NCBI GenBank assembly: GCA_900313005.1
Contig: ONZJ01000002.1
Location: 231,001 to 295,000, forward strand
Reading direction: 5' to 3'
Source of the DNA: Rhodobacteraceae bacterium EL129
GTDB lineage: Bacteria; Pseudomonadota; Alphaproteobacteria; Rhodobacterales; Rhodobacteraceae
Length of the DNA: 64,000 nucleotides
Both the position numbers and the translations under genes were made by a program. This document shows, piece by piece, positions 1 through 64,000 of the stretch; positions within the stretch are counted from its first letter, which is position 1; the number at the start of each line of letters is the position of its first letter. The notes under the pieces are model-generated. The model was not told where the DNA came from, ran no database searches, and saw only the letters and a program-made list of their open reading frames with translations.

Positions 1-1
1 G

Positions 2-1030
2 TTGTTGGCGATCACGCTGGACCAAATGTCCAAAGCCTGGGTCGTCAAACAGCCCGAGCATTTTGAGCGCGATACGCCGTGGTACATCCGGCGCAAGTAC
101 ACGGTCATGGCCATTGGTGCATTTGTGGCCTTCTTCTTGATCGCACAGGCGGTTGATATTCTTGACACCGTTGGCCGCAAACAAGCCTGGTCCAAAGGCA
201 AAGAGATCGACGGCCTGATCAAGGGGTTCCTGAACATTGACTTCGTACAGGCGATCACCAACTGGCTGCGTTGGTTCCTGAACGTCTGGGTGCTGATCCC
301 CTTCCGCAATGCGCTGCTTTACATCCCGACGCCTGCGTTCATCCTGGGGATTGTGGCCTTCTGCTACTATCTCGGCGGTAAGCGTCCGGCGATCTTCGGC
401 GCGATTTTCTTTACCTTCGTGGCCTTCACCGGCTGGTGGGATCGCTCGGTCATCACGCTCTATGCGGTGATCTCGGCGGTAATCCTGTCGATGTTCATCG
501 GCATTCCCCTGGGCATCGCGGCCTCACGGTCGGATAAATGGTCGCGGCGCATCTTGCTGGCCTGTGATACGGCACAAACCTTCCCCAGCTTCATCTACCT
601 CATACCGGCGATTATGCTCTTTGGGGTGAACGATGTGGCGGTTGTGTTCTCGATCATCATCTTCACCACCGTTCCGCTGACCCGCTACACGATTGAGGGG
701 ATGCGCACGGTGCCTGCCGAGATGACCGAGGCTGCCGATATGTCCGGCGCCACCAGAAAGCAAAAGCTGTGGTCCGTGCAATTGCCATTGGCCCTGCCCA
801 CCATGGGCGTCGGGTTCAACCAGGCGATCATGTTTGCCTTCTTCATGGTGATCATCGCGGCCTTTATCGGCACGCAGGATCTGGGTCAGGAGCTGCAGAA
901 AACGCTGGCGGGGACCGAACTGGGCAAGAACATCGTGCTTGGTATGAACGTGTCCCTGATGGCGTTGACCTTCGACATGACAATCATGGCGTGGTCAGAG
1001 GCCCGGAAAAAAGCACTGGGATTGGCGTAA
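2..1030 (+). CDS. ABC transporter permease, glycine betaine/proline (ProW) type, 5'-truncated by window edge
   Basis: Inner-membrane permease of a quaternary-amine type ABC importer. The visible 342 residues open with LLAITLDQ, which resembles the last helix of a complete ProW domain. A charged linker and a second full permease domain follow. The second domain has several hydrophobic segments and the cytoplasmic EAA loop (EAADMSGATRKQKLW, about residues 240-254) that contacts the ATPase. I therefore read this as the C-terminal half of a fused two-domain permease, not a complete gene; the TTG at base 2 is probably an internal Leu codon. The stop overlaps the next start (TAATG), so it is in one transcription unit with the cupin and DUF1989-GcvT genes, which suggests they act on its substrate. 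The exact substrate cannot be read from the sequence. Confidence 0.85.
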   Translation: MLAITLDQMSKAWVVKQPEHFERDTPWYIRRKYTVMAIGAFVAFFLIAQAVDILDTVGRKQAWSKGKEIDGLIKGFLNIDFVQAITNWLRWFLNVWVLIPFRNALLYIPTPAFILGIVAFCYYLGGKRPAIFGAIFFTFVAFTGWWDRSVITLYAVISAVILSMFIGIPLGIAASRSDKWSRRILLACDTAQTFPSFIYLIPAIMLFGVNDVAVVFSIIIFTTVPLTRYTIEGMRTVPAEMTEAADMSGATRKQKLWSVQLPLALPTMGVGFNQAIMFAFFMVIIAAFIGTQDLGQELQKTLAGTELGKNIVLGMNVSLMALTFDMTIMAWSEARKKALGLA

Positions 1031-1413
1031 TGGCGAAACTTGCGGATCATCGAACGGTCGCAAATTTCGACCCCGACACGTTTGAACGTATGGAAATGGA
1101 AGGCCTGCCCGACGAAGACGTGGTTTGGCGCAACGTTTCCTACGATCAGGCAACGGGGCAGGGCAGCTATCTGATGATCATGGCACCTGGCACGCGATGC
1201 AATCCGCACCGTCACAACGGCCCCGAGGAATTCTATGTGATCGAAGGCGATCTGGTCGATTGTGACGGGTTCGCCTATGGCGCAGGGGATTTCGTGTCGC
1301 TCAGTGGCGGCTCGGCGCATTTCAGCATTTCCCACACGGGCTGCAAACTGGTGGTCACCCACCGCGGCCCGATCGACGATCTTTCCATGCAAGAGCTTGA
1401 GGCCGTGTCATGA
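1030..1413 (+). CDS. Small cupin-domain protein
   Basis: A 127-residue single-domain cupin. The first cupin motif is visible as HRHNGPEEFYVIEGD (two His, a Glu and the G-D turn), and the second as GDFVSLSGGSAHFSISH, so a metal site of the His-His-Glu-His kind is plausible. The ATG shares its A with the permease stop, and its own stop overlaps the next start (ATGA), so the three genes are translationally coupled. An in-frame upstream extension inside the permease was rejected because this ATG fits the overlap and the fold. The role is unknown; position suggests an enzyme or sensor in the same small-molecule pathway. Confidence 0.8.
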   Translation: MAKLADHRTVANFDPDTFERMEMEGLPDEDVVWRNVSYDQATGQGSYLMIMAPGTRCNPHRHNGPEEFYVIEGDLVDCDGFAYGAGDFVSLSGGSAHFSISHTGCKLVVTHRGPIDDLSMQELEAVS

Positions 1414-3815
1414 ACGTCAACACCACGATAACACCTGTCTTTGAATCACCTTACGAGAGGGCAGGGGTGCTGACACCCGGCCTACCAATCTTGCCGCATG
1501 GCACTGAACGTCATCCAGTTCCGGGCGGTGGGTCACGGGCTGTGCCGATCTACAAGGGCGATGAAATATCAGTGCAGGACCGCGATGGGTTGCAACCCTG
1601 CGAATTGGTGTTTTTTACGCCCGATGGCACCTCTGATGCCGGGATGCTGGGCGTGTCTGCTATGGGTCGTCCTGATGGTGTGATCTCGGTTTTGGCCAAT
1701 GGGTCGGTCTCAGGTGCCAAGGTGGCCCACTCACTGAAGACCGCCGGTTTTGATCTGGGCCGTGCTGAGGCGATCAAGATTTTCAGCGAAGGCTCTCTTC
1801 CCGGCGATATGGTGACCTATCACGCAGGCTGTGACGGCTTGCTGATCCTCGCGGCCCCCGGTGGCCCGATGGATCCCGGCGAACAAAACCCACCTTCTGA
1901 TCTGATCCTATACATTCGCCGTGCAGATCCCGGCCTGCCCAAGGGCGAGCTGGCCCCGCCGGACCCGCTGGCTGATGCGTTGGTGGATTTCAATATTCTG
2001 CCGGGTGAGGCCAAAAGCTATGAGGTCAAGAAAGGCGAATACATCCAGATCCTGGATGTGCAGGGCCGCGAGTGCTCGGATTTTCAGGCGTTTTCGCGCC
2101 GCGCACTCGACAAAGGCCTTGAGCGTGAGATTGACCCAACCACCACACGCGCCTTGATGGGCAACCTCTATCCGCTGCCCGGCATCTTCTCGAAATACTG
2201 GAGTTCCGATCAGGAACCGCTGGTCGAGATCGTGCGCGACACCTGTGGACGGCATGACACCTTTGGCCTGGCCTGCACCGCACGCTATTACGAGGATCTG
2301 GGCTACCCCGGCCACGTGAACTGTTCCGACAATATGAACAAGGATCTGGCGCAATATGGCATCCGTCCCCGGGGCGGCTGGCCTGCGATCAACTTCTTCT
2401 TCAACACCATGCTGGATGACACCAATGCCATCGGCATGGATGATCCATGGTCGCGCCCCGGCGACTATGTGCTCTTGCAGGCGCAGACCGATCTGGTCTG
2501 CATTTCCAGCGCCTGCCCCTGCGACGTGGATCCAGCCAATGGCTGGAACCCAACCGACATTCAAATCCGTACCTATGGTGCAAACGAAGACTTCAGCCGT
2601 TCTATGGGCTACAGAAAATCAGCGGAGGCAGACTTGGAAGAAACCAAGCAAACCGGATTTCATGACTGCTTTGCGCGTCACACCCGGGATTTTGTAGAAT
2701 ATGCGGGCTATTGGCTGCCCAATCAGATGTCCAACCACGGGGCGATTGCCGAATATTGGGCCTGCCGCGAGAAGGCCGCGATCATGGACCTGTCGCCGCT
2801 TCGTAAATACGAAGTGACCGGGCCAGACGCTGAAAAGCTGATGCAGCACTGCGTCACACGCAACATGAAGAAACTGGCCGTGGGGCAACTGGTCTATACC
2901 GCCATGTGCTATGAGCACGGCGGCATGATCGACGACGGCACCGTGTTCCGTCTGGGCGAGACGAACTTCCGCTGGATCGGCGGCAATGATGACAGCGGGT
3001 TGTGGTTGAAAAAACAGGCCAAGCTGTTGGGCCTGAACGCCTGGGTACGTTCGTCCACTGATCAGCTGCACAATGTCGCCGTTCAAGGCCCATTGAGCCG
3101 TGAGATCCTCAGCAAGGTATTCTACACGGCCCCCACCGTGGCAACCATCGAAGAAATGGCACCCTTCCGATTTGCCGTGGCCCGTCTTGGTGATGTGCAG
3201 GGCAAGGCTGTGGTGCTGGGCCGCGCCGGGTATTCTGGTGAATTGGGGTATGAGATTTTCTGCCACCCTAAAGATGCGGTCGAAGTCTTCGACGCCATCT
3301 GGGAAGTGGGTGAGCCCATGGGCATGGTGCCCTTTGGCCTCGCCGCACTGGATTTGGTACGGATCGAAGCCGGGCTGATATTTGCAGGCTCTGAATTTGA
3401 TGACCAGACCGATCCATGGGAGGCTGGCATCGGGTTTACCGTGCCACTGAAATCGAAAGAGGATGATTTCATCGGTCGCACAGCCCTCGAAGAGCGCAAG
3501 GCGCATCCCCATCGCAAGCTGGTTGGGCTTGAGGTCGAAGGCGGCATCGTTGCCAGCCCCGGGGATTGTGTGCGCATTGGCAAGGCGCAGGTGGGCGAGA
3601 TCACCTCGGCGATGAAATCCCCCGTCCTTGGCAAAAACATCGCGCTGGCGCGGGTCTCGGTCACCCATTCCGAAATCGGCACCGAGATCGAGATTGGCCA
3701 GTTGGATGGTCTGCAAAAGCGTCTCAAGGCCAAGATCGTGCCCTATCCTCATTTCGATCCCACCAAAGCCCGTGTGAAAGGTGATTACAGTCAACCTCTG
3801 ACGCCCGAGGGTTAA
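1410..3815 (+). CDS. Tandem DUF1989-like domains fused to a GcvT-type aminomethyl/methyltransferase
   Basis: An 801-residue multidomain cytoplasmic protein. Residues about 25-185 and 200-395 look like two DUF1989 (urea-carboxylase-associated) units: compare RAVPIYKGDEISVQDRDG with KSYEVKKGEYIQILDVQG at equivalent points. The second unit has the Cys pair ACPCD followed by NPTDIQIRTY. Residues about 425-801 are GcvT-like: folate-binding domain with HGGMIDDG, containing the conserved Asp of this family, then the C-terminal barrel (FIGRTALEE). In the family, GcvT proteins pass a one-carbon unit to tetrahydrofolate, and DUF1989 proteins include the carboxyguanidine deiminase subunits. I infer an enzyme that deaminates and/or demethylates a substrate brought in by the upstream ABC system. 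The substrate is unknown. A DMSP-demethylase-like role is less likely because of the DUF1989 half. Confidence 0.8.
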   Translation: MNVNTTITPVFESPYERAGVLTPGLPILPHGTERHPVPGGGSRAVPIYKGDEISVQDRDGLQPCELVFFTPDGTSDAGMLGVSAMGRPDGVISVLANGSVSGAKVAHSLKTAGFDLGRAEAIKIFSEGSLPGDMVTYHAGCDGLLILAAPGGPMDPGEQNPPSDLILYIRRADPGLPKGELAPPDPLADALVDFNILPGEAKSYEVKKGEYIQILDVQGRECSDFQAFSRRALDKGLEREIDPTTTRALMGNLYPLPGIFSKYWSSDQEPLVEIVRDTCGRHDTFGLACTARYYEDLGYPGHVNCSDNMNKDLAQYGIRPRGGWPAINFFFNTMLDDTNAIGMDDPWSRPGDYVLLQAQTDLVCISSACPCDVDPANGWNPTDIQIRTYGANEDFSRSMGYRKSAEADLEETKQTGFHDCFARHTRDFVEYAGYWLPNQMSNHGAIAEYWACREKAAIMDLSPLRKYEVTGPDAEKLMQHCVTRNMKKLAVGQLVYTAMCYEHGGMIDDGTVFRLGETNFRWIGGNDDSGLWLKKQAKLLGLNAWVRSSTDQLHNVAVQGPLSREILSKVFYTAPTVATIEEMAPFRFAVARLGDVQGKAVVLGRAGYSGELGYEIFCHPKDAVEVFDAIWEVGEPMGMVPFGLAALDLVRIEAGLIFAGSEFDDQTDPWEAGIGFTVPLKSKEDDFIGRTALEERKAHPHRKLVGLEVEGGIVASPGDCVRIGKAQVGEITSAMKSPVLGKNIALARVSVTHSEIGTEIEIGQLDGLQKRLKAKIVPYPHFDPTKARVKGDYSQPLTPEG

Positions 3816-3852
3816 ACCGCAGGGCGCAAGGCACAACGTAAGGACAAACCTT

Positions 3853-4278
3853 ATGGCAATCGCTCAGATGAACTGGGGGCGTATGAAACACGCCCCCGAC
3901 GACCCCCGCTTGTCCGAATTCATGGCATCGCTGGACGAGGTTTACGCCCTCGCGGAAGCGCATCCGGGGTTCATCTGGCGCATTCCGGATGATGCAGCGG
4001 CCACAGGACTGGCGGCGCTGGGGTATGACAATCGCATCTCGGCCACGGTCTCGGTCTGGACAGATGTCCACAGCCTGCGGGATTATACGTTCAATTCGCT
4101 TCATGGCACATATCTCGAGCGCAAATCCGAGTGGTTCGAGGTGGTGGACGGCCCGCAACTGGTGATCTGGGACGTGGCCACCGATGCGCGCCCCGATTTC
4201 GCTGAGGCCTTTGCCAAGCTGGACAACCTGCGTGCGCATGGCGATACGCCTGAGGCCTATGGCTGGCCCAAGGTCTAA
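3853..4278 (+). CDS. DUF3291 family protein
   Basis: 141 residues with the typical DUF3291 opening (MAIAQMNWGRMKHAPDDPR) and the later SVWTDVHSLRDYTF and WFEVVDGPQLVIWDV stretches. The fold is expected to be a ferredoxin-like dimeric alpha-beta barrel resembling antibiotic-biosynthesis monooxygenases. No catalytic function is established for the family. It follows the fusion gene by 37 bases on the same strand and probably belongs to the same transcription unit. Confidence 0.8.
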   Translation: MAIAQMNWGRMKHAPDDPRLSEFMASLDEVYALAEAHPGFIWRIPDDAAATGLAALGYDNRISATVSVWTDVHSLRDYTFNSLHGTYLERKSEWFEVVDGPQLVIWDVATDARPDFAEAFAKLDNLRAHGDTPEAYGWPKV

Positions 4279-4353
4279 GCGGCGTCGCGCATTGCACCTT
4301 GGCACCAATCGTGTCACCCATTCCCTGAACCGTTCCAACAGGATATCCCCAAC

Positions 4354-5532
4354 ATGCGCGCCGGCTTAACTCTGCTGTGTCTGGCCTATGTGCTCAGCCA
4401 GTTCTTCCGCGCCTTTCTTGCGGTGCTGGCGCAGGTGCTCGAGGCGGATATCGGCACGGGGCCTGAGGCATTGGCGCAGGCTTCGGGGTTTTGGTTCCTG
4501 TCCTTTGCCGCCATGCAAATCCCGGTTGGTTGGGCACTGGACCGTATCGGCCCCAGGCGCACCGCATCGGTTTTGCTGCTCTTGGGTGGGGCAGGGGGTG
4601 CCGTGCTCTTTGGCATGGCCACCTCGGCGCTGCATGTGAACATTGCCATGCTGCTGATCGGGATCGGGTGTTCGCCCGTCCTGATGGCGTCTTACTACAT
4701 CTTCGCCCGTCAGTTTCCCGCCGCGCAATTCGCCACATTGGCCGCGCTGATGCTGGGCGTAGGGTCGGTGGGCAACCTGGTCGCCTCTTATCCCATGGCC
4801 TTCGCCGCCGAGACCTTTGGCTGGCGTGCGTCCCTTTACGGTCTGGCGGTGATCTCGGGCCTGGTGGCGGTGGGAATCGCTGCCTTCGTCAAAGATCCGG
4901 AGCCTGCACAAAGTGATGTCAAAGGCTCGGTGCTGGACCTGCTGAAAATGCCTGCCCTCTGGGCGATCTTTCCGATCATGTTAGTCAACTACATGCCTGT
5001 GGCGGGCATTCGTGGCCTCTGGATTGGGCCGTATCTCAGCGATGTGTTCGGCTCCACCACCACGCAAGTCGGCACCGCCAGCCTGATCATGGGGGTGGCG
5101 ATGATTGTGGGCACGCTGTGCTATGGCCCGCTGGACCGCGTGTTCGGCACCCAGAAATGGGTGATCTTTACGGGCAATCTGCTTTGCGCGGTGGTGATTG
5201 GCGCTTTGGTTCTCTTCGTGTCAAACGGTGTCATCCTCGCCGTTGCCCTTTGTGCGGCCATCGGGTTTTTCGGTATGACCTTCCCGGTGATCATCGCCCA
5301 TGCCCGCGCGTTCATCCCGCCGCATCTGGCGGGGCGGGGTGTGACGTTGATGAACCTCTTTGGCATTGGCGGCGTGGGTATCATGCAGTTCGTCTCAGGC
5401 CGGTTTCACACCCATGTCGAGGCCGCTCATGGAACCGAGACGGCCTATGCCGCGCTTTTCGGCCTCTTTGGTGTTTTGCTGCTGGCAGGCACGCTGATTT
5501 ACCTTTTCAGCCGCGATGCTGCACGCGCATAA
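4354..5532 (+). CDS. Major facilitator superfamily transporter
   Basis: 392 residues with about 12 hydrophobic segments and a short cytoplasmic loop near the middle (VKDPEPAQSDVKGSV). The GWALDRIGPRR loop between helices 2 and 3 is the MFS motif A region. It is an inner-membrane secondary transporter of unknown substrate. It lies 75 bases after the DUF3291 gene on the same strand, so it could move a substrate or product of the same pathway. That link is by position only. Confidence 0.85.
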   Translation: MRAGLTLLCLAYVLSQFFRAFLAVLAQVLEADIGTGPEALAQASGFWFLSFAAMQIPVGWALDRIGPRRTASVLLLLGGAGGAVLFGMATSALHVNIAMLLIGIGCSPVLMASYYIFARQFPAAQFATLAALMLGVGSVGNLVASYPMAFAAETFGWRASLYGLAVISGLVAVGIAAFVKDPEPAQSDVKGSVLDLLKMPALWAIFPIMLVNYMPVAGIRGLWIGPYLSDVFGSTTTQVGTASLIMGVAMIVGTLCYGPLDRVFGTQKWVIFTGNLLCAVVIGALVLFVSNGVILAVALCAAIGFFGMTFPVIIAHARAFIPPHLAGRGVTLMNLFGIGGVGIMQFVSGRFHTHVEAAHGTETAYAALFGLFGVLLLAGTLIYLFSRDAARA

Positions 5533-5600
5533 TCCGCTTTCCTTAAACGGCCTGCGCGGGTAAGAGGCCCCATCCAACCCTTCTACAAGGAGTAAAACCG

Positions 5601-6623
5601 ATGGGTTATCGTATCGCCGTCGTTGGTGCCACTGGCAATGTGGGCCGCGAAATGCTGAACATTCTGGACGAACGCCAGTTCCCCGCAGACGAGGTTGTGG
5701 CCCTGGCCAGCCGTCGCAGCTTGGGCACGGAAATCAGCTTTGGGGATAAGACGCTCAAGACGAAGGACCTGGATACATTTGATTTCACCGGCTTTGACAT
5801 CGCGCTCTTTGCGATTGGGTCTGACGCGACCAAGGTCTATGCGCCCAAGGCGGCGGCTGCAGGTTGTGTGGTCATCGACAACTCGTCGCTTTACCGCTAC
5901 GACCCGGATATTCCGCTGGTGGTTCCCGAAGTGAACCCCGAGGCCGTGGAGCAATACGCCAAGAAAAACATCATCGCCAACCCCAACTGCTCGACCGCGC
6001 AGATGGTCGTGGCGCTCAAGCCTTTGCATGACCGCGCGCAGATCAAGCGGGTTGTGGTCTCGACCTATCAATCTGTGTCCGGTGCCGGCAAGGAAGGCAT
6101 TGATGAGCTTTGGGATCAAACCAAGGCCGTCTACAATCCGACATCCGAGGTGCCGCCCACGAAGTTCACCAAGCAGATCGCGTTCAATGTGATCCCGCAT
6201 ATTGATGTCTTCATGGAAGATGGCACCACCAAGGAAGAGTGGAAAATGGTCGCCGAGACCAAGAAGATCGTTGATCCTGCGATCAAGGTAACGGCCACCT
6301 GTGTGCGCGTGCCTGTTTTTGTCGGCCACTCCGAAGCGGTGAACATCGAGTTCGAAGAGTTCCTGGACGAGGACGAGGCCCGCGATATCCTGCGCGAAGC
6401 GCCCGGCATCATGGTGATCGACAAGCGTGAAAACGGCGGCTACGTCTCGCCAGTGGAATGCGTCGGTGATTATGCCACCTTCATCAGCCGCATCCGTCAG
6501 GACAGCACGATTGAGAACGGTCTGAACCTGTGGTGCGTCAGTGATAACCTGCGCAAAGGCGCTGCGCTGAACGCGGTGCAGATTGCAGAAACGCTGGGTG
6601 TGCGGTGTCTCAAGAAGGGGTAA
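5601..6623 (+). CDS. asd: Aspartate-semialdehyde dehydrogenase
   Basis: 340 residues. It converts L-aspartyl-4-phosphate to aspartate semialdehyde with NADPH, the branch point to lysine/diaminopimelate, threonine and methionine. The N-terminal dinucleotide motif VGATGNVGREML and the active-site NPNCSTAQMV (catalytic Cys) are visible. The later VPVFVGHSEAVNIEF contains the conserved His region. Full length for the family, with a strong AGGAG about 8 bases before the ATG. It is apparently monocistronic: a repeat-rich gap of about 320 bases follows. Confidence 0.95.
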   Translation: MGYRIAVVGATGNVGREMLNILDERQFPADEVVALASRRSLGTEISFGDKTLKTKDLDTFDFTGFDIALFAIGSDATKVYAPKAAAAGCVVIDNSSLYRYDPDIPLVVPEVNPEAVEQYAKKNIIANPNCSTAQMVVALKPLHDRAQIKRVVVSTYQSVSGAGKEGIDELWDQTKAVYNPTSEVPPTKFTKQIAFNVIPHIDVFMEDGTTKEEWKMVAETKKIVDPAIKVTATCVRVPVFVGHSEAVNIEFEEFLDEDEARDILREAPGIMVIDKRENGGYVSPVECVGDYATFISRIRQDSTIENGLNLWCVSDNLRKGAALNAVQIAETLGVRCLKKG

Positions 6624-6680
6624 AACCCGGTTCAGGCGTGTCCTCGGGCACGCCGATCTCCTGCAATACCCAGTCCGGAA

Positions 6681-6840
6681 TCAAGCCGAAGGCGCCGGAT
6701 CATCACCAGCCCCTTCCCTTGGGCTGGTGATACGTTGAATTTCACACTTCAATTCAATTGTCGGAAGATGATGCAGCCATAAACTGCAATGCAATTGCTG
6801 TTGGATCACCATCCCAGGGGCTGATGATGCTCCGGCTTGT
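6681..6840. repeat. Dispersed hairpin repeat, copy 1 (asd-muiA gap)
   Basis: The 319-base gap between asd and the MuiA-like gene has no supported gene. It holds a perfect hairpin, arms ATCACCAGCCC and GGGCTGGTGAT around bases 6702-6731, preceded by GCCGAAGGCGCCGG. About 65 bases later comes CTGTTGGATCACCATCCC and AGGGGC. The same ordered blocks, diverged, occur near 14070-14240. The leading block and hairpin recur near 43250. The hairpin could also terminate asd transcription, but no T-run follows. Confidence 0.7.
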
Positions 6841-6942
6841 CCTCCAATCCACGGCGTAATTCCGCGAGGCCCAAAGTTTATTCCTTGCACCCACCAAGGA
6901 TCACGCCTGATAAAACGTCTTATGTGAAAAGGAGTACCAAAC

Positions 6943-8580
6943 ATGCGTAAACTTGCCCTACTGATTGCCTGCTGCCCCGCAGCCCTTTTCGCTGACGACA
7001 TTCCGCTGACCAGCAAGGTCACAGCGGCCACGCTCTATCCCCAAGGGGCGACGATCACCCGACAGGTGCCCTTCAACGCGCCTGAAGGCAGCCACCAGTT
7101 GATCCTCACCGATCTGCCAAGATCCACGCCATTGCAAAGCGTGCGGGTCAAGGTGGATGGCGCCGTGATGGGGTCGGTGACGACACGCTCGGACTTTGTG
7201 CCACCGCGCGCGGATACAGATACGGCTGCCTATCTCGCTGCCGAAGCCAAAGTCGAAAGCGCCGAAGCAGCCTTGCGTGCAGGGTTTGGCACAGTTCAAT
7301 CCATCCGGCTTGAAGTCGAGGCGGCCAACGCCCGCGTGCAGTTTCTGACCAAACTGGGCGAAGGTGAAGGGGTGTCAGAACTGGGAGTGGATGCCCTGCG
7401 CGATCTGGTCGGGATGATCGGAGAGGAAACTCTGACCGCCCTGACATCCGCGCATGACGCCGGCCTGCGCGCTGATGGGGCAGAGCGCGATCTGAAAGAC
7501 CTCAAAGACGCGCTGGAAACCGCCCGCAAGGAATTGCAGGCACTGGTACCCGAGGTACAGGACCGCGCCATGCTGGCGGTGGCTGTCACCGCAGATCAGG
7601 CCACGGAAGGCATGATTGAGATCACGTACAACATTGCCGATGCCGGATGGCAGCCCGTCTACGACATGAAGCTGGAGCGCGAGATGGCGGAGATGTCGAT
7701 CGAACGTGGCGCGTTCATCGGACAATACACAGGCGAAAACTGGTCTGATGTGGCTCTGACGCTCTCGACCGTTCGGCCGTCTGAACAGACCGAGCCGGGA
7801 CAAGTCTGGCCCTGGCTGCGCCGGGTCTATGATCCCAAGGAACAGGTTGCCAAATCTATGGTTCGCGAAGAGGCCGAGATGGACATGATGGCCGGCGCGC
7901 TCGCCGATTCTGCCCAAATGGAGGCTCCGGTCGCGGTGACACAAGCTAGCGCCCAGTTTGACGGGCTGGCCGTGACCTATAGCTATCCGGGTACAGTCTC
8001 GGTCGCCTCGGGCGCAGACCGCGTGCGGTTGGCGTTGGGTCGATTGGACACGCCGGTCGCGCTCAGCGCCCGCGCCGTGCCGCTCAGCGATCCAACCGCC
8101 TTCCTGATGGCGTCCTTCACCAATGACATGGGCGAGCTGATCCTGCCCACCTCCGAGGCGATGCTCTATCTTGATGGCCGCTTTGTCGGAAAGCGGTACA
8201 TGGACATGATTGCAGCCGGAGACGAGGCCGAGATTTCGTTTGGCCCGATTGAAGGCCTGCGTCTGACCCGTACCGTGCTGGATCGCTCGGAAGGGGATCG
8301 CGGTATCCTCAGCAAATCAACTGAGCTGACCGAAGAGGTGCGGATCGAGGTGCAGAACCTGACCGGTGAAAGCTGGCCCATCGAGCTGCGCGATCATGTG
8401 CCCTATTCTGAGCAGGAAGAGCTGGAGATCACGTGGTCTGCTGCGCCCCGCCCCTCGGATCAGGACATCGACGGAAAACGCGGCGTGCTGGAATGGTCGT
8501 TTGATCTGCCCGCCGGAGAGACCCAGACGATTGAGCTATCACACGGGCTGGAATGGCCCGAGGGCAAAATCCTCCAGTAA
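6943..8580 (+). CDS. MuiA-like (mucoidy inhibitor A family) protein with DUF4139
   Basis: 545 residues with a short signal peptide (MRKLALLIACCPAALFA), so exported. The N-terminal DUF4140-type part (SKVTAATLYPQGATITRQV) is followed by an alanine- and glutamate-rich coiled coil at about residues 95-205. The C-terminal DUF4139 beta-rich region carries ITYNIADAGWQPVYDMKL and GQYTGENWSDVALTLSTVRP. The family name comes from a mucoidy-inhibiting gene; the molecular function is not established. AAAAGGAG sits just before the ATG. It stands alone, with a terminator directly after it. Confidence 0.85.
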   Translation: MRKLALLIACCPAALFADDIPLTSKVTAATLYPQGATITRQVPFNAPEGSHQLILTDLPRSTPLQSVRVKVDGAVMGSVTTRSDFVPPRADTDTAAYLAAEAKVESAEAALRAGFGTVQSIRLEVEAANARVQFLTKLGEGEGVSELGVDALRDLVGMIGEETLTALTSAHDAGLRADGAERDLKDLKDALETARKELQALVPEVQDRAMLAVAVTADQATEGMIEITYNIADAGWQPVYDMKLEREMAEMSIERGAFIGQYTGENWSDVALTLSTVRPSEQTEPGQVWPWLRRVYDPKEQVAKSMVREEAEMDMMAGALADSAQMEAPVAVTQASAQFDGLAVTYSYPGTVSVASGADRVRLALGRLDTPVALSARAVPLSDPTAFLMASFTNDMGELILPTSEAMLYLDGRFVGKRYMDMIAAGDEAEISFGPIEGLRLTRTVLDRSEGDRGILSKSTELTEEVRIEVQNLTGESWPIELRDHVPYSEQEELEITWSAAPRPSDQDIDGKRGVLEWSFDLPAGETQTIELSHGLEWPEGKILQ

Positions 8581-8604
8581 TCCAGGCGCTCAGATTTGAA
8601 ATAG

Positions 8605-8640
8605 TAAGACCCGGTTGCGAAGGAGCAGCCGGGTCTTTTC
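8605..8640 (+). terminator. Rho-independent terminator after the muiA-like gene
   Basis: Stem AAGACCCGG pairs with CCGGGTCTT, with further pairing GC/GC around the loop, followed by TTTTC. It lies between convergent genes; the minus-strand side lacks a clear T-run, so it mainly serves the plus-strand gene. Confidence 0.85.
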
Positions 8641-8673
8641 AAATTCTTCATCTTCAGGAAGATCGCCTTGGGA

Positions 8674-9324
8674 TCAGAGCGCCGAGAACGTGTCTGACTT
8701 GGCGTTATATTGCTCAACCCCGCCTTCACCGATGTCATGCCACAACCCGTGCAGGCTCAGCGTGCCACCCTTCACAGCTTCCTCCACGAAAGGGAAGCTC
8801 ATCAGGTTGTGCAGCGACACAATCACCGTTTCTTTCTCAAGCGCGCGGCGTTGTTCGGCGGGGTCTGCGATATCGCGGACACGCTCATAGCCAGGGCGCA
8901 GAATGTCCATCCAACGGCCAACAAAGCTGGATTTTTCCTCCAGCGCCGGGGCGTTGCCTGAACACATGTCCAGACAGCCCTGCGCGCCGCCACAGCTGGA
9001 ATGGCCCATCACGATCACATGCGCGACCTTCAAAGCGGTCACCGCATATTCCACCGCTGCCGAGGTGCCGTGTTGATTGCCATCCGGCTCGTAGCGGGGG
9101 ACAAGGTTGGCGATATTGCGGTGGATAAAGAACTCACCCTGATCCGCGCCGAAGATCGACGTCACATGCACCCGGCTGTCACAGCACGAAATGACCATCG
9201 CGCGGGGATGCTGGCCATGTTCGGCCAGGTTCTTGTACCAGGCCTTGTTGTCGGCATAGCTCGTGGCTTTCCAGCCCTGATAGCGCTGGACCAAATACTT
9301 CGGAAGGGGGCTAGCATGTTCCAT
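8674..9324 (-). CDS. Beta-class carbonic anhydrase
   Basis: 216 residues from the ATG chosen here (MEHASPLPKYL); 29 more in-frame codons upstream look non-coding. It interconverts CO2 and bicarbonate at a zinc site. The ligand and dyad motif CCDSRV and the later HSSCGG (His and Cys ligands) are present, with Cys-Asp-Arg and His-Cys spacing typical of the beta class. Residues SAAVEYAVTALKVAHVIVMGH form the conserved core strand. The gene stands alone, convergent with the MuiA-like gene and divergent from the HPt-like gene. Confidence 0.92.
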   Translation of the reverse strand: MEHASPLPKYLVQRYQGWKATSYADNKAWYKNLAEHGQHPRAMVISCCDSRVHVTSIFGADQGEFFIHRNIANLVPRYEPDGNQHGTSAAVEYAVTALKVAHVIVMGHSSCGGAQGCLDMCSGNAPALEEKSSFVGRWMDILRPGYERVRDIADPAEQRRALEKETVIVSLHNLMSFPFVEEAVKGGTLSLHGLWHDIGEGGVEQYNAKSDTFSAL

Positions 9325-9490
9325 GTCGGGCGAACCTCGGGTTGTTGATGGCCGCGTATTAACGGGAATTCGATAAGAATTCGAGACATAAAGTGCAGAG
9401 AGCGAAACCAAATCAAAATGGATTTGGTGGCAGGGTGTGTCGTGGTGTGGGTAGATTCTTTCCTGGGGTGAGACGTTGGAACAGATAACT

Positions 9491-9856
9491 ATGTTGAAAC
9501 AGAATGAGATCGTGCAACTGGATGCAGGTCGCCTGGAGGAGCTCTTTGTGCAACTTGGCGAATCCTGTGCCGAGGACGTGGTATGCCGCGCCCTTGAGGA
9601 ACTGGCCGCACGGCTGTCCAGTACAGAGCGGTGCTACCGCGAAATGCGCTTTGAAGACATGCGCAAAGCGGCGCGGTCGCTCATTGCCATATCCGAGCAG
9701 ATCGGGATGCAAAAGCTGGCCGACGTCGCCCGCGATGTCACCACCTGCATAGATATCGACGATGGCACGGCACTGGCCGCGACATTGGCGCGTTTGCTTC
9801 GGGTCGGTGAAGGGTCCTTGTCGGAAATCTGGGATTTGCAGGATATCACCATCTGA
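9491..9856 (+). CDS. HPt-like four-helix protein lacking the phospho-acceptor His
   Basis: 121 residues, all predicted helical. FEDMRKAARSLIAISEQIGM (residues 54-73) lines up with the HPt signature (R-x-A-H-S-L-K-G ... I-G-A). The position of the phosphorylatable His is Arg62 and the following Lys-Gly is Ile-Ala. It is therefore probably a structural HPt relative that cannot relay phosphate. I chose the ATG over a TTG five codons upstream because ATG is stronger; no clear ribosome site decides it. It precedes the M17 peptidase gene by 70 bases. The assignment rests on pattern only. Confidence 0.55.
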   Translation: MLKQNEIVQLDAGRLEELFVQLGESCAEDVVCRALEELAARLSSTERCYREMRFEDMRKAARSLIAISEQIGMQKLADVARDVTTCIDIDDGTALAATLARLLRVGEGSLSEIWDLQDITI

Positions 9857-9926
9857 GCTCTCAAGGGCTTGCGCCTCGCCGTGGGACGATTAGGCTGAGG
9901 GGGATTTTCCAAGCGAAAGACCCCAG

Positions 9927-11303
9927 ATGCCTCTGACATTTGCCACCTCGGATGAGGACGCCGTTCCTGTCCATGTCATCGACCAAACGGACCTTGATGG
10001 GTTTTTGTCCAAGCAAGACGACGTGGTTCGGGGGTTCGTGCGCAGTGCGGGGTTCACCGCGTCTCTGGGCAGTACGCTTTTGCTGCCAGACCTCAGCGGC
10101 GGTCTGTCGATGGTCCTGGCGGGGTACGGTACCTCTGAGGCGCGCGCGCGCAGCCGGTTTCATCTGGCCAGTTGTGCGGCGGCCTTGCCCAAGGGGGTCT
10201 ACGCCCTCCACGGTCTGCCTTCCAAAATGGCCCAGCAAGAGGCGCTGGGATGGTTGTTGTCGGCCTACAGCTTTGATCGCTACAAATCCCAGAAAACCCA
10301 TGAGGCACAGCTTGTCGCCCCGAAGGGAGTTGATGCCAAACGTCTTGAAGTGATTGCCAAAGGCGAGGTGCTGACCCGTGATCTGATCAACACACCTGCC
10401 TCGGACATGGGCCCTGCGCAGCTTGAGGCCGCCTGCGCTGATCTGGCCGAGGAGCATAATGCGAACATCAGTGTGATCCGCGGCGATGCCTTGCTAGAGC
10501 TGAACTTTCCAATGATCCACGCGGTGGGTCGTGCGGCGGCACAGGTGCCGCGTCTGATTGATATGCAATGGGGCGACATCGGACCAACCCTGACCTTGGT
10601 GGGCAAGGGTGTGTGCTTTGATACAGGTGGCCTGAACCTCAAACCTGGGTCCTCCATGGGGTTGATGAAGAAAGATATGGGCGGGGCCGCCACCGTGCTG
10701 GGCCTTGCGCATATGATCATGGGCACCGGCATGAAGGTACAGCTGCGCGTGCTGATCCCCGCCGTTGAAAACTCGGTCAGTGCCAATGCCTACCGCCCCG
10801 GCGACATCCTGACCTCGCGCCAGGGTCTGACGGTTGAGATCAACAACACTGATGCCGAAGGCCGTCTGGTGCTGGCTGATGCTTTGGCCTTGGGGGCCGA
10901 GGACAATCCAGACCTGATGATCTCGATGGCCACTTTGACGGGGGCCGCGCGCGTAGCCGTCGGCCCTGATCTGGCCCCCTATTACACGGATGACAAAAAA
11001 GCAGCCGATGCCCTGGAAGCCGGGGCACAAAAAGTGGCCGACCCGGTGTGGCGCCTGCCGTTCTACGACCCCTACGAGCCGATGATCGAGCCGGGTATTG
11101 CCGACCTCGACAACGCGCCCAAAGGCGGGTTTGCAGGGTCGATCACCGCCGCCCTCTTCCTGCGCCGCTTTGCAGGCGACACCCGCTACATGCACTTCGA
11201 CGTCTACGGCTGGAACCCCAGCGCCGCCCCGGCCCGCCCCAAAGGCGGCGTCGGCATGGGCGCGCGGGCGCTGCTGGAGGCGTTGCCAAAGGTGCTCAAG
11301 TGA
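9927..11303 (+). CDS. Leucyl aminopeptidase family protein (peptidase M17)
   Basis: 458 residues. A two-metal cytosolic aminopeptidase that removes N-terminal residues. Visible motifs: GKGVCFDTGGLNLKPGSSM with the metal-binding Lys/Asp region, KKDMGGAA, and the family signature NTDAEGRLVLADAL with Asp and Glu ligands. The N-terminal 170 residues are the less conserved domain. Full length. The stop overlaps the GTG start of the NlpC/P60 gene (GTGA), so the two are translationally coupled. Confidence 0.93.
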   Translation: MPLTFATSDEDAVPVHVIDQTDLDGFLSKQDDVVRGFVRSAGFTASLGSTLLLPDLSGGLSMVLAGYGTSEARARSRFHLASCAAALPKGVYALHGLPSKMAQQEALGWLLSAYSFDRYKSQKTHEAQLVAPKGVDAKRLEVIAKGEVLTRDLINTPASDMGPAQLEAACADLAEEHNANISVIRGDALLELNFPMIHAVGRAAAQVPRLIDMQWGDIGPTLTLVGKGVCFDTGGLNLKPGSSMGLMKKDMGGAATVLGLAHMIMGTGMKVQLRVLIPAVENSVSANAYRPGDILTSRQGLTVEINNTDAEGRLVLADALALGAEDNPDLMISMATLTGAARVAVGPDLAPYYTDDKKAADALEAGAQKVADPVWRLPFYDPYEPMIEPGIADLDNAPKGGFAGSITAALFLRRFAGDTRYMHFDVYGWNPSAAPARPKGGVGMGARALLEALPKVLK

Positions 11304-12136
11304 CAGATCGGCGCAAGCTCTGGTCCAACGGGCGTGTCGCGCATTTCAGCCTGAAAGGCCAGGTGGAGGGCGTCGAATTTGTAAAGGGTCAATTGCGACG
11401 CGTCGCTGTTCCCGTGATTGACCTGCTGCGATCTCCAGACGGTTCGCGTGACCGGCAACTGCTCTACGGGCAAGACGTTTTTGTTCTCGAAGACCGTGAC
11501 GGCTGGTCTTTCGTTGTCGCTGGTCCTCTTGATTACGTGGGATACGTCAAATCAGACCTGCTCACGAACTGTGATAGACCTACGCATTGGGTCACTGCCC
11601 GGTCTACTCACCTCTACTCCAAACCCGATTTTAAATCCGCCGAACTCCTCATGTTAACATTTGGGGCATCCCTGACAATTGCAGGATCGTCAGATCGTTT
11701 TTACGCGACCCCGGACGGCTATGTCCCGAAGGTACATGTCGGACATGTGATCGGCACGTTCAAAGACCCTCTCGAGGTAGCCGAATTACATTTAGGAACC
11801 CCGTACCTTTGGGGCGGAGATTCTGTGCTGGGCATTGACTGTTCCGGTCTGGTTCAAATTGGTTGCCGTGTCTGCGGTATCGAATGCCCCGGTGACAGCG
11901 ACATGCAGGAAGCCGAGCTGGGCGAGCACTTGCCCGAAGACGCGCCCCTGCAACGCGGCGACCTTCTGTTCTGGAAAGGCCATGTTGCCTGGGTCGCAGA
12001 CCCCGATACGCTGATCCATGCCAACGCCTTTCATATGGCCACCGCCTATGAACCCCTCCAAGATGCTATCAAACGAATCGAGGCGCAGGGGGACGGCCCC
12101 GTCACCGCCCGCAAAAGATTGGGAGAGATCACATGA
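11300..12136 (+). CDS. NlpC/P60 family hydrolase with SH3-like domains
   Basis: 278 residues beginning at a GTG that overlaps the peptidase stop. Residues about 30-150 look like two bacterial SH3-type segments (VIDLLRSPDGSRDRQLLYGQ, then VTARSTHLYSKPDF). The catalytic NlpC/P60 domain follows: GTPYLWGGDSVLGIDCSG with Cys181, then GHVAWV and HANAFH supplying the His residues. The family cleaves peptide bonds in peptidoglycan, or related gamma-glutamyl/DAP peptides. No signal peptide is visible, and with a coupled aminopeptidase this suggests recycling of cell-wall peptides in the cytoplasm. Confidence 0.88.
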   Translation: MTDRRKLWSNGRVAHFSLKGQVEGVEFVKGQLRRVAVPVIDLLRSPDGSRDRQLLYGQDVFVLEDRDGWSFVVAGPLDYVGYVKSDLLTNCDRPTHWVTARSTHLYSKPDFKSAELLMLTFGASLTIAGSSDRFYATPDGYVPKVHVGHVIGTFKDPLEVAELHLGTPYLWGGDSVLGIDCSGLVQIGCRVCGIECPGDSDMQEAELGEHLPEDAPLQRGDLLFWKGHVAWVADPDTLIHANAFHMATAYEPLQDAIKRIEAQGDGPVTARKRLGEIT

Positions 12137-13095
12137 GCGACCCGTTTTTCCAGCCAGTGTCCGGCTTTGAAGTCCCGCGATTTGCCGGGGTGCCCACTTT
12201 TATGCGCCTGCCACATGTGGAGCATGGTCACGACCGCTTCAATGATGTGCAGATCGGCCTGATCGGCGTGCCATGGGACAGTGGCACCACCAACCGCCCC
12301 GGCCCGCGTCACGGCCCGCGTCAGCTGCGCGATGCTTCGACCATGATGCGCGCGCAACACGCTGTGTCTGGCATGCGCCCTTTTGAGGCCGCGAACTGTG
12401 CTGATCTGGGCGATGTTGGCCCGAACCCTGCGGATATCATCGATTCGATGGACCGGATCACCACGTTCTATAACAAGGTGATGGACGCAGGTATCGTGCC
12501 TCTGACCGCAGGAGGTGACCACCTGACATCGCTGCCCGTTCTGCGCGCTGTGGCCAAGGATGGCCCGGTGGGTATGGTGCATTTTGACAGCCATACCGAT
12601 CTCTTTGACAGCTACTTTGGCGGCACGCAGTACACCCACGGCACCCCTTTCCGTCGCGCGGTCGAGGAAGGCCTGCTGGACCCCAAGAAAGTCGTGCAGA
12701 TCGGCATACGTGGCACCATGTATGACACCGAGGACCGCGATTTCGCCGCCGCCAACGGCATCCGTTTGATCCTGATCGAGGAGTTCCATGCCCGTGGTGT
12801 CGAGGACGTGATGGCCGAAGCGCGTGAAATCGCAGGTTCGGGGCCAACCTATGTCAGCTATGACATCGACTTCGTTGATCCCACATTTGCGCCGGGCACC
12901 GGCACGCCCGAGGTTGGCGGCCCGAATTCTTGGCAGGCCATTCAGGTGTGTCGCGAATTGGCCGGGCTGAACATCGTGGGTGCCGATATGGTCGAGGTCT
13001 CTCCACCGTTTGATCAATCCGGCGGCACGGCCTTCCTGGGGGTGTCGATCATGTATGAAATGCTGTGCGTGATGGCGGGGCAAGTGGCGGGCTGA
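12133..13095 (+). CDS. speB: Agmatinase-family ureohydrolase
   Basis: 320 residues. Family members hydrolyse agmatine to putrescine and urea at a dinuclear manganese site. Ligand motifs are GGDHLTSL, DSHTD and DIDFVDPTFAPGTGTPE, which is the full set of His and Asp ligands. The start overlaps the NlpC gene stop (ATGA). The symbol is by family; proclavaminate amidino hydrolase, guanidinobutyrase or another guanidino substrate cannot be excluded from sequence. A bidirectional hairpin follows at the stop codon. Confidence 0.85.
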   Translation: MSDPFFQPVSGFEVPRFAGVPTFMRLPHVEHGHDRFNDVQIGLIGVPWDSGTTNRPGPRHGPRQLRDASTMMRAQHAVSGMRPFEAANCADLGDVGPNPADIIDSMDRITTFYNKVMDAGIVPLTAGGDHLTSLPVLRAVAKDGPVGMVHFDSHTDLFDSYFGGTQYTHGTPFRRAVEEGLLDPKKVVQIGIRGTMYDTEDRDFAAANGIRLILIEEFHARGVEDVMAEAREIAGSGPTYVSYDIDFVDPTFAPGTGTPEVGGPNSWQAIQVCRELAGLNIVGADMVEVSPPFDQSGGTAFLGVSIMYEMLCVMAGQVAG

Positions 13096-13105
13096 AGCCC
13101 GCCAC
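13084..13105. terminator. Bidirectional hairpin between convergent genes
   Basis: A perfect 10-base stem, GTGGCGGGCT and AGCCCGCCAC with a GA loop, overlaps the agmatinase stop codon and sits five bases before the end of the convergent methyltransferase gene. There is no T-run, so termination is inferred from position. Confidence 0.6.
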
Positions 13106-13109
13106 CCCT

Positions 13110-13961
13110 CTACCCATCGTTTACCGCCGTATAGAGGATCAACCCCGCAGGCACCCGCAGACCTGCGTCGCCCAAATAGGGGTGCAACGCCGCTTCCACA
13201 CCTGTACGGATCGCCGCAATGTCTGCCTCAGAGCCGTCTTTTTCCCGGATCAACCGAGTGGCAGGACCGATGGTGGTGGCCATTTCGGCGGCTTCCGTCA
13301 CATTCTGAGGCGGGATCAGATCAACCGTGATCTTCTCGCCCTTGGCCTTGGACCAACCTGCGTCGCTCAGGATACCCGTCACGCGGTCAACGTCCTTGAA
13401 GGCCATGGGGCCCGGGGCCAAAGGGTCCATCGGTTCAGGTTTACCCAAACGGTCCATCGCCGCCTTCATCGGCACCATGAACCACGGGTTGTCGGGGGCT
13501 GATTGCCAACAGATCATCGCCAGCCGCCCGCCCTTGCGTGCGGCGCGGCGCAGGTTGGCGAAGGCAGCAACGGAATCGGCAAAGAACATCACGCCGAAGC
13601 GTGAGAAGACCAGATCAGCCGTGCGTTCTGGGAACGCATAGGTCTGCGCATCACCGTTGATGAACTGGATGTTCTCAAGTCCTGCATCCGCACCTCGCTT
13701 GCGCGCCAGCTCAAGTAGCGGATCGGCAATGTCGAGAGCACTCACACGGCCATCCGACCCAACGCGCTTGGACAACCCCAAGGTGCTCGCCCCTGTGCCA
13801 CAGCCAATGTCCAACACGGCTTCACCGGGGGCAGGGGCGGCGTGTTCCAGCGCCGCATCCAGAACGCCAGACATCAGGGTATCCATTTGCGCCTGATGCG
13901 TTACCCATGTCTGCCCCGCAGGGGAGCTCCAGTATTCAGCTTGGTCGATGTTGGCGGTCAT
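13110..13961 (-). CDS. Class I SAM-dependent methyltransferase
   Basis: 283 residues. The Rossmann SAM site is clear: AVLDIGCGTGASTLGLSKR (motif I), SALDIADPLLELARKRG (motif II) and NGDAQTYAFPERTADLVFSR. It transfers a methyl group from S-adenosylmethionine; the acceptor is unknown. The ATG used has GGAG seven bases upstream; an ATG four codons earlier lacks one. It is convergent with the agmatinase gene and not obviously in an operon. Confidence 0.87.
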   Translation of the reverse strand: MTANIDQAEYWSSPAGQTWVTHQAQMDTLMSGVLDAALEHAAPAPGEAVLDIGCGTGASTLGLSKRVGSDGRVSALDIADPLLELARKRGADAGLENIQFINGDAQTYAFPERTADLVFSRFGVMFFADSVAAFANLRRAARKGGRLAMICWQSAPDNPWFMVPMKAAMDRLGKPEPMDPLAPGPMAFKDVDRVTGILSDAGWSKAKGEKITVDLIPPQNVTEAAEMATTIGPATRLIREKDGSEADIAAIRTGVEAALHPYLGDAGLRVPAGLILYTAVNDG

Positions 13962-14069
13962 GAGAGGCTCCATATTTGGCCATCACCCTAACACCGGCTC
14001 AGATCGACCAAAAGTCCGGGATGGCGACAATCGAGCGCTGAGCGGACATACCTTTTGGGCACCCAGCCG

Positions 14070-14240
14070 GTTAACAGCCGCTTTAGCGGCCCGGCCATCG
14101 TCAGCCCCTCCCTCGGGCTGGCGATATGTCAGATGCAGGCGCACCAATTGTTCTGTCGGAGGTGCTTGGCAGGCATAAAGTGTGATGTAACTTCTGTTGG
14201 GTCGCCACCCCAGGGGCAGACAATGGCCTCCGGTTGCTTT
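14070..14240. repeat. Dispersed hairpin repeat, copy 2
   Basis: The gap between the methyltransferase and MOSC genes (about 330 bases) has no supported gene. From about 14070 it carries TTAACAGCCGCTTTAGCGGC, then a hairpin with arms ATCGTCAGCCC and GGGCTGGCGAT at 14097-14125. CTGTTGGGTCGCCACCCC and AGGGGC follow near 14194-14217. These blocks match copy 1 with scattered changes, mainly transitions, in the same order and similar spacing. Confidence 0.7.
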
Positions 14241-14299
14241 GGTTCAGTGAGCGGCAGCATTGCCCCGCATCCCGGACAAACGACACTCGCACATGAGCT

Positions 14300-14779
14300 T
14301 CAATCTTTAGCCCGCACCACATCACCCAGACCAATCTCGCCGCCCTCAATCACCCGGCAGTTCAGGCCTGAGCGGTTCCACAACGCCATGTACACATCGC
14401 GCTTCAGCATCAGGTTCAGATACTTGCAGGGCTGATTGATGCGCACGCCTTCCAGCACCACGTTGCCCACGGCAAAACGCCGACCCACCAGATGCATCAG
14501 CGGCACGCCGGACACCGTCAGATTGCGGCGGTGCTCTTCCATGGCAATGGGCAGCCCGTCGTCATCGGCCACACGGTCCAGCATTTCCGCCTCGATCAAT
14601 GTCACCTGACGGTCCGGGCCCGGGATACCGGAATAGGTACCGGTTTCCAGAAAATACCGATCCCCTTCGATCCCGCGCCCGGCGACCAATGTCGCTTGCT
14701 CCAGCGCCTGCATGGGTGCGGATTTCTCGGGGCAAATATGGATGTGCTGCAAAACGCCTTGCCAGCCGGTCGCGACCAT
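14300..14779 (-). CDS. MOSC-domain protein
   Basis: 159 residues, a single MOSC domain: VAGRGIEGDRYFLETGTY near the N-terminus, the middle EEHRRNLTVSG, and PCKYLNLML, with the conserved Cys, near the C-terminus. MOSC domains occur in molybdenum cofactor sulfurases and YiiM/YuaD-type molybdoenzymes, where the Cys takes part in sulfur or cofactor handling. The isolated domain probably binds a molybdopterin-type cofactor or reduces N-hydroxylated compounds. It begins four bases after the DUF2794 gene, so the two form an operon. Confidence 0.85.
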   Translation of the reverse strand: MVATGWQGVLQHIHICPEKSAPMQALEQATLVAGRGIEGDRYFLETGTYSGIPGPDRQVTLIEAEMLDRVADDDGLPIAMEEHRRNLTVSGVPLMHLVGRRFAVGNVVLEGVRINQPCKYLNLMLKRDVYMALWNRSGLNCRVIEGGEIGLGDVVRAKD

Positions 14780-14783
14780 CAGA

Positions 14784-15128
14784 TCACTCCACCGCGCGGA
14801 TCAGTTTGCGTTCCAACACGCGCAGCACGGTTTTCAGATCGGCCCCGCGTTTGAGCACCTGACCGTCCATGGCCACCACCGCATATTGCCCCTGCCGCCC
14901 GCGCAGCTTGGGCCGCTTTTCGATGCGGTACAACGGATGTTCAGCGGTGCGGCGAAAAACCGAAAACACGGCCATCTCGCGCAGAGCTGAAATGCCATAG
15001 TCGCGCCATTCGCCGGCTGCCACCATGCGGCCATAGAGCGATAGGATGATCGCCAGTTCGGTGCGATGAAACGAGACGACCTCTTGGTCATGTGACGTGG
15101 AAAACGGGCTGACAGATTGGTAGCTCAT
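14784..15128 (-). CDS. DUF2794 family protein
   Basis: 114 residues starting at MSYQSVSPF; a longer in-frame extension upstream overlaps the promoter region of the next gene and was not used. Typical features are FHRTELAIILSLYGRMVAAG, WRDYGISALREMAVFSVFRR and the basic RPKLRGRQGQYAV. DUF2794 occurs in alphaproteobacteria and has no known function. It is the first gene of a two-gene unit with MOSC. Confidence 0.8.
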   Translation of the reverse strand: MSYQSVSPFSTSHDQEVVSFHRTELAIILSLYGRMVAAGEWRDYGISALREMAVFSVFRRTAEHPLYRIEKRPKLRGRQGQYAVVAMDGQVLKRGADLKTVLRVLERKLIRAVE

Positions 15129-15174
15129 ACCCTTCAGTTTGCCGCAAGTGGCGCGCAAAGCAAGGAAATTCGCC

Positions 15175-15438
15175 CTAACCGCACCACAGCCGGGCAATAT
15201 CGCCGTCCACATTCACATCCACGTTCAATCGCATGGGGTTGTGATCCATCGTGACGGCAGAATTGGGTGGGATGATCCGCACGCCGCCTTCGGCTTCAAG
15301 CGTGTGATTGCGCTCGGGCTCTCCGATCAGGTCAGCATAGCGCGTCGCACCGCAGTCCGAGGTGTCGGGGGCCGCGGTTGGTTCGGGTTGAGGCATGCAG
15401 CCCATGAGGGCCAAACATCCAAAAAGGGCATATCGCAT
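15175..15438 (-). CDS. Small lipoprotein resembling peptidase inhibitor I78
   Basis: 87 residues. The N-terminus has a lipobox-like signal (FGCLALMGC), so it is probably lipidated and sent to the periplasm. The rest fits the I78 inhibitor pattern: a Cys followed by LIGEP, then RIIPPNSAVTMDHNPMRLNV, D-x-D-G-x-I and a terminal WCG, giving the Cys pair expected for one disulfide. I78 proteins inhibit serine peptidases. The start was set at MRYALFG because upstream codons do not extend the signal peptide sensibly. Confidence 0.75.
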   Translation of the reverse strand: MRYALFGCLALMGCMPQPEPTAAPDTSDCGATRYADLIGEPERNHTLEAEGGVRIIPPNSAVTMDHNPMRLNVDVNVDGDIARLWCG

Positions 15439-15572
15439 CTGTCGCTCCTGATCACTGTCATGACGTGTCTGAAACGAACATGACGCAAAGCACCCCCAAA
15501 GAACAAGCACGTGTTGAAATTCGCAGCGGTTTCGCCCAAAGTCTGCGCAAACACATATGGGAGTGAACTACG

Positions 15573-16685
<1,113 letters not shown>

Positions 16686-16701
16686 TCATCCTCATTGAAC
16701 A

Positions 16702-16727
16702 CAGGCAGGGCGCGAATGCCCTGCCTG
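16702..16727 (+). terminator. Hairpin after the class III dehydrogenase gene
   Basis: Perfect 10-base stem CAGGCAGGGC / GCCCTGCCTG with a six-base loop, 17 bases after the stop. No T-run follows; it may act as an attenuating or RNA-stabilising hairpin before the NYN gene. Confidence 0.6.
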
Positions 16728-16745
16728 CTCCATCGCAGAGGTACC

Positions 16746-17465
16746 ATGTCTGACGCCAAAACACCTCTGCTTGCCGTCTTGATCGACGCTGACAACACCT
16801 CGCCAAAATGGACCAAGGCCATTTTTGACGAGATCGCCAGCATGGGCGAGGCAAGTGTGCGCCGCTGTTACGGCGATTTCTCATCCACACAGATGACGGG
16901 TTGGAGCAAGGTGCAGGCCGAATTTGGTCTTGTCCCGCATCACCAGCCTGCCAATACCGTGGGCAAGAATGCCAGCGACATTGCCCTGGTGATTGATGCG
17001 ATGGACCTGATGCATTCGGGCCGGTTTGACGGCTTTGTGCTGGTCAGCTCGGACAGTGATTTCACCCGTCTTGCCAGTCGTATCCGTGAACAGGGGCTGG
17101 ATGCGTTTGGCATCGGCGCGCGCAAGACGCCCGAGGCCTTCCGCAAGGCCTGCAAACGCTTCATCTACCTTGAGAATCTTGAGAACCTTGCCGATGTGGG
17201 TGAACCAGCCAAGGGCATGACCAAAGCGTCGGCCAAACCCAAACTGAACGAAGCCCGCGATCTGCTGCTCAAGGCGATGGACAGTATTGATCAGGAAGGG
17301 GAGTGGTATTCTCTGGCGCGCCTTGGCTCTCAGGTGATCGCTGCGAACCCGGACTTTGACACGCGAACCTATGGTCGTAAAAAGCTCTGGGATTTGGTGA
17401 ACGACATCAAGGTGTTTGAAACCCGCCGCGAAGGCAATCATCCCTTAGTCCGCCGTGTGGATTGA
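16746..17465 (+). CDS. NYN-domain protein with C-terminal LOTUS/OST-HTH domain
   Basis: 239 residues. The N-terminal NYN (PIN-like) domain has the acidic residues LIDADNTSP, KNASDIALVIDAMDL and LVSSDSDFTRL in the right order for a metal-dependent ribonuclease. From about residue 165, EARDLLLKAMDSIDQEGEWYSL through YGRKKLWDLVNDIKVFETR matches the OST-HTH/LOTUS fold, an RNA-binding module. It is thus a candidate RNA nuclease; its target is unknown. The start is the ATG following GAGGTACC; upstream in-frame codons overlap the hairpin and are unlikely to be translated. Confidence 0.87.
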   Translation: MSDAKTPLLAVLIDADNTSPKWTKAIFDEIASMGEASVRRCYGDFSSTQMTGWSKVQAEFGLVPHHQPANTVGKNASDIALVIDAMDLMHSGRFDGFVLVSSDSDFTRLASRIREQGLDAFGIGARKTPEAFRKACKRFIYLENLENLADVGEPAKGMTKASAKPKLNEARDLLLKAMDSIDQEGEWYSLARLGSQVIAANPDFDTRTYGRKKLWDLVNDIKVFETRREGNHPLVRRVD

Positions 17466-17637
17466 CATCTGTCACGGCTGATGTGGTCAAAAGTTCCTCA
17501 ACCTTGTCCTGCCTCAGGAAGTTTGTTCTGATTTCATGCCTTCACTGCGCCAATTTCAGAACAACCCTTCCCCTTCCCCCTTATCACCCTTAGGTTCTCT
17601 TGCGACACATAGATCAACCGATTGAAGGAGCCTTCTC

Positions 17638-18708
17638 ATGGGTATTCGCACCACAGACGGACGTGGCAAAACTTACGACAGCGTGCTCGACACCATCGGG
17701 GACACGCCGACCATCCGGATCAACAACCTTGGCCCCAAGGAGGTCGAGATTTACGTCAAGGCCGAGTTCTTCAACCCCGGCGCCTCGGTCAAGGACCGTC
17801 TGGCGGTCAACATCATCGAAGCCGCCGAGCGTGACGGACGCCTGAAACCCGGCCAAACGGTGGTTGAAGCTACATCCGGCAATACCGGGATCGGTCTGGC
17901 CATGGTCTGCGCACAAAAGGGCTATCCGTTGGTCATCACCATGGCCGACAGTTTTTCTATCGAACGCCGCCGCCTGATGCGGATGCTGGGTGCCAAAGTG
18001 GTGCTGACGCCCAAGGCCGAGAAGGGTTTCGGCATGTACCAAAAGGCGGTCGAGCTGGCCGAGGCCAATGGTTGGTTCCTGGCCTCGCAGTTTGAAACCA
18101 ACGACAACGCCGATATCCACGAAAACACCACCGCGCGTGAAATCCTGGCGGATTTTGAGGGCAAACGGCTGGACTACGTGGTCACGGGCTACGGCACTGG
18201 CGGTACCGTGTCCGGCGTGGGCCGTGTGCTCCGCAAGGAACGTCCAGACACCAAGATTGTCCTGTCCGAACCTGCCAACGCGGCCCTTGTCGGGTCTGGC
18301 ACCACTCAGGAACGCAACGACAGCAATCAACCTGCCGTCAGCCACCCTGCGTTTGAGCCGCATCCCATTCAGGGCTGGACCCCGGACTTCATCCCGCATG
18401 TGCTGCAAGAAGCGATTGATCAAGGCTACTACGAGGATCTGATCCCCGTCACCGGCCCCGATGGCATCAAATGCGCCCGTGATCTGGCCGCCAAAGAAGG
18501 CATCCTGACGGGCGTGTCGGGTGGCTCGACCTTCGCCATCGCCTTGGCTTTGGCCGAGAAGGCTGAACCCGGCAGCGTCATCCTGTGCATGTTGCCCGAC
18601 ACCGGCGAGCGATATCTCTCGACGCCTTTGTTTGAAGGCATCGCCGAGGATATGAACGAAGAAGAAGCCGCAATTTCGACGTCTACTCCAGGGTATCAGC
18701 TGGGCTGA
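17638..18708 (+). CDS. cysK: Cysteine synthase A (O-acetylserine sulfhydrylase)
   Basis: 356 residues. A PLP enzyme that makes cysteine from O-acetylserine and sulfide. The PLP lysine is in NPGASVKDRLA; TSGNTGIGLA binds the substrate carboxylate, and GTGGTVSGVGR holds the phosphate. It is somewhat longer than typical CysK (about 310-330), with an extra acidic C-terminal tail after YLSTPLFEG and extra residues around the PALVGSG-type region. AAGGAG precedes the ATG. Monocistronic. Confidence 0.93.
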   Translation: MGIRTTDGRGKTYDSVLDTIGDTPTIRINNLGPKEVEIYVKAEFFNPGASVKDRLAVNIIEAAERDGRLKPGQTVVEATSGNTGIGLAMVCAQKGYPLVITMADSFSIERRRLMRMLGAKVVLTPKAEKGFGMYQKAVELAEANGWFLASQFETNDNADIHENTTAREILADFEGKRLDYVVTGYGTGGTVSGVGRVLRKERPDTKIVLSEPANAALVGSGTTQERNDSNQPAVSHPAFEPHPIQGWTPDFIPHVLQEAIDQGYYEDLIPVTGPDGIKCARDLAAKEGILTGVSGGSTFAIALALAEKAEPGSVILCMLPDTGERYLSTPLFEGIAEDMNEEEAAISTSTPGYQLG

Positions 18709-19087
18709 ACGCAACGCTGCCTGTCAGGGGCTCGGGGTGTACACTCGGGCCTCGCTGCACCGCTTCAAACAATTTGATCCTATCACGACACGCTTGGTGC
18801 ATGAGAGCCTGATACCGTCGTGTCTCATGTCCGGTTTGAACCCAATTTGCTGGATGCTGCAAGAAGAACGAATGGCAGCAACGCTGTTGACTGCCGACAT
18901 TCCAACGTCGGAAATTTCTGAGCGTTGGATTTGCACATTTTGAGGACGGGTTTCTGCGGGACGTTGCTCATCTTGGGTAGCACATTTGGGCATCCAAGAG
19001 CTTTGGTGGTATGTCTGGACTTGTCTCGGTTCAATTGTCCCACGCAAATTCTGGGACCTGTATTTTTGGAGTTTTCTTGGAGTTGTC
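18709..19087. other. Intergenic region of 379 bases, no supported gene
   Basis: Short open frames on both strands lack a ribosome site and any recognisable protein pattern. The stretch is more A/T-rich than neighbouring coding DNA. It contains a short inverted repeat, CCGACATTCCAACGTCGG, near 18893-18910. Together with a similar gene-free stretch at 22212-22601 it flanks the porin/hydrolase pair. It may be the degraded edge of an acquired segment, but no transposase remnant can be identified. Confidence 0.4.
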
Positions 19088-20554
19088 GTGAATCGAATTA
19101 ATAAAGGGAAAGCCCGCCGTCAGGCACACGGCGGTCTCAAATGGATACTTGGATGTGCAATCTTGGTCGGCGCTCTAACCAGTGCCTCGCATGCGCAAGA
19201 ACGCGATCCCATGCTGCTCTATGACGCGAACGGGCTAAAGGTGCGCGGGCATCTCCAGTTTGGGTTGAACGCTGTTGCTGAGGACAATCTTTTTTGGGAC
19301 CTCGCCGCAACGACGGCGCCCACCAGTGGTTTTGACCCCGACACAGAATGGTTGGAAGGTTATATCAAGCCCGGTCTCAGCTTTGAGCAGCAGCTTGATA
19401 CGGGGGCAGTGTTTTATGGCAAGCTCTCCGCTGTTTCCTCCTTCACCTCGGGAACAGACGCCTTCGACACTGGCGATACCGGAGCAACAACGCTCGAAGA
19501 AGCCTATCTCGCGATCCGCGGCGATCTTGGTGGGGGCTTATCTTATGACCTCTCACTTGGGCCACGTGAGTTGACGCTTGGCACGGGGATGCTGATCGCG
19601 AATGGTGCTACAAGCGGCTTTGAGCGCGGCGCGCTGAAGTTGGGCCCGCGCAAGGCTTGGGAGATGGCGGCCATTGGTCGCTTGTCTTTCGGAAATGTCG
19701 CTGGGACGGTCTTCTACCTCGACCCCAACGAGTTGCCGTCCACCGATGGCAGCAATGAGCTTGCAGGTCTCGATATCCGGCACGACGCCCCGGCTGGCGG
19801 ATATCTTGGCGCGACTTTCGTGAATGTGCTCAATTCAGACTCGCCCTATCCGCAGGCTGCGCCCGGCGGGGTTGGTGCGCCAACGGTGACCCCCGGGGCG
19901 CGGGAGGGCACCAATACAATTGGTCTCTACGGCAAAACCAACCCGTTCGCCGGTGCATTAGAGAACTGGGACTTCACAGGCGAGGTCGCCTATCAGTGGA
20001 ACGACCGGATCGACCTGGAGGCCTGGGCCGGTCGCGTAACCGCCGGATACAGCTTCGCAAATGTGGCGTGGTCGCCGTACCTCACGGTGGGATTCCAAAC
20101 CTTCTCGGGTGACGATCCCAACACGGCGAAACTCGAACGATTTGATCCGCTCTATTATCAAGGCAGCCCAAGCGCCTGGGCGACAGGGTCGAAATCCGCA
20201 TCGACCTTCATCAATTCGAACGTGAATGCGTTGTCGGTGGCGCTTCGTGTCCAACCGACCAAACAGGAAACCTTGACCCTTAGATACTCTCATATCCGGG
20301 CGAACGAGTTGAACAGCCCGGTTCAGTTCGGGCAGGCAACCCGCGTGGACATCAATGGGAATGTGGTCTCGGGCGTCAAAGATGCGCATCTGGCCGATGA
20401 TTTGTTCCTTGAATACAGCCGCATCATCAACCGTAATACATTCCTGACGGCCGGTGTCTCGGTCTCGTTTCCCGGCGAGGGGATCGACAACGTGGTCGGC
20501 GGGAACGCAGACCCCTGGACTGGAGGATTCATCAATGTCGTCGTCAACTTCTAA
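19088..20554 (+). CDS. Alginate-export-type outer-membrane beta-barrel protein
   Basis: 488 residues from a GTG that has GGAG five bases upstream; earlier in-frame codons would put an implausible stretch before the signal peptide. The signal peptide is LKWILGCAILVGALTSASHAQ. The mature part is made of alternating beta strands rich in Gly, Asp and aromatics (LEEAYLAIRGDLGGGLSYDL, GEVAYQWNDRIDLEAWAGR) and ends with the outer-membrane signature phenylalanine (FINVVVNF). It resembles the alginate_exp (AlgE-like) porin group, which passes anionic or oligomeric solutes. The NylB-like gene starts within its last 20 bases, so the two are coupled. Confidence 0.75.
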   Translation: MNRINKGKARRQAHGGLKWILGCAILVGALTSASHAQERDPMLLYDANGLKVRGHLQFGLNAVAEDNLFWDLAATTAPTSGFDPDTEWLEGYIKPGLSFEQQLDTGAVFYGKLSAVSSFTSGTDAFDTGDTGATTLEEAYLAIRGDLGGGLSYDLSLGPRELTLGTGMLIANGATSGFERGALKLGPRKAWEMAAIGRLSFGNVAGTVFYLDPNELPSTDGSNELAGLDIRHDAPAGGYLGATFVNVLNSDSPYPQAAPGGVGAPTVTPGAREGTNTIGLYGKTNPFAGALENWDFTGEVAYQWNDRIDLEAWAGRVTAGYSFANVAWSPYLTVGFQTFSGDDPNTAKLERFDPLYYQGSPSAWATGSKSASTFINSNVNALSVALRVQPTKQETLTLRYSHIRANELNSPVQFGQATRVDINGNVVSGVKDAHLADDLFLEYSRIINRNTFLTAGVSVSFPGEGIDNVVGGNADPWTGGFINVVVNF

Positions 20555-22211
20555 TTTCATCGCATTGGCTATGGGGGTCGTCATGGCACTCGGTGCATCA
20601 ACCGACGCGCGCGCGCAATCTACATCGCTTTCGGCACAAGAGTCCGATCCCAACGTCATGGGCTGGATGCAGGGATTTCCTCCTTCGCCGGACAAGATCA
20701 TCACGCAACCAGATTCAGTTTACTTCAGCTTTCCCAGGCTGCGCTGGTCGGTCTGCCATCTGCGGGAATTCCTGCCCACCGAGGAAATCAGCCGCGGTTT
20801 TGAGGCCCCCGTGCCATTAGACTACTTGCCTCCCGCCGAGTTCGCTGACATGCGCCAAGAGATCAACGCTCTGACCTTCACGCCGATGAACAGCGACGAT
20901 GAGATGACTTGGGAAGAGTCGCTCTATGTCAATTACACGGACGGGATGCTGATCCTGCACAAGGGGCGGGTTGTTTATGAACGCTATTTCGGTTGTCTAG
21001 AGGAAGACGGCAAGCACGCCATCATGTCGATGACAAAGTCGGTCACTGGTCTTCTAGGTGAAATACTCGTGCAAGAAGGCTTACTGGATGAAACGGCTTT
21101 GGTGCGCGACATCATCCCCGAGATCGGCGAGAGTGCTTTTGGGTCGGCAACGGTCCGCCAAGTCATGGATATGACCACCGGCGTGAAGTACTCCGAAGAC
21201 TATTCGAACCCGAACGCCGATATCTGGCAATACTCCGCTGCGGCCAGCCCGATGCCGAAGGCAAAGGACTATTCGGGGCCGGACGGATACTGGGAGTATC
21301 TCCAGCAGGTGCAGCCCGATGGCGATCACGGCGCCCAGTTCCACTACAAGACAATCAATTCCGACATGTTGGGCTGGATGATCAGCCGAGTGTCCGGCAA
21401 ATCGGTGACCGATTTGGCCTCCGAGCGGCTCTGGCGGCGCATGGGGGCCGAACAGGACGCCTATCAAACAGTTGACGGCAAGGGCGTGCCATTCGCAGGC
21501 GGCGGGATAAGCGCGGGTCTGCGCGACCTAGGGCGGCTCGGCCTCCTGATGCTGAACAAGGGTGTGATCAACGGCGAACGGCTGTTTTCCACTGCCGTCG
21601 CCGACAAGATCGGCGGGGGCGGCGACCCGTCCAAATTCTCCGGGTTCCCCACCATCCCAAACGGCAGCTACACCAGCCAGTGGTGGGTCTTCCACAACGA
21701 CAATGGCGCCTTCGCGGCCCGGGGCGTACATGGCCAGACGATCTACGTCGACCCCACGGCAAGGATGGTGCTGGTGCGGCTGTCTTCCTTCCCGCAAGCT
21801 CAAAACGGCTTCATCGATCCGACATCGCTTCCAGCCTACCAGGCCGTGGCCGACCATCTGACGGCGCAGGATGCCCCGTCGCGATTGGTGGGCCCCGAAT
21901 GGATTATCGAGGACATTGCAGGCGGTGGTGTTGTGGACAACAGCCCGGCCAGCCTGATCTTCCTGCCGGATGGTCAACTCGCGGGAAATGCCAGCTGCAA
22001 CAACCTGATCGGCCAATACTCGATAGATGGCGTGTCGCTCACATTAACACCGGTAGGTGTTACCATGATGGCGTGCCCCGAAGCTTTGATGGCGCAGGAG
22101 CAGAAACTCCTGGAAGCTCTTGGAACGGTCGAGCGATACGTAATAGACAAAAACAGCGCGCTTATTCTCACCACAGCAAGCGGAGACACCATAAAGGCCT
22201 ACGGAAGGTAG
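20535..22211 (+). CDS. NylB-like serine hydrolase (class C beta-lactamase fold) with C-terminal META domain
   Basis: 558 residues with signal peptide FIALAMGVVMALGASTDARAQ, so periplasmic or secreted. The hydrolase domain has the nucleophile motif SMTKS (Ser-x-x-Lys) and the Tyr in HYKTINSDMLGW. Stretches such as TVRQVMDMTTGVKYSEDY and ARGVHGQTIYVDP closely recall 6-aminohexanoate-dimer hydrolases (NylB type) and related esterases. From about residue 455 a META/HslJ-like domain follows (NASCNNLIGQYSIDG, MMACPEALMAQEQ). The two parts on one chain are unusual. With the coupled porin it suggests uptake and cleavage of an oligomeric amide or ester; the substrate is unknown. Confidence 0.8.
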   Translation: MSSSTSNFIALAMGVVMALGASTDARAQSTSLSAQESDPNVMGWMQGFPPSPDKIITQPDSVYFSFPRLRWSVCHLREFLPTEEISRGFEAPVPLDYLPPAEFADMRQEINALTFTPMNSDDEMTWEESLYVNYTDGMLILHKGRVVYERYFGCLEEDGKHAIMSMTKSVTGLLGEILVQEGLLDETALVRDIIPEIGESAFGSATVRQVMDMTTGVKYSEDYSNPNADIWQYSAAASPMPKAKDYSGPDGYWEYLQQVQPDGDHGAQFHYKTINSDMLGWMISRVSGKSVTDLASERLWRRMGAEQDAYQTVDGKGVPFAGGGISAGLRDLGRLGLLMLNKGVINGERLFSTAVADKIGGGGDPSKFSGFPTIPNGSYTSQWWVFHNDNGAFAARGVHGQTIYVDPTARMVLVRLSSFPQAQNGFIDPTSLPAYQAVADHLTAQDAPSRLVGPEWIIEDIAGGGVVDNSPASLIFLPDGQLAGNASCNNLIGQYSIDGVSLTLTPVGVTMMACPEALMAQEQKLLEALGTVERYVIDKNSALILTTASGDTIKAYGR

Positions 22212-22601
22212 AGGTCCCCATCCCATAGGATTTTCCTGGAGCGCCACGTCCGGAAGTTTCACCCTTTGCAATCGAATTTAATGGGCTTTTCGGTGCAACG
22301 TTGGAGCAGAGGATTGATCTCGGACACCGCGGAGTGCCGCGTGGCCCTCTCCCGCCGATGAACCACCCAGATGCATGTCAATACGCCCAACTTGCGGTAA
22401 GTAACTGGAAGGCTCCCTCAACCCAGCACCGGACTTTCGCGCAGCTGCAGCCAAAGTCGGTTTTGTCCGCACAATTGCCATTGGCAAAAATTGCGTATTG
22501 CCTGGCCTGACCATCGCCATGCCCTGCCAAAACAGCGCATCGCCCTACGGGCTTCAAACCCTCTTGTGATCCCTTCGCGCAATCGCAATAATAACTCCCC
22601 T
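22212..22601. other. Intergenic region of 390 bases, no supported gene
   Basis: Nothing in it is convincingly coding. Frames through it on the plus strand run into imuA but have no ribosome site and unusual composition; imuA begins properly at its own ATG. No LexA-type box (GAAC/GTTC spaced by seven bases) is seen upstream of imuA. Confidence 0.4.
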
Positions 22602-23198
22602 ATGCCCAAACCCGCGCCCCATATCGACATCCTGCCAGATGTGCCCCTGCGCCTGAACCGTTGTCACGAGGCCTGTGGCCCCGGCGCGGACGCCTTCGCT
22701 TTTACGCTGGCCGCCCGGCTCAACGGTCCCGTGATGTGGATCTCGGAAAGCTGGACACCGGCGCAGCTGAACCCCGTGGGCTACAGCCAATACGCCGATC
22801 CTGCCCAGCTTCTGATGGCGCGCACCAAGGACCAGACCGACACGCTTGCCGTGGCCGAAGAAGCCCTGCGCGCCCATGCCGTTCGCTTGGTGGTGACGGA
22901 ACTCACCCAGCCTATCAGCCTGCTGGCGGGCCGCCGTCTGCAATTGGCCGCTGAGACGGGCCAAACCACTGCATTGTGCCTGATCCCACAGGGCATGGGG
23001 TCAAACGCGGCCGACACCCGCTGGCGCTGTACGCCGGTTTTCCATCAAGCGGACTCGACTCAGGCGCGGTGGGAAATTATAAAGAACAAAGCAGGAACAT
23101 TATCAGCTTGGGATGTGCGCTGGGATGAAAAGACGCGTCATATGCTTGTGGTTCCCCCGGCTGGCAACAGACCGGGCCTTGCGGATGCGTCCGGTTGA
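22602..23198 (+). CDS. imuA: ImuA-like protein of the translesion mutasome
   Basis: 198 residues. ImuA proteins are RecA/SulA-like accessory factors that work with ImuB and DnaE2 (ImuC) in damage-induced mutagenesis. The opening IDILPDVPLRLNRCHEACGPGADAFAFTLAARLNGPVMWI matches the start of the RecA-like core, though without a convincing Walker A. The ATG was chosen over upstream in-frame codons on homology. It overlaps imuB by 74 bases, fixing the two as an operon. Length is short, as is common in this clade. Confidence 0.8.
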   Translation: MPKPAPHIDILPDVPLRLNRCHEACGPGADAFAFTLAARLNGPVMWISESWTPAQLNPVGYSQYADPAQLLMARTKDQTDTLAVAEEALRAHAVRLVVTELTQPISLLAGRRLQLAAETGQTTALCLIPQGMGSNAADTRWRCTPVFHQADSTQARWEIIKNKAGTLSAWDVRWDEKTRHMLVVPPAGNRPGLADASG

Positions 23199-24591
23199 CG
23201 GCCCCTTTGCACTGACCTTGCACGAGGCCAACACGGACCGGATATATTGCCTGAATGATCCGGCCGAAGGGCAGGGGTTGTCCCAGGGAATGGGGCTGGC
23301 GGATGCCCGCGCCTTCTGCCCTGATCTGCAAAGCCGCCCCGCTGATCCCGCTGCCGATGCGCGGTTTCTGCGTATCCTTGCGCGCTGGGCCAAACGCTAT
23401 TGCCCCTGGGTGGGGCTGGACGGGCGCGACGGGCTGGCGCTCGATATCACAGGGGCGGCACATCTGTATGGTGGTGAGGCCGCTTTGCTGGAGGACCTCC
23501 ATGCGCGCCTGACCCGCGCAGGCCTGCAGGTGCGCTCTGGTCTGGCCGATACCAAAGGGGCCGCCTGGGCCATCGCCCATTACGCCAGGGGAGTCGCACC
23601 CCCCGGCCAAACCCGCAATCATATCGCCAAGCTGCCCGTGCCCGCCCTGCGCCTGCCCGAGGATACAGTCACCGCCCTGCAACGCCTGGGTCTGCGCACG
23701 GTAGATGATATTCTGACACTGCCCCGCGCCACGCTCACCCGCCGCTTTGGCACTGATCTGCTCATGCGTCTCGATCAGGCGCTGGGGGATCAACCCGAAG
23801 AGGTCTCGCCTCTGCCCGACCCTCCCAGCTTTGCCGCGCAAATGTCCCTGCCCGAACCCATCGGGCTGGCCGCTGATGTCATGGCTGGCACTGAACGTCT
23901 GCTTGCCCAGGTCTGCACCCGTCTCACCCAGCAAGAGGCTGGGGCCCGTGCCCTCTTGCTGACCCTGCGTCGGGTGGATCAGGCCAGCCAACAGGTGGAA
24001 CTGCGCCTCGCCCGGCCTCTGCGTGATGCCGCCCGTATCCTGCCTCTGTTTGAACGCGGCGTGAGCGCGGTTGATGCAGGCTTCGGCATCGACCAACTGC
24101 GCCTTGAAGCGACGCAAGTGGAACGCCTGCCCGCCCGACAACTCAGCCCGCTGCACGCGGCCCATCAGGACAAGCTGCACGACCTGATCACCCGTATCGG
24201 CAGCCGCATTGGCCTCGATAACGTGCACCGCTATCTGCCTGCCGACAGCCATATCCCGGAGCGCAGCTATACCACCGCCGTGGCGGCCTATTCTGATCCA
24301 TCCGGTGCCTGGGTCACCCTGCGCCCACGCCCCATACGCCTCTTCCCGCCCGAACCCATCGCCGCCACGGGGCACCGCCCGCCACGTCATTTCCGCTGGC
24401 GGCGTATGTCGCTTTCGACGGCCCGGATCACCGGCCCCGAACGCATCGCGCCGGAATGGTGGTTGCAAGACGACAGCTGGCGCTCGGGCCTGCGCGACTA
24501 CTGGCAGGTGGACACCCGCCAGGGCCGCCGCCTGTGGATGTATCACACCCCGCAGACCCCTGGCTGGTACGTGCAAGGCGAATTCGCATGA
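23125..24591 (+). CDS. imuB: ImuB, catalytically inactive Y-family polymerase homologue
   Basis: 488 residues. Fold landmarks of the Y family are present (GMGLADARAFCPDL, GLDGRDGLALDITGAAHLYGG, helix-hairpin-helix LPEDTVTALQRLGLRTVDDIL). The first acidic motif is replaced by LWFPRLATDRAL, and the catalytic acidic pair is missing, as expected of ImuB, which acts as a scaffold between the clamp, ImuA and DnaE2. The C-terminus (WWLQDDSWRSGLRDYWQVD, WYVQGEFA) is typical. The ATG four codons into the longest frame was preferred; either is possible. Confidence 0.9.
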   Translation: MKRRVICLWFPRLATDRALRMRPVDGPFALTLHEANTDRIYCLNDPAEGQGLSQGMGLADARAFCPDLQSRPADPAADARFLRILARWAKRYCPWVGLDGRDGLALDITGAAHLYGGEAALLEDLHARLTRAGLQVRSGLADTKGAAWAIAHYARGVAPPGQTRNHIAKLPVPALRLPEDTVTALQRLGLRTVDDILTLPRATLTRRFGTDLLMRLDQALGDQPEEVSPLPDPPSFAAQMSLPEPIGLAADVMAGTERLLAQVCTRLTQQEAGARALLLTLRRVDQASQQVELRLARPLRDAARILPLFERGVSAVDAGFGIDQLRLEATQVERLPARQLSPLHAAHQDKLHDLITRIGSRIGLDNVHRYLPADSHIPERSYTTAVAAYSDPSGAWVTLRPRPIRLFPPEPIAATGHRPPRHFRWRRMSLSTARITGPERIAPEWWLQDDSWRSGLRDYWQVDTRQGRRLWMYHTPQTPGWYVQGEFA

Positions 24592-24610
24592 TCCTGACCC
24601 CGCCGCGTCC

Positions 24611-24640
24611 TTGCTTCATCTTGCCCAAAATATCCATATC
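24611..24640. repeat. Short dispersed motif TTCATCTTGCC(C/A)AAAATA, copy 1
   Basis: Just after imuB lies TTCATCTTGCCCAAAATATC followed by CATATC. A near-identical block occurs at about 63161-63192, beside the HrpB start. It is not part of a recognisable gene. Confidence 0.5.
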
Positions 24641-24696
24641 CAATCTGATCCGCAGGCACAGGCCTCTGTCTGACACATCGCCTCTCAACCTACCCT

Positions 24697-24759
24697 CGAG
24701 GACGACGCCACGCGGAGGACGAGACATCCTGCATGCGCTTGCGCATTCCTTTGGATCAC
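24697..24759 (+). repeat. Left arm of the inverted repeat bracketing dnaE2
   Basis: Ordered exact blocks shared with the reverse complement of 28105-28172: CGAGGACGACG, CGGAGGACGAGACATCC, GCATGCG, GCATTCCTTTGG and TCAC, separated by one to a few changed bases and one six-base length difference. The left arm ends four bases before the dnaE2 start codon, so the dnaE2 leader is made of this repeat. Confidence 0.85.
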
Positions 24760-24763
24760 ACCC

Positions 24764-27700
24764 ATGACGGCCGTCACATCCCAGGGCTATGCCGAACTTT
24801 GCGTGACCTCCAATTTCACCTTCCTGTGCGGCGCCTCGCACCCTGAGGAGCTGATCGCGCGCGCTGCCGAACTGGGCCTGCACGCCATCGCCATCACCGA
24901 TCACAATTCTCTGGCCGGGGTGGTGCGCGCCTATGCTGCGCTGAAAGAGCTGAAGCGCGAAGTCGGTGAGCAAATCCAGATCCGTTCCAGCCAAACCATT
25001 GATGCCTCCTCGCGCCAGCCAAACAGCGGCACGCAGACCATTGCCAAACCAGACGCACTCCACCTGCCACGGCTGATCGTTGGCTGCCGCTTGATCCTGC
25101 GCGACAGCCCGGTGCATTGGGTTGCCCTGCCACGGGATCGCGCGGCCTATACTCGGCTCACCCAGCTTCTGACCATCGGCAAACGCCGGGCCGACAAAGG
25201 CCAATGCCACCTCGATCTGCGCGATATGCTGGACCATGGCACCGGCATGATCCTCATCGCCCTGCCGCAAAAGCATCCCGGCGATAAACATGTGCTGGAG
25301 GACCTCAGACGCGCCCAACGGCAGTTCCCCGGCCATGTCTTTCTGGGAGCTGCTCCGCGCTATGACGGCTCGGATGCCGCCTATCTCAAGGCCTGCACGC
25401 TGCTCTCGCGCAAGGCCTCAGCGCCGATGGTGGCCGTGGGCGATGTGCTGATGCATCACGGCAAACGTCGCCAACTGGCCGATGTGCTGACCTGCCTGCG
25501 CGAAGGGATCAAGATCGACGCCATCGGCACCCGCGCCCTGCCCAATGCCGAACGCCGCCTCAAAGGTCACGCCGACATGTTGCGGGTGTTCCGTGACCAC
25601 CCCGGGGCCTTGCGCCGCAGCGTGGAAATCGCCGCCAAATGCAGCTTTTGCCTGAGCGAGCTCAGCTATGAATATCCCGATGAAGGCTCGGATACCGAAA
25701 CCCCGCATCAGCGCCTCGAACGGCTCAGCGAGGAGGGCCTGCACCGCCGCTATCCGGGCGGCATCCCCGAGCGCGTGCGCGTGATGATGACAAACGAATT
25801 GCAGATCGTCGAGAAGCTGGGCTTTGCCGCCTATTTCCTGACTGTGCATGACATCGTGCAGTTCGCGCGTCGCCAAGGCATCTTGTGTCAGGGCAGGGGG
25901 TCCGCCGCCAATTCCATCCTGTGCTACCTTCTGGGCATCACCGATGTGGGCCCCGAAGTGATCACCATGGTCTTTGCCCGTTTCGTGTCCGAACACCGGG
26001 GCGAGCCGCCGGACATTGACGTCGATTTTGAACATGAACGCCGCGAAGAGGTGATCCAGCATATCTATGCCAAATACGGCCGCGAACGGGCCGGGCTGTG
26101 TTCCACGGTCATTCATTTTCGCTCCCGTGCCGCGATCCGCGAGGTGGGCAAGGTCATGGGCCTCAGCGTGGATGTCACCGCCAGCCTCTCGGGGCAAATC
26201 TGGGGCATGTCCAACGGCGGGGCCGACCCTGAGCGTATCCGCGAGCTAGGCCTGGACCCCGAAGACCGCCGTCTGGCGCAAACCATCAAACTGATTGGCG
26301 AGATCATCGGCTTTCCCCGCCACCTCAGCCAGCATGTCGGCGGGTTTGTGATCACCAAGGGCCGTCTGGATGCGCTCTGCCCGATCGAAAACGCCGCCAT
26401 GGAAGACCGAACTATTATCGAATGGGACAAGGATGACATTGATGCGCTTGGAATTCTAAAGATAGATATTCTGGGGCTAGGTATGCTGACATGCATTCGC
26501 AAAGCCTTCGCGCTGCTCAGCGATCATGACAAACAAAACCTCTCGATCGCCACCATCCCGCAGGCCGATGCCACCACCTATGACATGCTGTGCCGGGCGG
26601 ATGCGGTGGGGGTGTTTCAGGTGGAAAGCCGCGCGCAGATGAATTTCCTGCCCCGCATGCGTCCGCGTGAATTCTATGATCTGGTGATCGAGGTCGCCAT
26701 CGTGCGCCCCGGCCCCATTCAGGGCGGCATGGTGCAGCCTTTCATCAAACGCCGTCAGGGGCTGGAGAAGGTGACATATCCCTCGAAGGCGCTGGAAGGC
26801 GTGCTGGGCAAAACCCTTGGCGTGCCGCTGTTTCAGGAACAAGCCATGCAAATCGCCGTGGTCGCCGCCGGCTTTACACCCGAGGAAGCAGACCGCCTGC
26901 GCCGCTCCATCGCCACCTTCCGGCGGATGGGCACGATCAGCAAGTTCCGCGATCAGTTCATCGCGGGAATGCTGAAAAACGGCTATAGCCCCGAGTTTTC
27001 CCAAAGCTGTTTCACCCAGATCGAAGGCTTTGCCGATTATGGCTTTCCTGAAAGCCACGCAGCGGCCTTTGCGATGCTGGTCTATGTCTCGGCCTGGCTG
27101 AAATGCCATCACCCGGCGGTGTTCGCCTGCGCGCTGCTGAACTCCCAACCGATGGGGTTCTATGCCCCCGCGCAGATTGTGCGCGATGCCCGCGAACATG
27201 ACGTCGAAGTGCGGCCCATTTGTGTGAACGAAAGCCATTGGGACAGCATTCTGCAACGCCGGGCGGATGGGGCCTTGGCCCTGCGGTTGGGGTTTCGCCA
27301 GATCAAAGGCTTCAAGGAAGAAGACGCAGGCTGGATCATCGCAGCCCGCGGCAATGGCTTCCGCGATCCCGAAGCGGTGTGGCTGCGGGCAGGGGTGTCG
27401 CCTGCGTCATTGGAGCGGCTGGCTGAGGCGGATGCCTTTTCAGATATGGGCCTGACACGCCGCGATGCGCTGTGGCGCGTAAAGGCCCTGCGTGCGCCCA
27501 AGCCCTTGCCCTTGTTTGCCGATCCCATCGAAGGCGAAAGCGTGGACGAGCCGGATGTGGTGCTGCCGACCATGCAACTGGGCGAGGAGGTGGTGGAGGA
27601 TTATGTCGCCATGCGTCTGTCCCTGCGGGCGCATCCGATGGAGCTGCTCAGGCCCATGATCCCTGGCTTGCTACCTCATGCCGAGCTGCTAAACGCCCCT

Positions 27701-28096
27701 CTTGGCCGGGCTTCCGTTTGCGGATTGGTGATCACCCGGCAACGGCCCGGCACGGCCTCAGGCGTGATTTTCCTGACGCTTGAGGATGAAACCGGTGTGT
27801 GCAACGTGGTGGTCTGGCCCAAGGTTTATGAGGCGTTCCGACGCATGGTCATGGGCGGGCGTCTGCTGCGTGTGACCGGGTATTTGCAACGCGAAGGCAT
27901 CGTGGTGCATCTGATCGCGCAGCAGGTTGAAGATTTGTCGTACCGCCTGTCTGATCTAGGTCACCCTCTGGATGATGCGGTGGGGATCACCCAACCCCAA
28001 GCCGACGATGCCCCGCGCCGGAGCCCTGTGCGCCCATCGGCCCGACATCCGCGCGAACAGGCGAAAAAACTGTTCCCGAGCCGAGATTTTCACTGA
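24764..28096 (+). CDS. dnaE2: Error-prone DNA polymerase III alpha subunit, DnaE2/ImuC
   Basis: 1110 residues. The C-family polymerase of the ImuABC mutasome, extending DNA past lesions at the cost of mutations. The N-terminal PHP domain starts with the DnaE2-typical SNFTFLCGASHPEEL. The polymerase core has LCQGRGSAANSILCYLLGI and the catalytic aspartates in PPDIDVDFEHERREE; IDILGLGMLTC follows. The C-terminal OB fold (SGVIFLTLEDETGVCNVVVW) is present; the tail lacks the replicative tau-binding part. The ATG lies 172 bases after imuB; that gap is filled by repeats, so dnaE2 may be expressed from imuA or from its own promoter. Confidence 0.95.
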   Translation: MTAVTSQGYAELCVTSNFTFLCGASHPEELIARAAELGLHAIAITDHNSLAGVVRAYAALKELKREVGEQIQIRSSQTIDASSRQPNSGTQTIAKPDALHLPRLIVGCRLILRDSPVHWVALPRDRAAYTRLTQLLTIGKRRADKGQCHLDLRDMLDHGTGMILIALPQKHPGDKHVLEDLRRAQRQFPGHVFLGAAPRYDGSDAAYLKACTLLSRKASAPMVAVGDVLMHHGKRRQLADVLTCLREGIKIDAIGTRALPNAERRLKGHADMLRVFRDHPGALRRSVEIAAKCSFCLSELSYEYPDEGSDTETPHQRLERLSEEGLHRRYPGGIPERVRVMMTNELQIVEKLGFAAYFLTVHDIVQFARRQGILCQGRGSAANSILCYLLGITDVGPEVITMVFARFVSEHRGEPPDIDVDFEHERREEVIQHIYAKYGRERAGLCSTVIHFRSRAAIREVGKVMGLSVDVTASLSGQIWGMSNGGADPERIRELGLDPEDRRLAQTIKLIGEIIGFPRHLSQHVGGFVITKGRLDALCPIENAAMEDRTIIEWDKDDIDALGILKIDILGLGMLTCIRKAFALLSDHDKQNLSIATIPQADATTYDMLCRADAVGVFQVESRAQMNFLPRMRPREFYDLVIEVAIVRPGPIQGGMVQPFIKRRQGLEKVTYPSKALEGVLGKTLGVPLFQEQAMQIAVVAAGFTPEEADRLRRSIATFRRMGTISKFRDQFIAGMLKNGYSPEFSQSCFTQIEGFADYGFPESHAAAFAMLVYVSAWLKCHHPAVFACALLNSQPMGFYAPAQIVRDAREHDVEVRPICVNESHWDSILQRRADGALALRLGFRQIKGFKEEDAGWIIAARGNGFRDPEAVWLRAGVSPASLERLAEADAFSDMGLTRRDALWRVKALRAPKPLPLFADPIEGESVDEPDVVLPTMQLGEEVVEDYVAMRLSLRAHPMELLRPMIPGLLPHAELLNAPLGRASVCGLVITRQRPGTASGVIFLTLEDETGVCNVVVWPKVYEAFRRMVMGGRLLRVTGYLQREGIVVHLIAQQVEDLSYRLSDLGHPLDDAVGITQPQADDAPRRSPVRPSARHPREQAKKLFPSRDFH

Positions 28097-28104
28097 ACGA
28101 AAGC

Positions 28105-28172
28105 GTGACCCAAAGGAATGCGGGCGGGGCCCGCATGCTGGATGTCTCGTCCTCCGCCATACGTCGTCCTCG
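28105..28172 (-). repeat. Right arm of the inverted repeat bracketing dnaE2
   Basis: The reverse complement of this stretch repeats the blocks of the left arm in the same order. It starts eight bases after the dnaE2 stop. Read on the minus strand it has the more regular form, with the 15-base GCGGGCGGGGCCCGC palindrome in the middle (about 28120-28134). Confidence 0.85.
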
Positions 28173-28219
28173 GGCCTGTGGCTGAGGTGATACATCACAG
28201 CAAAAGGAGCTCTGCCGGA

Positions 28220-28816
28220 TCAGGCGTGCCCTGCATCGGCTGACAGCGCCAGGGCGTCGATGCCAAGGGTTTTCAGCGCGGCTTCCCACTTGTGGCCATC
28301 GGTTGTGTCAAAGGCGAGGTCCGGGGTGGCGTCACAGGTGAGCCAGCCGTTTTGCGCAATCTCCGTTTCCAGCTGATTTGGCCCCCAACCCGCATATCCC
28401 AGGGCAATCAGGGCTTTGAGCGGCCCGCGCCCCTGAGACAGGTCTTCGAGAATGTCCAAAGTTGCAGTCATGGCAAACTCATCGTTCACATCCATCGTTG
28501 AAATGGACGAATGGTAGCCTTTTTCATGCAGCACAAAGCCGCGTCCGCTTTCGACAGGGCCGCCAAAATGCACCGGCCGGTTCAGCATCTCCACACCCAT
28601 CGATATCGACAGTTGCTCCAGCAGGTCGCTTAAGTGCAGCTCGTCGGTGGGTTTGTTGATCATCAACCCCATCGCACCTTCATCCGAATGGGCGCACATG
28701 AACACAACGGAATGGGCAAACCGCGGATCTCCCATGCCGGGCATCGCAATCAGCAATTTGCCAGTGAGGTCGATCTGGGTGCTCAAACGGGGCCTCGTTT
28801 CGTGAACTCTGGCCAT
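28220..28816 (-). CDS. YqgE/AlgH family protein
   Basis: 198 residues. DUF179 family: DLTGKLLIAMPGMGDPRFAHS, SDEGAMGLMINKPTD, VHFGGPVESGRGFVLH and LGYAGWGPNQLE are the standard conserved blocks. The molecular role is unknown; AlgH was named for an effect on alginate regulation in Pseudomonas. The ATG was placed at MARVHETRP; a 16-codon extension upstream overlaps the leader of the divergent gene and was not used. Confidence 0.9.
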   Translation of the reverse strand: MARVHETRPRLSTQIDLTGKLLIAMPGMGDPRFAHSVVFMCAHSDEGAMGLMINKPTDELHLSDLLEQLSISMGVEMLNRPVHFGGPVESGRGFVLHEKGYHSSISTMDVNDEFAMTATLDILEDLSQGRGPLKALIALGYAGWGPNQLETEIAQNGWLTCDATPDLAFDTTDGHKWEAALKTLGIDALALSADAGHA

Positions 28817-28926
28817 CACAATGGGGTGCGAGGGCTGCAGGTGCAAGAGGATCTCCAAAGACACAACAGCGGAACCTCGCCCAAATGTGACTTGGCATTA
28901 CAGCCATTTCCCCCCATCTGAGGGGC

Positions 28927-29748
28927 ATGTTTAAACGATTCATCACCCAAGCGTGCCTGTGCGCAGTGTCCGTCGGAGCCGCTTTTATCTCGCCTGCCGT
29001 AGCGGGGCCTCTGGATGATGCGCTGACCGCGAAACTGCTGCCGGGCTGGCGTCTGGCAGATGGCCGACACATGGCCGCCCTTGAGGTGACATTGGCCCCG
29101 GGGTGGAAAACCTATTGGCGCGCGCCTGGCGATGCGGGCATTCCACCGCAATTCGACTGGCGTGGATCGGGTAATCTGAAGGGGGTGCAGATCAGCTGGC
29201 CCACGCCCGAAGTGTTGGACCAGGATGGCCTGCAAGTGATTGGCTATTCTGACAAGATGGTGCTGCCGTTGATGGTCCGCCCCAATTCTGCCATGCGCGA
29301 TGTGACACTGAACGGCGAGATACAAATGGGCGTGTGCAAAGACGTGTGCATCCCGGTCACCGTGCGTGTGGACCAGCGACTGGATCGCACACAGACCAAA
29401 CCCGATGCCCGCATTGCGGCGGCCATGGCCGACCGGCCCTATTCTGCGCAAGAGGCCAAGGTGGGTCAGGTCAGCTGTCAGGTCACACCGATCGAGGATG
29501 GGCTGCGCCTGACCGCCGAGGTCAACCTGCCCAAATCGGGTGGGCGCGAAGTGGCGGTTATCGAAACCGATAACCCGCAGGTCTGGGTGGCTCAGGCCAA
29601 GACCAGCCGCAAGGGCAAGAGCCTGACCGCAGTGACCGAGCTCTACCATGTGGAGGGGCGTTCGTTTGCGCTCAACCGGTCGGGTGTGCGCATCACGGTG
29701 ATCGGCAGCACACATGCGGTAGATATTCAGGGATGTCCGGCGGGATAA
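28927..29748 (+). CDS. Exported DsbD N-terminal-domain protein
   Basis: 273 residues with a signal peptide ending VAG. The body is like the immunoglobulin-fold N-terminal domain of the disulfide reductase DsbD: LAPGWKTYWRAPGDAGIPP, then GVCKDVCIPV whose Cys pair is the redox couple. The transmembrane and thioredoxin parts of DsbD are absent, so it needs a membrane partner encoded elsewhere, or has another periplasmic thiol role. It has its own leader and faces the RND permease gene tail to tail. Confidence 0.85.
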   Translation: MFKRFITQACLCAVSVGAAFISPAVAGPLDDALTAKLLPGWRLADGRHMAALEVTLAPGWKTYWRAPGDAGIPPQFDWRGSGNLKGVQISWPTPEVLDQDGLQVIGYSDKMVLPLMVRPNSAMRDVTLNGEIQMGVCKDVCIPVTVRVDQRLDRTQTKPDARIAAAMADRPYSAQEAKVGQVSCQVTPIEDGLRLTAEVNLPKSGGREVAVIETDNPQVWVAQAKTSRKGKSLTAVTELYHVEGRSFALNRSGVRITVIGSTHAVDIQGCPAG

Positions 29749-29763
29749 GCCCGCAACGCTGCC

Positions 29764-32700
29764 CTATGCAGCGCGCTTGCGGTGGCTGATGGCCAGGGCA
29801 GCATAGATCACCAGTGTGATCCCGGCCGACCCAGCTGCAAAGAGCGTAAACCCAGCCATGCCTGCGCTCATCCCGGACAACAGCCCGGACAGGGCCGCAG
29901 GCAATTGCCCGTTTACGATCACAGACCCCACCGTCACCGCCATCCAAGCAAGGTTCAAGGCCAGTCCAACCCAAAGGCTGCCTCGGACCGCTGCGCGCGG
30001 AAAGGTCAATCCGCGCCGGAACGAGCGGATCATGCAGGCAAAATCATGTTGGATCGCGATCAGGGCCGGGACGACCAGCAAAACCAGCAGCATGCCAAAG
30101 CCCAACCCGTAACTCAGGGTGATCACAGTGGGTTTCAGGAATTGGGCCTGTTGCGACCGTTCAAACAGCAGCGGGGCCAGCCCCAAAACCGTGGTCAACG
30201 TCGTCAGCAGCACCGGGCGCAACCGGTCGGCTGCACCATCAATGATCGAGGGGATCAAACCGCGATCCTTGGCATGCTCATCAATTGTCGTGACCAGAAC
30301 GATACTATCATTGATGATAATACCCGTCATGCCCAGCAGCCCCACAACCGAGAACATGCTAAGCGGCACATCCCATTGCGCGTGGCCATAAATGGTGCCC
30401 ACCAATCCGAAGGGGATGATGGCCATCACCACCACGGGCCGGGTCCAGCTGGAGAAAACCCAAGCCAATACGATGTAGATACCCGTGAGGGTCAGCATGA
30501 GGCCCAGCTTGGCGTCATTGAGGAAATCGTTTTCCTGCTCGCTCAGGCCGGACAGGCGCCATTCGACCTTTTGTTCGCTGGCGATGGCGGGCAGAATTTC
30601 TTGCTCGAGCGCTTGCATGACAGCTTCGGCGCGGGCTGGGTCATCCTCGGAAATATCGCCGGTGACATTGATCAGGCGGATGCCGTTTTCGCGGCGCACG
30701 GTGGAAAATCCGGTGCGTCGATCCACACTGACAATATCGGCCAGCGGCACATAGGCCCCTTCGGGGGTGCGCAGCTGAGTGCGCTCCAGAAAATCAGCGG
30801 TCAACTCGCCTTCGGGCAGCTCGACCCGGATCGCGGCACTGCGCGGCCCCAGCGGATAGGTGGCGGCCTCGATGCCATTCAGACGGGCGCGCAACACACG
30901 ACCCAATCCGTCGATGGTGAACCCAAGGGCCTGACCTTGCGGGGTCAGCTCCAGGATCAGCTCTTCTTTGTCATAGGCCAGATTGTCCTCAACCGCCGAC
31001 ACCTCGGGGAACCGCAGCAACGCGTCCTTCAAGGCCTCCGAGGCGGATTTCAGATCCTCAGAGGTGGCGCCGAAAAACTCTACGTCCAAAGCATCACCAC
31101 CGGGACCGGAACGCCATGACCGGAAACTGACGGTTTCAGCCAGGGGGTGCTGTTGGATGCGGCCCTGAAGTTCGCCCACAAAGGCAAAGCTGGAATAGGG
31201 GCGCAGATCAGCGTCGATCAGCTCAATCGCCAGGCCACCCAGTTGGTCAGGGTCCTTGGTGTCGGCCCCCGACAGGCCACGGCCCGAGTTTCCCCCGATC
31301 TCGGCCAGCACATAATCAATGGGATTGGTGCCATAGCGTTCTTCATACTCTGCGCCCAATTCGTTAGTGGCGCGCTGCATTTCTTGCATCATGGCCAATG
31401 TATCGGCACGTGTGGCGGTGGGAGACATGATGAAATTGCCAGTGACGCTGCCTCGTTCGGGCGCGTTGAAAAACCGCCATGTGACATCGCCTTTGATGAA
31501 CAAGGCGACTTGGGTCGATAAAATCAAAAGCACCAGAGCCATCACAGGGTAGCGCGCCCAGACCACGCCAGCCATGAGCGGGCGGAACAGAACCTGACGC
31601 ACCCAGTTAAAGCCACGGTTCACCACCCGGCTGGGCAGATCGTACCAATGGTCCTTATGGGCGTGGCGCAGGGCATGGGACATGTGGTTTGGCAGGATCA
31701 GGAAACATTCGACCAGACTGGCCGCCAGCACCATGATCACCGTAAAGGGAATGTCGATGATCAGATCACCAAATCGTCCCCCCACCAAGGTGAGGCCGAA
31801 AAAGGCGATGACCGTGGTCAGGGTGGCGGCAAAGACGGGTAATGCCATCCGCTGCGCCGCCCGTTCCGAGGCCACGACGGGGTGTTCCTTGAACTTACGC
31901 ACCCGTGCGTCGGCGTGTTCGCCTACCACAATGGCATCATCCACGACGATCCCCAGGGTGATGATCAACGCAAACAGCGACACCATGTTGATGGTCAGCC
32001 CGCCTGCATACATCAGCGCAATGGCGGCCAGCATTGCCACGGGAATACCCGCCGCCACCCAAAAAGCCACACGTGCGTTGAGGAACAAAAACAACAGACA
32101 GACCACCAAACCCAAACCCATCAGACCGTTGTCCAACAGAATGTTCAGACGGCTCGATATGCTTGCGGATCGGGTGCGGATTAGGTCGAGCTCGACGCCC
32201 TCGGGCAAGGTTTCCTGCATCAGGGTGGTGACGTCTTCCACCTGCTTTTGGATGCGAATGGCATCGCCTTTCGCCGAGCGATCCACACGGATGGAAATGG
32301 CCGGCTGGTCTCCGACAAAATAGCTCCTCTCGCGGGTGATCCCTTCGATGCGGAACGTGGCCACATCTCCAATGGTCAGGTTTGACCCATCGGGATTAGA
32401 GCGCAGCACGATCTCCGCCAGATCCTCGGGGGCGCGTTTTTGCACACCTGTGCGCACGCGGGTGTCCGCTCCGGTGATGTCGCCTGCGGGGTCGGTGTCG
32501 ACCTCTTCCGCGATGGCCGCCGCGATGTCGGCCATGGTCACGTCAAACGAGATGAGGTTGGTCGAAGGCACCTCAACAATCGTTTCAGGCGCTGCAACGC
32601 CTCGGATCGTGGTGCGCGTGACACCCACAGCAAACAGCCGGTTGACCAACTCGTCAGCAAAGAGCCCCAGTTGTGCAGTCCCCACGGGTCCGGTGATCAC

Positions 32701-33144
32701 CAGATCAGTGACCCTGTCACTCCAGGCACCACGGCGCACTTCAGGCTCGTCGGCTTCTTCGGGCAGGGTGGTGATCAGATCAACCGCCGTCTCCAGTTCC
32801 GCGGTGCCGCGTGCCATGTCCCAGCCGGGTTCAAACTCAACCGCGATGCTGGCCCGGCCTTCACGGCTGCTGGCGAACGAGCTTTCCACGCCCTCAACCG
32901 CCAATAGCGCAGGCTCCAGAACCTGCACGATGGCGGCGTCAACATCCTCGGCCCCGGCCCCATCCCAGGTCACACTGACCGAGACGCTGTCGACAATCAC
33001 ATCCGGGAAGAACTGTGCGCGCATCTTGGGCGCGGCCGCGAAACCCAGAACGATCATCAGCACCAACAGCAGATTGGCCGCTGTCCGGTGACGGGTAAAG
33101 TAGGACAAAAGGCCCCCGGCCTTTTGGGGCAGGGCGCGGACCAT
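29764..33144 (-). CDS. RND-family efflux permease with C-terminal extension
   Basis: 1126 residues. AcrB-type inner-membrane proton-drug antiporter. TM1 is near residue 20-40; the first periplasmic porter block is followed by TM2-6. TM4 carries the proton-relay pair in GIVVDDAIVVGEH. A second half repeats the plan, with GIIINDSIVLV in the matching place. Past the usual end there are about 75 extra residues with two more hydrophobic segments (about 1050-1120), so about 14 helices. It starts three bases after the adaptor gene, in one operon. No outer-membrane channel gene is nearby. Confidence 0.92.
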   Translation of the reverse strand: MVRALPQKAGGLLSYFTRHRTAANLLLVLMIVLGFAAAPKMRAQFFPDVIVDSVSVSVTWDGAGAEDVDAAIVQVLEPALLAVEGVESSFASSREGRASIAVEFEPGWDMARGTAELETAVDLITTLPEEADEPEVRRGAWSDRVTDLVITGPVGTAQLGLFADELVNRLFAVGVTRTTIRGVAAPETIVEVPSTNLISFDVTMADIAAAIAEEVDTDPAGDITGADTRVRTGVQKRAPEDLAEIVLRSNPDGSNLTIGDVATFRIEGITRERSYFVGDQPAISIRVDRSAKGDAIRIQKQVEDVTTLMQETLPEGVELDLIRTRSASISSRLNILLDNGLMGLGLVVCLLFLFLNARVAFWVAAGIPVAMLAAIALMYAGGLTINMVSLFALIITLGIVVDDAIVVGEHADARVRKFKEHPVVASERAAQRMALPVFAATLTTVIAFFGLTLVGGRFGDLIIDIPFTVIMVLAASLVECFLILPNHMSHALRHAHKDHWYDLPSRVVNRGFNWVRQVLFRPLMAGVVWARYPVMALVLLILSTQVALFIKGDVTWRFFNAPERGSVTGNFIMSPTATRADTLAMMQEMQRATNELGAEYEERYGTNPIDYVLAEIGGNSGRGLSGADTKDPDQLGGLAIELIDADLRPYSSFAFVGELQGRIQQHPLAETVSFRSWRSGPGGDALDVEFFGATSEDLKSASEALKDALLRFPEVSAVEDNLAYDKEELILELTPQGQALGFTIDGLGRVLRARLNGIEAATYPLGPRSAAIRVELPEGELTADFLERTQLRTPEGAYVPLADIVSVDRRTGFSTVRRENGIRLINVTGDISEDDPARAEAVMQALEQEILPAIASEQKVEWRLSGLSEQENDFLNDAKLGLMLTLTGIYIVLAWVFSSWTRPVVVMAIIPFGLVGTIYGHAQWDVPLSMFSVVGLLGMTGIIINDSIVLVTTIDEHAKDRGLIPSIIDGAADRLRPVLLTTLTTVLGLAPLLFERSQQAQFLKPTVITLSYGLGFGMLLVLLVVPALIAIQHDFACMIRSFRRGLTFPRAAVRGSLWVGLALNLAWMAVTVGSVIVNGQLPAALSGLLSGMSAGMAGFTLFAAGSAGITLVIYAALAISHRKRAA

Positions 33145-33147
33145 AGG

Positions 33148-34608
33148 TTAACCGCCCATCCGGCGTTCCAGCCGTTTCACCGTTGATTCCGAGACCTGAG
33201 TTTGGGTCAATTGCCCCAGCAATTGCGTTTTGACAGCCTCGGGCATTTCGCTGTTGCTTTCGACAAAGGCGATCAGCTTGGCGCGGCGATCCTCGCTCAA
33301 CTCCAACATCGCGCTGTCTTCCGTGCTTTCGGAAAAACGGTCGTCATTCAAGACGCGCACCTTGATGCCTTTGCCCAACAAGGGCGACCGCCCGGCAACC
33401 ACATGCTGCCCATTCAAATCGATCCCCTGCACCAGCACGTCATCGCCCTGTCGGCGCAGCAAGTTGACCTTGACGGCGTCCAGTCGCCCGTCTGCATCGA
33501 CCACCAACACCTGGCCGTCCGACCCAAGGGCTGTCGCTGGCAGGCGCACAACATTGCTCAAGGCCGGTTCCTCGATGTCGACGGTGACAAAATCACCGGG
33601 CTTCATGCCATTGGGCCGATCCATAAGGGCAAAGAGCAAACGCCCCGTTTGCCCTTCCCCCACTGCGGCACTGTCACGGTTTATGGTGGCCGTGGTGGAA
33701 AGGGCCAGATCAAAGGCGTCCATGCGCACAGTGACCGGGGCTTTGATCAGCGCGCCGTCTTCGTCTAGTAAACGGCTGTATTGTGCGGTTGAGACGCGAA
33801 ACGCGACCTCCAAAGCATCGGGGTCGATCAGCATGCCCAACTGTTCGTTTGCATTAACGACGCCGCCCTCGACAACCGTAACATCTGCCAATGTGCCCGA
33901 GAATTTAGCAATTATTTCCGTGTCTTCCATGCGGCGCTGGGCCTCGGCACTGGCAATACGTGCGCGGGCCAACCGGTTGGTGGCCTGATCCACCCGAGCC
34001 TCGGCCTGTGCCAAAGCCTGACGGCTGGACAAAACCGTCTGCCGGGCTTGGGCTGCGGCCAATTCGGCGGTTTCAACTGTGGCGGCGGTGCCGACACCGC
34101 GCTCTTCCAGATCCTTTTGGCGCTGAAACGCGCGCTCGCGCAATTCTGCCTGGTCTTCAGCGGCTTTCAACTCGTCCTTGGCCAATGCCAGCGCGCGCGC
34201 AGCTTCGCGGGTTTCCGCATCGGCGTCCAAAAGGTCGCTCTCGGCGCGGTCCAGAGTGGATTGCGCATCGGCGGGGTCTACCTGGGCCAAAATCTGGCCC
34301 GCGCTCACTTGGCCGCCTTCTTCAAAGGCATCAGCGAGGGCGACCAGAGTGCCCCCGGACTTTGCGCGCAATTCCAACCGGCGACGGCTTTCTACTTCGC
34401 CAAAGGCGGTCAGAATGGGGGTGATGGTCTGAGGCGTGGCTTCAATGACGTTGACCGCAAAAACCCTTTCGCGCCGCTCTGGCACGTCCGGTTCAGCGTT
34501 GATCCGGGTTTCCACGGCGGCGTAAACTGTGTGCCCGGCATAGGCCAGCAGCCCCAGAGTGAGGCACAACAGGAACAGTCCCGAAAGGCTATGGCGCAAA
34601 AAGCGCAT
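33148..34608 (-). CDS. RND efflux periplasmic adaptor (membrane fusion protein)
   Basis: 486 residues. The N-terminal anchor helix at about residues 8-27 is followed by the barrel-sandwich half motif, RRRLELRAKSGGTLVALAD. A long alpha-helical hairpin rich in Ala, Glu and Arg spans about 115-215, and then the second lipoyl-like half and beta barrel (AKFSGTLADVTVVEGGVVN). It joins the permease to an outer-membrane channel. It is the first gene of the efflux operon. Confidence 0.92.
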   Translation of the reverse strand: MRFLRHSLSGLFLLCLTLGLLAYAGHTVYAAVETRINAEPDVPERRERVFAVNVIEATPQTITPILTAFGEVESRRRLELRAKSGGTLVALADAFEEGGQVSAGQILAQVDPADAQSTLDRAESDLLDADAETREAARALALAKDELKAAEDQAELRERAFQRQKDLEERGVGTAATVETAELAAAQARQTVLSSRQALAQAEARVDQATNRLARARIASAEAQRRMEDTEIIAKFSGTLADVTVVEGGVVNANEQLGMLIDPDALEVAFRVSTAQYSRLLDEDGALIKAPVTVRMDAFDLALSTTATINRDSAAVGEGQTGRLLFALMDRPNGMKPGDFVTVDIEEPALSNVVRLPATALGSDGQVLVVDADGRLDAVKVNLLRRQGDDVLVQGIDLNGQHVVAGRSPLLGKGIKVRVLNDDRFSESTEDSAMLELSEDRRAKLIAFVESNSEMPEAVKTQLLGQLTQTQVSESTVKRLERRMGG

Positions 34609-34654
34609 GGGCGACGCCCCTTATTGATCTGACCTTCGCGGCCATGGGTGTTAT

Positions 34655-34664
34655 GTAATATTAC
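34655..34664. promoter_or_regulatory. Small A/T-rich palindrome upstream of the RND operon
   Basis: GTAATATTAC, a perfect 10-base palindrome, lies 47 bases before the adaptor start, in the gap to moaB. It could bind a repressor dimer of the efflux operon. No regulator gene adjoins it, so this is a weak call. Confidence 0.3.
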
Positions 34665-34706
34665 CCTGAAAAATGCCAAGGTTTGCGGTTAATACGCATC
34701 AACAGA

Positions 34707-35249
34707 CTATTTCCGGCGCTGATGTTCGTCCAACCGTGGCATGATCTCCACGAAATTGCAGGGCCGGTGGCGATAATCCAGTTGCAGCCTCAGGATCTCG
34801 TCCCAGGCGTCCTTGCATGCACCCGGGCTGCCGGGCAGGGCGAACAGATAGGTGCCGCCCGCCACGCCGCCCGTGGCCCGCGACTGCACAGCCGAGGTGC
34901 CAATCTTCTGCATCGAGACAATTGTAAACACCGTCCCGAAGGCGTCGATTTCCTTTTCATAGACGTCGCGGTGCGCCTCGACCGTGACATCACGGCCCGT
35001 CAGCCCGGTGCCACCGGTTGAGATCACCACGTCAATGGCCTTGTCGTCGATCCAGGCCTTCAACTGAGCCGCAATCGCAGGTCTGTCGTCGCGTACGATC
35101 TTGCGATCTGCCAGGGTGTGGCCTGCGGCTTGTAGGCGCGCGACCAGTACATCGCCCGAGCGGTCATCACCGGCGTTGCGGGTGTCGCTCACGGTCAGAA
35201 TGGCGATGCGAACGGGGATGAAATCTTGGGTTTCGTCAATGCGGCTCAT
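34707..35249 (-). CDS. moaB: Molybdenum cofactor biosynthesis protein MoaB/MogA family
   Basis: 180 residues. MoaB/MogA fold proteins adenylate molybdopterin or assist its later steps. Conserved motifs: ILTVSDTRNAGDDRSGDVL near the start, VVISTGGTGLTGRDVT in the middle, and FALPGSPGACKDAWDEI towards the end. I preferred the ATG to an in-frame TTG four codons earlier. A perfect 20-base palindrome lies 13 bases upstream of this ATG, so transcription is likely controlled there. Confidence 0.9.
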   Translation of the reverse strand: MSRIDETQDFIPVRIAILTVSDTRNAGDDRSGDVLVARLQAAGHTLADRKIVRDDRPAIAAQLKAWIDDKAIDVVISTGGTGLTGRDVTVEAHRDVYEKEIDAFGTVFTIVSMQKIGTSAVQSRATGGVAGGTYLFALPGSPGACKDAWDEILRLQLDYRHRPCNFVEIMPRLDEHQRRK

Positions 35250-35262
35250 CTGGATATCCAAT

Positions 35263-35282
35263 ATAGTTTAACGTTAAACTAT
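35263..35282. promoter_or_regulatory. Perfect 20-base palindrome upstream of moaB
   Basis: ATAGTTTAACGTTAAACTAT reads the same on both strands and sits between the glycosylase stop and the moaB start. Its size and A/T-rich arms fit a dimeric repressor site, for example of MarR type. No obvious cognate regulator adjoins. Confidence 0.6.
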
Positions 35283-35285
35283 TTC

Positions 35286-36071
35286 CTATTTTGGCCCTGC
35301 ATCACTCCGTAGGCGGGCTTGCAGGGCCAGCAAATCTGCCCAGGCTTCACGCTTGGCATGGGGCGAGCGCAGCAAATAAGCAGGGTGGAACATGGGCAGG
35401 CAGGGTTTGCCATAGGCTTCGGTCCATTGGCCGCGCAGACGGGTGATCCCGCGTTTGCCCAGGCCCGCCTGACAACTGATATTGCCCATCAGCACAATGA
35501 GATCGGGCGCGACCAATTCCACATGGCGTTGCACGAAGGGCAGCAGCATGGCGATCTCTTCGGGTTTCGGATCCCGGTTCTGCGGTGGACGCCAGGGCAG
35601 CACATTGGTGATGTAGACCGACTGCGCCGAGAACTCATGCGCCCGGCCCATGTCAATCGCCGCCAGCATCTTGTCCAGCAATTGCCCGGCCCGGCCCACG
35701 AAAGGCTTGCCTTGCTGGTCCTCATCGCGGCCCGGAGCCTCGCCGATGATCATTACCCGCGCTGCCGGGTTGCCGTCTGCAAAGACCATATTGCGCGCGC
35801 CACGTTTCAGCTCACAATGCTCGAACCGTGCCATCGCCGCCTGCAATCCGGCCAAATCGCTTGCCGATTGCGTCAAGGCTCTGGCTTCGGCCACCGGGTC
35901 TACCTCGGGTTTGGCCACAGGCTGCATCGGGGCGGCTTGCACAGGTTTCGGCTTGGGCTTGTCCACCAGCGCATATCGATCCACAGGCGCATCACAAATG
36001 GCATCCGTCGCGCCCAGTTCGATCTGGAACTCAAGCAATGCACGGGCCGTGGGGTGATCAAGCGATTCCAT
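35286..36071 (-). CDS. Uracil-DNA glycosylase, family-4 type, with most Fe-S ligands lost
   Basis: 261 residues. It removes uracil from DNA. Motif [24 protein letters not shown] and motif [10 protein letters not shown] are those of family 4. Three of the four expected cluster cysteines look replaced: FEHCEL (first Cys is Phe, second kept), [13 protein letters not shown] (third is Trp) and MLLPFVQRH (fourth is Leu). An N-terminal region of about 75 residues, low in complexity and rich in Pro and Lys, precedes the domain. It lies upstream of moaB on the same strand with only the palindrome between. Confidence 0.88.
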
Positions 36072-36217
36072 AGCGGCAGAGTATCCGCGCTATCCACCAA
36101 GGGAAAGCGGTCGTGACGCGCACCCAGACCGGTTAACAAGCGAAAGGCCCCGCCTTCCCCATCTTGCCCCAACCCGCATCCAACCCTATAAGGCCCGAGG
36201 ACCAAGCGGGATGCGGC

Positions 36218-37177
36218 ATGACTTATTCACACCCTCACCTTCTGGGGATTGAACCTCTGGCACCGCCGGAGATCACCGCCATTCTGGATCTCGCCGATCA
36301 ATACGCCGATCTGAACCGCCGCGATGTGAAACACGCCGACGCGCTGGCAGGCCTCACCCAGATCAACATGTTCTTTGAAAACTCCACCCGCACGCAGGCC
36401 TCGTTTGAGCTGGCCGGCAAACGGCTGGGCGCGGATGTGATGAGCATGGCGATGCAGGCCAGCTCCATCAAAAAGGGCGAGACGCTGATTGATACGGCCC
36501 TGACGCTGAACGCCATGCACCCCGATCTTTTGGTGGTGCGGCATCCGCACTCCGGTGCCGTTGATCTGCTGTCGGAAAAGGTGAACTGCGCCGTGCTGAA
36601 CGCCGGTGACGGCCGTCACGAACACCCCACGCAGGCCTTGCTGGACGCGCTGACCATTCGCCGCGCCAAGGGCCGTCTGCACCGTTTGTCCATCGCCATT
36701 TGTGGCGATATCGCGCACAGCCGCGTGGCGCGCTCCAACATCATGCTGCTGGGCAAGATGGAAAACCGCGTGCGCCTGATCGGCCCTCCCACGTTGATGC
36801 CCTCGGGGATCGAGCATTTTGGCGTTGAAGTGTTCAACAACATGGAAGAGGGCCTGAAGGACGTTGATGTCGTGATGATGCTGCGCCTTCAACGCGAGCG
36901 CATGGACGGCGGGTTTATCCCCTCGGAACGTGAGTATTACCACCGCTATGGCCTCGATGCCGAGAAACTCAGCCACGCCAAGGAAGACGCCATCGTCATG
37001 CATCCCGGCCCGATGAACCGCGGGGTCGAAATAGACGGCGAATTGGCCGACGATATCAACCGCTCGGTCATTCAGGAGCAGGTGGAGATGGGCGTCGCCG
37101 TGCGCATGGCCGCCATGGACCTTTTGGCGCGCAACCTGCGGGCGCGACGTCAGGCCAAACCCGAGGTGGCAGTGTGA
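36218..37177 (+). CDS. pyrB: Aspartate carbamoyltransferase catalytic subunit
   Basis: 319 residues from the ATG chosen here ([11 protein letters not shown]); an in-frame extension of 18 codons upstream lacks a ribosome site. It condenses carbamoyl phosphate and aspartate in pyrimidine synthesis. The carbamoyl-phosphate loop is [32 protein letters not shown] and [12 protein letters not shown] are the other conserved blocks. No regulatory pyrI is nearby. It heads a six-gene run with overlapping stops and starts, which includes a dihydroorotase homologue. Confidence 0.95.
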
Positions 37178-37704
37178 GCGAGACCTTCCAGATCAGCGCC
37201 ACCGAGCGCGGTTTGGTGCGTCTGTTCACAATTGATCTGACGCCCGATGATCTGGAGGACCTACGCGAGGCCCAGCTGGCTGCGGCGCTGGGCGTGGATG
37301 CGGTGGATGTGGATCAGATTGATGTCTTTACCGCTGATGATCTGAAGGGGCTTGGCCTTGTCGGCTATATGACCACCGGCCTGGGCATTGCCGATGCTGA
37401 ACTGACCGCAGACCGTACCCGTCTTGAAGCCCTGAAAGGCCCATTCGTGGTGGTGCGCTCTGCCGCTTTCAAAGGGCAAGAACTGGTGCTCGCCCCCCAA
37501 TCCCCGCTGCGTTGGATCGGCACATACCCTGAGGAAAACGCCCCAGTGCAGTTTGAACCTCTGCCCGATGAGGCGGCTAAGGGCACAGTTGCCCCAACCA
37601 CCAAACCCCGCCCATCGGATGCCGCCATGTCGGGCCGCGTGGCCACGGTCGTGCTGTTGGTGCTCTTTGCGCTCACCGCCGTTCTGGTCTGGATCGCCGC
37701 ATGA
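37174..37704 (+). CDS. Tail-anchored-type membrane protein in the pyrB operon
   Basis: 176 residues beginning at a GTG overlapping the pyrB stop. Residues 1-120 are soluble, acidic and mixed alpha-beta ([20 protein letters not shown]). A Pro/Thr-rich stretch then leads to a single C-terminal hydrophobic segment ([20 protein letters not shown]). I do not recognise a family with a known function. The conserved-looking placement between pyrB and the next genes suggests a partner of the pyrimidine or phospholipid enzymes, but this is inference. Confidence 0.75.
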
Positions 37705-38243
37705 GCGATACCACCCACACCCGCACCAACAGCTGGGATGGCATCCTGGCCGAGGGAGAAAAAATCCTCTGGCAAGGCCAACCCAATCAGAAAATATCCG
37801 CCAAACCCGGTCAGATATTCGAATCTCTGTTCGGGGTTTTCTACGGCGGCTTTGCGCTGTTCTGGATGACGATGGCGTCCTCGATTGGCGGAGGGATGTT
37901 CTGGATGTTTGGCCTGCCGTTCCTTGCCGTGGGGTGCTACATGGTCTTCGGCAAATACCTCTGGCAGTCCTATCAACGCGGCCACACCTGGTACACGCTG
38001 TCAGACCGCACGGCCTATATCGCCATGGACAGCCCCCTGGGGGGGCGGACGCTCAAATCCTACTCGATCACGTCAGGCACGGCGCTAGAATTCAAACCGG
38101 GCCGACTGTCCTCGATCTACTTCGGCGAGGAAACCTACCGCGTGAACGGCCGATCCCGCCTGGCCAAAGTGGGCTTTGAAAACCTGCCCGACGGACGCGA
38201 GGTTTATGACATGATGCTAAAGATCCGAAAGGGCGCGGAATGA
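37701..38243 (+). CDS. PH-like (bPH-type) membrane protein
   Basis: 180 residues. Two hydrophobic helices at about residues 48-90 follow an N-terminal segment with EKILWQGQPNQ, a typical opening of bacterial PH-domain membrane proteins. After them, YTLSDRTAYIAMDSPLGGRTLKSY fits the PH-like sheet, ending in a short helix. Such proteins sit in the inner membrane; function unknown. ATGA overlaps at both ends show translational coupling. Confidence 0.7.
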   Translation: MSDTTHTRTNSWDGILAEGEKILWQGQPNQKISAKPGQIFESLFGVFYGGFALFWMTMASSIGGGMFWMFGLPFLAVGCYMVFGKYLWQSYQRGHTWYTLSDRTAYIAMDSPLGGRTLKSYSITSGTALEFKPGRLSSIYFGEETYRVNGRSRLAKVGFENLPDGREVYDMMLKIRKGAE

Positions 38244-39520
38244 CCACCATCCTCTTTACCAACGCCCGCCTGATTGATCCCGAGGCCGACACCGAGACCC
38301 CCGGCTGGTTGCTGGTTGAGAACGGCCAGATCAGCAGGGTGGGAAGCGAGGCCGCCACGCCAGAGGCGGAAGAGTACATCGACTGCAACGGGGCCTGTCT
38401 GGCGCCGGGTATTGTCGACATCGGCGTTAAGGTGTGTGAGCCAGGCGAGCGTCACAAGGAAAGCTATAAATCCGCAGGGCTTGCGGCGGCAGCCGGTGGT
38501 ATCACCACCATGGTCACACGCCCCGACACTCTGCCTGCCATCGACACGCCCGAGGTTCTGTCCTTCGCCTTGCGCCGCGCCAACGAGGCCGCTCCGGTGA
38601 ACGTCCTGCCCATGGCCGCGCTGACCAAAGGCCGTGCAGGGGCCGAGATGACCGAGATCGGGTTCCTGATGGACGCAGGCGCCGTGGCGTTCACAGATTG
38701 CGACCATGTGGTGACCAACACCAAGGTGTTTTCCCGTGCGCTTACCTATGCGCGCTCGGTTGGGGCCTTGGTGATCGCGCATCCGCAGGAGCCAATCCTC
38801 AGCGCCGGGGCCGCCGCCACATCCGGCAAATTCGCCTCGCTACGAGGTCTGCCCGCCGTGTCGGCCATGGCCGAACGTATGGGCCTCGATCGCGATATCG
38901 CCCTGCTGGAAATGACCGGGGCGGCGTATCACGCCGATCAGATCACCACCGCCCGTGCCTTGCCCGCCCTGGAACGGGCCAAGGCCAATGGGCTGGATAT
39001 CACCGCGGGCACCTCGATCCATCACCTGACGTTGAATGAAATGGATGTCTCCAACTACCGCACGTTCTTCAAGGTCAAACCACCGCTGCGATCCGAGGAC
39101 GACCGCCAGGCCATCGTGGCTGCCCTGCGCGACGGGCTGATTGATACGCTGTCGTCCATGCACACGCCCCAAGACGAAGAGAGCAAGCGTCTGCCGTTTG
39201 AGGAAGCGGCCTCGGGTGCTGTGGCGCTGGAAACCTTGCTGCCCGCCGCCTTGCGTCTGTATCATTCCAGCGACCTCACACTGCCGCAATTGTTCCGCGC
39301 CATGGCCCTCAACCCGGCCAAACGTCTGGGATTGCCGTCGGGCCGTCTGGCTGCGGGCGCCCCGGCGGATCTGGTGCTGTTCACCCCGGATACGCCGTTC
39401 ATGCTGGACCGTGAAAAGCTGCATTCGAAATCCAAGAATACCCCGTTTGACGGCGCACGAATGCAGGGTAAAGTACGCGCAACCTATGTCGCAGGCACCC
39501 CAGTTTACGAGGCCTTCTGA
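38240..39520 (+). CDS. Dihydroorotase homologue lacking key metal ligands
   Basis: 426 residues, the normal length for type I dihydroorotase, and the fold is clear (LAPGIVDIGVKVCEPGERHKES, KPPLRSEDDRQAIV). The usual DxHxHxREPG reads DIGVKVCEPG here, so both first-sphere His residues are Gly and Lys and the Arg is Cys. The substrate Asn of MPNT is Asp (RPDT), and the ATDHAPH loop is SSMHTPQ, losing the final Asp ligand. His in AHPQEP and YHADQ remain. I infer a non-catalytic partner, like Pseudomonas PyrC', that may hold PyrB in an active complex. Often annotated as pyrC; I leave the symbol blank. Confidence 0.88.
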   Translation: MTTILFTNARLIDPEADTETPGWLLVENGQISRVGSEAATPEAEEYIDCNGACLAPGIVDIGVKVCEPGERHKESYKSAGLAAAAGGITTMVTRPDTLPAIDTPEVLSFALRRANEAAPVNVLPMAALTKGRAGAEMTEIGFLMDAGAVAFTDCDHVVTNTKVFSRALTYARSVGALVIAHPQEPILSAGAAATSGKFASLRGLPAVSAMAERMGLDRDIALLEMTGAAYHADQITTARALPALERAKANGLDITAGTSIHHLTLNEMDVSNYRTFFKVKPPLRSEDDRQAIVAALRDGLIDTLSSMHTPQDEESKRLPFEEAASGAVALETLLPAALRLYHSSDLTLPQLFRAMALNPAKRLGLPSGRLAAGAPADLVLFTPDTPFMLDREKLHSKSKNTPFDGARMQGKVRATYVAGTPVYEAF

Positions 39521-40125
39521 TGCCGCCAATTGAAACCTCCATCCTCTTGCTGATCCTCTGGGGTGTGGTGGGGTATCTGGTGGGCTCGGTGTCGGGTGGC
39601 ATGGCGATGAGCCGGATCTTTAATCTTGGCAATCTGCGGGACATCGGATCAGGCAACATCGGTGCGACGAATGTCCTGCGCACCGGCAACAAAAAGGCCG
39701 CGTTTGGCACGCTGGTGGTGGATGCCGCCAAAGGCGCGCTGATCGCTCTGATCGCCTGGGGGATCTCGGGCGAGGATGCAGCACAAGTGGCAGGGTTCAT
39801 GGCCTTCGTGGGTCATTGCTATCCGGTGTTCCTGGGCTTTAAGGGAGGCAAAGGCGTGGCCACCTTTTTGGGCCTCTTGCTGGCGTTGGCCTGGCCCGTG
39901 GGGATTGCCTGTTGCCTGACATGGCTGGTGGGGGCTGCTTTGACGCGGATCTCATCCTTTGCGGCGATCTTTGCCGCAGCGCTCAGCACGATCTACATCA
40001 CCTTTCTCGGGCAGGGGCAGATGCTGATCATGGGGGTATTGCTGACGCTTCTGGTGTTCTGGCGGCATCGCGAGAATATCAAACGCCTGCGCGCCGGGAC
40101 TGAGCCCAAGATCGGGCAGAAGTGA
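39520..40125 (+). CDS. plsY: Glycerol-3-phosphate acyltransferase PlsY
   Basis: 201 residues. An inner-membrane enzyme that transfers an acyl group from acyl-phosphate to glycerol-3-phosphate, the first step of phospholipid synthesis. Motifs: GSGNIGATNVLRTGNK, GHCYPVFLGFKGGKGVATFLG and the C-terminal FWRHRENIKRLRAGTEPKIG, all canonical. Five or so hydrophobic segments. The start overlaps the previous stop (TGATG). Confidence 0.95.
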   Translation: MPPIETSILLLILWGVVGYLVGSVSGGMAMSRIFNLGNLRDIGSGNIGATNVLRTGNKKAAFGTLVVDAAKGALIALIAWGISGEDAAQVAGFMAFVGHCYPVFLGFKGGKGVATFLGLLLALAWPVGIACCLTWLVGAALTRISSFAAIFAAALSTIYITFLGQGQMLIMGVLLTLLVFWRHRENIKRLRAGTEPKIGQK

Positions 40126-40382
40126 TATCAGATTTCTTAAGAGCCTTTGATGCCTTGCCCTTGGGCACGTTCTACGGCGTGTTTGATGGGCGTCGCTATG
40201 TTGTGACCCGCACGAATTTCTCCGGTGGTGGCGCGCAGAAACTGGTGGCCGAGGAATTGGGTGGTGCCGATTACATCTCGCTCAACCTCTACCGGCTGGC
40301 GTCTGGCGCGCGGCTCAAACCCTGCGAAATGCCCGAGGCCAAAGTCGTGGCATTTGTCATGGGATTGACCCCAGACACTTGA
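40122..40382 (+). CDS. Small conserved-looking protein after plsY
   Basis: 86 residues from a GTG overlapping the plsY stop (GTGA). A compact alpha-beta protein with TFYGVFDGRRYVVTRTNFSG and GGADYISLNLYRLASGARLKP. I recognise no named domain. The coupling and composition argue that it is real and last in the pyrB-plsY operon. Confidence 0.65.
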   Translation: MISDFLRAFDALPLGTFYGVFDGRRYVVTRTNFSGGGAQKLVAEELGGADYISLNLYRLASGARLKPCEMPEAKVVAFVMGLTPDT

Positions 40383-40523
40383 TCCTCAGGTGTCTGGAAA
40401 GCCGTAGTGTTGGCAAATGACTGCTTTGAGCCCAAAGTGTATTCCACTTGCACCAACAAAATCAGGATGCGAGTTTGGCTTTGTGACTAATCAGGCAGAT
40501 TGCCGAATGGAGAGAGTTATCAG

Positions 40524-40868
40524 ATGAGTGACCGCTTCGCTAAAACGCCCGAGCCATCATACTATGCCGTAATATTCACAAATCAGTTAAGTGAAGATCA
40601 AGCCGGATATGAAGCAATGGGTGACAAGATGTTCGAGCTGGCGTCGTCCCATCCTGGCTGCTATGGCGCTGAAAGTGCGAGAGATAATTCCGGATTGGGT
40701 ATAACGGTTTCGTATTGGAAAGACGAAGCAAGCATTGCTGATTGGAAAGCCGATGCCAAGCATCTTGTCGCTCAACACGCAGGAATTGAGCGATGGTATT
40801 CTCACTACGAACTGCGTGTGGCAAAAATCGAACGAGCTTATTCGGGACCAGATGGTCGCGCCGTTTAA
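40524..40868 (+). CDS. Antibiotic-biosynthesis-monooxygenase-like (ABM) protein
   Basis: 114 residues. YYAVIFTNQLSEDQAGY, HPGCYGAESARDNSGLGITVSYWKDEASIADWKAD and the later YSHYELRVAKIE match ABM/YqjZ-type dimeric alpha-beta barrels. The substrate is unknown and many members are not monooxygenases. GGAGAG precedes the ATG. Base composition is noticeably less GC-rich than its neighbours, so it may be a newer acquisition. Confidence 0.8.
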   Translation: MSDRFAKTPEPSYYAVIFTNQLSEDQAGYEAMGDKMFELASSHPGCYGAESARDNSGLGITVSYWKDEASIADWKADAKHLVAQHAGIERWYSHYELRVAKIERAYSGPDGRAV

Positions 40869-40968
40869 ACATAAATCCATATCGATGTTTTGTGCTGATG
40901 TAGGCCGTTAGAATGGTCACTTTAGTCCGCATATCAGATATCCAGCGTAACCGCGTAGGAGCCAGCCA

Positions 40969-41730
40969 TTACGTTTCAGGCGCAAGTGCCTTGGCCTTCA
41001 ACGCCTCAAAGAACGGCAGATGATGTGCCAGATAGCCCTGCATTTGCGGATGCTCCTGCGCCATCTCGTCAAACCGATCGCGCTGGGCGGCTTCCTCGGC
41101 GGGGGTCAATGGCTTGATCCCCGACGCCTGCGTGGCCGCCCCGTGCCAACCCTCGACCTGTTGCCAGTCCTCGGGCGTGGGGTTCTGCCAGTCAAACGCC
41201 TCAGCCCGGTATTCTAACCCAATGGCAGCCCACATGGCGGTCATCACCCCCTTCACATCGCGGCGCACATCATTGGCGTTGATCACCAACGGATCCTGCC
41301 CCCGCGCCACCAACCCCTGATAATGCAGATACTGCGCCTCCAATCCCATTTCTTCCAAAGACCCTTTCGCATCCAGCTTGAAATACGACGGGATCGAGGC
41401 CACCGGATTGCGGATCAAAAAACAATTGATCAGACGCGCAGAAAACGCCTCATCCGCCAGAACCTGATCCCAGACATAATAACTCATGTCCTTGAAGAAC
41501 ACTGGCGCCTCCTCAGCCCGCGCCAGTAGCATATCGCGGATGTCTGGATAGCTGACCGGCTGGTCGTCCTGCACATCAAACATCGCAAATTGGCGACGGG
41601 CATGATGCACGTAATAGTCATACATAAAAGGCTCATGCGCACAGTCCAGATCCCCGCGTTCGCGCATGACGCGTTCCATCGCAGTGGACATGGACCGGGG
41701 GTGCGACCAAAGCGCGATAATGGGATGCAT
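40969..41730 (-). CDS. Sulfotransferase-family protein
   Basis: 253 residues. WSHPRSMSTAMERVM near the N-terminus is the 5'-phosphosulfate-loop type P-loop, and CFLIRNPVASIPSY holds the 3'-phosphate binding region. Members transfer sulfate from PAPS, or are P-loop relatives with unknown activity. The acceptor is not predictable. It is divergently arranged with the glutamate-cysteine ligase gene across a 120-base gap. Confidence 0.8.
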   Translation of the reverse strand: MHPIIALWSHPRSMSTAMERVMRERGDLDCAHEPFMYDYYVHHARRQFAMFDVQDDQPVSYPDIRDMLLARAEEAPVFFKDMSYYVWDQVLADEAFSARLINCFLIRNPVASIPSYFKLDAKGSLEEMGLEAQYLHYQGLVARGQDPLVINANDVRRDVKGVMTAMWAAIGLEYRAEAFDWQNPTPEDWQQVEGWHGAATQASGIKPLTPAEEAAQRDRFDEMAQEHPQMQGYLAHHLPFFEALKAKALAPET

Positions 41731-41849
41731 GAGACGTCCTCCAGGTTTGCAAACAGCTTAGCCGCCCGAAGGTTCACGTCAACGTGCGCTTGACACCCCC
41801 GCGCATCTTGGCCACCAACGGTCTGAGCTAAGCAGCAGGAGGCCACCCC

Positions 41850-43220
41850 ATGTCGATCCCTCAATCCGGTGGCGGACCCATCGAAGATCACAGCCAACTG
41901 GCGGGATATCTTGAAGATGGCTGCAAGCCCAAGGAAGATTGGCGCATCGGCACCGAGCACGAGAAGTTCGGCTATTGCAAGGACACGCTAAAGCCCATTC
42001 CTTATGAAGGCGAACGCTCGGTCCATGCCGTATTGGCAGGCCTGCGCGATGTGCACGGCTGGGCCCCCGTTGAGGAAGGCGGCAAGCTCATCGGTCTGGT
42101 CAAAGACGGGGCCAATGTCTCGCTTGAGCCTGGTGGTCAGCTAGAACTCAGCGGTGGCCCGCTGGAAACCATTCACGAAACCTGTGACGAGGTGAACATT
42201 CACCTGCGTGAGGTCAAAGACGTGGCCGACAAGGTGGGCGTGGGTTTCATCGGTCTGGGCGCGGCCCCGATTTGGTCACATGACGACATGCCGCTCATGC
42301 CCAAGGGCCGCTACAAGCTGATGGACAGCTATATGCAAAAGGTCGGCACCATGGGTCGCTCGATGATGCGGAGGACCTGCACGGTGCAGGTGAACCTCGA
42401 TTTCGCGTCCGAGGCCGACATGGTGCAAAAGCTGCGTGTGGCCTTGGCCCTGCAACCTGTCGCCACAGCGCTGTTCGCCAATTCGCCGTTTTTTGACGGC
42501 AAACCCAACGCCCATAAATCCTGGCGCAGCCGCGTCTGGCGTGATCTCGATGCGGACCGCACCGGCATGCTGCCGTTTGTGTTCGAGGACGGCTTCGGGT
42601 TTGAGGCTTATGCGCAATATGCCCTCGATGTGCCGATGTATTTCGTTTACCGCGATGGCCAGTACATTGACGCTTTAGGCATGTCCTTCCGCGACTTCCT
42701 GAAGGGTGAATTGCCTGCTTTGCCGGGCGAGGTGCCAACGCTCTCTGATTGGGCCGATCACTTGACCACCGCCTTCCCCGAGGCGCGGATCAAGAAGTTC
42801 ATGGAAATGCGCGGGGCCGATGGAGGACCTTGGCGGCGTCTGTGTGCCTTGCCTGCGTTCTGGACCGGGTTGATGTATGATCAATCCTCGCTCGATGCGG
42901 CGTGGGATCTGTGCAAAGACTGGGATGCCGAGACCCGCGAAGCCCTGCGTGTGGCAGCGTCTGAAAGTGCCCTGCAGGCGCAGGTTGGCGACATCAATAT
43001 GCATGATCTGGCGCGACAAGTGGTTGAGATTTCCGAGGCCGGGTTGAAAGCCCGCGGACGTGCGGGCGCCGGCGGACTGGTGCCAGATGAAACCCATTTC
43101 CTGAATGCCCTGAACGAGAGCATTGAAAGCGGCATGGTCCCTGCGGATGAACTGCTGGAACGCTATCACGGCGCTTGGAATGGCGATCTGACCCAGATTT
43201 ACGGCGAGTTTTCGTACTAA
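41850..43220 (+). CDS. gshA: Glutamate-cysteine ligase (plant/alphaproteobacterial type)
   Basis: 456 residues. It joins glutamate and cysteine, the first and committed step of glutathione synthesis. RIGTEHEKFGY, the substrate pocket SLEPGGQLELSGGPL, MMRRTCTVQVNLDF and RSRVWRDLDADRTG are characteristic of the GCS2/plant-like group common in alphaproteobacteria. Full length. It is transcribed alone and may be ended by the hairpins that follow. Confidence 0.94.
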   Translation: MSIPQSGGGPIEDHSQLAGYLEDGCKPKEDWRIGTEHEKFGYCKDTLKPIPYEGERSVHAVLAGLRDVHGWAPVEEGGKLIGLVKDGANVSLEPGGQLELSGGPLETIHETCDEVNIHLREVKDVADKVGVGFIGLGAAPIWSHDDMPLMPKGRYKLMDSYMQKVGTMGRSMMRRTCTVQVNLDFASEADMVQKLRVALALQPVATALFANSPFFDGKPNAHKSWRSRVWRDLDADRTGMLPFVFEDGFGFEAYAQYALDVPMYFVYRDGQYIDALGMSFRDFLKGELPALPGEVPTLSDWADHLTTAFPEARIKKFMEMRGADGGPWRRLCALPAFWTGLMYDQSSLDAAWDLCKDWDAETREALRVAASESALQAQVGDINMHDLARQVVEISEAGLKARGRAGAGGLVPDETHFLNALNESIESGMVPADELLERYHGAWNGDLTQIYGEFSY

Positions 43221-43249
43221 CAAGAGTTAGGACCGCCCTGCCGATTAAC

Positions 43250-43302
43250 AGGCCGAAGGCCCCGGCATCGCCAGCCTAGGGGCTGCCAATGCCGAGGCAA
43301 CC
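43250..43302. repeat. Dispersed hairpin repeat, copy 3 (short)
   Basis: ATTAACAGGCCGAAGGCCCC leads into a hairpin of 13-base arms with two mismatches (GGCATCGCCAGCC / GGCTGCCAATGCC). The leader and left arm match copies 1 and 2; the downstream body of those copies is missing. It lies 30 bases after gshA and may also act as its terminator. Confidence 0.6.
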
Positions 43303-43360
43303 AACCACCTTACGAAAGGGGCGCACCTCTCAGCACGCCCTTTCCTTTCAGCTTTCGTAG

Positions 43361-43378
43361 GCCGGGCTTTAGCCCGGC
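43361..43378. terminator. Hairpin at the end of the small membrane protein gene
   Basis: GCCGGGCT-TT-AGCCCGGC is a perfect 8-base stem overlapping the stop codon of the minus-strand gene ending at 43369. It separates convergent genes. No strong T-run. Confidence 0.55.
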
Positions 43379-43725
43379 ACCTGCTCTGCGTCCTGTTCAG
43401 GCGCTTCATCGCCACGCAAAACCGCCCGAAGCTGCACAATCGCCTGGGTAAACCCCAGCCCAAGACACAGCACCGACACCCCAAGGGCCGCGACCAGTGC
43501 AAAGACCGCATCCTCTTGCAACACCGGCAAAGTCGATCCGACCAACATAACCCCGCCCAATCCAATGGCGCAGAAACCGGTTGCGATGGTCACGGCGGCG
43601 GACTTGGCCATGGCCTTGGTCTGAGGGCATTCCCCCAACAAGGACCCGATTTTCAGGATCATCGAGGCCAGCGCCACCAAGACGGCAAGGCTGACGATGG
43701 CATAGGTGATAAGAACAACGAACAT
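43369..43725 (-). CDS. Small membrane protein, last gene of the GbsR-type operon
   Basis: 118 residues with three hydrophobic segments (about 2-28, 43-65, 72-98) and an acidic C-terminal tail (DEAPEQDAEQ). No family with known function recognised. GGAGAAAT precedes the ATG. The gene follows the paralogous pair by 18 bases and is the third membrane protein of the unit. Confidence 0.75.
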   Translation of the reverse strand: MFVVLITYAIVSLAVLVALASMILKIGSLLGECPQTKAMAKSAAVTIATGFCAIGLGGVMLVGSTLPVLQEDAVFALVAALGVSVLCLGLGFTQAIVQLRAVLRGDEAPEQDAEQVPG

Positions 43726-43743
43726 ATCATTTCTCCTTTATGT

Positions 43744-44181
43744 TCAGATGGTTTGAGCAAAAAACGGGCGACGCAGGCGCAGGTAGAGCTTGGCAAAGGC
43801 CCAGGCCCAAAGCGGGGCAAAGACGGACCCGAAGTAGAGGTACATCATGGCCATGTTTTCGGGGTCATAGGCGCGCACGGCTATTGCATACAAATACATG
43901 CCCGCGCTGACCGCCAGATTGGCACAGAACCCGATCCAAGCGATCTCACGGGGCTTGGGTGCATGCCAGCTCAGCCACAACAACAGAATGGGTGTGGCGA
44001 AAATCAAATAGAACGGCCCACCCAACACCAATGCCCCAACCGGCACCAGAAAAATCCAAAAGGTCGCCAATGTCACCAGAACGGGGGCCAAAATGAGGGC
44101 CACAAAGAACATCACCGGATCGATCAGGTGGCGTTCTGGGAAGGGTGCATTAATTCGGTTCATAAGGGTTTCCTTTCTCAT
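43744..44181 (-). CDS. Small four-helix membrane protein, paralogue B
   Basis: 145 residues with about four hydrophobic segments. FFVALILAPVLVTLATFWIF and the following LIFATPILLLWL line up with FAVALIFAPCVIALSAFWIY and LIFGGPVLLLYM of the upstream gene, and the C-terminal FGSVFAPLWAWAFAKLYLRLRR with FGSFFAPVWGIAFEIIYAVTRR. The two are tandem duplicates. Start and upstream stop overlap (ATGA). Function unknown. Confidence 0.75.
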   Translation of the reverse strand: MRKETLMNRINAPFPERHLIDPVMFFVALILAPVLVTLATFWIFLVPVGALVLGGPFYLIFATPILLLWLSWHAPKPREIAWIGFCANLAVSAGMYLYAIAVRAYDPENMAMMYLYFGSVFAPLWAWAFAKLYLRLRRPFFAQTI

Positions 44182-44588
44182 ACTCCCGAGGGATGGAGCC
44201 TTCTGGTAACGGCGTAGATGATTTCAAACGCAATTCCCCAGACCGGTGCAAAAAAACTGCCAAACTCCAGTCGCAGTGAAATGTCCGCCGGGCCATACCC
44301 AAGAAGGACCTGCGCCAACTGGGCTTCGCCGCTGAACACCATGTAATTCACACCGAACAGCAGCGCGGTTGGAACCAAAGGGATGTGGGGCAGCAGAAAC
44401 ATGTACAGTAACAGCACCGGCCCGCCGAAAATCAGATAAGGAAAATATCCCATGGAGACGGCGAATATCGGGATCAGATAAATCCAGAATGCGGACAAGG
44501 CGATGACACATGGCGCGAAGATCAGAGCAACTGCAAACGCGCCTGAATTAAAATCTTCGCAGGCGTATCTTTCACATATTTCTGTCAT
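44178..44588 (-). CDS. Small four-helix membrane protein, paralogue A
   Basis: 136 residues, hydrophobic segments at about 17-44, 49-68, 70-90 and 110-130, and a Cys-containing N-terminus. It is a duplicate of the next gene. It starts 32 bases after the regulator gene; GGAGA lies before the ATG, and the ATG itself sits inside a near-palindrome resembling the one upstream of the regulator. No known function. Confidence 0.75.
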   Translation of the reverse strand: MTEICERYACEDFNSGAFAVALIFAPCVIALSAFWIYLIPIFAVSMGYFPYLIFGGPVLLLYMFLLPHIPLVPTALLFGVNYMVFSGEAQLAQVLLGYGPADISLRLEFGSFFAPVWGIAFEIIYAVTRRLHPSGV

Positions 44589-44596
44589 GAGAGAAA
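44579..44596. promoter_or_regulatory. Operator-like near-palindrome over the paralogue A start
   Basis: TTTCTGTCATGAGAGAAA matches the palindrome upstream of the regulator gene (TTTCTGTAATGACAGAAA) at 15 of 18 bases. It overlaps the ribosome site and ATG, so part of the match may reflect translation signals. Confidence 0.4.
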
Positions 44597-44620
44597 TCTC
44601 CAGTCAAAATTTTTGAGGCG

Positions 44621-45154
44621 TTAGCCCGATTTGCCCTTCGGCAACAGTTTAGCGATCCGCCCACCCATCTTCACCATCCCCAGCTGAACAGCGCGGGGCA
44701 GACGGGCCATCTCGGCATACCAGGCATCAAACATCTCCATCGTTTCCAGCGTTTCATCCATCCGCGCCTTCATGGGGGCGGGCGTGCCATCCTCGGCGGC
44801 CTCTTTCTGCACTTCGCGCAGGGCGGCCAGGGTGGGTGTGTATTCCCGCTCGCGGCGGCCTTCGATCACCACATTCACCAGATCAAACATGTCCCGGATG
44901 GATGTGAAATGATCGCGGCGGTCGCCCAGCTGGCGGCTGACCTTGACCAGCTTCCAGCCCTGCAATTCCTTCAGCCCGTTCGACACGTTCGAGCGCGCCA
45001 GATTAAGCGTCTCGCAAATCTCATCCGCGGTCATCGCGTCGGGCACGATATGCAGCAGCGCGTGAATTTGTGCGACCGAGCGGTTCACACCCCATTTGGC
45101 GCCCATTTCCCCCCAATGAAGGATAAAGTTCTGTGCGGCGGGTGTCAGTTTCAT
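44621..45154 (-). CDS. GbsR/MarR-type winged-helix transcriptional regulator
   Basis: 177 residues. The GbsR-like opening NFILHWGEMGAKWGVNRSVAQIHALL is followed by a winged helix-turn-helix (MTADEICETLNLARSNVSNGLKELQGW) and a wing (RRDHFTS). A helical C-terminus likely dimerises. In the family, GbsR controls osmoprotectant uptake and synthesis; the target here is more likely its own operon of three membrane proteins. A clean palindrome lies 17 bases upstream of the start. Confidence 0.88.
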   Translation of the reverse strand: MKLTPAAQNFILHWGEMGAKWGVNRSVAQIHALLHIVPDAMTADEICETLNLARSNVSNGLKELQGWKLVKVSRQLGDRRDHFTSIRDMFDLVNVVIEGRREREYTPTLAALREVQKEAAEDGTPAPMKARMDETLETMEMFDAWYAEMARLPRAVQLGMVKMGGRIAKLLPKGKSG

Positions 45155-45170
45155 CTGCGTTATCCAGTAA

Positions 45171-45188
45171 TTTCTGTAATGACAGAAA
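45171..45188. promoter_or_regulatory. Palindromic operator upstream of the GbsR-type gene
   Basis: TTTCTGT-AATG-ACAGAAA, a perfect inverted repeat with 7-base arms, just before the regulator start. It is the natural site for autoregulation. Confidence 0.6.
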
Positions 45189-45257
45189 TAACAGATATGA
45201 ATGGTATGTCAAGCGGATTTGGCAAACCCAGTCATCTGCGTTAACGATCTGCTCAGT

Positions 45258-45294
45258 ATTGGCAGTAATCTGAGTCGAATTGGCAGACTGCCAA
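45258..45294. promoter_or_regulatory. TTGGCAG operator cluster upstream of the nitrilase-like gene
   Basis: TTGGCAGACTGCCAA, perfectly palindromic with 7-base arms, at 45280-45294, preceded 21 bases upstream by another TTGGCAG half-site. It lies 25 bases before the hydrolase start. The spacing of two turns suggests a dimeric or tetrameric regulator. Confidence 0.55.
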
Positions 45295-45319
45295 CGCCTA
45301 ACCCAAGGACCGCACCGTT

Positions 45320-46204
45320 ATGAAAGTCGCAACCGCCGCCTATCCGCTTGATCCCCTGAAAACATGGGAGGACTACGCCACCAAAATCGAATCCTGGGTG
45401 GCCGAGGCTGCGGGGCAGGGGGCTAAGCTATTGTTATTCCCCGAATATGGCGCGATGGAGTTGGGCGTGCTGGACGGCCCAGATGTGGCGGCTGATCTTG
45501 AAAAGTCCTTGCGTGCAGTCTCAAACCATGTGCCAGCGGCTGATGACCTGCATTCCGCGCTTTCCACCAAGTACCAGGTGCATATCTGTGCGGCCTCTGC
45601 CCCAGTGTTTGATGACGCCATAGGGCCGCGCCCGGTCAACCGGGCCCGGCTGTTTTCTCCGACCGGCGGCCGGGGACATCAGGACAAACAGATTATGACC
45701 CGGTACGAACGTGTGCCCATGGAGATGGCCCCGTGCCAGCCGCTGAAACTCTTTGATACGGCACTGGGCAAGATCGGCATCCTAACCTGCTATGACAGTG
45801 AATTTCCCTTGCTGGGCCGCGGTTTAGCCGAAGCTGACATCCTGCTGGTTCCCTCCTGCACCGAGGCGCTCTCGGGCTATTGGCGTGTGCGCATCGGGGC
45901 TATGGCACGCGCGCTGGAAAACCAATGCGTCTCGGTCATGTCCTCGCTTGTGGGCAAGGCAGAGTGGACAGACGTCGCCGACACCACCACCGGAATGGGC
46001 GGCATATTCGGCCCGCCCGATGTGGGTTTCCCCGACACCGGTGTGCTGGCGGAAGGCACATTAAACACGCCCGGCTGGACTTACGCCGATGTGGACCTTG
46101 AAAAAATAAAACACGTCCGCGCCGATGGACGGGTGCTCAATCGCACCCATTGGAACGAGCAACCCAAAGGTGACAGCCCCGTAAAACTTGAGCGTCTCGG
46201 CTGA
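45320..46204 (+). CDS. Carbon-nitrogen hydrolase (nitrilase superfamily)
   Basis: 294 residues. The catalytic triad is visible: Glu in LLLFPEYGAMELG, Lys in HQDKQIMTRYE and Cys in LTCYDSEFPLLGRGL. Such enzymes hydrolyse C-N bonds of amides, carbamoyl compounds or nitriles; several branches exist and the substrate cannot be assigned. A regulator site lies upstream. It stands alone between the GbsR-type operon and infA. Confidence 0.9.
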   Translation: MKVATAAYPLDPLKTWEDYATKIESWVAEAAGQGAKLLLFPEYGAMELGVLDGPDVAADLEKSLRAVSNHVPAADDLHSALSTKYQVHICAASAPVFDDAIGPRPVNRARLFSPTGGRGHQDKQIMTRYERVPMEMAPCQPLKLFDTALGKIGILTCYDSEFPLLGRGLAEADILLVPSCTEALSGYWRVRIGAMARALENQCVSVMSSLVGKAEWTDVADTTTGMGGIFGPPDVGFPDTGVLAEGTLNTPGWTYADVDLEKIKHVRADGRVLNRTHWNEQPKGDSPVKLERLG

Positions 46205-46281
46205 TTATCCCTTGAAAAACCCCCTGAATAGGCCCATTTAGGCCGCGTCCCATTAAGGGGCGAGTCTATAAAGGAGAGACC

Positions 46282-46500
46282 ATGGCCAAGGAAGAATTGC
46301 TCGAATTTCCCGGTGTCGTGAAGGAACTCCTGCCGAATGCGACGTTTCGGGTCGAGCTGGAAAACGGCCATGAGATCATCGCACATACGGCAGGCAAGAT
46401 GCGCAAAAACCGCATCCGTGTTCTGGCTGGCGACAAAGTGCAAGTTGAGATGACACCCTATGATCTGACCAAGGGTCGGATCAATTACCGCTTCAAGTAA
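46282..46500 (+). CDS. infA: Translation initiation factor IF-1
   Basis: 72 residues, a single S1/OB domain with the standard sequence ([46 protein letters not shown]). It binds the 30S A site with IF-2 and IF-3. AAAGGAGAG precedes the ATG. First gene of the infA-maf-RNase-yacG run. Confidence 0.97.
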
Positions 46501-46524
46501 GCAATAGCTAAGTCACTGGCTGCT

Positions 46525-47103
46525 ATGCGTTTTATCTTAGGATCAGGCAGCCCACGACGGCTAGAACTGCTATCCCAGATTGGGGTAGTGGCCGATGATA
46601 TTCGACCCCCCGACATTGACGAAACACCCCTGAAGGGGGAATTGCCGCGCCCTTACTGTGTGCGTATGGCAGCGGAAAAAGTGGCAAAAGTTAATGCGGA
46701 TGAAAAAGATATTGTACTCGCCGCTGATACCACCGTTGCTGTGGGCCGGCGCATTCTTGGAAAACCCGCGGATGAGGCTCAGGCCGAGGCGTTTCTGCGC
46801 CTGATGTCAGGGCGGCGCCACAAGGTGATCACCGCCGTGGCCGTGCGCCGGGGTGCGCAGCTGTGGCAACGGGATGTGGTCACCGCCGTCAAGATGAAAT
46901 CCCTGTCAGATCAAGAGCTTGCCGCCTATCTCGCCACAGACGACTGGCAGGGCAAAGCTGGCGGCTACGGCATTCAGGGCTCCGCAGGTGCGTTCATACC
47001 TTGGATACAAGGTTCCTTCACTGCCGTTGTTGGTCTGCCCTTGGCCGAAACGGCTAACCTATTGATTTCAGCCGGATACCCGCTCTACGGAGATGCCCTA
47101 TGA
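46525..47103 (+). CDS. maf: Maf-family nucleoside triphosphate pyrophosphatase
   Basis: 192 residues. It hydrolyses non-canonical or modified nucleotides (dTTP/UTP-type or 7-methyl-GTP-type). [15 protein letters not shown] at the N-terminus is the Maf signature, and [16 protein letters not shown] and [13 protein letters not shown] are further core motifs. The stop overlaps the next start (ATGA). Confidence 0.93.
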
Positions 47104-48122
47104 AAGGCCACCAGATTGCTCTCGATCACCTGAATGGCACCGAATCCGCCGCCCTTTTGGTCGACGGCCGACTGCATGACTTTCTGGTCGATACCGACCA
47201 ACCGCGCCCCGGCACAATCTATCGTGCGATTGCCAATCGTCCGATGAAAGGGCAGGGGGGCATGTTTGTCACCACCCCGGATGGGCCTGCATTTTTGAGA
47301 CAAATCAAGGGGTTATCTCCGGGTCAGGCCATCCTGGTGCAGGTCACCGGATATGCTGAACCCGGCAAGGCCTTGCCTGTCACCGCTCGCATTTTGTTCA
47401 AAAGTCGCTATGCGATCGTCACGCCTGACGCACCGGGTCTCAACATTTCCCGCGCCATTCGGGATGACGATAAACGCGATGCCTTGCTTGAGATTGCCCA
47501 TGACGAAATGGGCAATGCGGAGATGGGTCTGATTCTGAGATCCTCTTGCGCCGAAGCAGAGGCCGATGACATCAGCGAAGATGTGCGTGCCATGTATGAT
47601 CTGGCGCTTGCGGTCTCGGAGGATGCAAATGGTGATACGGCTGAGACCCTGACCGAAGGCGATGGGCCGCATGGGCTGGCCTGGCGAGAGTGGGCAGAAC
47701 CCGCTGATATCGCAACAGATTCCGGGTGTTTCGAGCATTTGGGTATCCTCGATCAATTGGAAGATTTGCGTCAGGATCATGTGTCGCTGGGGCAGGGGGC
47801 GATGTATGTGGAACCCACACGTGCCCTTGTGGCTGTCGATGTGAACACCGGCGGAGATACGTCCCCTGCGGCGGGGCTCAAGGTCAATTTGGCCGCCGCC
47901 AAGGAGCTGCCCCGCCAACTGCGCCTGCGAGGGTTGGGCGGGCAAATCACGCTGGATCTGGCGCCTATGGTCAAGAAAGAGCGCAAGCTGTTTGAATCCA
48001 CCCTGCGCGGCGCCTTCAAGGGCGATACGGTTGAGACAGCCCTTGTTGGCTGGACCCCGCTGGGGCATTTTGAGCTGCAACGCAAACGTGATCGCATCCC
48101 ATTGAAAGACCTGTTGAAATGA
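47100..48122 (+). CDS. Short RNase E/G-family ribonuclease
   Basis: 340 residues, holding the RNase E/G catalytic core: the S1-like part ([13 protein letters not shown]...), and the DNase I-like part with catalytic Asp residues in [13 protein letters not shown] and QITLDLAPM. The RNase E scaffold tail and the Zn-link are missing, so it is shorter than E. coli RNase G (about 490). It probably processes rRNA, tRNA or mRNA. Coupled to maf and yacG by ATGA overlaps. Another full-length RNase E likely exists elsewhere. Confidence 0.9.
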
Positions 48123-48310
48123 GCTGCCCGATCTGCCGAAAGCCCACCGCGCAACCCTTCCGCCCCTTTTGTTCTAAGCGGTGTGCCGATATGGACCTCG
48201 CCAAATGGTTTTCGGGGGATTATGCGGTGCCCTCTTCCGATCCTCAGGATGCCGAACAAGCCATTGATGAGATTGAGAAACTGGGCGAAGATCGCCCGAA
48301 ACTGCACTGA
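48119..48310 (+). CDS. yacG: DNA gyrase inhibitor YacG (zinc-binding)
   Basis: 63 residues. Four zinc Cys in CPICRKP and FCSKRCADMDLAKWFSGDY, then an acidic tail. In E. coli YacG binds GyrB and blocks DNA binding. Its start overlaps the RNase stop. Confidence 0.93.
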   Translation: MSCPICRKPTAQPFRPFCSKRCADMDLAKWFSGDYAVPSSDPQDAEQAIDEIEKLGEDRPKLH

Positions 48311-48397
48311 GTGGAATTTTCGCGTAAATCCCTCTGGACAGACACGCGTCCAAGGCCTAGAACGCCGGGACCCGAACGCCACTTCGCGTTGACCCGT

Positions 48398-48472
48398 GCC
48401 CGGGTAGCTCAGGGGTAGAGCAGTGGATTGAAAATCCTCGTGTCGGTGGTTCGATTCCGCCCCCGGGCACCA
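48398..48472 (+). tRNA. tRNA-Phe (GAA)
   Basis: Cloverleaf of 75 bases with an encoded CCA: acceptor GCCCGGG / CCCGGGC, D-arm GCTC-GAGC, anticodon loop TTGAAAA giving anticodon GAA, T-arm GGTGG-TTCGATT-CCGCC. A U-U pair interrupts the anticodon stem. It lies about 90 bases after yacG. Confidence 0.97.
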
Positions 48473-48540
48473 TTTTCTTAAATTTGGTTTGTCTCAGTAT
48501 GGCTGTGCTGAGAGAGCGCATTACCGAGCACCCGCGAGGG

Positions 48541-48558
48541 GGCTGTCCTGAGACAGCC
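48541..48558. terminator. Hairpin between tRNA-Phe and the helicase gene end
   Basis: GGCTGTC-CTGA-GACAGCC, 7-base perfect stem, 12 bases past the end of the minus-strand helicase gene. No T-run. Confidence 0.45.
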
Positions 48559-48569
48559 TCTAGATACGC

Positions 48570-50543
48570 TCAGGGTTTGCGAGACTTTGCGCCCGGGGTT
48601 TTTGGGCCTTTTTGCTGGAACACGCGTTTGGCTGGCTTTCCTTTGAACTTGCCGCCTGGTTTGGACCCCGGAGTGCCTTGTGCGTCTTTGGCGCGGGGCT
48701 TTCCACTGGGTTTGCTCCCGGGTTTGCCACGGTGTTTGGTGGGGGCGGTATGTGCGCCACCGTCCGTGTGATCCGCGCCTTTGGCTTTGGACTTGGCGTG
48801 CGCTTTGCCCTTTGCATGAGGTTTGTTGCCCGGTTTGGGCTTGCGTGGCCGAGGGTTGGGGTCATCGTTCCAATCAACCGGAGCAGACGTGTTTCGTGCG
48901 TCAGGCGCGCCTTTGGGCTTGTGTTTTCGCGCGAAATTTCCTGACTTTGCGGGTTTGCCGCCGGTGCGTTCCAACATGGGCGGTTCGGCCAGTTGGGTCA
49001 GAACAGCACCTGGTTCGATCTCCATGCCCGGTCCGATGGCGGCCAGAAAACCAGGAACGCTGGTTTCCTTGATCTGCACGTAGGACTGTGTGTCACGGAT
49101 GCGGATGGCACCGATATCGTCTTTGGTCAGATCTGAAGCTTTGCAGATCATCGGCAGGAGGCGACGGGGTTCGGCCCCCACATCGCGGCCACCGGTGACC
49201 GAGAACCAGACGCTGGGGCCAAAGGCTTCGCGTGGGACGGGTTTGGCATCGATGTCCGACAGTTCTTCGGGGGCCGAGCGCACCGAGCGATAAAGCCGCA
49301 GATATGCGGCGGCCAGTTGCGGGGGCGAGAACGTGGCGTGCAGGCGCTCGACCGTCTCCAGTTCAGCCCTTTCGGCAGGGGTGTTCCAAGTCTCATCTGC
49401 AAACATCCGGTCGGCTTCGCGCGCGTTCACCGCATCAGCAGAAGGGGCTTCAGCCCAGTCAGCCTTGAGTTTGGCCATGTTCAAAATGCGTTCGGCTTTT
49501 TTGCGGGTTTTTTTGGTGACCACCAGTGCGCTGACGCCTTTGCGTCCAGCGCGACCCGTCCGGCCCGACCGGTGCAGCAGGGTTTCGTGGTTCGATGGCA
49601 ATTCGGCATGCACCACCAGATCGAGATTGGGCAGGTCAATGCCGCGCGCGGCCACATCCGTCGCCACACAGACCTGAGCGCGGCCGTCGCGCATGGCTTG
49701 CAAGGCATGGGTGCGTTCAGATTGCGACAGCTCGCCCGAGAGCGAGACCACCTGAAATCCGCGGTTGGACAGGCGTGTGGTCAATCGGTTCACCAAGGCG
49801 CGGGTGTTGCCAAAGACGATGGCATTGGGGGCACGGTGATAGAGCAGCGTGTTGATCACTGCACTTTCGGTGTCACGGTCTGCGACCAGCATGGCCTTAT
49901 AGCTAATATCGGCGTGCTGGGTCGTTTCGGATTTGACCAACACGCGCAGGGCGTCTTGCTGATAGCTTTGGGCCAGCTTGGCGATGGATTGTGGGACAGT
50001 GGCGGAAAACAGCAGGGTTTGGCGCTCGGTAGGGGCTTCGCTCAGGATAAATTCTAGATCTTCGCGAAAGCCCAGATCGAGCATTTCATCCGCCTCGTCC
50101 AGCACTACAGCGCGCAATTGGCTGAGGTCGATGGAGCCGCGCATGATGTGATCGCGCAGACGTCCGGGTGTGGCCGCAACGATATGAGCACCGCGTGCCA
50201 AAGCGCGGCGTTCGTCCCGCATGTCCATGCCGCCCACGCAGGAGGCAACCACGGCCCCCGCCTTGGCAAAGAGCCACTCCAACTCGCGTTTGACCTGCAG
50301 GGCCAGCTCGCGTGTGGGGGCAATGACCAATCCCAACGGGGCGGCGGCGCGATCAAACTTTTCAGCATCACCCAGGAGCTGCGGGGCCACAGCCAGACCA
50401 AAACCCACGGTCTTGCCAGATCCGGTTTGGGCGGACACCAGCAAATCGCGCCCCTGATGATCCGGTGCCAGAACGGCCTCCTGAACGGGGGTGAGGGTCG
50501 TGTAACCACGATCATCGAGGGCATCACGCAGGACTTGTTTCAC
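48570..50543 (-). CDS. DEAD-box RNA helicase with DbpA-type domain and basic tail
   Basis: 657 residues from a GTG start. Motifs in order: Q motif with TPVQEAVLAP, Walker A SAQTGSGKTVGFG, DEAD (VVLDEADEML), SAT (LFSATVP), and HRSGRTGRAGRKG. Residues about 455-530 look like the DbpA RNA-binding fold (LLPMICKASDLTKDDIGAIR). The last 125 residues are low-complexity, rich in Lys, Pro, Gly and Ala, probably flexible RNA-binding tail. Likely ribosome assembly or RNA decay in the cold. Monocistronic. Confidence 0.93.
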   Translation of the reverse strand: MKQVLRDALDDRGYTTLTPVQEAVLAPDHQGRDLLVSAQTGSGKTVGFGLAVAPQLLGDAEKFDRAAAPLGLVIAPTRELALQVKRELEWLFAKAGAVVASCVGGMDMRDERRALARGAHIVAATPGRLRDHIMRGSIDLSQLRAVVLDEADEMLDLGFREDLEFILSEAPTERQTLLFSATVPQSIAKLAQSYQQDALRVLVKSETTQHADISYKAMLVADRDTESAVINTLLYHRAPNAIVFGNTRALVNRLTTRLSNRGFQVVSLSGELSQSERTHALQAMRDGRAQVCVATDVAARGIDLPNLDLVVHAELPSNHETLLHRSGRTGRAGRKGVSALVVTKKTRKKAERILNMAKLKADWAEAPSADAVNAREADRMFADETWNTPAERAELETVERLHATFSPPQLAAAYLRLYRSVRSAPEELSDIDAKPVPREAFGPSVWFSVTGGRDVGAEPRRLLPMICKASDLTKDDIGAIRIRDTQSYVQIKETSVPGFLAAIGPGMEIEPGAVLTQLAEPPMLERTGGKPAKSGNFARKHKPKGAPDARNTSAPVDWNDDPNPRPRKPKPGNKPHAKGKAHAKSKAKGADHTDGGAHTAPTKHRGKPGSKPSGKPRAKDAQGTPGSKPGGKFKGKPAKRVFQQKGPKTPGAKSRKP

Positions 50544-50716
50544 AGGAACATTCTTTTCTATGGGAGGCGCCAGGCGATCAGGTCGGCCAAGCAGGTGAGC
50601 GCCGCATGGGTATCACACAGCCAGAAGCGTGGCACATAGAGCAGGGCGCTGAGAATGTATAGACCAAAGCGCGGTCACCGCTTAAACAGCGATAGCTGCC
50701 AAGGAGACCCCGGAAG

Positions 50717-52267
50717 ATGAGCAACCCCCTTTACGACAGGCTGTTTGGACGCCACGCAGGCCAGACCACGCCCTTTTTGCACCTGCCGGATGGGACGACC
50801 CTGACCCATGATGCGTTTTTGCGCCTGTCGGCCCAACTGGCCCATGCACTGAGCCATGCCGGGATCGGGGCGGGGGACAGGATTGCCGTGCAAATTCACA
50901 AATCTCCCGAGGCTTTGGCGCTTTATGCGGCCTGTGCGCAGGCCGGTATCGTGTTTTTGCCTTTGAACACCGGATATACCGTCGATGAGCTGCGCTATTT
51001 CATCGAAAACAGCGGGGCGGCTATGGTGGTTTGCGACGCCGCTCAGCAAGAAGGCCTGCGCCCGGTGGCCGAGGCATTAGGCAGTCAGATGATGACGCTG
51101 AACGCAGATGGGTCTGGATCGCTGAGAGACGCCGCCGCAAGGCAGCCCGAGACATTCGACACTGTGCCGCGTCAAACGGATGATCTGGCCGCGTTTCTTT
51201 ATACCTCTGGCACCACTGGACGCTCCAAGGGGGCGATGTTGACCCAGGGCAACCTGCTGTCCAACGCCGAGACTCTGGCCGCGCTATGGGCCTTCACCGA
51301 TAAGGACGTGTTGTTGCACGCCTTGCCGATCTTTCACACGCACGGATTGTTTGTCGCGACGAACATCAGCCTGATTACCGGGGGCAGCATGATCTTCCTG
51401 CCCAAATTGGATATTGATGCACTGATCAAATGGATGCCGTCCGCCACGTCGATGATGGGTGTGCCCACGTTTTACACGCGCCTTTTGGATGATGACCGTT
51501 TCACCCGGGAGCTGGCACAACACATGCGGCTTTTTGTGTCGGGCAGCGCGCCATTGTTGGCGGAAACCCATCTGCAATTCGAGGACCGTACGGGCCACCG
51601 CATTCTGGAGCGTTACGGAATGACGGAAACCAACATGAACACGTCCAACCCCTATGATGGAGAGCGGCGCGCGGGCACCGTCGGGTTTCCCTTGCCGGGG
51701 GTTGAGCTGAAAGTCACCGATGCCGAGACCGGAGCAGAGCTGCCACAAGGGGAAGTAGGCCAGATCGAAGTCCGTGGCCCGAATGTCTTTCAGGGTTATT
51801 GGCAAATGCCCGAAAAAACTGCGGCTGAATTGCGCGAGGATGGTTTCTTCATCACCGGTGATCTGGGGCGCGTGGACGCGGATGGCTATGTGCATATTGT
51901 CGGGCGCAACAAAGACCTGATAATTTCAGGCGGGTACAATATTTATCCCAAAGAGGTTGAGCTGGTTTTGGATGACCAGCCCGGTGTTCTGGAAAGTGCT
52001 GTCATCGGCGTCCCACATCCCGACTTTGGCGAGGCGGTCTTTGGTGTTTTGGTGGCGCAGCCTGGCGAGGCGATTGATCTGGACGGGGTTGAGGCCGCCG
52101 CGCGCAAGGCCCTGGCACGCTTCAAACACCCCAAATCCATGGTGATCGTCGATCAATTGCCGCGCAATACGATGGGCAAAGTGCAGAAAATTGCCCTGCG
52201 TGAGACCTACAAGGCGGCGTTTCAGACCGGGGCAGGCTCGCCCGCCCCAGCCAAGCGCGATCAGTAG
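50717..52267 (+). CDS. Malonyl-CoA synthetase-type acyl-CoA ligase
   Basis: 516 residues. An AMP-forming ligase: YTSGTTGRSKGAMLTQGN (P-loop), ERYGMTETNMNTSNPYDG (the adenylate-binding loop of MatB-type enzymes) and the hinge and C-terminal GRNKDLIISGGYNIYPKE, with PRNTMGKVQK carrying the catalytic Lys. The Thr-Glu-Thr-Asn-Met-Asn signature favours malonate or methylmalonate as substrate. AAGGAG precedes the ATG. It overlaps tail to tail by seven bases with the next, minus-strand gene. Confidence 0.88.
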   Translation: MSNPLYDRLFGRHAGQTTPFLHLPDGTTLTHDAFLRLSAQLAHALSHAGIGAGDRIAVQIHKSPEALALYAACAQAGIVFLPLNTGYTVDELRYFIENSGAAMVVCDAAQQEGLRPVAEALGSQMMTLNADGSGSLRDAAARQPETFDTVPRQTDDLAAFLYTSGTTGRSKGAMLTQGNLLSNAETLAALWAFTDKDVLLHALPIFHTHGLFVATNISLITGGSMIFLPKLDIDALIKWMPSATSMMGVPTFYTRLLDDDRFTRELAQHMRLFVSGSAPLLAETHLQFEDRTGHRILERYGMTETNMNTSNPYDGERRAGTVGFPLPGVELKVTDAETGAELPQGEVGQIEVRGPNVFQGYWQMPEKTAAELREDGFFITGDLGRVDADGYVHIVGRNKDLIISGGYNIYPKEVELVLDDQPGVLESAVIGVPHPDFGEAVFGVLVAQPGEAIDLDGVEAAARKALARFKHPKSMVIVDQLPRNTMGKVQKIALRETYKAAFQTGAGSPAPAKRDQ

Positions 52268-52740
52268 TCCTCGCCTGCGTAGCGGTTCGGTTGGTCCAAC
52301 GATTGATCGTCGCCGATGAATTTGGCCCAGACCCCACCCGGACGCCAGATGCCGTCCATCAAAGCGTGCGCCTCGGGTTCCGAGCCACCCAGTCCTTCCT
52401 TGGCATAACGATAGAAAAAGGCCGAAACGCGCGCGTTATAGATGCAATGCACGTGCACAGTGCGTCCCTTCACGCGATCCAAGGCATCGCAGAACATCCC
52501 AAAGTCTGCATCGGTCGGGTTGTCGAAGTCGACAGGGATATAGATGTACTCAAACCCCAGCGCTGCAACGGATGAGGTTTCATCCTCCAATGCACCGTCG
52601 TTGGAATGAGGCCCTAAGTTGATGATGTGGGTGACACCCAGGTCTTTGATCTGGTGCAACTGGCCTTCGGTCGGCTGGCCAGACAGGGTGAGTTTATCAT
52701 CCAGCCGCCTCCAGTTAATGACGTCGGGAAGGTCTTTCAT
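52261..52740 (-). CDS. Protein-tyrosine-phosphatase-fold protein with CX4R loop
   Basis: 159 residues. SGQPTEGQLHQIKDLGVTHIINL resembles the DUF442/beta-lactamase-hydrolase-like phosphatase group. The expected HCX5R signature reads HCIYNAR, a CX4R, followed by VSAFFYRY, so the phosphate-binding loop is one residue short. Activity is uncertain; it may bind rather than hydrolyse phosphate. A long upstream extension was rejected: it crosses the DUF1272 gene frame and the ATG used fits. It lies 11 bases after that gene. Confidence 0.75.
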   Translation of the reverse strand: MKDLPDVINWRRLDDKLTLSGQPTEGQLHQIKDLGVTHIINLGPHSNDGALEDETSSVAALGFEYIYIPVDFDNPTDADFGMFCDALDRVKGRTVHVHCIYNARVSAFFYRYAKEGLGGSEPEAHALMDGIWRPGGVWAKFIGDDQSLDQPNRYAGEDY

Positions 52741-52751
52741 CGGTCGGTCTC

Positions 52752-53012
52752 CTAACTGGCGCGGCGCAGGTGGGCGCATTCGGGGTGGGCTTTGGTAAAG
52801 CGTTGGGATGACGCAGGATAGTCGGTCAGGAACTTTGCAGGACGCACTGGGCGCACCACAAGGTCTCCGCCGCAGTTGGGGCAGGTGTTGCCGAAAATAG
52901 CATCGGCGCAATCTGCACAAAACGTGCATTCAAAAGTACAGATGCGGGCATTGGTGGCCGAGGGCGGCAGGTCTGTATCGCAACATTCGCAGTTCGGTTT
53001 GAGCTTGAGCAT
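52752..53012 (-). CDS. DUF1272 family zinc-ribbon-like protein
   Basis: 86 residues. Eight-Cys pattern: CECCDTDLPP, then CTFECTFCADCADAI and CPNCGGDLVVRPVRP, as in DUF1272 (two zinc sites likely). Function unknown. It starts 60 bases from the divergent GlxA-type gene and shares that control region. Confidence 0.88.
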   Translation of the reverse strand: MLKLKPNCECCDTDLPPSATNARICTFECTFCADCADAIFGNTCPNCGGDLVVRPVRPAKFLTDYPASSQRFTKAHPECAHLRRAS

Positions 53013-53054
53013 GAGGGGGTTCCTTTCTGATATGCATAGACTATCCGGATCAGA

Positions 53055-53093
53055 TTTGGCATAAATGACAACATGACCTCGATTCATGCCAAA
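53055..53093. promoter_or_regulatory. Inverted repeat spanning the GlxA-type start
   Basis: TTTGGCATAAAT at 53055-53066 and ATTCATGCCAAA at 53082-53093 are reverse complements except for one base. The ATG of the regulator lies between them. It suits an AraC-family dimer site that could control both divergent genes. Confidence 0.5.
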
Positions 53094-54080
53094 ATTAATC
53101 TCACAACCCCGGCCAAACGCCGCGTGGTGTTTGTGGTCTATCCCAATTTTGTGCTGTTGGACCTGTCCGGACCCTTGCAGGTGTTCACCCATGCCCAGGC
53201 TGATGGGGCAGACACGCCAGCCTATCATCCGGTGATCGTCTCGCTCGAGGGGGGATCCGTCGCAAGCAACACCGTTTTTCCGATACCGACCACATCGATT
53301 GAAGAGCTTTTGGATGAGGATGTGCACACATTGATCGTTGTCGGGGGCGATGGCGCCTACACCGCCATGCGTGACCCGGCTTTGATTAAAGCCATGTCAC
53401 ATATAGCAAATAGGGCGCACCGGGCGTGTTCCGTCTGTTCGGGGGCCTTGGTGTTGGCCGCGACGGGTTTGCTGGACGGGCGACGCGCCGTGACCCATTG
53501 GGAAGACTGCGACAACCTGGCCAGGCTGTTCCCCAAGGTTCTGGTCGAAGAGGACCCGATCTTTGTTCAGGACGGGCGTTTCTGGACCTCGGCAGGGGTG
53601 ACTGCTGGGATCGACATGGCCCTTGCGATCGTGGCCGAAGATTTGGGCCGACCTGCCGCGCTCAGAATGGCGCAGTCGATTATCGTGCCGATCGTGCGGT
53701 CCGGGGGGCAGTCACAGTTCAGCCCTGCACTTGGCCAGCAAATACGAGATGCGAGCGGCCGGTTCGAGGCGCTTCATGCGTGGATTGCAGACAATCTGGC
53801 TGATGATTTGACAGTGGACACCCTGGCGGACGTCGCAGGGATGAGCGCGCGCAACTTCTCTCGGCTCTATACCTCGGAGATGGGCACAACGCCGGCCAAG
53901 GCGGTTGAGGTGTTGCGCACGGATGCGGCCCGGGACCTGCTGGAAACCACCGATCTTGGTGTAAAGGAAATCGCGGCCCGTAGTGGTTTTAGGGATGATG
54001 AACGGCTGCGCAGAGCCTTTGAACGTCAGCTGAAAACCTCGCCCAGCGAATACCGATCGCGGTTTCAAGGCCCCGTTTGA
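53073..54080 (+). CDS. GlxA-family transcriptional regulator (DJ-1/PfpI plus AraC domains)
   Basis: 335 residues. N-terminal DJ-1/PfpI-like domain (VVFVVYPNFVLLDLSGPLQVF, SVCSGALVLAATGLL with the family Cys), then two AraC helix-turn-helix units (LTVDTLADVAGMSARNFSRLYTSEMG and LGVKEIAARSGFRDDERLRRAFERQL). In the family, members sense small quaternary amines, arginine or similar. Targets may be itself and the divergent DUF1272-phosphatase pair. Confidence 0.92.
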   Translation: MTSIHAKINLTTPAKRRVVFVVYPNFVLLDLSGPLQVFTHAQADGADTPAYHPVIVSLEGGSVASNTVFPIPTTSIEELLDEDVHTLIVVGGDGAYTAMRDPALIKAMSHIANRAHRACSVCSGALVLAATGLLDGRRAVTHWEDCDNLARLFPKVLVEEDPIFVQDGRFWTSAGVTAGIDMALAIVAEDLGRPAALRMAQSIIVPIVRSGGQSQFSPALGQQIRDASGRFEALHAWIADNLADDLTVDTLADVAGMSARNFSRLYTSEMGTTPAKAVEVLRTDAARDLLETTDLGVKEIAARSGFRDDERLRRAFERQLKTSPSEYRSRFQGPV

Positions 54081-54084
54081 ACGA

Positions 54085-54642
54085 TCAAGGCGTGTTGGAA
54101 AGGGGCAGGGGAAACGCGCTGTCCCTGCTCCAGACCTGAACGGACGGGCCGTCCGTGCGTTTCATCTGCGCCAGCATGTATTCGGTGCGCATCCCCGGAA
54201 GGCTGGCGAAGATGTCAAACAGCGCGTCTGATCCATCTGCAGTCAGGGGGATGAACAAATCAGGTTGTGCCGGTTGCGACAATACCCAATGCGCAGGGTT
54301 GCCGGATGGGTCGAGCGCGATGCGGCTGAGTTCGGACAATGCGATGACGCCGCCGGTCAATGGGCCAAAATATGTGATCTGACCTTCGGTGATCTGCACG
54401 ATGCCGGGACCCTGTCCAGGAATTCGAAACCGTGATCGCTGAATGCCTGCGGCGATCAATGCCGCACCGCCGATCACGATCACCCAACCCAGCCAGGCAA
54501 CGGCCCCGTAAAAGGTCGCGGCCCACCACAGACCTAGTAGAACAGTCCCCGCTCCGAACAACACCTCGCGCCACCGCCAGAGCGCCGTGGCTGCTTCGGG
54601 GCGCACAAAGCTCAATGCCAATCCCCCAAGGCGTTTTGCCAT
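54085..54642 (-). CDS. Two-helix membrane protein coupled to rsmE
   Basis: 185 residues from the ATG chosen here (MAKRLGGLAL). Two hydrophobic helices at about 30-70 (VLFGAGTVLLGLWWAATFYG, LGWVIVIGGAALIAAGI) precede a beta-rich soluble part (GPGIVQITEGQITYFGPLTGG). It resembles PH-like membrane proteins but I cannot name a family. It overlaps rsmE by 31 bases, so it is co-translated. Confidence 0.75.
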   Translation of the reverse strand: MAKRLGGLALSFVRPEAATALWRWREVLFGAGTVLLGLWWAATFYGAVAWLGWVIVIGGAALIAAGIQRSRFRIPGQGPGIVQITEGQITYFGPLTGGVIALSELSRIALDPSGNPAHWVLSQPAQPDLFIPLTADGSDALFDIFASLPGMRTEYMLAQMKRTDGPSVQVWSRDSAFPLPLSNTP

Positions 54643-55352
54643 AGGGTCATGGCGGCAACAGCCGCGGTGTCCGCGCGCAGGATGCGCGGGCCAAGCCGAA
54701 TGGCCGTGGTGAAGGGCAGCTTGGCCAGTCGGTTGCGCTCTGCCTCGGAAAACCCGCCTTCGGGCCCGATGAGGATGGCCCATTTGCCTTGTGATGGCCC
54801 ACCCGCGAGGCTGCCTGTGAGGGCAGACGTGCAATCCGCAAGCGCTTCGTCACAGAACATCAACTGGCGATCTTGTGGCCAGTTACGCAGCACCAATTCC
54901 AGTTTTTGCAGCTCAGCGACCTCTGGCACATAGGTGCCGCCACATTGCTCGGCGGCCTCAACTGCATGGGCTTGCAGGCGATCTTTGCGGATGCGCTCGG
55001 CGTTGGTGAAATCTGTTTGCACGGATAAAATGCGTGCTGCCCCCATCTCGGTGGCTTTTTCAACAATGAAATCCGTGCGGGCTTTTTTGATCGGTGCGAA
55101 CATCAGCCAGAGGTCTGGTGGATCTTGCTGCGGCTTAGATTGCGACTGGCACGCCAGCACGCCACCGCGTTTGCCAGCCTCTTGCACTTGAGCCAGCCAT
55201 TCACCGGCCTGACCATTGAACAGCTTAACAGTGTCGCCCACACCCAGCCGCATCACCCCAAACAGGTAATGTGCCTGATCGCGGGACAGTGCGACGCATT
55301 GCCCTTCCCCCAGTTCGTGCTCTACAAAAAGCCTGACTTTCGCATCTGCCAT
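54612..55352 (-). CDS. rsmE: 16S rRNA (uracil-1498-N3)-methyltransferase
   Basis: 246 residues from MADAKVRLF; an in-frame extension of 71 codons antisense to ubiA was rejected. It methylates U1498 in 16S rRNA with SAM (SPOUT fold). IEKATEMGAARI-type segment VEKATEMGAARILSV, AAEQCGGTYVPEV, LIGPEGGFSEAE and LGPRILRADTAAVAAM are canonical. Its start is 11 bases from the divergent ubiA start. Confidence 0.94.
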   Translation of the reverse strand: MADAKVRLFVEHELGEGQCVALSRDQAHYLFGVMRLGVGDTVKLFNGQAGEWLAQVQEAGKRGGVLACQSQSKPQQDPPDLWLMFAPIKKARTDFIVEKATEMGAARILSVQTDFTNAERIRKDRLQAHAVEAAEQCGGTYVPEVAELQKLELVLRNWPQDRQLMFCDEALADCTSALTGSLAGGPSQGKWAILIGPEGGFSEAERNRLAKLPFTTAIRLGPRILRADTAAVAAMTLWQNALGDWH

Positions 55353-55363
55353 GAGGCCAACAT

Positions 55364-56329
55364 ATGACCGAGATCGACCAGACGCCAGAGGTGGGTGGAC
55401 AAGTGGCGGACGCCGTGGCTGATAATTGGGTGGATCGCCACGCCCCAGCCGCGTCGCGGCCCTATCTGCGCCTGTCGCGGGCGGATCGCCCGATCGGGAC
55501 CTGGCTGCTGCTTTTGCCGTGTTGGTGGGGGCTGATCCTGGCGATGCTGCACGATGGCCAGGCAAGTTGGCATGACCTGTGGATCTTTGTTGGCTGTGCC
55601 ATTGGCGCGTTCCTGATGCGCGGGGCAGGGTGTACGTGGAACGACATCACAGACCGTAAGATCGACGCCGAGGTGGCCCGCACGGCCTCAAGGCCCCTTC
55701 CGTCAGGACAGGTCAGTACCAAGCAAGCCTTGGTATGGCTTGTCGTGCAGGCGCTGGTGTCGTTTTGCATTCTTCTGACCTTCAATACAGCCGCGATTGT
55801 GCTTGGCATCATCTCGTTGGTGCCGGTGTGTGTGTACCCCTTTGCAAAGCGTTTCACCTGGTGGCCGCAGGCGTTTCTGGGTTTGGCGTTCAACTGGGGG
55901 GCTTTGCTGGCGTGGACGGCCCATACCGGATCGTTGGGATTGCCTGCGATCGTTCTTTATGTGGCAGGGATCGCCTGGACGTTGTTTTATGACACGATCT
56001 ACGCCCATCAGGATGCCGAAGATGATGCCTTGATCGGTGTGAAATCCACAGCCTTGTTGTTTGGCAATCATACTGCGAAATGGCTGCGCTGGTTTTTGGT
56101 GTTGACGGTTCTGATCATGGCGGCGGCTGTGATCCTTGCCGCCTCGGGTGGGCATCCGGTGGCCGTGCTGATCGCGCTCTTGGGGCCGTGGGCGATGGGC
56201 GTTCACATGACATGGCAACTGCAGACCTTAGATACCGAAGATAACCCGTTGCTTTTGCGCCTTTTCCGGTCCAACCGCGACGCGGGTCTGCTGCCCCTGC
56301 CATTTTTCGCCATTGCCATGTTGCTGTGA
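55364..56329 (+). CDS. ubiA: 4-hydroxybenzoate polyprenyltransferase
   Basis: 321 residues, about eight hydrophobic segments. It attaches the polyprenyl chain to 4-hydroxybenzoate in ubiquinone synthesis at the inner membrane. Both Asp-rich motifs are visible: CTWNDITDRKIDAEVARTASRP and FYDTIYAHQDAEDDALIGVK. RPYLRLSRADRPIGTWLLLLP near the N-terminus is typical. Confidence 0.95.
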   Translation: MTEIDQTPEVGGQVADAVADNWVDRHAPAASRPYLRLSRADRPIGTWLLLLPCWWGLILAMLHDGQASWHDLWIFVGCAIGAFLMRGAGCTWNDITDRKIDAEVARTASRPLPSGQVSTKQALVWLVVQALVSFCILLTFNTAAIVLGIISLVPVCVYPFAKRFTWWPQAFLGLAFNWGALLAWTAHTGSLGLPAIVLYVAGIAWTLFYDTIYAHQDAEDDALIGVKSTALLFGNHTAKWLRWFLVLTVLIMAAAVILAASGGHPVAVLIALLGPWAMGVHMTWQLQTLDTEDNPLLLRLFRSNRDAGLLPLPFFAIAMLL

Positions 56330-56391
56330 TTGCACTCGGCCGCCCTCAGGCGTAAACACGTTGAGGGAACAATTAGTGTCAGGCCCTGTTT

Positions 56392-58317
56392 ATGCGTTTG
56401 TCTTCGATCTTTGCCATTGGTGCGGTCTTTGTGGCAGCGGCCGTTGTGTGTTTGATTGCGGCCCAATTCTCGGTTGCTGTGATTGAAGATACCTCGCGTC
56501 AGGATGTGCGTGAAAGCCTGGACGAAGAAGGTCTCAGCTGGGCGGAAGTGGACGCAAATGGCTTGCAAGTCTTTCTGGCAGGCACCGCGCCGACCGAGGC
56601 CAACCGCTTCAAAGCCCTTTCGGTGGCAGGCACTGCGGTCGATGCGGCGCGTGTGATTGACCAGATGCTGGTTGCGGACAGCGCGCAAATTGCGCCTCCC
56701 AGATTTTCCGTGGAAATCCTGCGCAATGACAGTGGTATATCGTTGATTGGCCTTGTGCCCGCCACGACCGATCGCGAGACATTGCTGGAAGAAATTCGTG
56801 AAGTTTCGGGGGATGGCGCGGTGACGGACCTGCTCGAAGTGGCAGATTATCCGCATCCCGAGACATGGGAAGTGGCCTTGGACTATGCGGTCCGGTCGCT
56901 CAAGCGATTGCCGCGGACCAAGATTTCTGTGGATGCCACACGTGTTGAAGTGACGGCGATGACCGACAGTGCCGAAGAAAAGCGCAGCACGGAAATTGCC
57001 CTTGCACGTGATGTGCCTAAGGATGTGCGCCTGGCTTTGAACATCTCGGCTCCGCGTCCCGTGGTAACGCCCTACACCCTGCGTTTCGTGCTTGAGAATG
57101 ATACGGCGCGATTTGATGCCTGCACCGCAGATACCGAAGCGGCCGAGGCCAAGATTGTCACGGCCGCCAACAAGCTGGGTCATCAGGGACGCCCCAACTG
57201 CATCATTGGGCTTGGTGTTCCATCGCCCAATTGGGGGAAAGCGGCCGAAATGGCGATTGCTGCCGTGGGTGATTTGGGGGGAGGGAGTGTCACCTTCTCG
57301 GATGCTGATATCTCACTGGAAGCCCTGAAAGGGACACAGCAGAACCTGTTTGATAATGTGGTTGGCAATTTGGAAAACGCGCTGCCAGCTGTGTTTTCCC
57401 TGCATTCCTATCTACCGCCGCCTGAAGACAATTCCGCCCCCGAGCTGCCCGAGTTTGTTGCAACACTATCCCCCGAAGGGCTTGTGCAGATCCGTGGCCG
57501 TGTGGGCAGTGAATTCATGCGCGATACCGTGGACAGCTTTGCCAAGGCGCGGTTTACATCAGATGCCGTGAACACCGCGGCGCGTGTGACCGAAGATTTG
57601 CCGGACGATTGGCCCCTGCGCGCGTTGGCCGGGCTGGAAGCCCTGTCTTACCTGTCGAATGGGGCTGTTACAGTGACCCCTGATCTGGTCAATGTCGCAG
57701 GCAACACGGGCAACAAAGATGCCAGCACGATGATCGCCGGTTTCCTGTCCGAGAAGCTGGGCGAGGGCAAACGGTTTGAGATCAATGTCGCTTACAAAAA
57801 AGCGCTTGATCCTGTGGCGGGTATTCCCACCCCGGAAGAATGCGAACAGCTGATCGCAAAGGTGCAGATTAACCGTAAGATCAATTTTGAGCCGGGCTCT
57901 TCCAATATTGATGGCAATGGGGATGCCATCATGGATGATATTGCCGAAATCCTGAAGAAATGTGGAAACATTCGCATGGAAATTGGCGGCCATACAGACA
58001 GCCAGGGCCGCGAAGTCATGAACCAGCAGCTCAGCCAGGCCCGTGCGCGTTCGGTGCTCGAGGCATTGCGGGCCAGACGTGTCCTGACCGGCAATATCAC
58101 CGCCAAGGGATACGGTGAAACCATCCCCATTGCAGACAACAAAACCGAAGCCGGCCGCGAGGAAAATCGGCGCATCGAGTTCAAGTTGATCCGTCTGGAA
58201 TCTACCAATGAAGAATCAGTGCTTGATAGTCTCGCCGAACCCGTAGAAGAAGGTGAAGAGGCCGCAGCGCAGGTCGAGGCTGAGACGGAAGAAGGCAGCT
58301 CAGATGAACAGAACTGA
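56392..58317 (+). CDS. OmpA-family protein with BON-like repeats and N-terminal anchor
   Basis: 641 residues. An N-terminal hydrophobic helix (about 5-28) anchors it or acts as an uncleaved signal. BON-like segments follow (LQVFLAGTAPTEANRFKALS, SLIGLVPATTDRETL, GLVQIRGRVGSEFMRDTV). The C-terminal OmpA domain, INFEPGSSNIDGNGDA to GGHTDSQGREVMNQQLS and GYGETIPI, binds peptidoglycan. An acidic tail ends it. The pattern is like BON-OmpA channel proteins. It overlaps the next gene by 14 bases. Confidence 0.85.
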   Translation: MRLSSIFAIGAVFVAAAVVCLIAAQFSVAVIEDTSRQDVRESLDEEGLSWAEVDANGLQVFLAGTAPTEANRFKALSVAGTAVDAARVIDQMLVADSAQIAPPRFSVEILRNDSGISLIGLVPATTDRETLLEEIREVSGDGAVTDLLEVADYPHPETWEVALDYAVRSLKRLPRTKISVDATRVEVTAMTDSAEEKRSTEIALARDVPKDVRLALNISAPRPVVTPYTLRFVLENDTARFDACTADTEAAEAKIVTAANKLGHQGRPNCIIGLGVPSPNWGKAAEMAIAAVGDLGGGSVTFSDADISLEALKGTQQNLFDNVVGNLENALPAVFSLHSYLPPPEDNSAPELPEFVATLSPEGLVQIRGRVGSEFMRDTVDSFAKARFTSDAVNTAARVTEDLPDDWPLRALAGLEALSYLSNGAVTVTPDLVNVAGNTGNKDASTMIAGFLSEKLGEGKRFEINVAYKKALDPVAGIPTPEECEQLIAKVQINRKINFEPGSSNIDGNGDAIMDDIAEILKKCGNIRMEIGGHTDSQGREVMNQQLSQARARSVLEALRARRVLTGNITAKGYGETIPIADNKTEAGREENRRIEFKLIRLESTNEESVLDSLAEPVEEGEEAAAQVEAETEEGSSDEQN

Positions 58318-58630
58318 GTTTATCATTGCAACGGCGATTGTCCTCTTCGTGGCCTTTTGTCTGGGCTGGTTTGCGAACTGGCTGGTGCACCGGTTTATCC
58401 GGGTCTCCGGTTCAGATGTGGGTGAGCTGGAGCGCATGGCGCAAGAGCTGCATGAAGCCGAAGAAACCCGCGATCAGGCGATCACATATTTGCAGCAGCG
58501 CGAGGCCGAGCTGACCAATCAGCTGAGCCAGACCGAAGCCGAGCTGTCTGCCACGATGGAAGGGCTGCGCGAGGCGCGCTTTGAGGCAGAACAGATGCGC
58601 TCTGAGCTGGAACGCCGGGCCGCGGGCTAA
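58304..58630 (+). CDS. Membrane-anchored coiled-coil protein
   Basis: 108 residues: an N-terminal transmembrane helix (FIIATAIVLFVAFCLGWFANW) and then a long Glu/Ala/Leu-rich coiled coil. Its translational coupling to the OmpA/BON gene suggests that both act together at the cell envelope. No catalytic motif. The ATG inside the upstream gene was chosen as the one that leads directly to the helix. Confidence 0.8.
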   Translation: MNRTEFIIATAIVLFVAFCLGWFANWLVHRFIRVSGSDVGELERMAQELHEAEETRDQAITYLQQREAELTNQLSQTEAELSATMEGLREARFEAEQMRSELERRAAG

Positions 58631-58639
58631 ACCTTTCTT

Positions 58640-59572
58640 TCAGGTCACTGTCAGCGCTGCCGCCTTCTCCGAACGCATATATAGATCCAACCGTTCAAGG
58701 AAGGCTGTCACCAACTTGCGGGGATGTCGCGTCGCATGCCCTGCCAGCAGTCGCAGCGGCGCAATCTTGTCTGAAATTGGAACGCAGCAAACCGGATCCC
58801 CTCCGTAGCTTTGTGCCGTGAGGGGGCGCATTGCCAGAACGGCTAAACCAGCCCCGGCGCCGACCAGACTGCGCACCATTTCAGTGCTGTTGGCCCGCGC
58901 CGTGATATTGGGGCTGAGCCCTGCGGCTTGAAACATCTGATCGACATAGGGCCGGGCTAGTGGTCGATCCAATTGGATCAGCGGGTGCTGTGCAATCTGA
59001 GCAAGTGCAGCGCAGGAGTGTCGGGTGATGTCATGACCCTCAGGGGCCAGAATGTAGGGCGGTAAATCCAGCAAATGCTGTCTGGTGATGCCGCGCCGCA
59101 CATCCCGTCCGGCAAACAAAGCGACATCCAACCGTCCGGACAAAAGCGCGTCTTGCGCGCTGTCGTTGTCATGTTCATGCAATTCCAACACCAGCCCCTG
59201 ATTTTGTGTCATCATCGGACCCAACACTGCGGGCAAAAAAGCCGGTGCAACGGGTGCGTAATAGCCCAATCGCAAGGTGCCAGTCAGTGATTGGCTGAGG
59301 GCGCGTCCGGCATCCAGGGCGGTGTCGTATTCCTCGAGAACTGCGCGGAATCTATCGGCAATCTCAACCCCCTCGGCTTTGGTTGCAATTCCGCGTGACC
59401 GGGTGCGCACCATCAAGGCGGCCCCCAGTTCGGCCTCGACCTGATCCAACGCCGAGGCGATGGCAGACGGTGCGATGTTCAGCCGGGCCGCGGCGCCAGT
59501 GATCGAGCCTTCCTCGACGGTCGTTACAAAGGCCCGGAGCGTTTTGAGAGAGAGACGGGGAGACGTTGGCAT
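58640..59572 (-). CDS. LysR-family transcriptional regulator
   Basis: 310 residues. N-terminal winged helix-turn-helix (LSLKTLRAFVTTVEEGSITGAAARLNIAPSAIASALDQVE split across about residues 7-46), then the ligand-binding periplasmic-fold domain (LRLGYYAPVAPAFLPAVLGP). It is divergent from the sterol-desaturase-type gene across 64 bases, the classic arrangement for a LysR regulator and its target. The effector is unknown. Confidence 0.9.
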   Translation of the reverse strand: MPTSPRLSLKTLRAFVTTVEEGSITGAAARLNIAPSAIASALDQVEAELGAALMVRTRSRGIATKAEGVEIADRFRAVLEEYDTALDAGRALSQSLTGTLRLGYYAPVAPAFLPAVLGPMMTQNQGLVLELHEHDNDSAQDALLSGRLDVALFAGRDVRRGITRQHLLDLPPYILAPEGHDITRHSCAALAQIAQHPLIQLDRPLARPYVDQMFQAAGLSPNITARANSTEMVRSLVGAGAGLAVLAMRPLTAQSYGGDPVCCVPISDKIAPLRLLAGHATRHPRKLVTAFLERLDLYMRSEKAAALTVT

Positions 59573-59573
59573 G

Positions 59574-59603
59574 TCATATCCTCAGATTTTTAGATGAATA
59601 TGA
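59574..59603. promoter_or_regulatory. Candidate LysR site between divergent genes
   Basis: TCATAT and ATATGA form an inverted repeat with an 18-base spacer in an A/T-rich gap. The arms are short, so the call is tentative. Confidence 0.35.
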
Positions 59604-59636
59604 TATATTAAATCTATTTTTCCAAGGATGCTGACT

Positions 59637-60665
59637 ATGGCATTGTTGGAACAGACACATCAAGGACACCCAGACATGAGCGATTCCACCCCAGAACAGC
59701 CCAAGATCAAAGGTTGGAACCACGTGCCGGATGTGCCCATTCAGGTGTCGCCCTTCTTCAGTTGGCCCCCGAATCCGTCCCGCATGGCACGCTGGATTGC
59801 AGCACGGTGGTTTCAGATCACCGAAAACACAATCATTCTAGGTTTGGCATTGCTGTGTTGGTCCTTTTTCCAACCGTCTTTGGAGACCACAAAAACGCTC
59901 AGTCTCGATTGGATCGCCGCCATCTGGCTGCGCAACATGGTGTTGATCTTCATCGTGGCGGGGGGGCTGCATTGGTTCTTTTACATGCGAAAGGGGCAGG
60001 GCAATCGCCTGAAGTATGACCCGCGGGATTTGATGCACAAAGGGCGGCAGTTCAATTTTGGCGGGCAGGTGCGCGACAATATGTTCTGGACCATGGGCAG
60101 CGGGGTGGCCACCTGGACGGGGTTCGAGGTGCTGTTGTTCTGGGCGATGGGCAACGGCTGGGCTCCGGTTTTGACATGGGCGGATAACCCGGTTTGGTTT
60201 GTGCTCCTGTTGTTGCTGACCCCGGTGTGGATTTCGTTTCATTTCTATTGGATTCACCGTGCGCTGCACTGGGGGCCGCTTTACCGGCTGGCTCATGGGT
60301 TGCACCACCGCAACATCAATGTCGGGCCCTGGTCTGGCTTGTCGATGCATCCGGTGGAGCACGTGATGTTTTTCAGCAGCATCCTTGTGCATTTTGTTGT
60401 AGCGGCCAGCCCTCTGCACATTCTGTTTCATATGCAGCATCAGGCGCTGACCGCGTCCACGTCGCATACGGGGTTTGAGGATCTGCTGGTCAAAGACCGC
60501 AAGCAACTGGCGTTGGGCACCTTTCACCACCAGATGCATCATCGGTATTTTGAGGTGAACTATGGCAATCTGGAAATGCCGTGGGACAAGTGGTTCGGCA
60601 CATTTCACAACGGCACGCCTGAGGCACATGAGCAGCTGAAAGACCGACGCGGCCGCCCCAGCTGA
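59637..60665 (+). CDS. Sterol desaturase/fatty acid hydroxylase-type membrane oxygenase
   Basis: 342 residues with about five hydrophobic segments. His clusters for a di-iron site: HFYWIHRALHW, HGLHHRNINVGPW, HPVEHV and HHQMHHRYFEVNYG. Members hydroxylate or desaturate lipids using O2. The lipid substrate is unknown. The ATG with AAGGA eight bases upstream was preferred over one three codons earlier; MSDSTPEQ further in is also possible. Probably controlled by the divergent LysR gene. Confidence 0.88.
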   Translation: MALLEQTHQGHPDMSDSTPEQPKIKGWNHVPDVPIQVSPFFSWPPNPSRMARWIAARWFQITENTIILGLALLCWSFFQPSLETTKTLSLDWIAAIWLRNMVLIFIVAGGLHWFFYMRKGQGNRLKYDPRDLMHKGRQFNFGGQVRDNMFWTMGSGVATWTGFEVLLFWAMGNGWAPVLTWADNPVWFVLLLLLTPVWISFHFYWIHRALHWGPLYRLAHGLHHRNINVGPWSGLSMHPVEHVMFFSSILVHFVVAASPLHILFHMQHQALTASTSHTGFEDLLVKDRKQLALGTFHHQMHHRYFEVNYGNLEMPWDKWFGTFHNGTPEAHEQLKDRRGRPS

Positions 60666-60666
60666 G

Positions 60667-63114
60667 TTATTTGCGCTGTTTGGCGCGTAGCGTTGGATCG
60701 GCTTGCGTGGGGTCTTCGGGCCAGGGATGTTTGGGATATCGTCCACGCATATCTTTGCGCACGTCTTCATAAGAGCTGGCCCAGAAACCGGGAATATCCA
60801 ACGTGGTTTGAACAGGGCGACCCGCAGGGGACAAGAGCGTAACCCTGAGGGACGTTTTGCCCACAATCGGGTGACGTGTCTGGCCAAACATCTCTTGCAG
60901 GCGCAGGCTGATTTCCGGGTGGTCGCCGGCGTAATCAATTGGGATTTTACGGCCCAGGGGCGTTGTGAAATGGGCGGGTGCCAAGGCATCCAGCCGCTGC
61001 ATCTGGTCCCAGCTGAGCATGGCACGCAGCGGTTCCAGCATATCGAACCGTTTCCAGGCTTGGGCGGTTTTCACACCGTTCAAATAGGGCAGCAGCCACG
61101 CTTCAATGCTGTCCAGCAGGGCGGTGTCGGACATATCCGGAAACGGCTCGCCTGCGTCGCGTGCCAACTCCACACGGGCGACAAACCGGCGGGCGGGGTC
61201 TGTCCAGGACAGGCCCAAATCGCGCACCCCGTCCAGCATGGCAAGGGCAACTGCGGCTTCCGGGGTGTCCTTCCAGATACGATCATCCAACACCAAACTG
61301 CCAAACTGCTCGTGTCGGCGTGTGCTCACCCGGCGGTCGCGTTTGTCCCAGATGCAGATATCGCGCCATATGATCTGATCGCCGTAAAGGCCGCGCAACT
61401 CGGCTTCGGACAGGGCAATGGCCTGACGAATCCGGGCCTCGCGCGGGTTGCCATCCAGATCGGTGGCCACAAGCAGGCGGGTGGTCGTCAAGGGGTCTCC
61501 ATCAGGCAACACTGCCCCCTTGCCACCCGACAAAACATAGCGCGGAGCATCGCCAGGACGTCGCAGGCCAACGCGATCCGGGTAGGCGAGCGCGGCCATC
61601 TCAGCGTCGCTCATCGCGCTGTTGGATGTGCGCCTTGCCTGGTGGGCTAGCCGTTTGGCTTCAGTCTTGATGCGCTGGAGGGCACCGCGATTGGCAGGCC
61701 AGGGGTGGCGATCAGCGTAGGCGCGCGGGTCTTGCAAGGCTGATAGGCGCAGGGACAGATCCACCGGCGCGCCGCGTGACAGCGGGTCTCGATCTGCCAA
61801 AAGGGCCGCAAGAGGGGCGGCATCGTGCCCCGCAACTGCAAGCACATGTGCCAAACGTGGATGCAGGGGCAGGGCGGCCAGCACCTTGCCATGATCAGTG
61901 ATGCGGTTTGTATCGTCGAGCGCGCCCAGCAAGCGCAGTACGCTTTGCGCTTCGGCGAATGCACCGGGATGGGGCGGAGTGAGGAGTGGTAAATCATTTG
62001 GGCCTGTCCCCCACAAGGCCAGCTCCATCGCCAGCCCTGCCAGATCAGCGGCTTCAATTTCCGCCGGAGGATGCGCCTGTAATGCTCCTTCGGCCCCTTT
62101 GGTCCAGAGACGATAACATTGTCCCGCCGCCACACGTCCTGCGCGGCCGGTACGCTGTGTTGCCTCGGCGCGTGTCACTGGTTCAGTCACCAGCCGGGAC
62201 ATGCCCGAGCCGGGATCAAAGCGTGCGCGACGGGATTTTCCGCCGTCCACCACCACGCGAATGTCCTGAATGGTCAGCGAGGTTTCAGCGATTGATGTCG
62301 CCAAGACGATCTTTCGATGATGCTGGTCCGGCTGCAGGGCCGCGCGTTGTTCGGCGAAGAGCATCGCCCCGAAAAGAGGCCGCAGACGACAGGTGTCGGG
62401 CAGGCGATCTTTGAGCAAAGCCTCGACCCGTCTGATTTCGCCTTCGCCAGGCAGGAACACCAATACGCCACCTTCGGTTTCGGCGACTGCATGTATGACC
62501 AAATCGGCCAGCGCCTGTTCAAAACGCGCCTGTTTGAGCAGGGGGCGGGGCAACCAGTGGACGTCCACCGGATAGCTGCGTCCTTCGGAGGTGATCACCG
62601 GAGCCTGCATCAGTTCAGCGACAGGGCCAGCGTCCAACGTCGCGGACATGACCAATAGCATTAGATCGTCGCGCAGCGCGCCTGCGATTTCGAGGCAAAG
62701 CGCCAGGCCCAGATCAGCATTCAACGAGCGTTCGTGGAATTCGTCAAAGATCACCGCGCTGATGCCGGGCAGGTCTGCATCGGATTGGATCATGCGGGTC
62801 AGGATGCCTTCGGTGACCACTTCGATCCGGGTGGAGCCCGAGGTTTTTGCCTCGCCCCGGATGCGGTAGCCGACGGTTTTGCCCACGTCCTCGCCAAGGG
62901 TTTGCGCCATACGCTCTGCGGCGGCACGCGCGGCCAATCGGCGCGGCTCCAGCATCAGGATTTTCCCCGGGCACAGGTCAGCCAGCAGCATTTCCAGCGG
63001 CACAACCGTGGTTTTCCCCGCCCCCGGTGGGGCTTGCAACACGGCACGGCCCCTTGCACGTAGGGCGTCGATCAGCGCCGGGATCACGCTGTGGATGGGA
63101 AGGGTCTTGCTCAC
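60667..63114 (-). CDS. hrpB: ATP-dependent helicase HrpB
   Basis: 815 residues from a GTG start ([18 protein letters not shown]), which matches the usual HrpB N-terminus. Longer in-frame codons upstream run through the short dispersed repeat and are less likely, though MKQRLWP, 17 codons earlier, cannot be excluded. DEAH-box motifs: [31 protein letters not shown] (DEFH), VMSATLDA and [12 protein letters not shown]. The C-terminal HrpB domain ends in [24 protein letters not shown]-related function is unclear in bacteria. Confidence 0.93.
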
Positions 63115-63160
63115 AGGTTCTGTTATCCGTGACCGCGCCTCAATTGGCCAGAGCCGCTGC

Positions 63161-63192
63161 TTCATTTCATCTTGCCAAAAATACTCATTTTC
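63161..63192. repeat. Short dispersed motif, copy 2
   Basis: TTCATCTTGCCAAAAATACT followed by CATTTTC is nearly identical to 24615-24640. It lies immediately upstream of the possible ATG of HrpB. Its A/T richness in a GC-rich region is striking. Confidence 0.5.
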
Positions 63193-63278
63193 AAACGTCA
63201 AAGTCGGGCGCTGTGGTCTGGACAAGCAGAGCAGCGGCAAGGCATGAAGGGCGGCAAGGGTCCAAAAAACGTGACGAG

Positions 63279-64000
63279 ATGAATATTGATCAACTGAGCA
63301 ACCAGGTTCTGGATGGCGAACGCCGGGCCTTGGCACGCGCGATTACCTTAATCGAAAGCAGCCGCGGCGATCACCGCATGCAGGCGGCCGAGCTGTTGGA
63401 GCGGCTGAAAGGTGCCAGGCGGCAGGCCATTCGCATCGGCCTGAGTGGGACGCCGGGCGTGGGCAAATCCACCTTTATTGAAAGTTTCGGGTCGATGCTG
63501 ACGGCGCAGGGTCTTCGCGTGGCCGTGCTGGCGGTAGATCCCAGTTCGGCCCGGTCGGGCGGGTCCATTCTGGGCGATAAAACCCGAATGGATCGCCTCA
63601 GCCGTGATCCAAACGCTTTCATTCGCCCATCCCCCAGTCAGACACATTTGGGTGGGGTCGCTCGACGCACGCGCGAGGCTGTGGCACTCTGCGAAGCAGC
63701 AGGGTTTAACGTTGTGCTGATCGAAACCGTGGGCGTCGGGCAATCTGAAACCGTGGTGGCCGAAATGTCCGATCTGTTCTTGTTGCTGTTGGCCCCGGCT
63801 GGCGGAGACGAATTGCAGGGCGTGAAACGCGGCATCATGGAAATGGCGGATGTCATCCTGATCAACAAGGCCGATGGCGATCTGAAGGCGGCCGCCACCC
63901 GCACATGTGCAGATTATTCCGGCGCGTTGCGATTGCTGAGGAAACGACCTCAAGACCCCGAAGGCTTTCCCAAGGCCATGACCGTTTCGGCGCTGGAGGA
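63279..64000 (+). CDS. meaB: Methylmalonyl-CoA mutase-associated GTPase MeaB (3'-truncated by window edge)
   Basis: The frame is open from this ATG to the window end: 240 codons visible of about 325. P-loop GTPase of the MeaB/ArgK type that protects and reloads methylmalonyl-CoA mutase with cobalamin. Walker [53 protein letters not shown] (switch) and LINKADGDL (NKAD) are clear. The gene is on the plus strand, divergent from hrpB by about 160 bases. A malonate/methylmalonate-type ligase gene at 50717 may be metabolically related. Confidence 0.93.

Follow-up and report, generated by a model that had tools for sequence, protein, structure and literature searches.

A predicted trimethylamine N-oxide demethylase encoded behind a TMAO importer, and the association of its relatives with an uncharacterised gene module

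The gene at positions 1410-3815 of the window (the whole 64,000-nucleotide stretch of Rhodobacteraceae DNA analysed here) almost certainly encodes a trimethylamine N-oxide (TMAO) demethylase, or trimethylamine-oxide aldolase (Tdm), with its own TMAO importer encoded ahead of it. We hold with high confidence that the locus is best explained by import of TMAO through TmoXVW and its conversion by the tdm product to dimethylamine (DMA) and formaldehyde. The protein itself is an added member of a known family; what is new is the association of Tdm relatives with an uncharacterised gene set, the u136 module, which may represent a concrete candidate for a missing step in DMA use. The features of the locus are as follows.

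1..1030, plus strand: 3′ part of tmoW, predicted permease gene of the TMAO ABC importer (PF00528); the whole gene (L009:9057-11030, 657 aa) begins ahead of the window
1030..1413, plus strand: small gene for a ChrR-like cupin of 127 aa (PF12973, 53.4 bits)
1410..3815, plus strand: tdm, predicted trimethylamine N-oxide demethylase, 801 aa (NF053776; PDB 9q59)
1491..1973, plus strand: N-terminal DUF1989-like unit, residues 28-188 (predicted model, fold search and hhalign)
1995..2498, plus strand: second DUF1989 domain, metal-binding, residues 196-363 (PF09347, 162.8 bits)
2079..2525, plus strand: metal-site stretch and clade A signature C371 (alignment to published Tdm residues)
2661..3437, plus strand: GcvT folate-binding-type domain, residues 418-676 (PF01571, 222.9 bits)
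3513..3758, plus strand: GcvT C-terminal barrel, residues 702-783 (PF08669, 63.8 bits)

The tdm product scores 1192.9 bits against the curated TMAO demethylase model NF053776 (cut-off 1100), with residues 27-790 matching positions 8-762 of the 763 in the profile; this model covers the clades designated A and B below alike, and passing its cut-off does not tell them apart. A search of the PDB returned 9q59 (943.9 bits) and 9q5a (942 bits) over residues 31-791, with the next chain at 205 bits. The protein is 54.6% identical to 9q59, a chain that itself has 92.6% identity with the P. aminovorans protein in L181. With the Tdm references (NF053776 TmaoDeMthMsil; M. silvestris; 9q59, 9q5l and 9q5a) the protein has in common its layout, metal-site residues, changed folate contacts, length and passage of the curated cut-off, whereas it differs from them in its sequence, in a CPCD rather than CPDD motif, in its position behind tmoXVW and a cupin gene, and in belonging to a separate branch (clade A). 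It shares a GcvT domain (residues 418-783) with glycine cleavage GcvT and with the corresponding regions of dimethylglycine oxidase and sarcosine oxidase alpha but, unlike them, carries two fused DUF1989 units and falls below the curated GcvT cut-offs (TIGR00528, 217 of 235.85 bits; NF001567, 251.3 of 300 bits). Others have established that M. silvestris Tdm converts TMAO to DMA and formaldehyde with 1:1 stoichiometry, and the clade A copy would be expected to catalyze the same reaction. In public records, one clade A copy is labelled 'aminomethyltransferase family protein', and one clade B copy is labelled Tdm.

The two DUF1989-fold units fused to a complete GcvT that were proposed in the original prediction are confirmed over 801 residues by Pfam, the predicted model and fold search. 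This combination is not a new one but the known layout of TMAO demethylase, whose three-domain arrangement is described in PMC12560246. For the first unit, the predicted model has a pLDDT of 92.8, DUF1989 structures head both the Foldseek and VIA lists, and hhalign aligns it with the second DUF1989 unit; 9q59 is missing from both lists, and the searched library may lack it. As modelled, this unit adopts a DUF1989 fold, contrary to the possibility that the first 400 residues are not DUF1989, and it is probably structural. Nor is the N-terminal half dispensable in M. silvestris Tdm, the N-terminal and GcvT parts of which are each inactive when isolated (PMC12560246).

In the same paper, C263, C279 and C343 of M. 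silvestris Tdm are named as zinc cysteines, and H276, D346 and D198 as iron or bridging residues. Their counterparts in the window protein are C289, C305, C369, H302, D372 and D224, respectively, and these six residues are identical in all 159 dereplicated relatives; the offset between M. silvestris numbering and the 9q59 chain (+22) was derived from matching residue types. The backbone of A344 is also named there, a position occupied by proline in both the 9q59 chain and the window protein. Two residues that contact folate in E. coli GcvT are altered in Tdm (F487 and L618; PMC12560246), and because both changed contacts also occur here (F513 and L644), the folate dependence proposed for the GcvT half is doubtful on sequence grounds. 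The first of these positions is not diagnostic of Tdm, since it is split between phenylalanine (55) and tyrosine (54), with one leucine, among the 110 clade A rows before dereplication; the second is leucine in 107. Cleavage of TMAO to DMA and formaldehyde would take place, without external O2, at the metal site in the second DUF1989 unit, and the GcvT half would receive or buffer the formaldehyde, possibly on tetrahydrofolate.

Judged from its sequences, the ABC system beside tdm is the TMAO importer TmoXVW rather than a generic betaine importer. The closest NCBIfam models to tmoW, all under cut-off, are choline and glycine betaine/proline permeases. Just outside the window, upstream of tmoW, are genes for an ATPase and a TmoX-like binding protein, giving the order X, V, W, cupin and tdm in L009. 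This TmoX is 84.2% identical to 4xz6, the TmoX of Ruegeria pomeroyi, and matches at all seven residues (WWFEWFW) the pocket reported in PMC8918994 (W55, W102, F106, E131, W177, F220 and W222). The two systems thus share a closely similar binding protein and the entire pocket, whereas here the importer lies in one run with the cupin gene and tdm, such that TMAO would enter through a transporter encoded in the same gene run as the enzyme. Of the 92 clade A loci that remain after dereplication and have 4.5 kb or more of upstream sequence, 67 have a TmoX-like gene no more than 6 kb upstream of tdm and in the same orientation; none was found at the other 25. The pocket reads WWFEWFW in 62 of these 67 and WWMEWFW in five, and in 14 of the 67 the protein is just 45-70% identical to the TmoX found here. 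The tight gene coupling noted earlier was verified, as the cupin gene overlaps tmoW on its 5′ side and tdm on its 3′ side, and the idea that an N-methylated substrate is imported by the coupled ABC system and demethylated in one pathway is supported.

A part of the original prediction that found no support is its guanidine chemistry. In that reading, DUF1989 would deaminate or decarboxylate a carboxyguanidine-type substrate, or an amidine, and GcvT would demethylate it. DUF1989 is indeed the domain of the urea-amidolyase-associated proteins UAAP1 and UAAP2, which are tied to guanidine use, and the tdm product matches their models over residues 191-386 (TIGR03424) and 196-398 (TIGR03425). These matches are far under the cut-offs, however (97.6 bits against 284.7, and 65.5 against 205.95), and with an importer bearing a TMAO pocket and a Tmm homologue present in most clade A genomes, we reject this explanation as having next to no chance of being correct.

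Relatives were assigned to clades A, B and C by identity to the window protein, and one counted as full-length when a single BLAST match covered more than 60% of the query (a few truncated copies, L087, L161 and L180, are thereby included). Dereplication of those at least 99% alike (the same genome from two collections) reduced clade A from 110 to 101 and left B (41) and C (17) unchanged; the duplicates L001 and L090-L093 were left out of counts. In a first Tdm tree of 164 of the 190 rows, A and B occupy separate branches (support for A, 0.97), and G083 (L162), counted under B, branches outside both. In the dereplicated set, position 371, beside a metal ligand, is cysteine in 91 of 101 clade A proteins but aspartate in 40 of 41 in clade B and 17 of 17 in clade C, giving CPCD rather than CPDD in clade A. 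This separation, together with the 54.6% identity of the window protein to 9q59, could mean that only clade B is the real Tdm and that the clade A proteins are paralogues that have moved to a different substrate, either another N-oxide or a methylated amine. We regard this as very unlikely, given the linkage of clade A to the TMAO importer, its frequent linkage to a homologue of tmm, whose product is TMAO, and its retention of all six metal-site residues. Moreover, clades A (29 genomes) and B (40) were not found together in any of 295 host-family genomes, scored for the three best candidates in each, whereas about four overlaps would be expected; such exclusion is anticipated for interchangeable enzymes. 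A Tmm homologue is present in 26 of these 29 clade A genomes, 39 of the 40 clade B genomes and none of 11 genomes without Tdm. The Tdm family has a large branch with a CPCD signature that is tied to a TMAO importer, one public copy of which is still generically named.

The host genome (G000) carries a Tmm homologue and a GmaS-type gene with adjoining MgsABC-type genes. A genome-wide search for DmmC, the one component of DmmDABC so searched, returned no candidate (PF11927) in this genome, which is 99.68% complete. DmmC was called at PF11927 scores of at least 215 bits, a threshold of our choosing, placed where the scores drop from 215.1 to 199.0. Some PF11927 match is present in 228 of the 295 genomes, and we therefore rejected the use of any such match as evidence of DmmC. 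DmmA is also encoded at each of the 13 loci to which DmmC gave a BLAST match, the query's own locus among them. Within the host family, DmmC-class proteins occur in 3 of 29 clade A genomes versus 36 of 40 clade B genomes. Clade A as such was nevertheless rejected as a Dmm-free Tdm, since two clade A genomes from other families have DmmC (G451 and G601, both assigned by identity and G451 also by tree), and u136 is the better correlate.

Elsewhere in the host chromosome, away from tdm, is a paralogous module encoding GS2, A2, B2, C2, the uncharacterised proteins u136 (a small protein) and u196, and an amidase-like CN hydrolase. GS2, A2, B2 and C2 are 28, 36, 40 and 52% identical to the GmaS, MgsA, MgsB and MgsC of the same genome. 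The module shares its kinds of genes (glutamine-synthetase-like, class II amidotransferase, GXGXG protein and FMN glutamate synthase) with GmaS-MgsABC of the N-methylglutamate pathway for monomethylamine but adds u136, the CN hydrolase and u196; the host genome has both sets. For comparison, Rhodovulum GmaS has a Km of 16 mM for DMA and of 27 uM for monomethylamine (PMC7948447). No known family was matched by u136, the predicted model of which has a pLDDT of 52, and searches found no match to it in plasmids and no description of the module in the open-access literature, which was searched in part. With u136 taken as the marker of the module, 19 of the 23 host-family genomes that have it carry it no more than 15 kb from a tdm of this type. 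Among 100 genomes with Tdm-like proteins, 48 have u136 alone, 42 DmmC alone, none both and 10 neither. A prediction fixed beforehand was matched in 31 genomes of other families, where u136 was found in none of three DmmC genomes and 25 of the 28 others; two of these genomes, G625 and G636, have longest-piece matches of 46 and 44% and may lie outside A and B.

These observations suggest a route in which DMA from the tdm reaction would pass to the glutamate-linked chromosomal module rather than to DmmDABC. GS2 would join DMA to glutamate, the second MgsABC-like glutamate synthase with u136 would turn the product into N,N-dimethylglutamate, and enzymes resembling SoxBDAG or N-methylglutamate dehydrogenase would move the methyl groups onto tetrahydrofolate. 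Many TMAO degraders, including SAR11, lack dmmDABC, which is read in PMC5520151 as a bottleneck that possibly explains DMA in marine aerosol; a later study reports growth of Pelagibacter HTCC1062 with TMAO and suggests that some unknown enzyme stands in for DmmDABC (PMC8918994). That many Tdm genomes without a DMA monooxygenase use the GS2-A2-B2-C2-u136 route, filling this gap in oceanic TMA and TMAO degradation, we consider a real possibility, if one appreciably short of even. Were it true, the TMA/TMAO bottleneck would largely disappear, and surveys based on dmm markers would undercount DMA users.

Very nearly an even chance attaches to the view that the module does not serve DMA, acting instead as an additional system for monomethylamine or for ammonium assimilation, or as one for another amine, with the exclusion of DmmDABC a product of lineage history. 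The homologues of GS2, A2, B2 and C2 act on monomethylamine, u136 has neither a family nor a usable model, and the Tdm-like genomes with neither system also fit this account, as does the presence of u136 in 2 of 39 host-class genomes without Tdm. A Tdm tree restricted to the 81 placed genomes that have u136 or DmmC (thus without 11 of the 100 that were not placed and eight placed ones with neither) requires only four switches from one to the other, and a smaller, earlier tree, from which dereplication had removed some genomes, requires three. Because the genomes are thus far from independent, we rejected the Fisher p for exclusivity across the 100 genomes (7e-19) as over-strong. Yet a GmaS-type gene is kept in 18 of the 23 host-family u136 genomes, which argues against simple replacement of GmaS, and the success of the prior prediction in other families likewise favors a role in DMA use. 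So does the linkage of the module to tdm, which recurs on distinct branches of the Tdm tree and in SAR11-type genomes that are small and low in G+C.

The cupin is an optional member of the operon rather than a general one: among dereplicated loci with at least 4.5 kb upstream, it adjoins tdm at 15 of the 92 in clade A but at none of the 34 in clade B or the 12 in clade C. Its sole PDB match is ChrR (3o14, E 1.2e-5), and in an alignment of 22 rows H60, H62, E66 and E67 are invariant, with H97 present in 21.

The open reading frame preceded by the cupin and permease genes encodes trimethylamine N-oxide (TMAO) demethylase (Tdm), with the following layout.

1410–3815, + strand: tdm, 801 residues
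residues 196–363: DUF1989 (Pfam)
residues 418–676: GCV_T (Pfam)
residues 702–783: GCV_T_C (Pfam)

The original prediction had placed two DUF1989 units ahead of the GcvT portion. Although the first escapes detection by Pfam, its structural model (pLDDT 92.8) strongly matches only DUF1989 structures, and a profile-profile alignment pairs it with the second unit, bearing out that reading. The NCBIfam model for TMAO demethylase scores the protein at 1192.9 bits (cut-off 1100), with the other ten NCBIfam models listed each falling below their own cut-offs, and residues 31–791 align to the solved TMAO demethylases 9q59 and 9q5a at 942–944 bits, the next chain scoring 205. The published account of Tdm gives an identical domain reading, including a third, DUF1989-like domain without the zinc cysteines. 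It reports that TMAO is converted 1:1 to dimethylamine (DMA) and formaldehyde whether or not O2 is present and that parts of the enzyme show no activity on their own, and it identifies the residues of the metal sites (PMC12560246). With residue numbering bridged by inference, the six published metal-site side chains are kept in the window protein and in 159/159 dereplicated relatives. The fusion was real and correctly seen, but it is a known enzyme; its interest lies in an importer-linked clade and in a gene module reached from that clade.

Of the 168 relatives assembled, 80 came from named loci, 85 from sampling the family, and two from plasmid records, the last being the window's own copy; identity divides them into clade A (110, of which 101 remain once dereplicated), clade B (41), and clade C (17). 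In a tree rooted with clade C, clade A contains the window protein (support 0.97), and B, with 9q59 and the P. aminovorans protein, occupies the other branch (support 0.997); L162 is an exception, branching off before the two separate. Proteins from small, low-G+C genomes, which we take by their size and base composition to be of SAR11 type, group on the same side as B, and the published 63% identity between the R. pomeroyi and P. aminophilus enzymes (PMC4543880) suggests that the former also belongs to B. The residue beside a metal ligand is Cys in 91/101 clade A proteins and Asp in 40/41 of B and 17/17 of C. Among 295 family genomes, with three candidates scored per genome, A occurs in 29, B in 40, and both in none.

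The permease cut by the window start has 657 residues, and the last base of its stop codon begins the gene for a 127-residue cupin (1030–1413), within whose 3′ end tdm starts. Upstream of the permease lie genes for an ATPase and a binding protein and a divergent LysR-type gene. Because this binding protein is 84.2% identical to TmoX of Ruegeria pomeroyi (4xz6) and shares all seven residues of its TMAO pocket (PMC8918994), we identify the ABC system as TmoXVW. Where at least 4.5 kb of upstream sequence was available, a same-strand TmoX-like gene precedes tdm at 67/92 dereplicated clade A loci, 0/34 of B, and 0/12 of C, and a cupin adjoins it at 15/92, 0/34, and 0/12, respectively. The cupin is ChrR-like with conserved metal-type residues, as are those beside tdm at 18 other clade A loci. 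Directly 3′ of tdm is a DUF3291 protein (3853–4278, + strand); among the loci compared, own loci aside, a similar one (67%) occurs only 3′ of the clade A tdm of L012.

The 17 clade C DUF1989-GcvT proteins (L163–L179; 37–42% identity) fall under the Tdm cut-off, and are present beside A in 4 genomes and beside B in 2. An ABC transporter often lies downstream, and six aligned binding proteins have another pocket, WWQ[AST]WY[YW] or WWWSWYW. Clade C possibly demethylates another methylated amine.

Homologues of the trimethylamine monooxygenase Tmm occur in 26/29 clade A, 39/40 clade B, and 0/11 Tdm-lacking family genomes, and GmaS-type genes in 23/29, 38/40, and 3/11. The host carries both: its Tmm homologue is 72% identical to the P. 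aminovorans gene that adjoins tdm there, and its GmaS-type gene adjoins MgsABC-type genes. It has no PF11927 candidate, hence no DmmC of DMA monooxygenase, and DMA made by Tdm is left with no known outlet.

Following the recurrent neighbors of clade A tdm led to a module that in this genome (G000) lies outside the window, about 100 kb from tdm (L231:7332–14046, or G000:C2:127831–134545, where L231 is C2:120500–140400).

upstream, strand opposite to the module: SoxA, SoxD, and SoxB homologues
between the Sox genes and GS2: class I amidotransferase, then GntR-type regulator
7332–8807: GS2
8890–9825: A2
9813–10682: B2
10742–12106: C2
12185–12604: u136
12614–13462: CN hydrolase
13459–14046: u196

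GS2, A2, B2, and C2 are 28, 36, 40, and 52% identical to the host's GmaS, MgsA, MgsB, and MgsC. Neither u136 nor u196 matches any Pfam or NCBIfam model. The u136 protein is strikingly conserved (72% mean column identity, 28 sequences). At the 13 loci (12 genomes) where u136 is no closer than 6.5 kb to either end, GS2, A2, B2, and C2 are all present in 13/13, u196 in 12, tdm in 11, and the hydrolase in 10.

The module is a candidate alternative to DMA monooxygenase. With DmmC called at our own threshold of 215 bits, the 69 family genomes having Tdm A or B include 23 with u136 (all clade A, the host among them), 39 with DmmC-class proteins, none with both, and 7 with neither; u136 is absent from all 11 family genomes without Tdm. 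Of the 23, 19 carry it no more than 15 kb from tdm; the host is among the other four. For 31 Tdm-like genomes of other families, we predicted before searching that the three with DmmC would lack u136, which was found in 0/3 of these and 25/28 of the remainder, within 25 kb of tdm in 14 of the 25. Among class genomes without a Tdm match, 2/39 (G301 and G310) have u136. In total, 48 genomes have u136 only, 42 DmmC only, none both, and 10 neither, and because four switches on the Tdm tree account for 81 genomes, p values for this exclusivity are not independent evidence.

We propose a DMA route, inferred at every step from gene content. Tdm would yield DMA, which GS2 would convert to its gamma-glutamyl amide, by analogy with GmaS, for one of which weak DMA use has been measured (Km 16 mM; PMC7948447). 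The MgsABC-like complex would then produce N,N-dimethylglutamate, again by analogy, and Sox/Mgd-type enzymes could demethylate this to N-methylglutamate and glutamate. In SAR11, two paralogous soxBDAG operons have been suggested to encode demethylases of unknown substrates, and the pathway figure of that report marks unidentified steps (PMC3160333). Separately, GcvT-containing proteins are encoded at 27 places in the 3.9-Mb host genome, several in open frames of 800–1000 residues, the size of dimethylglycine/sarcosine oxidase.
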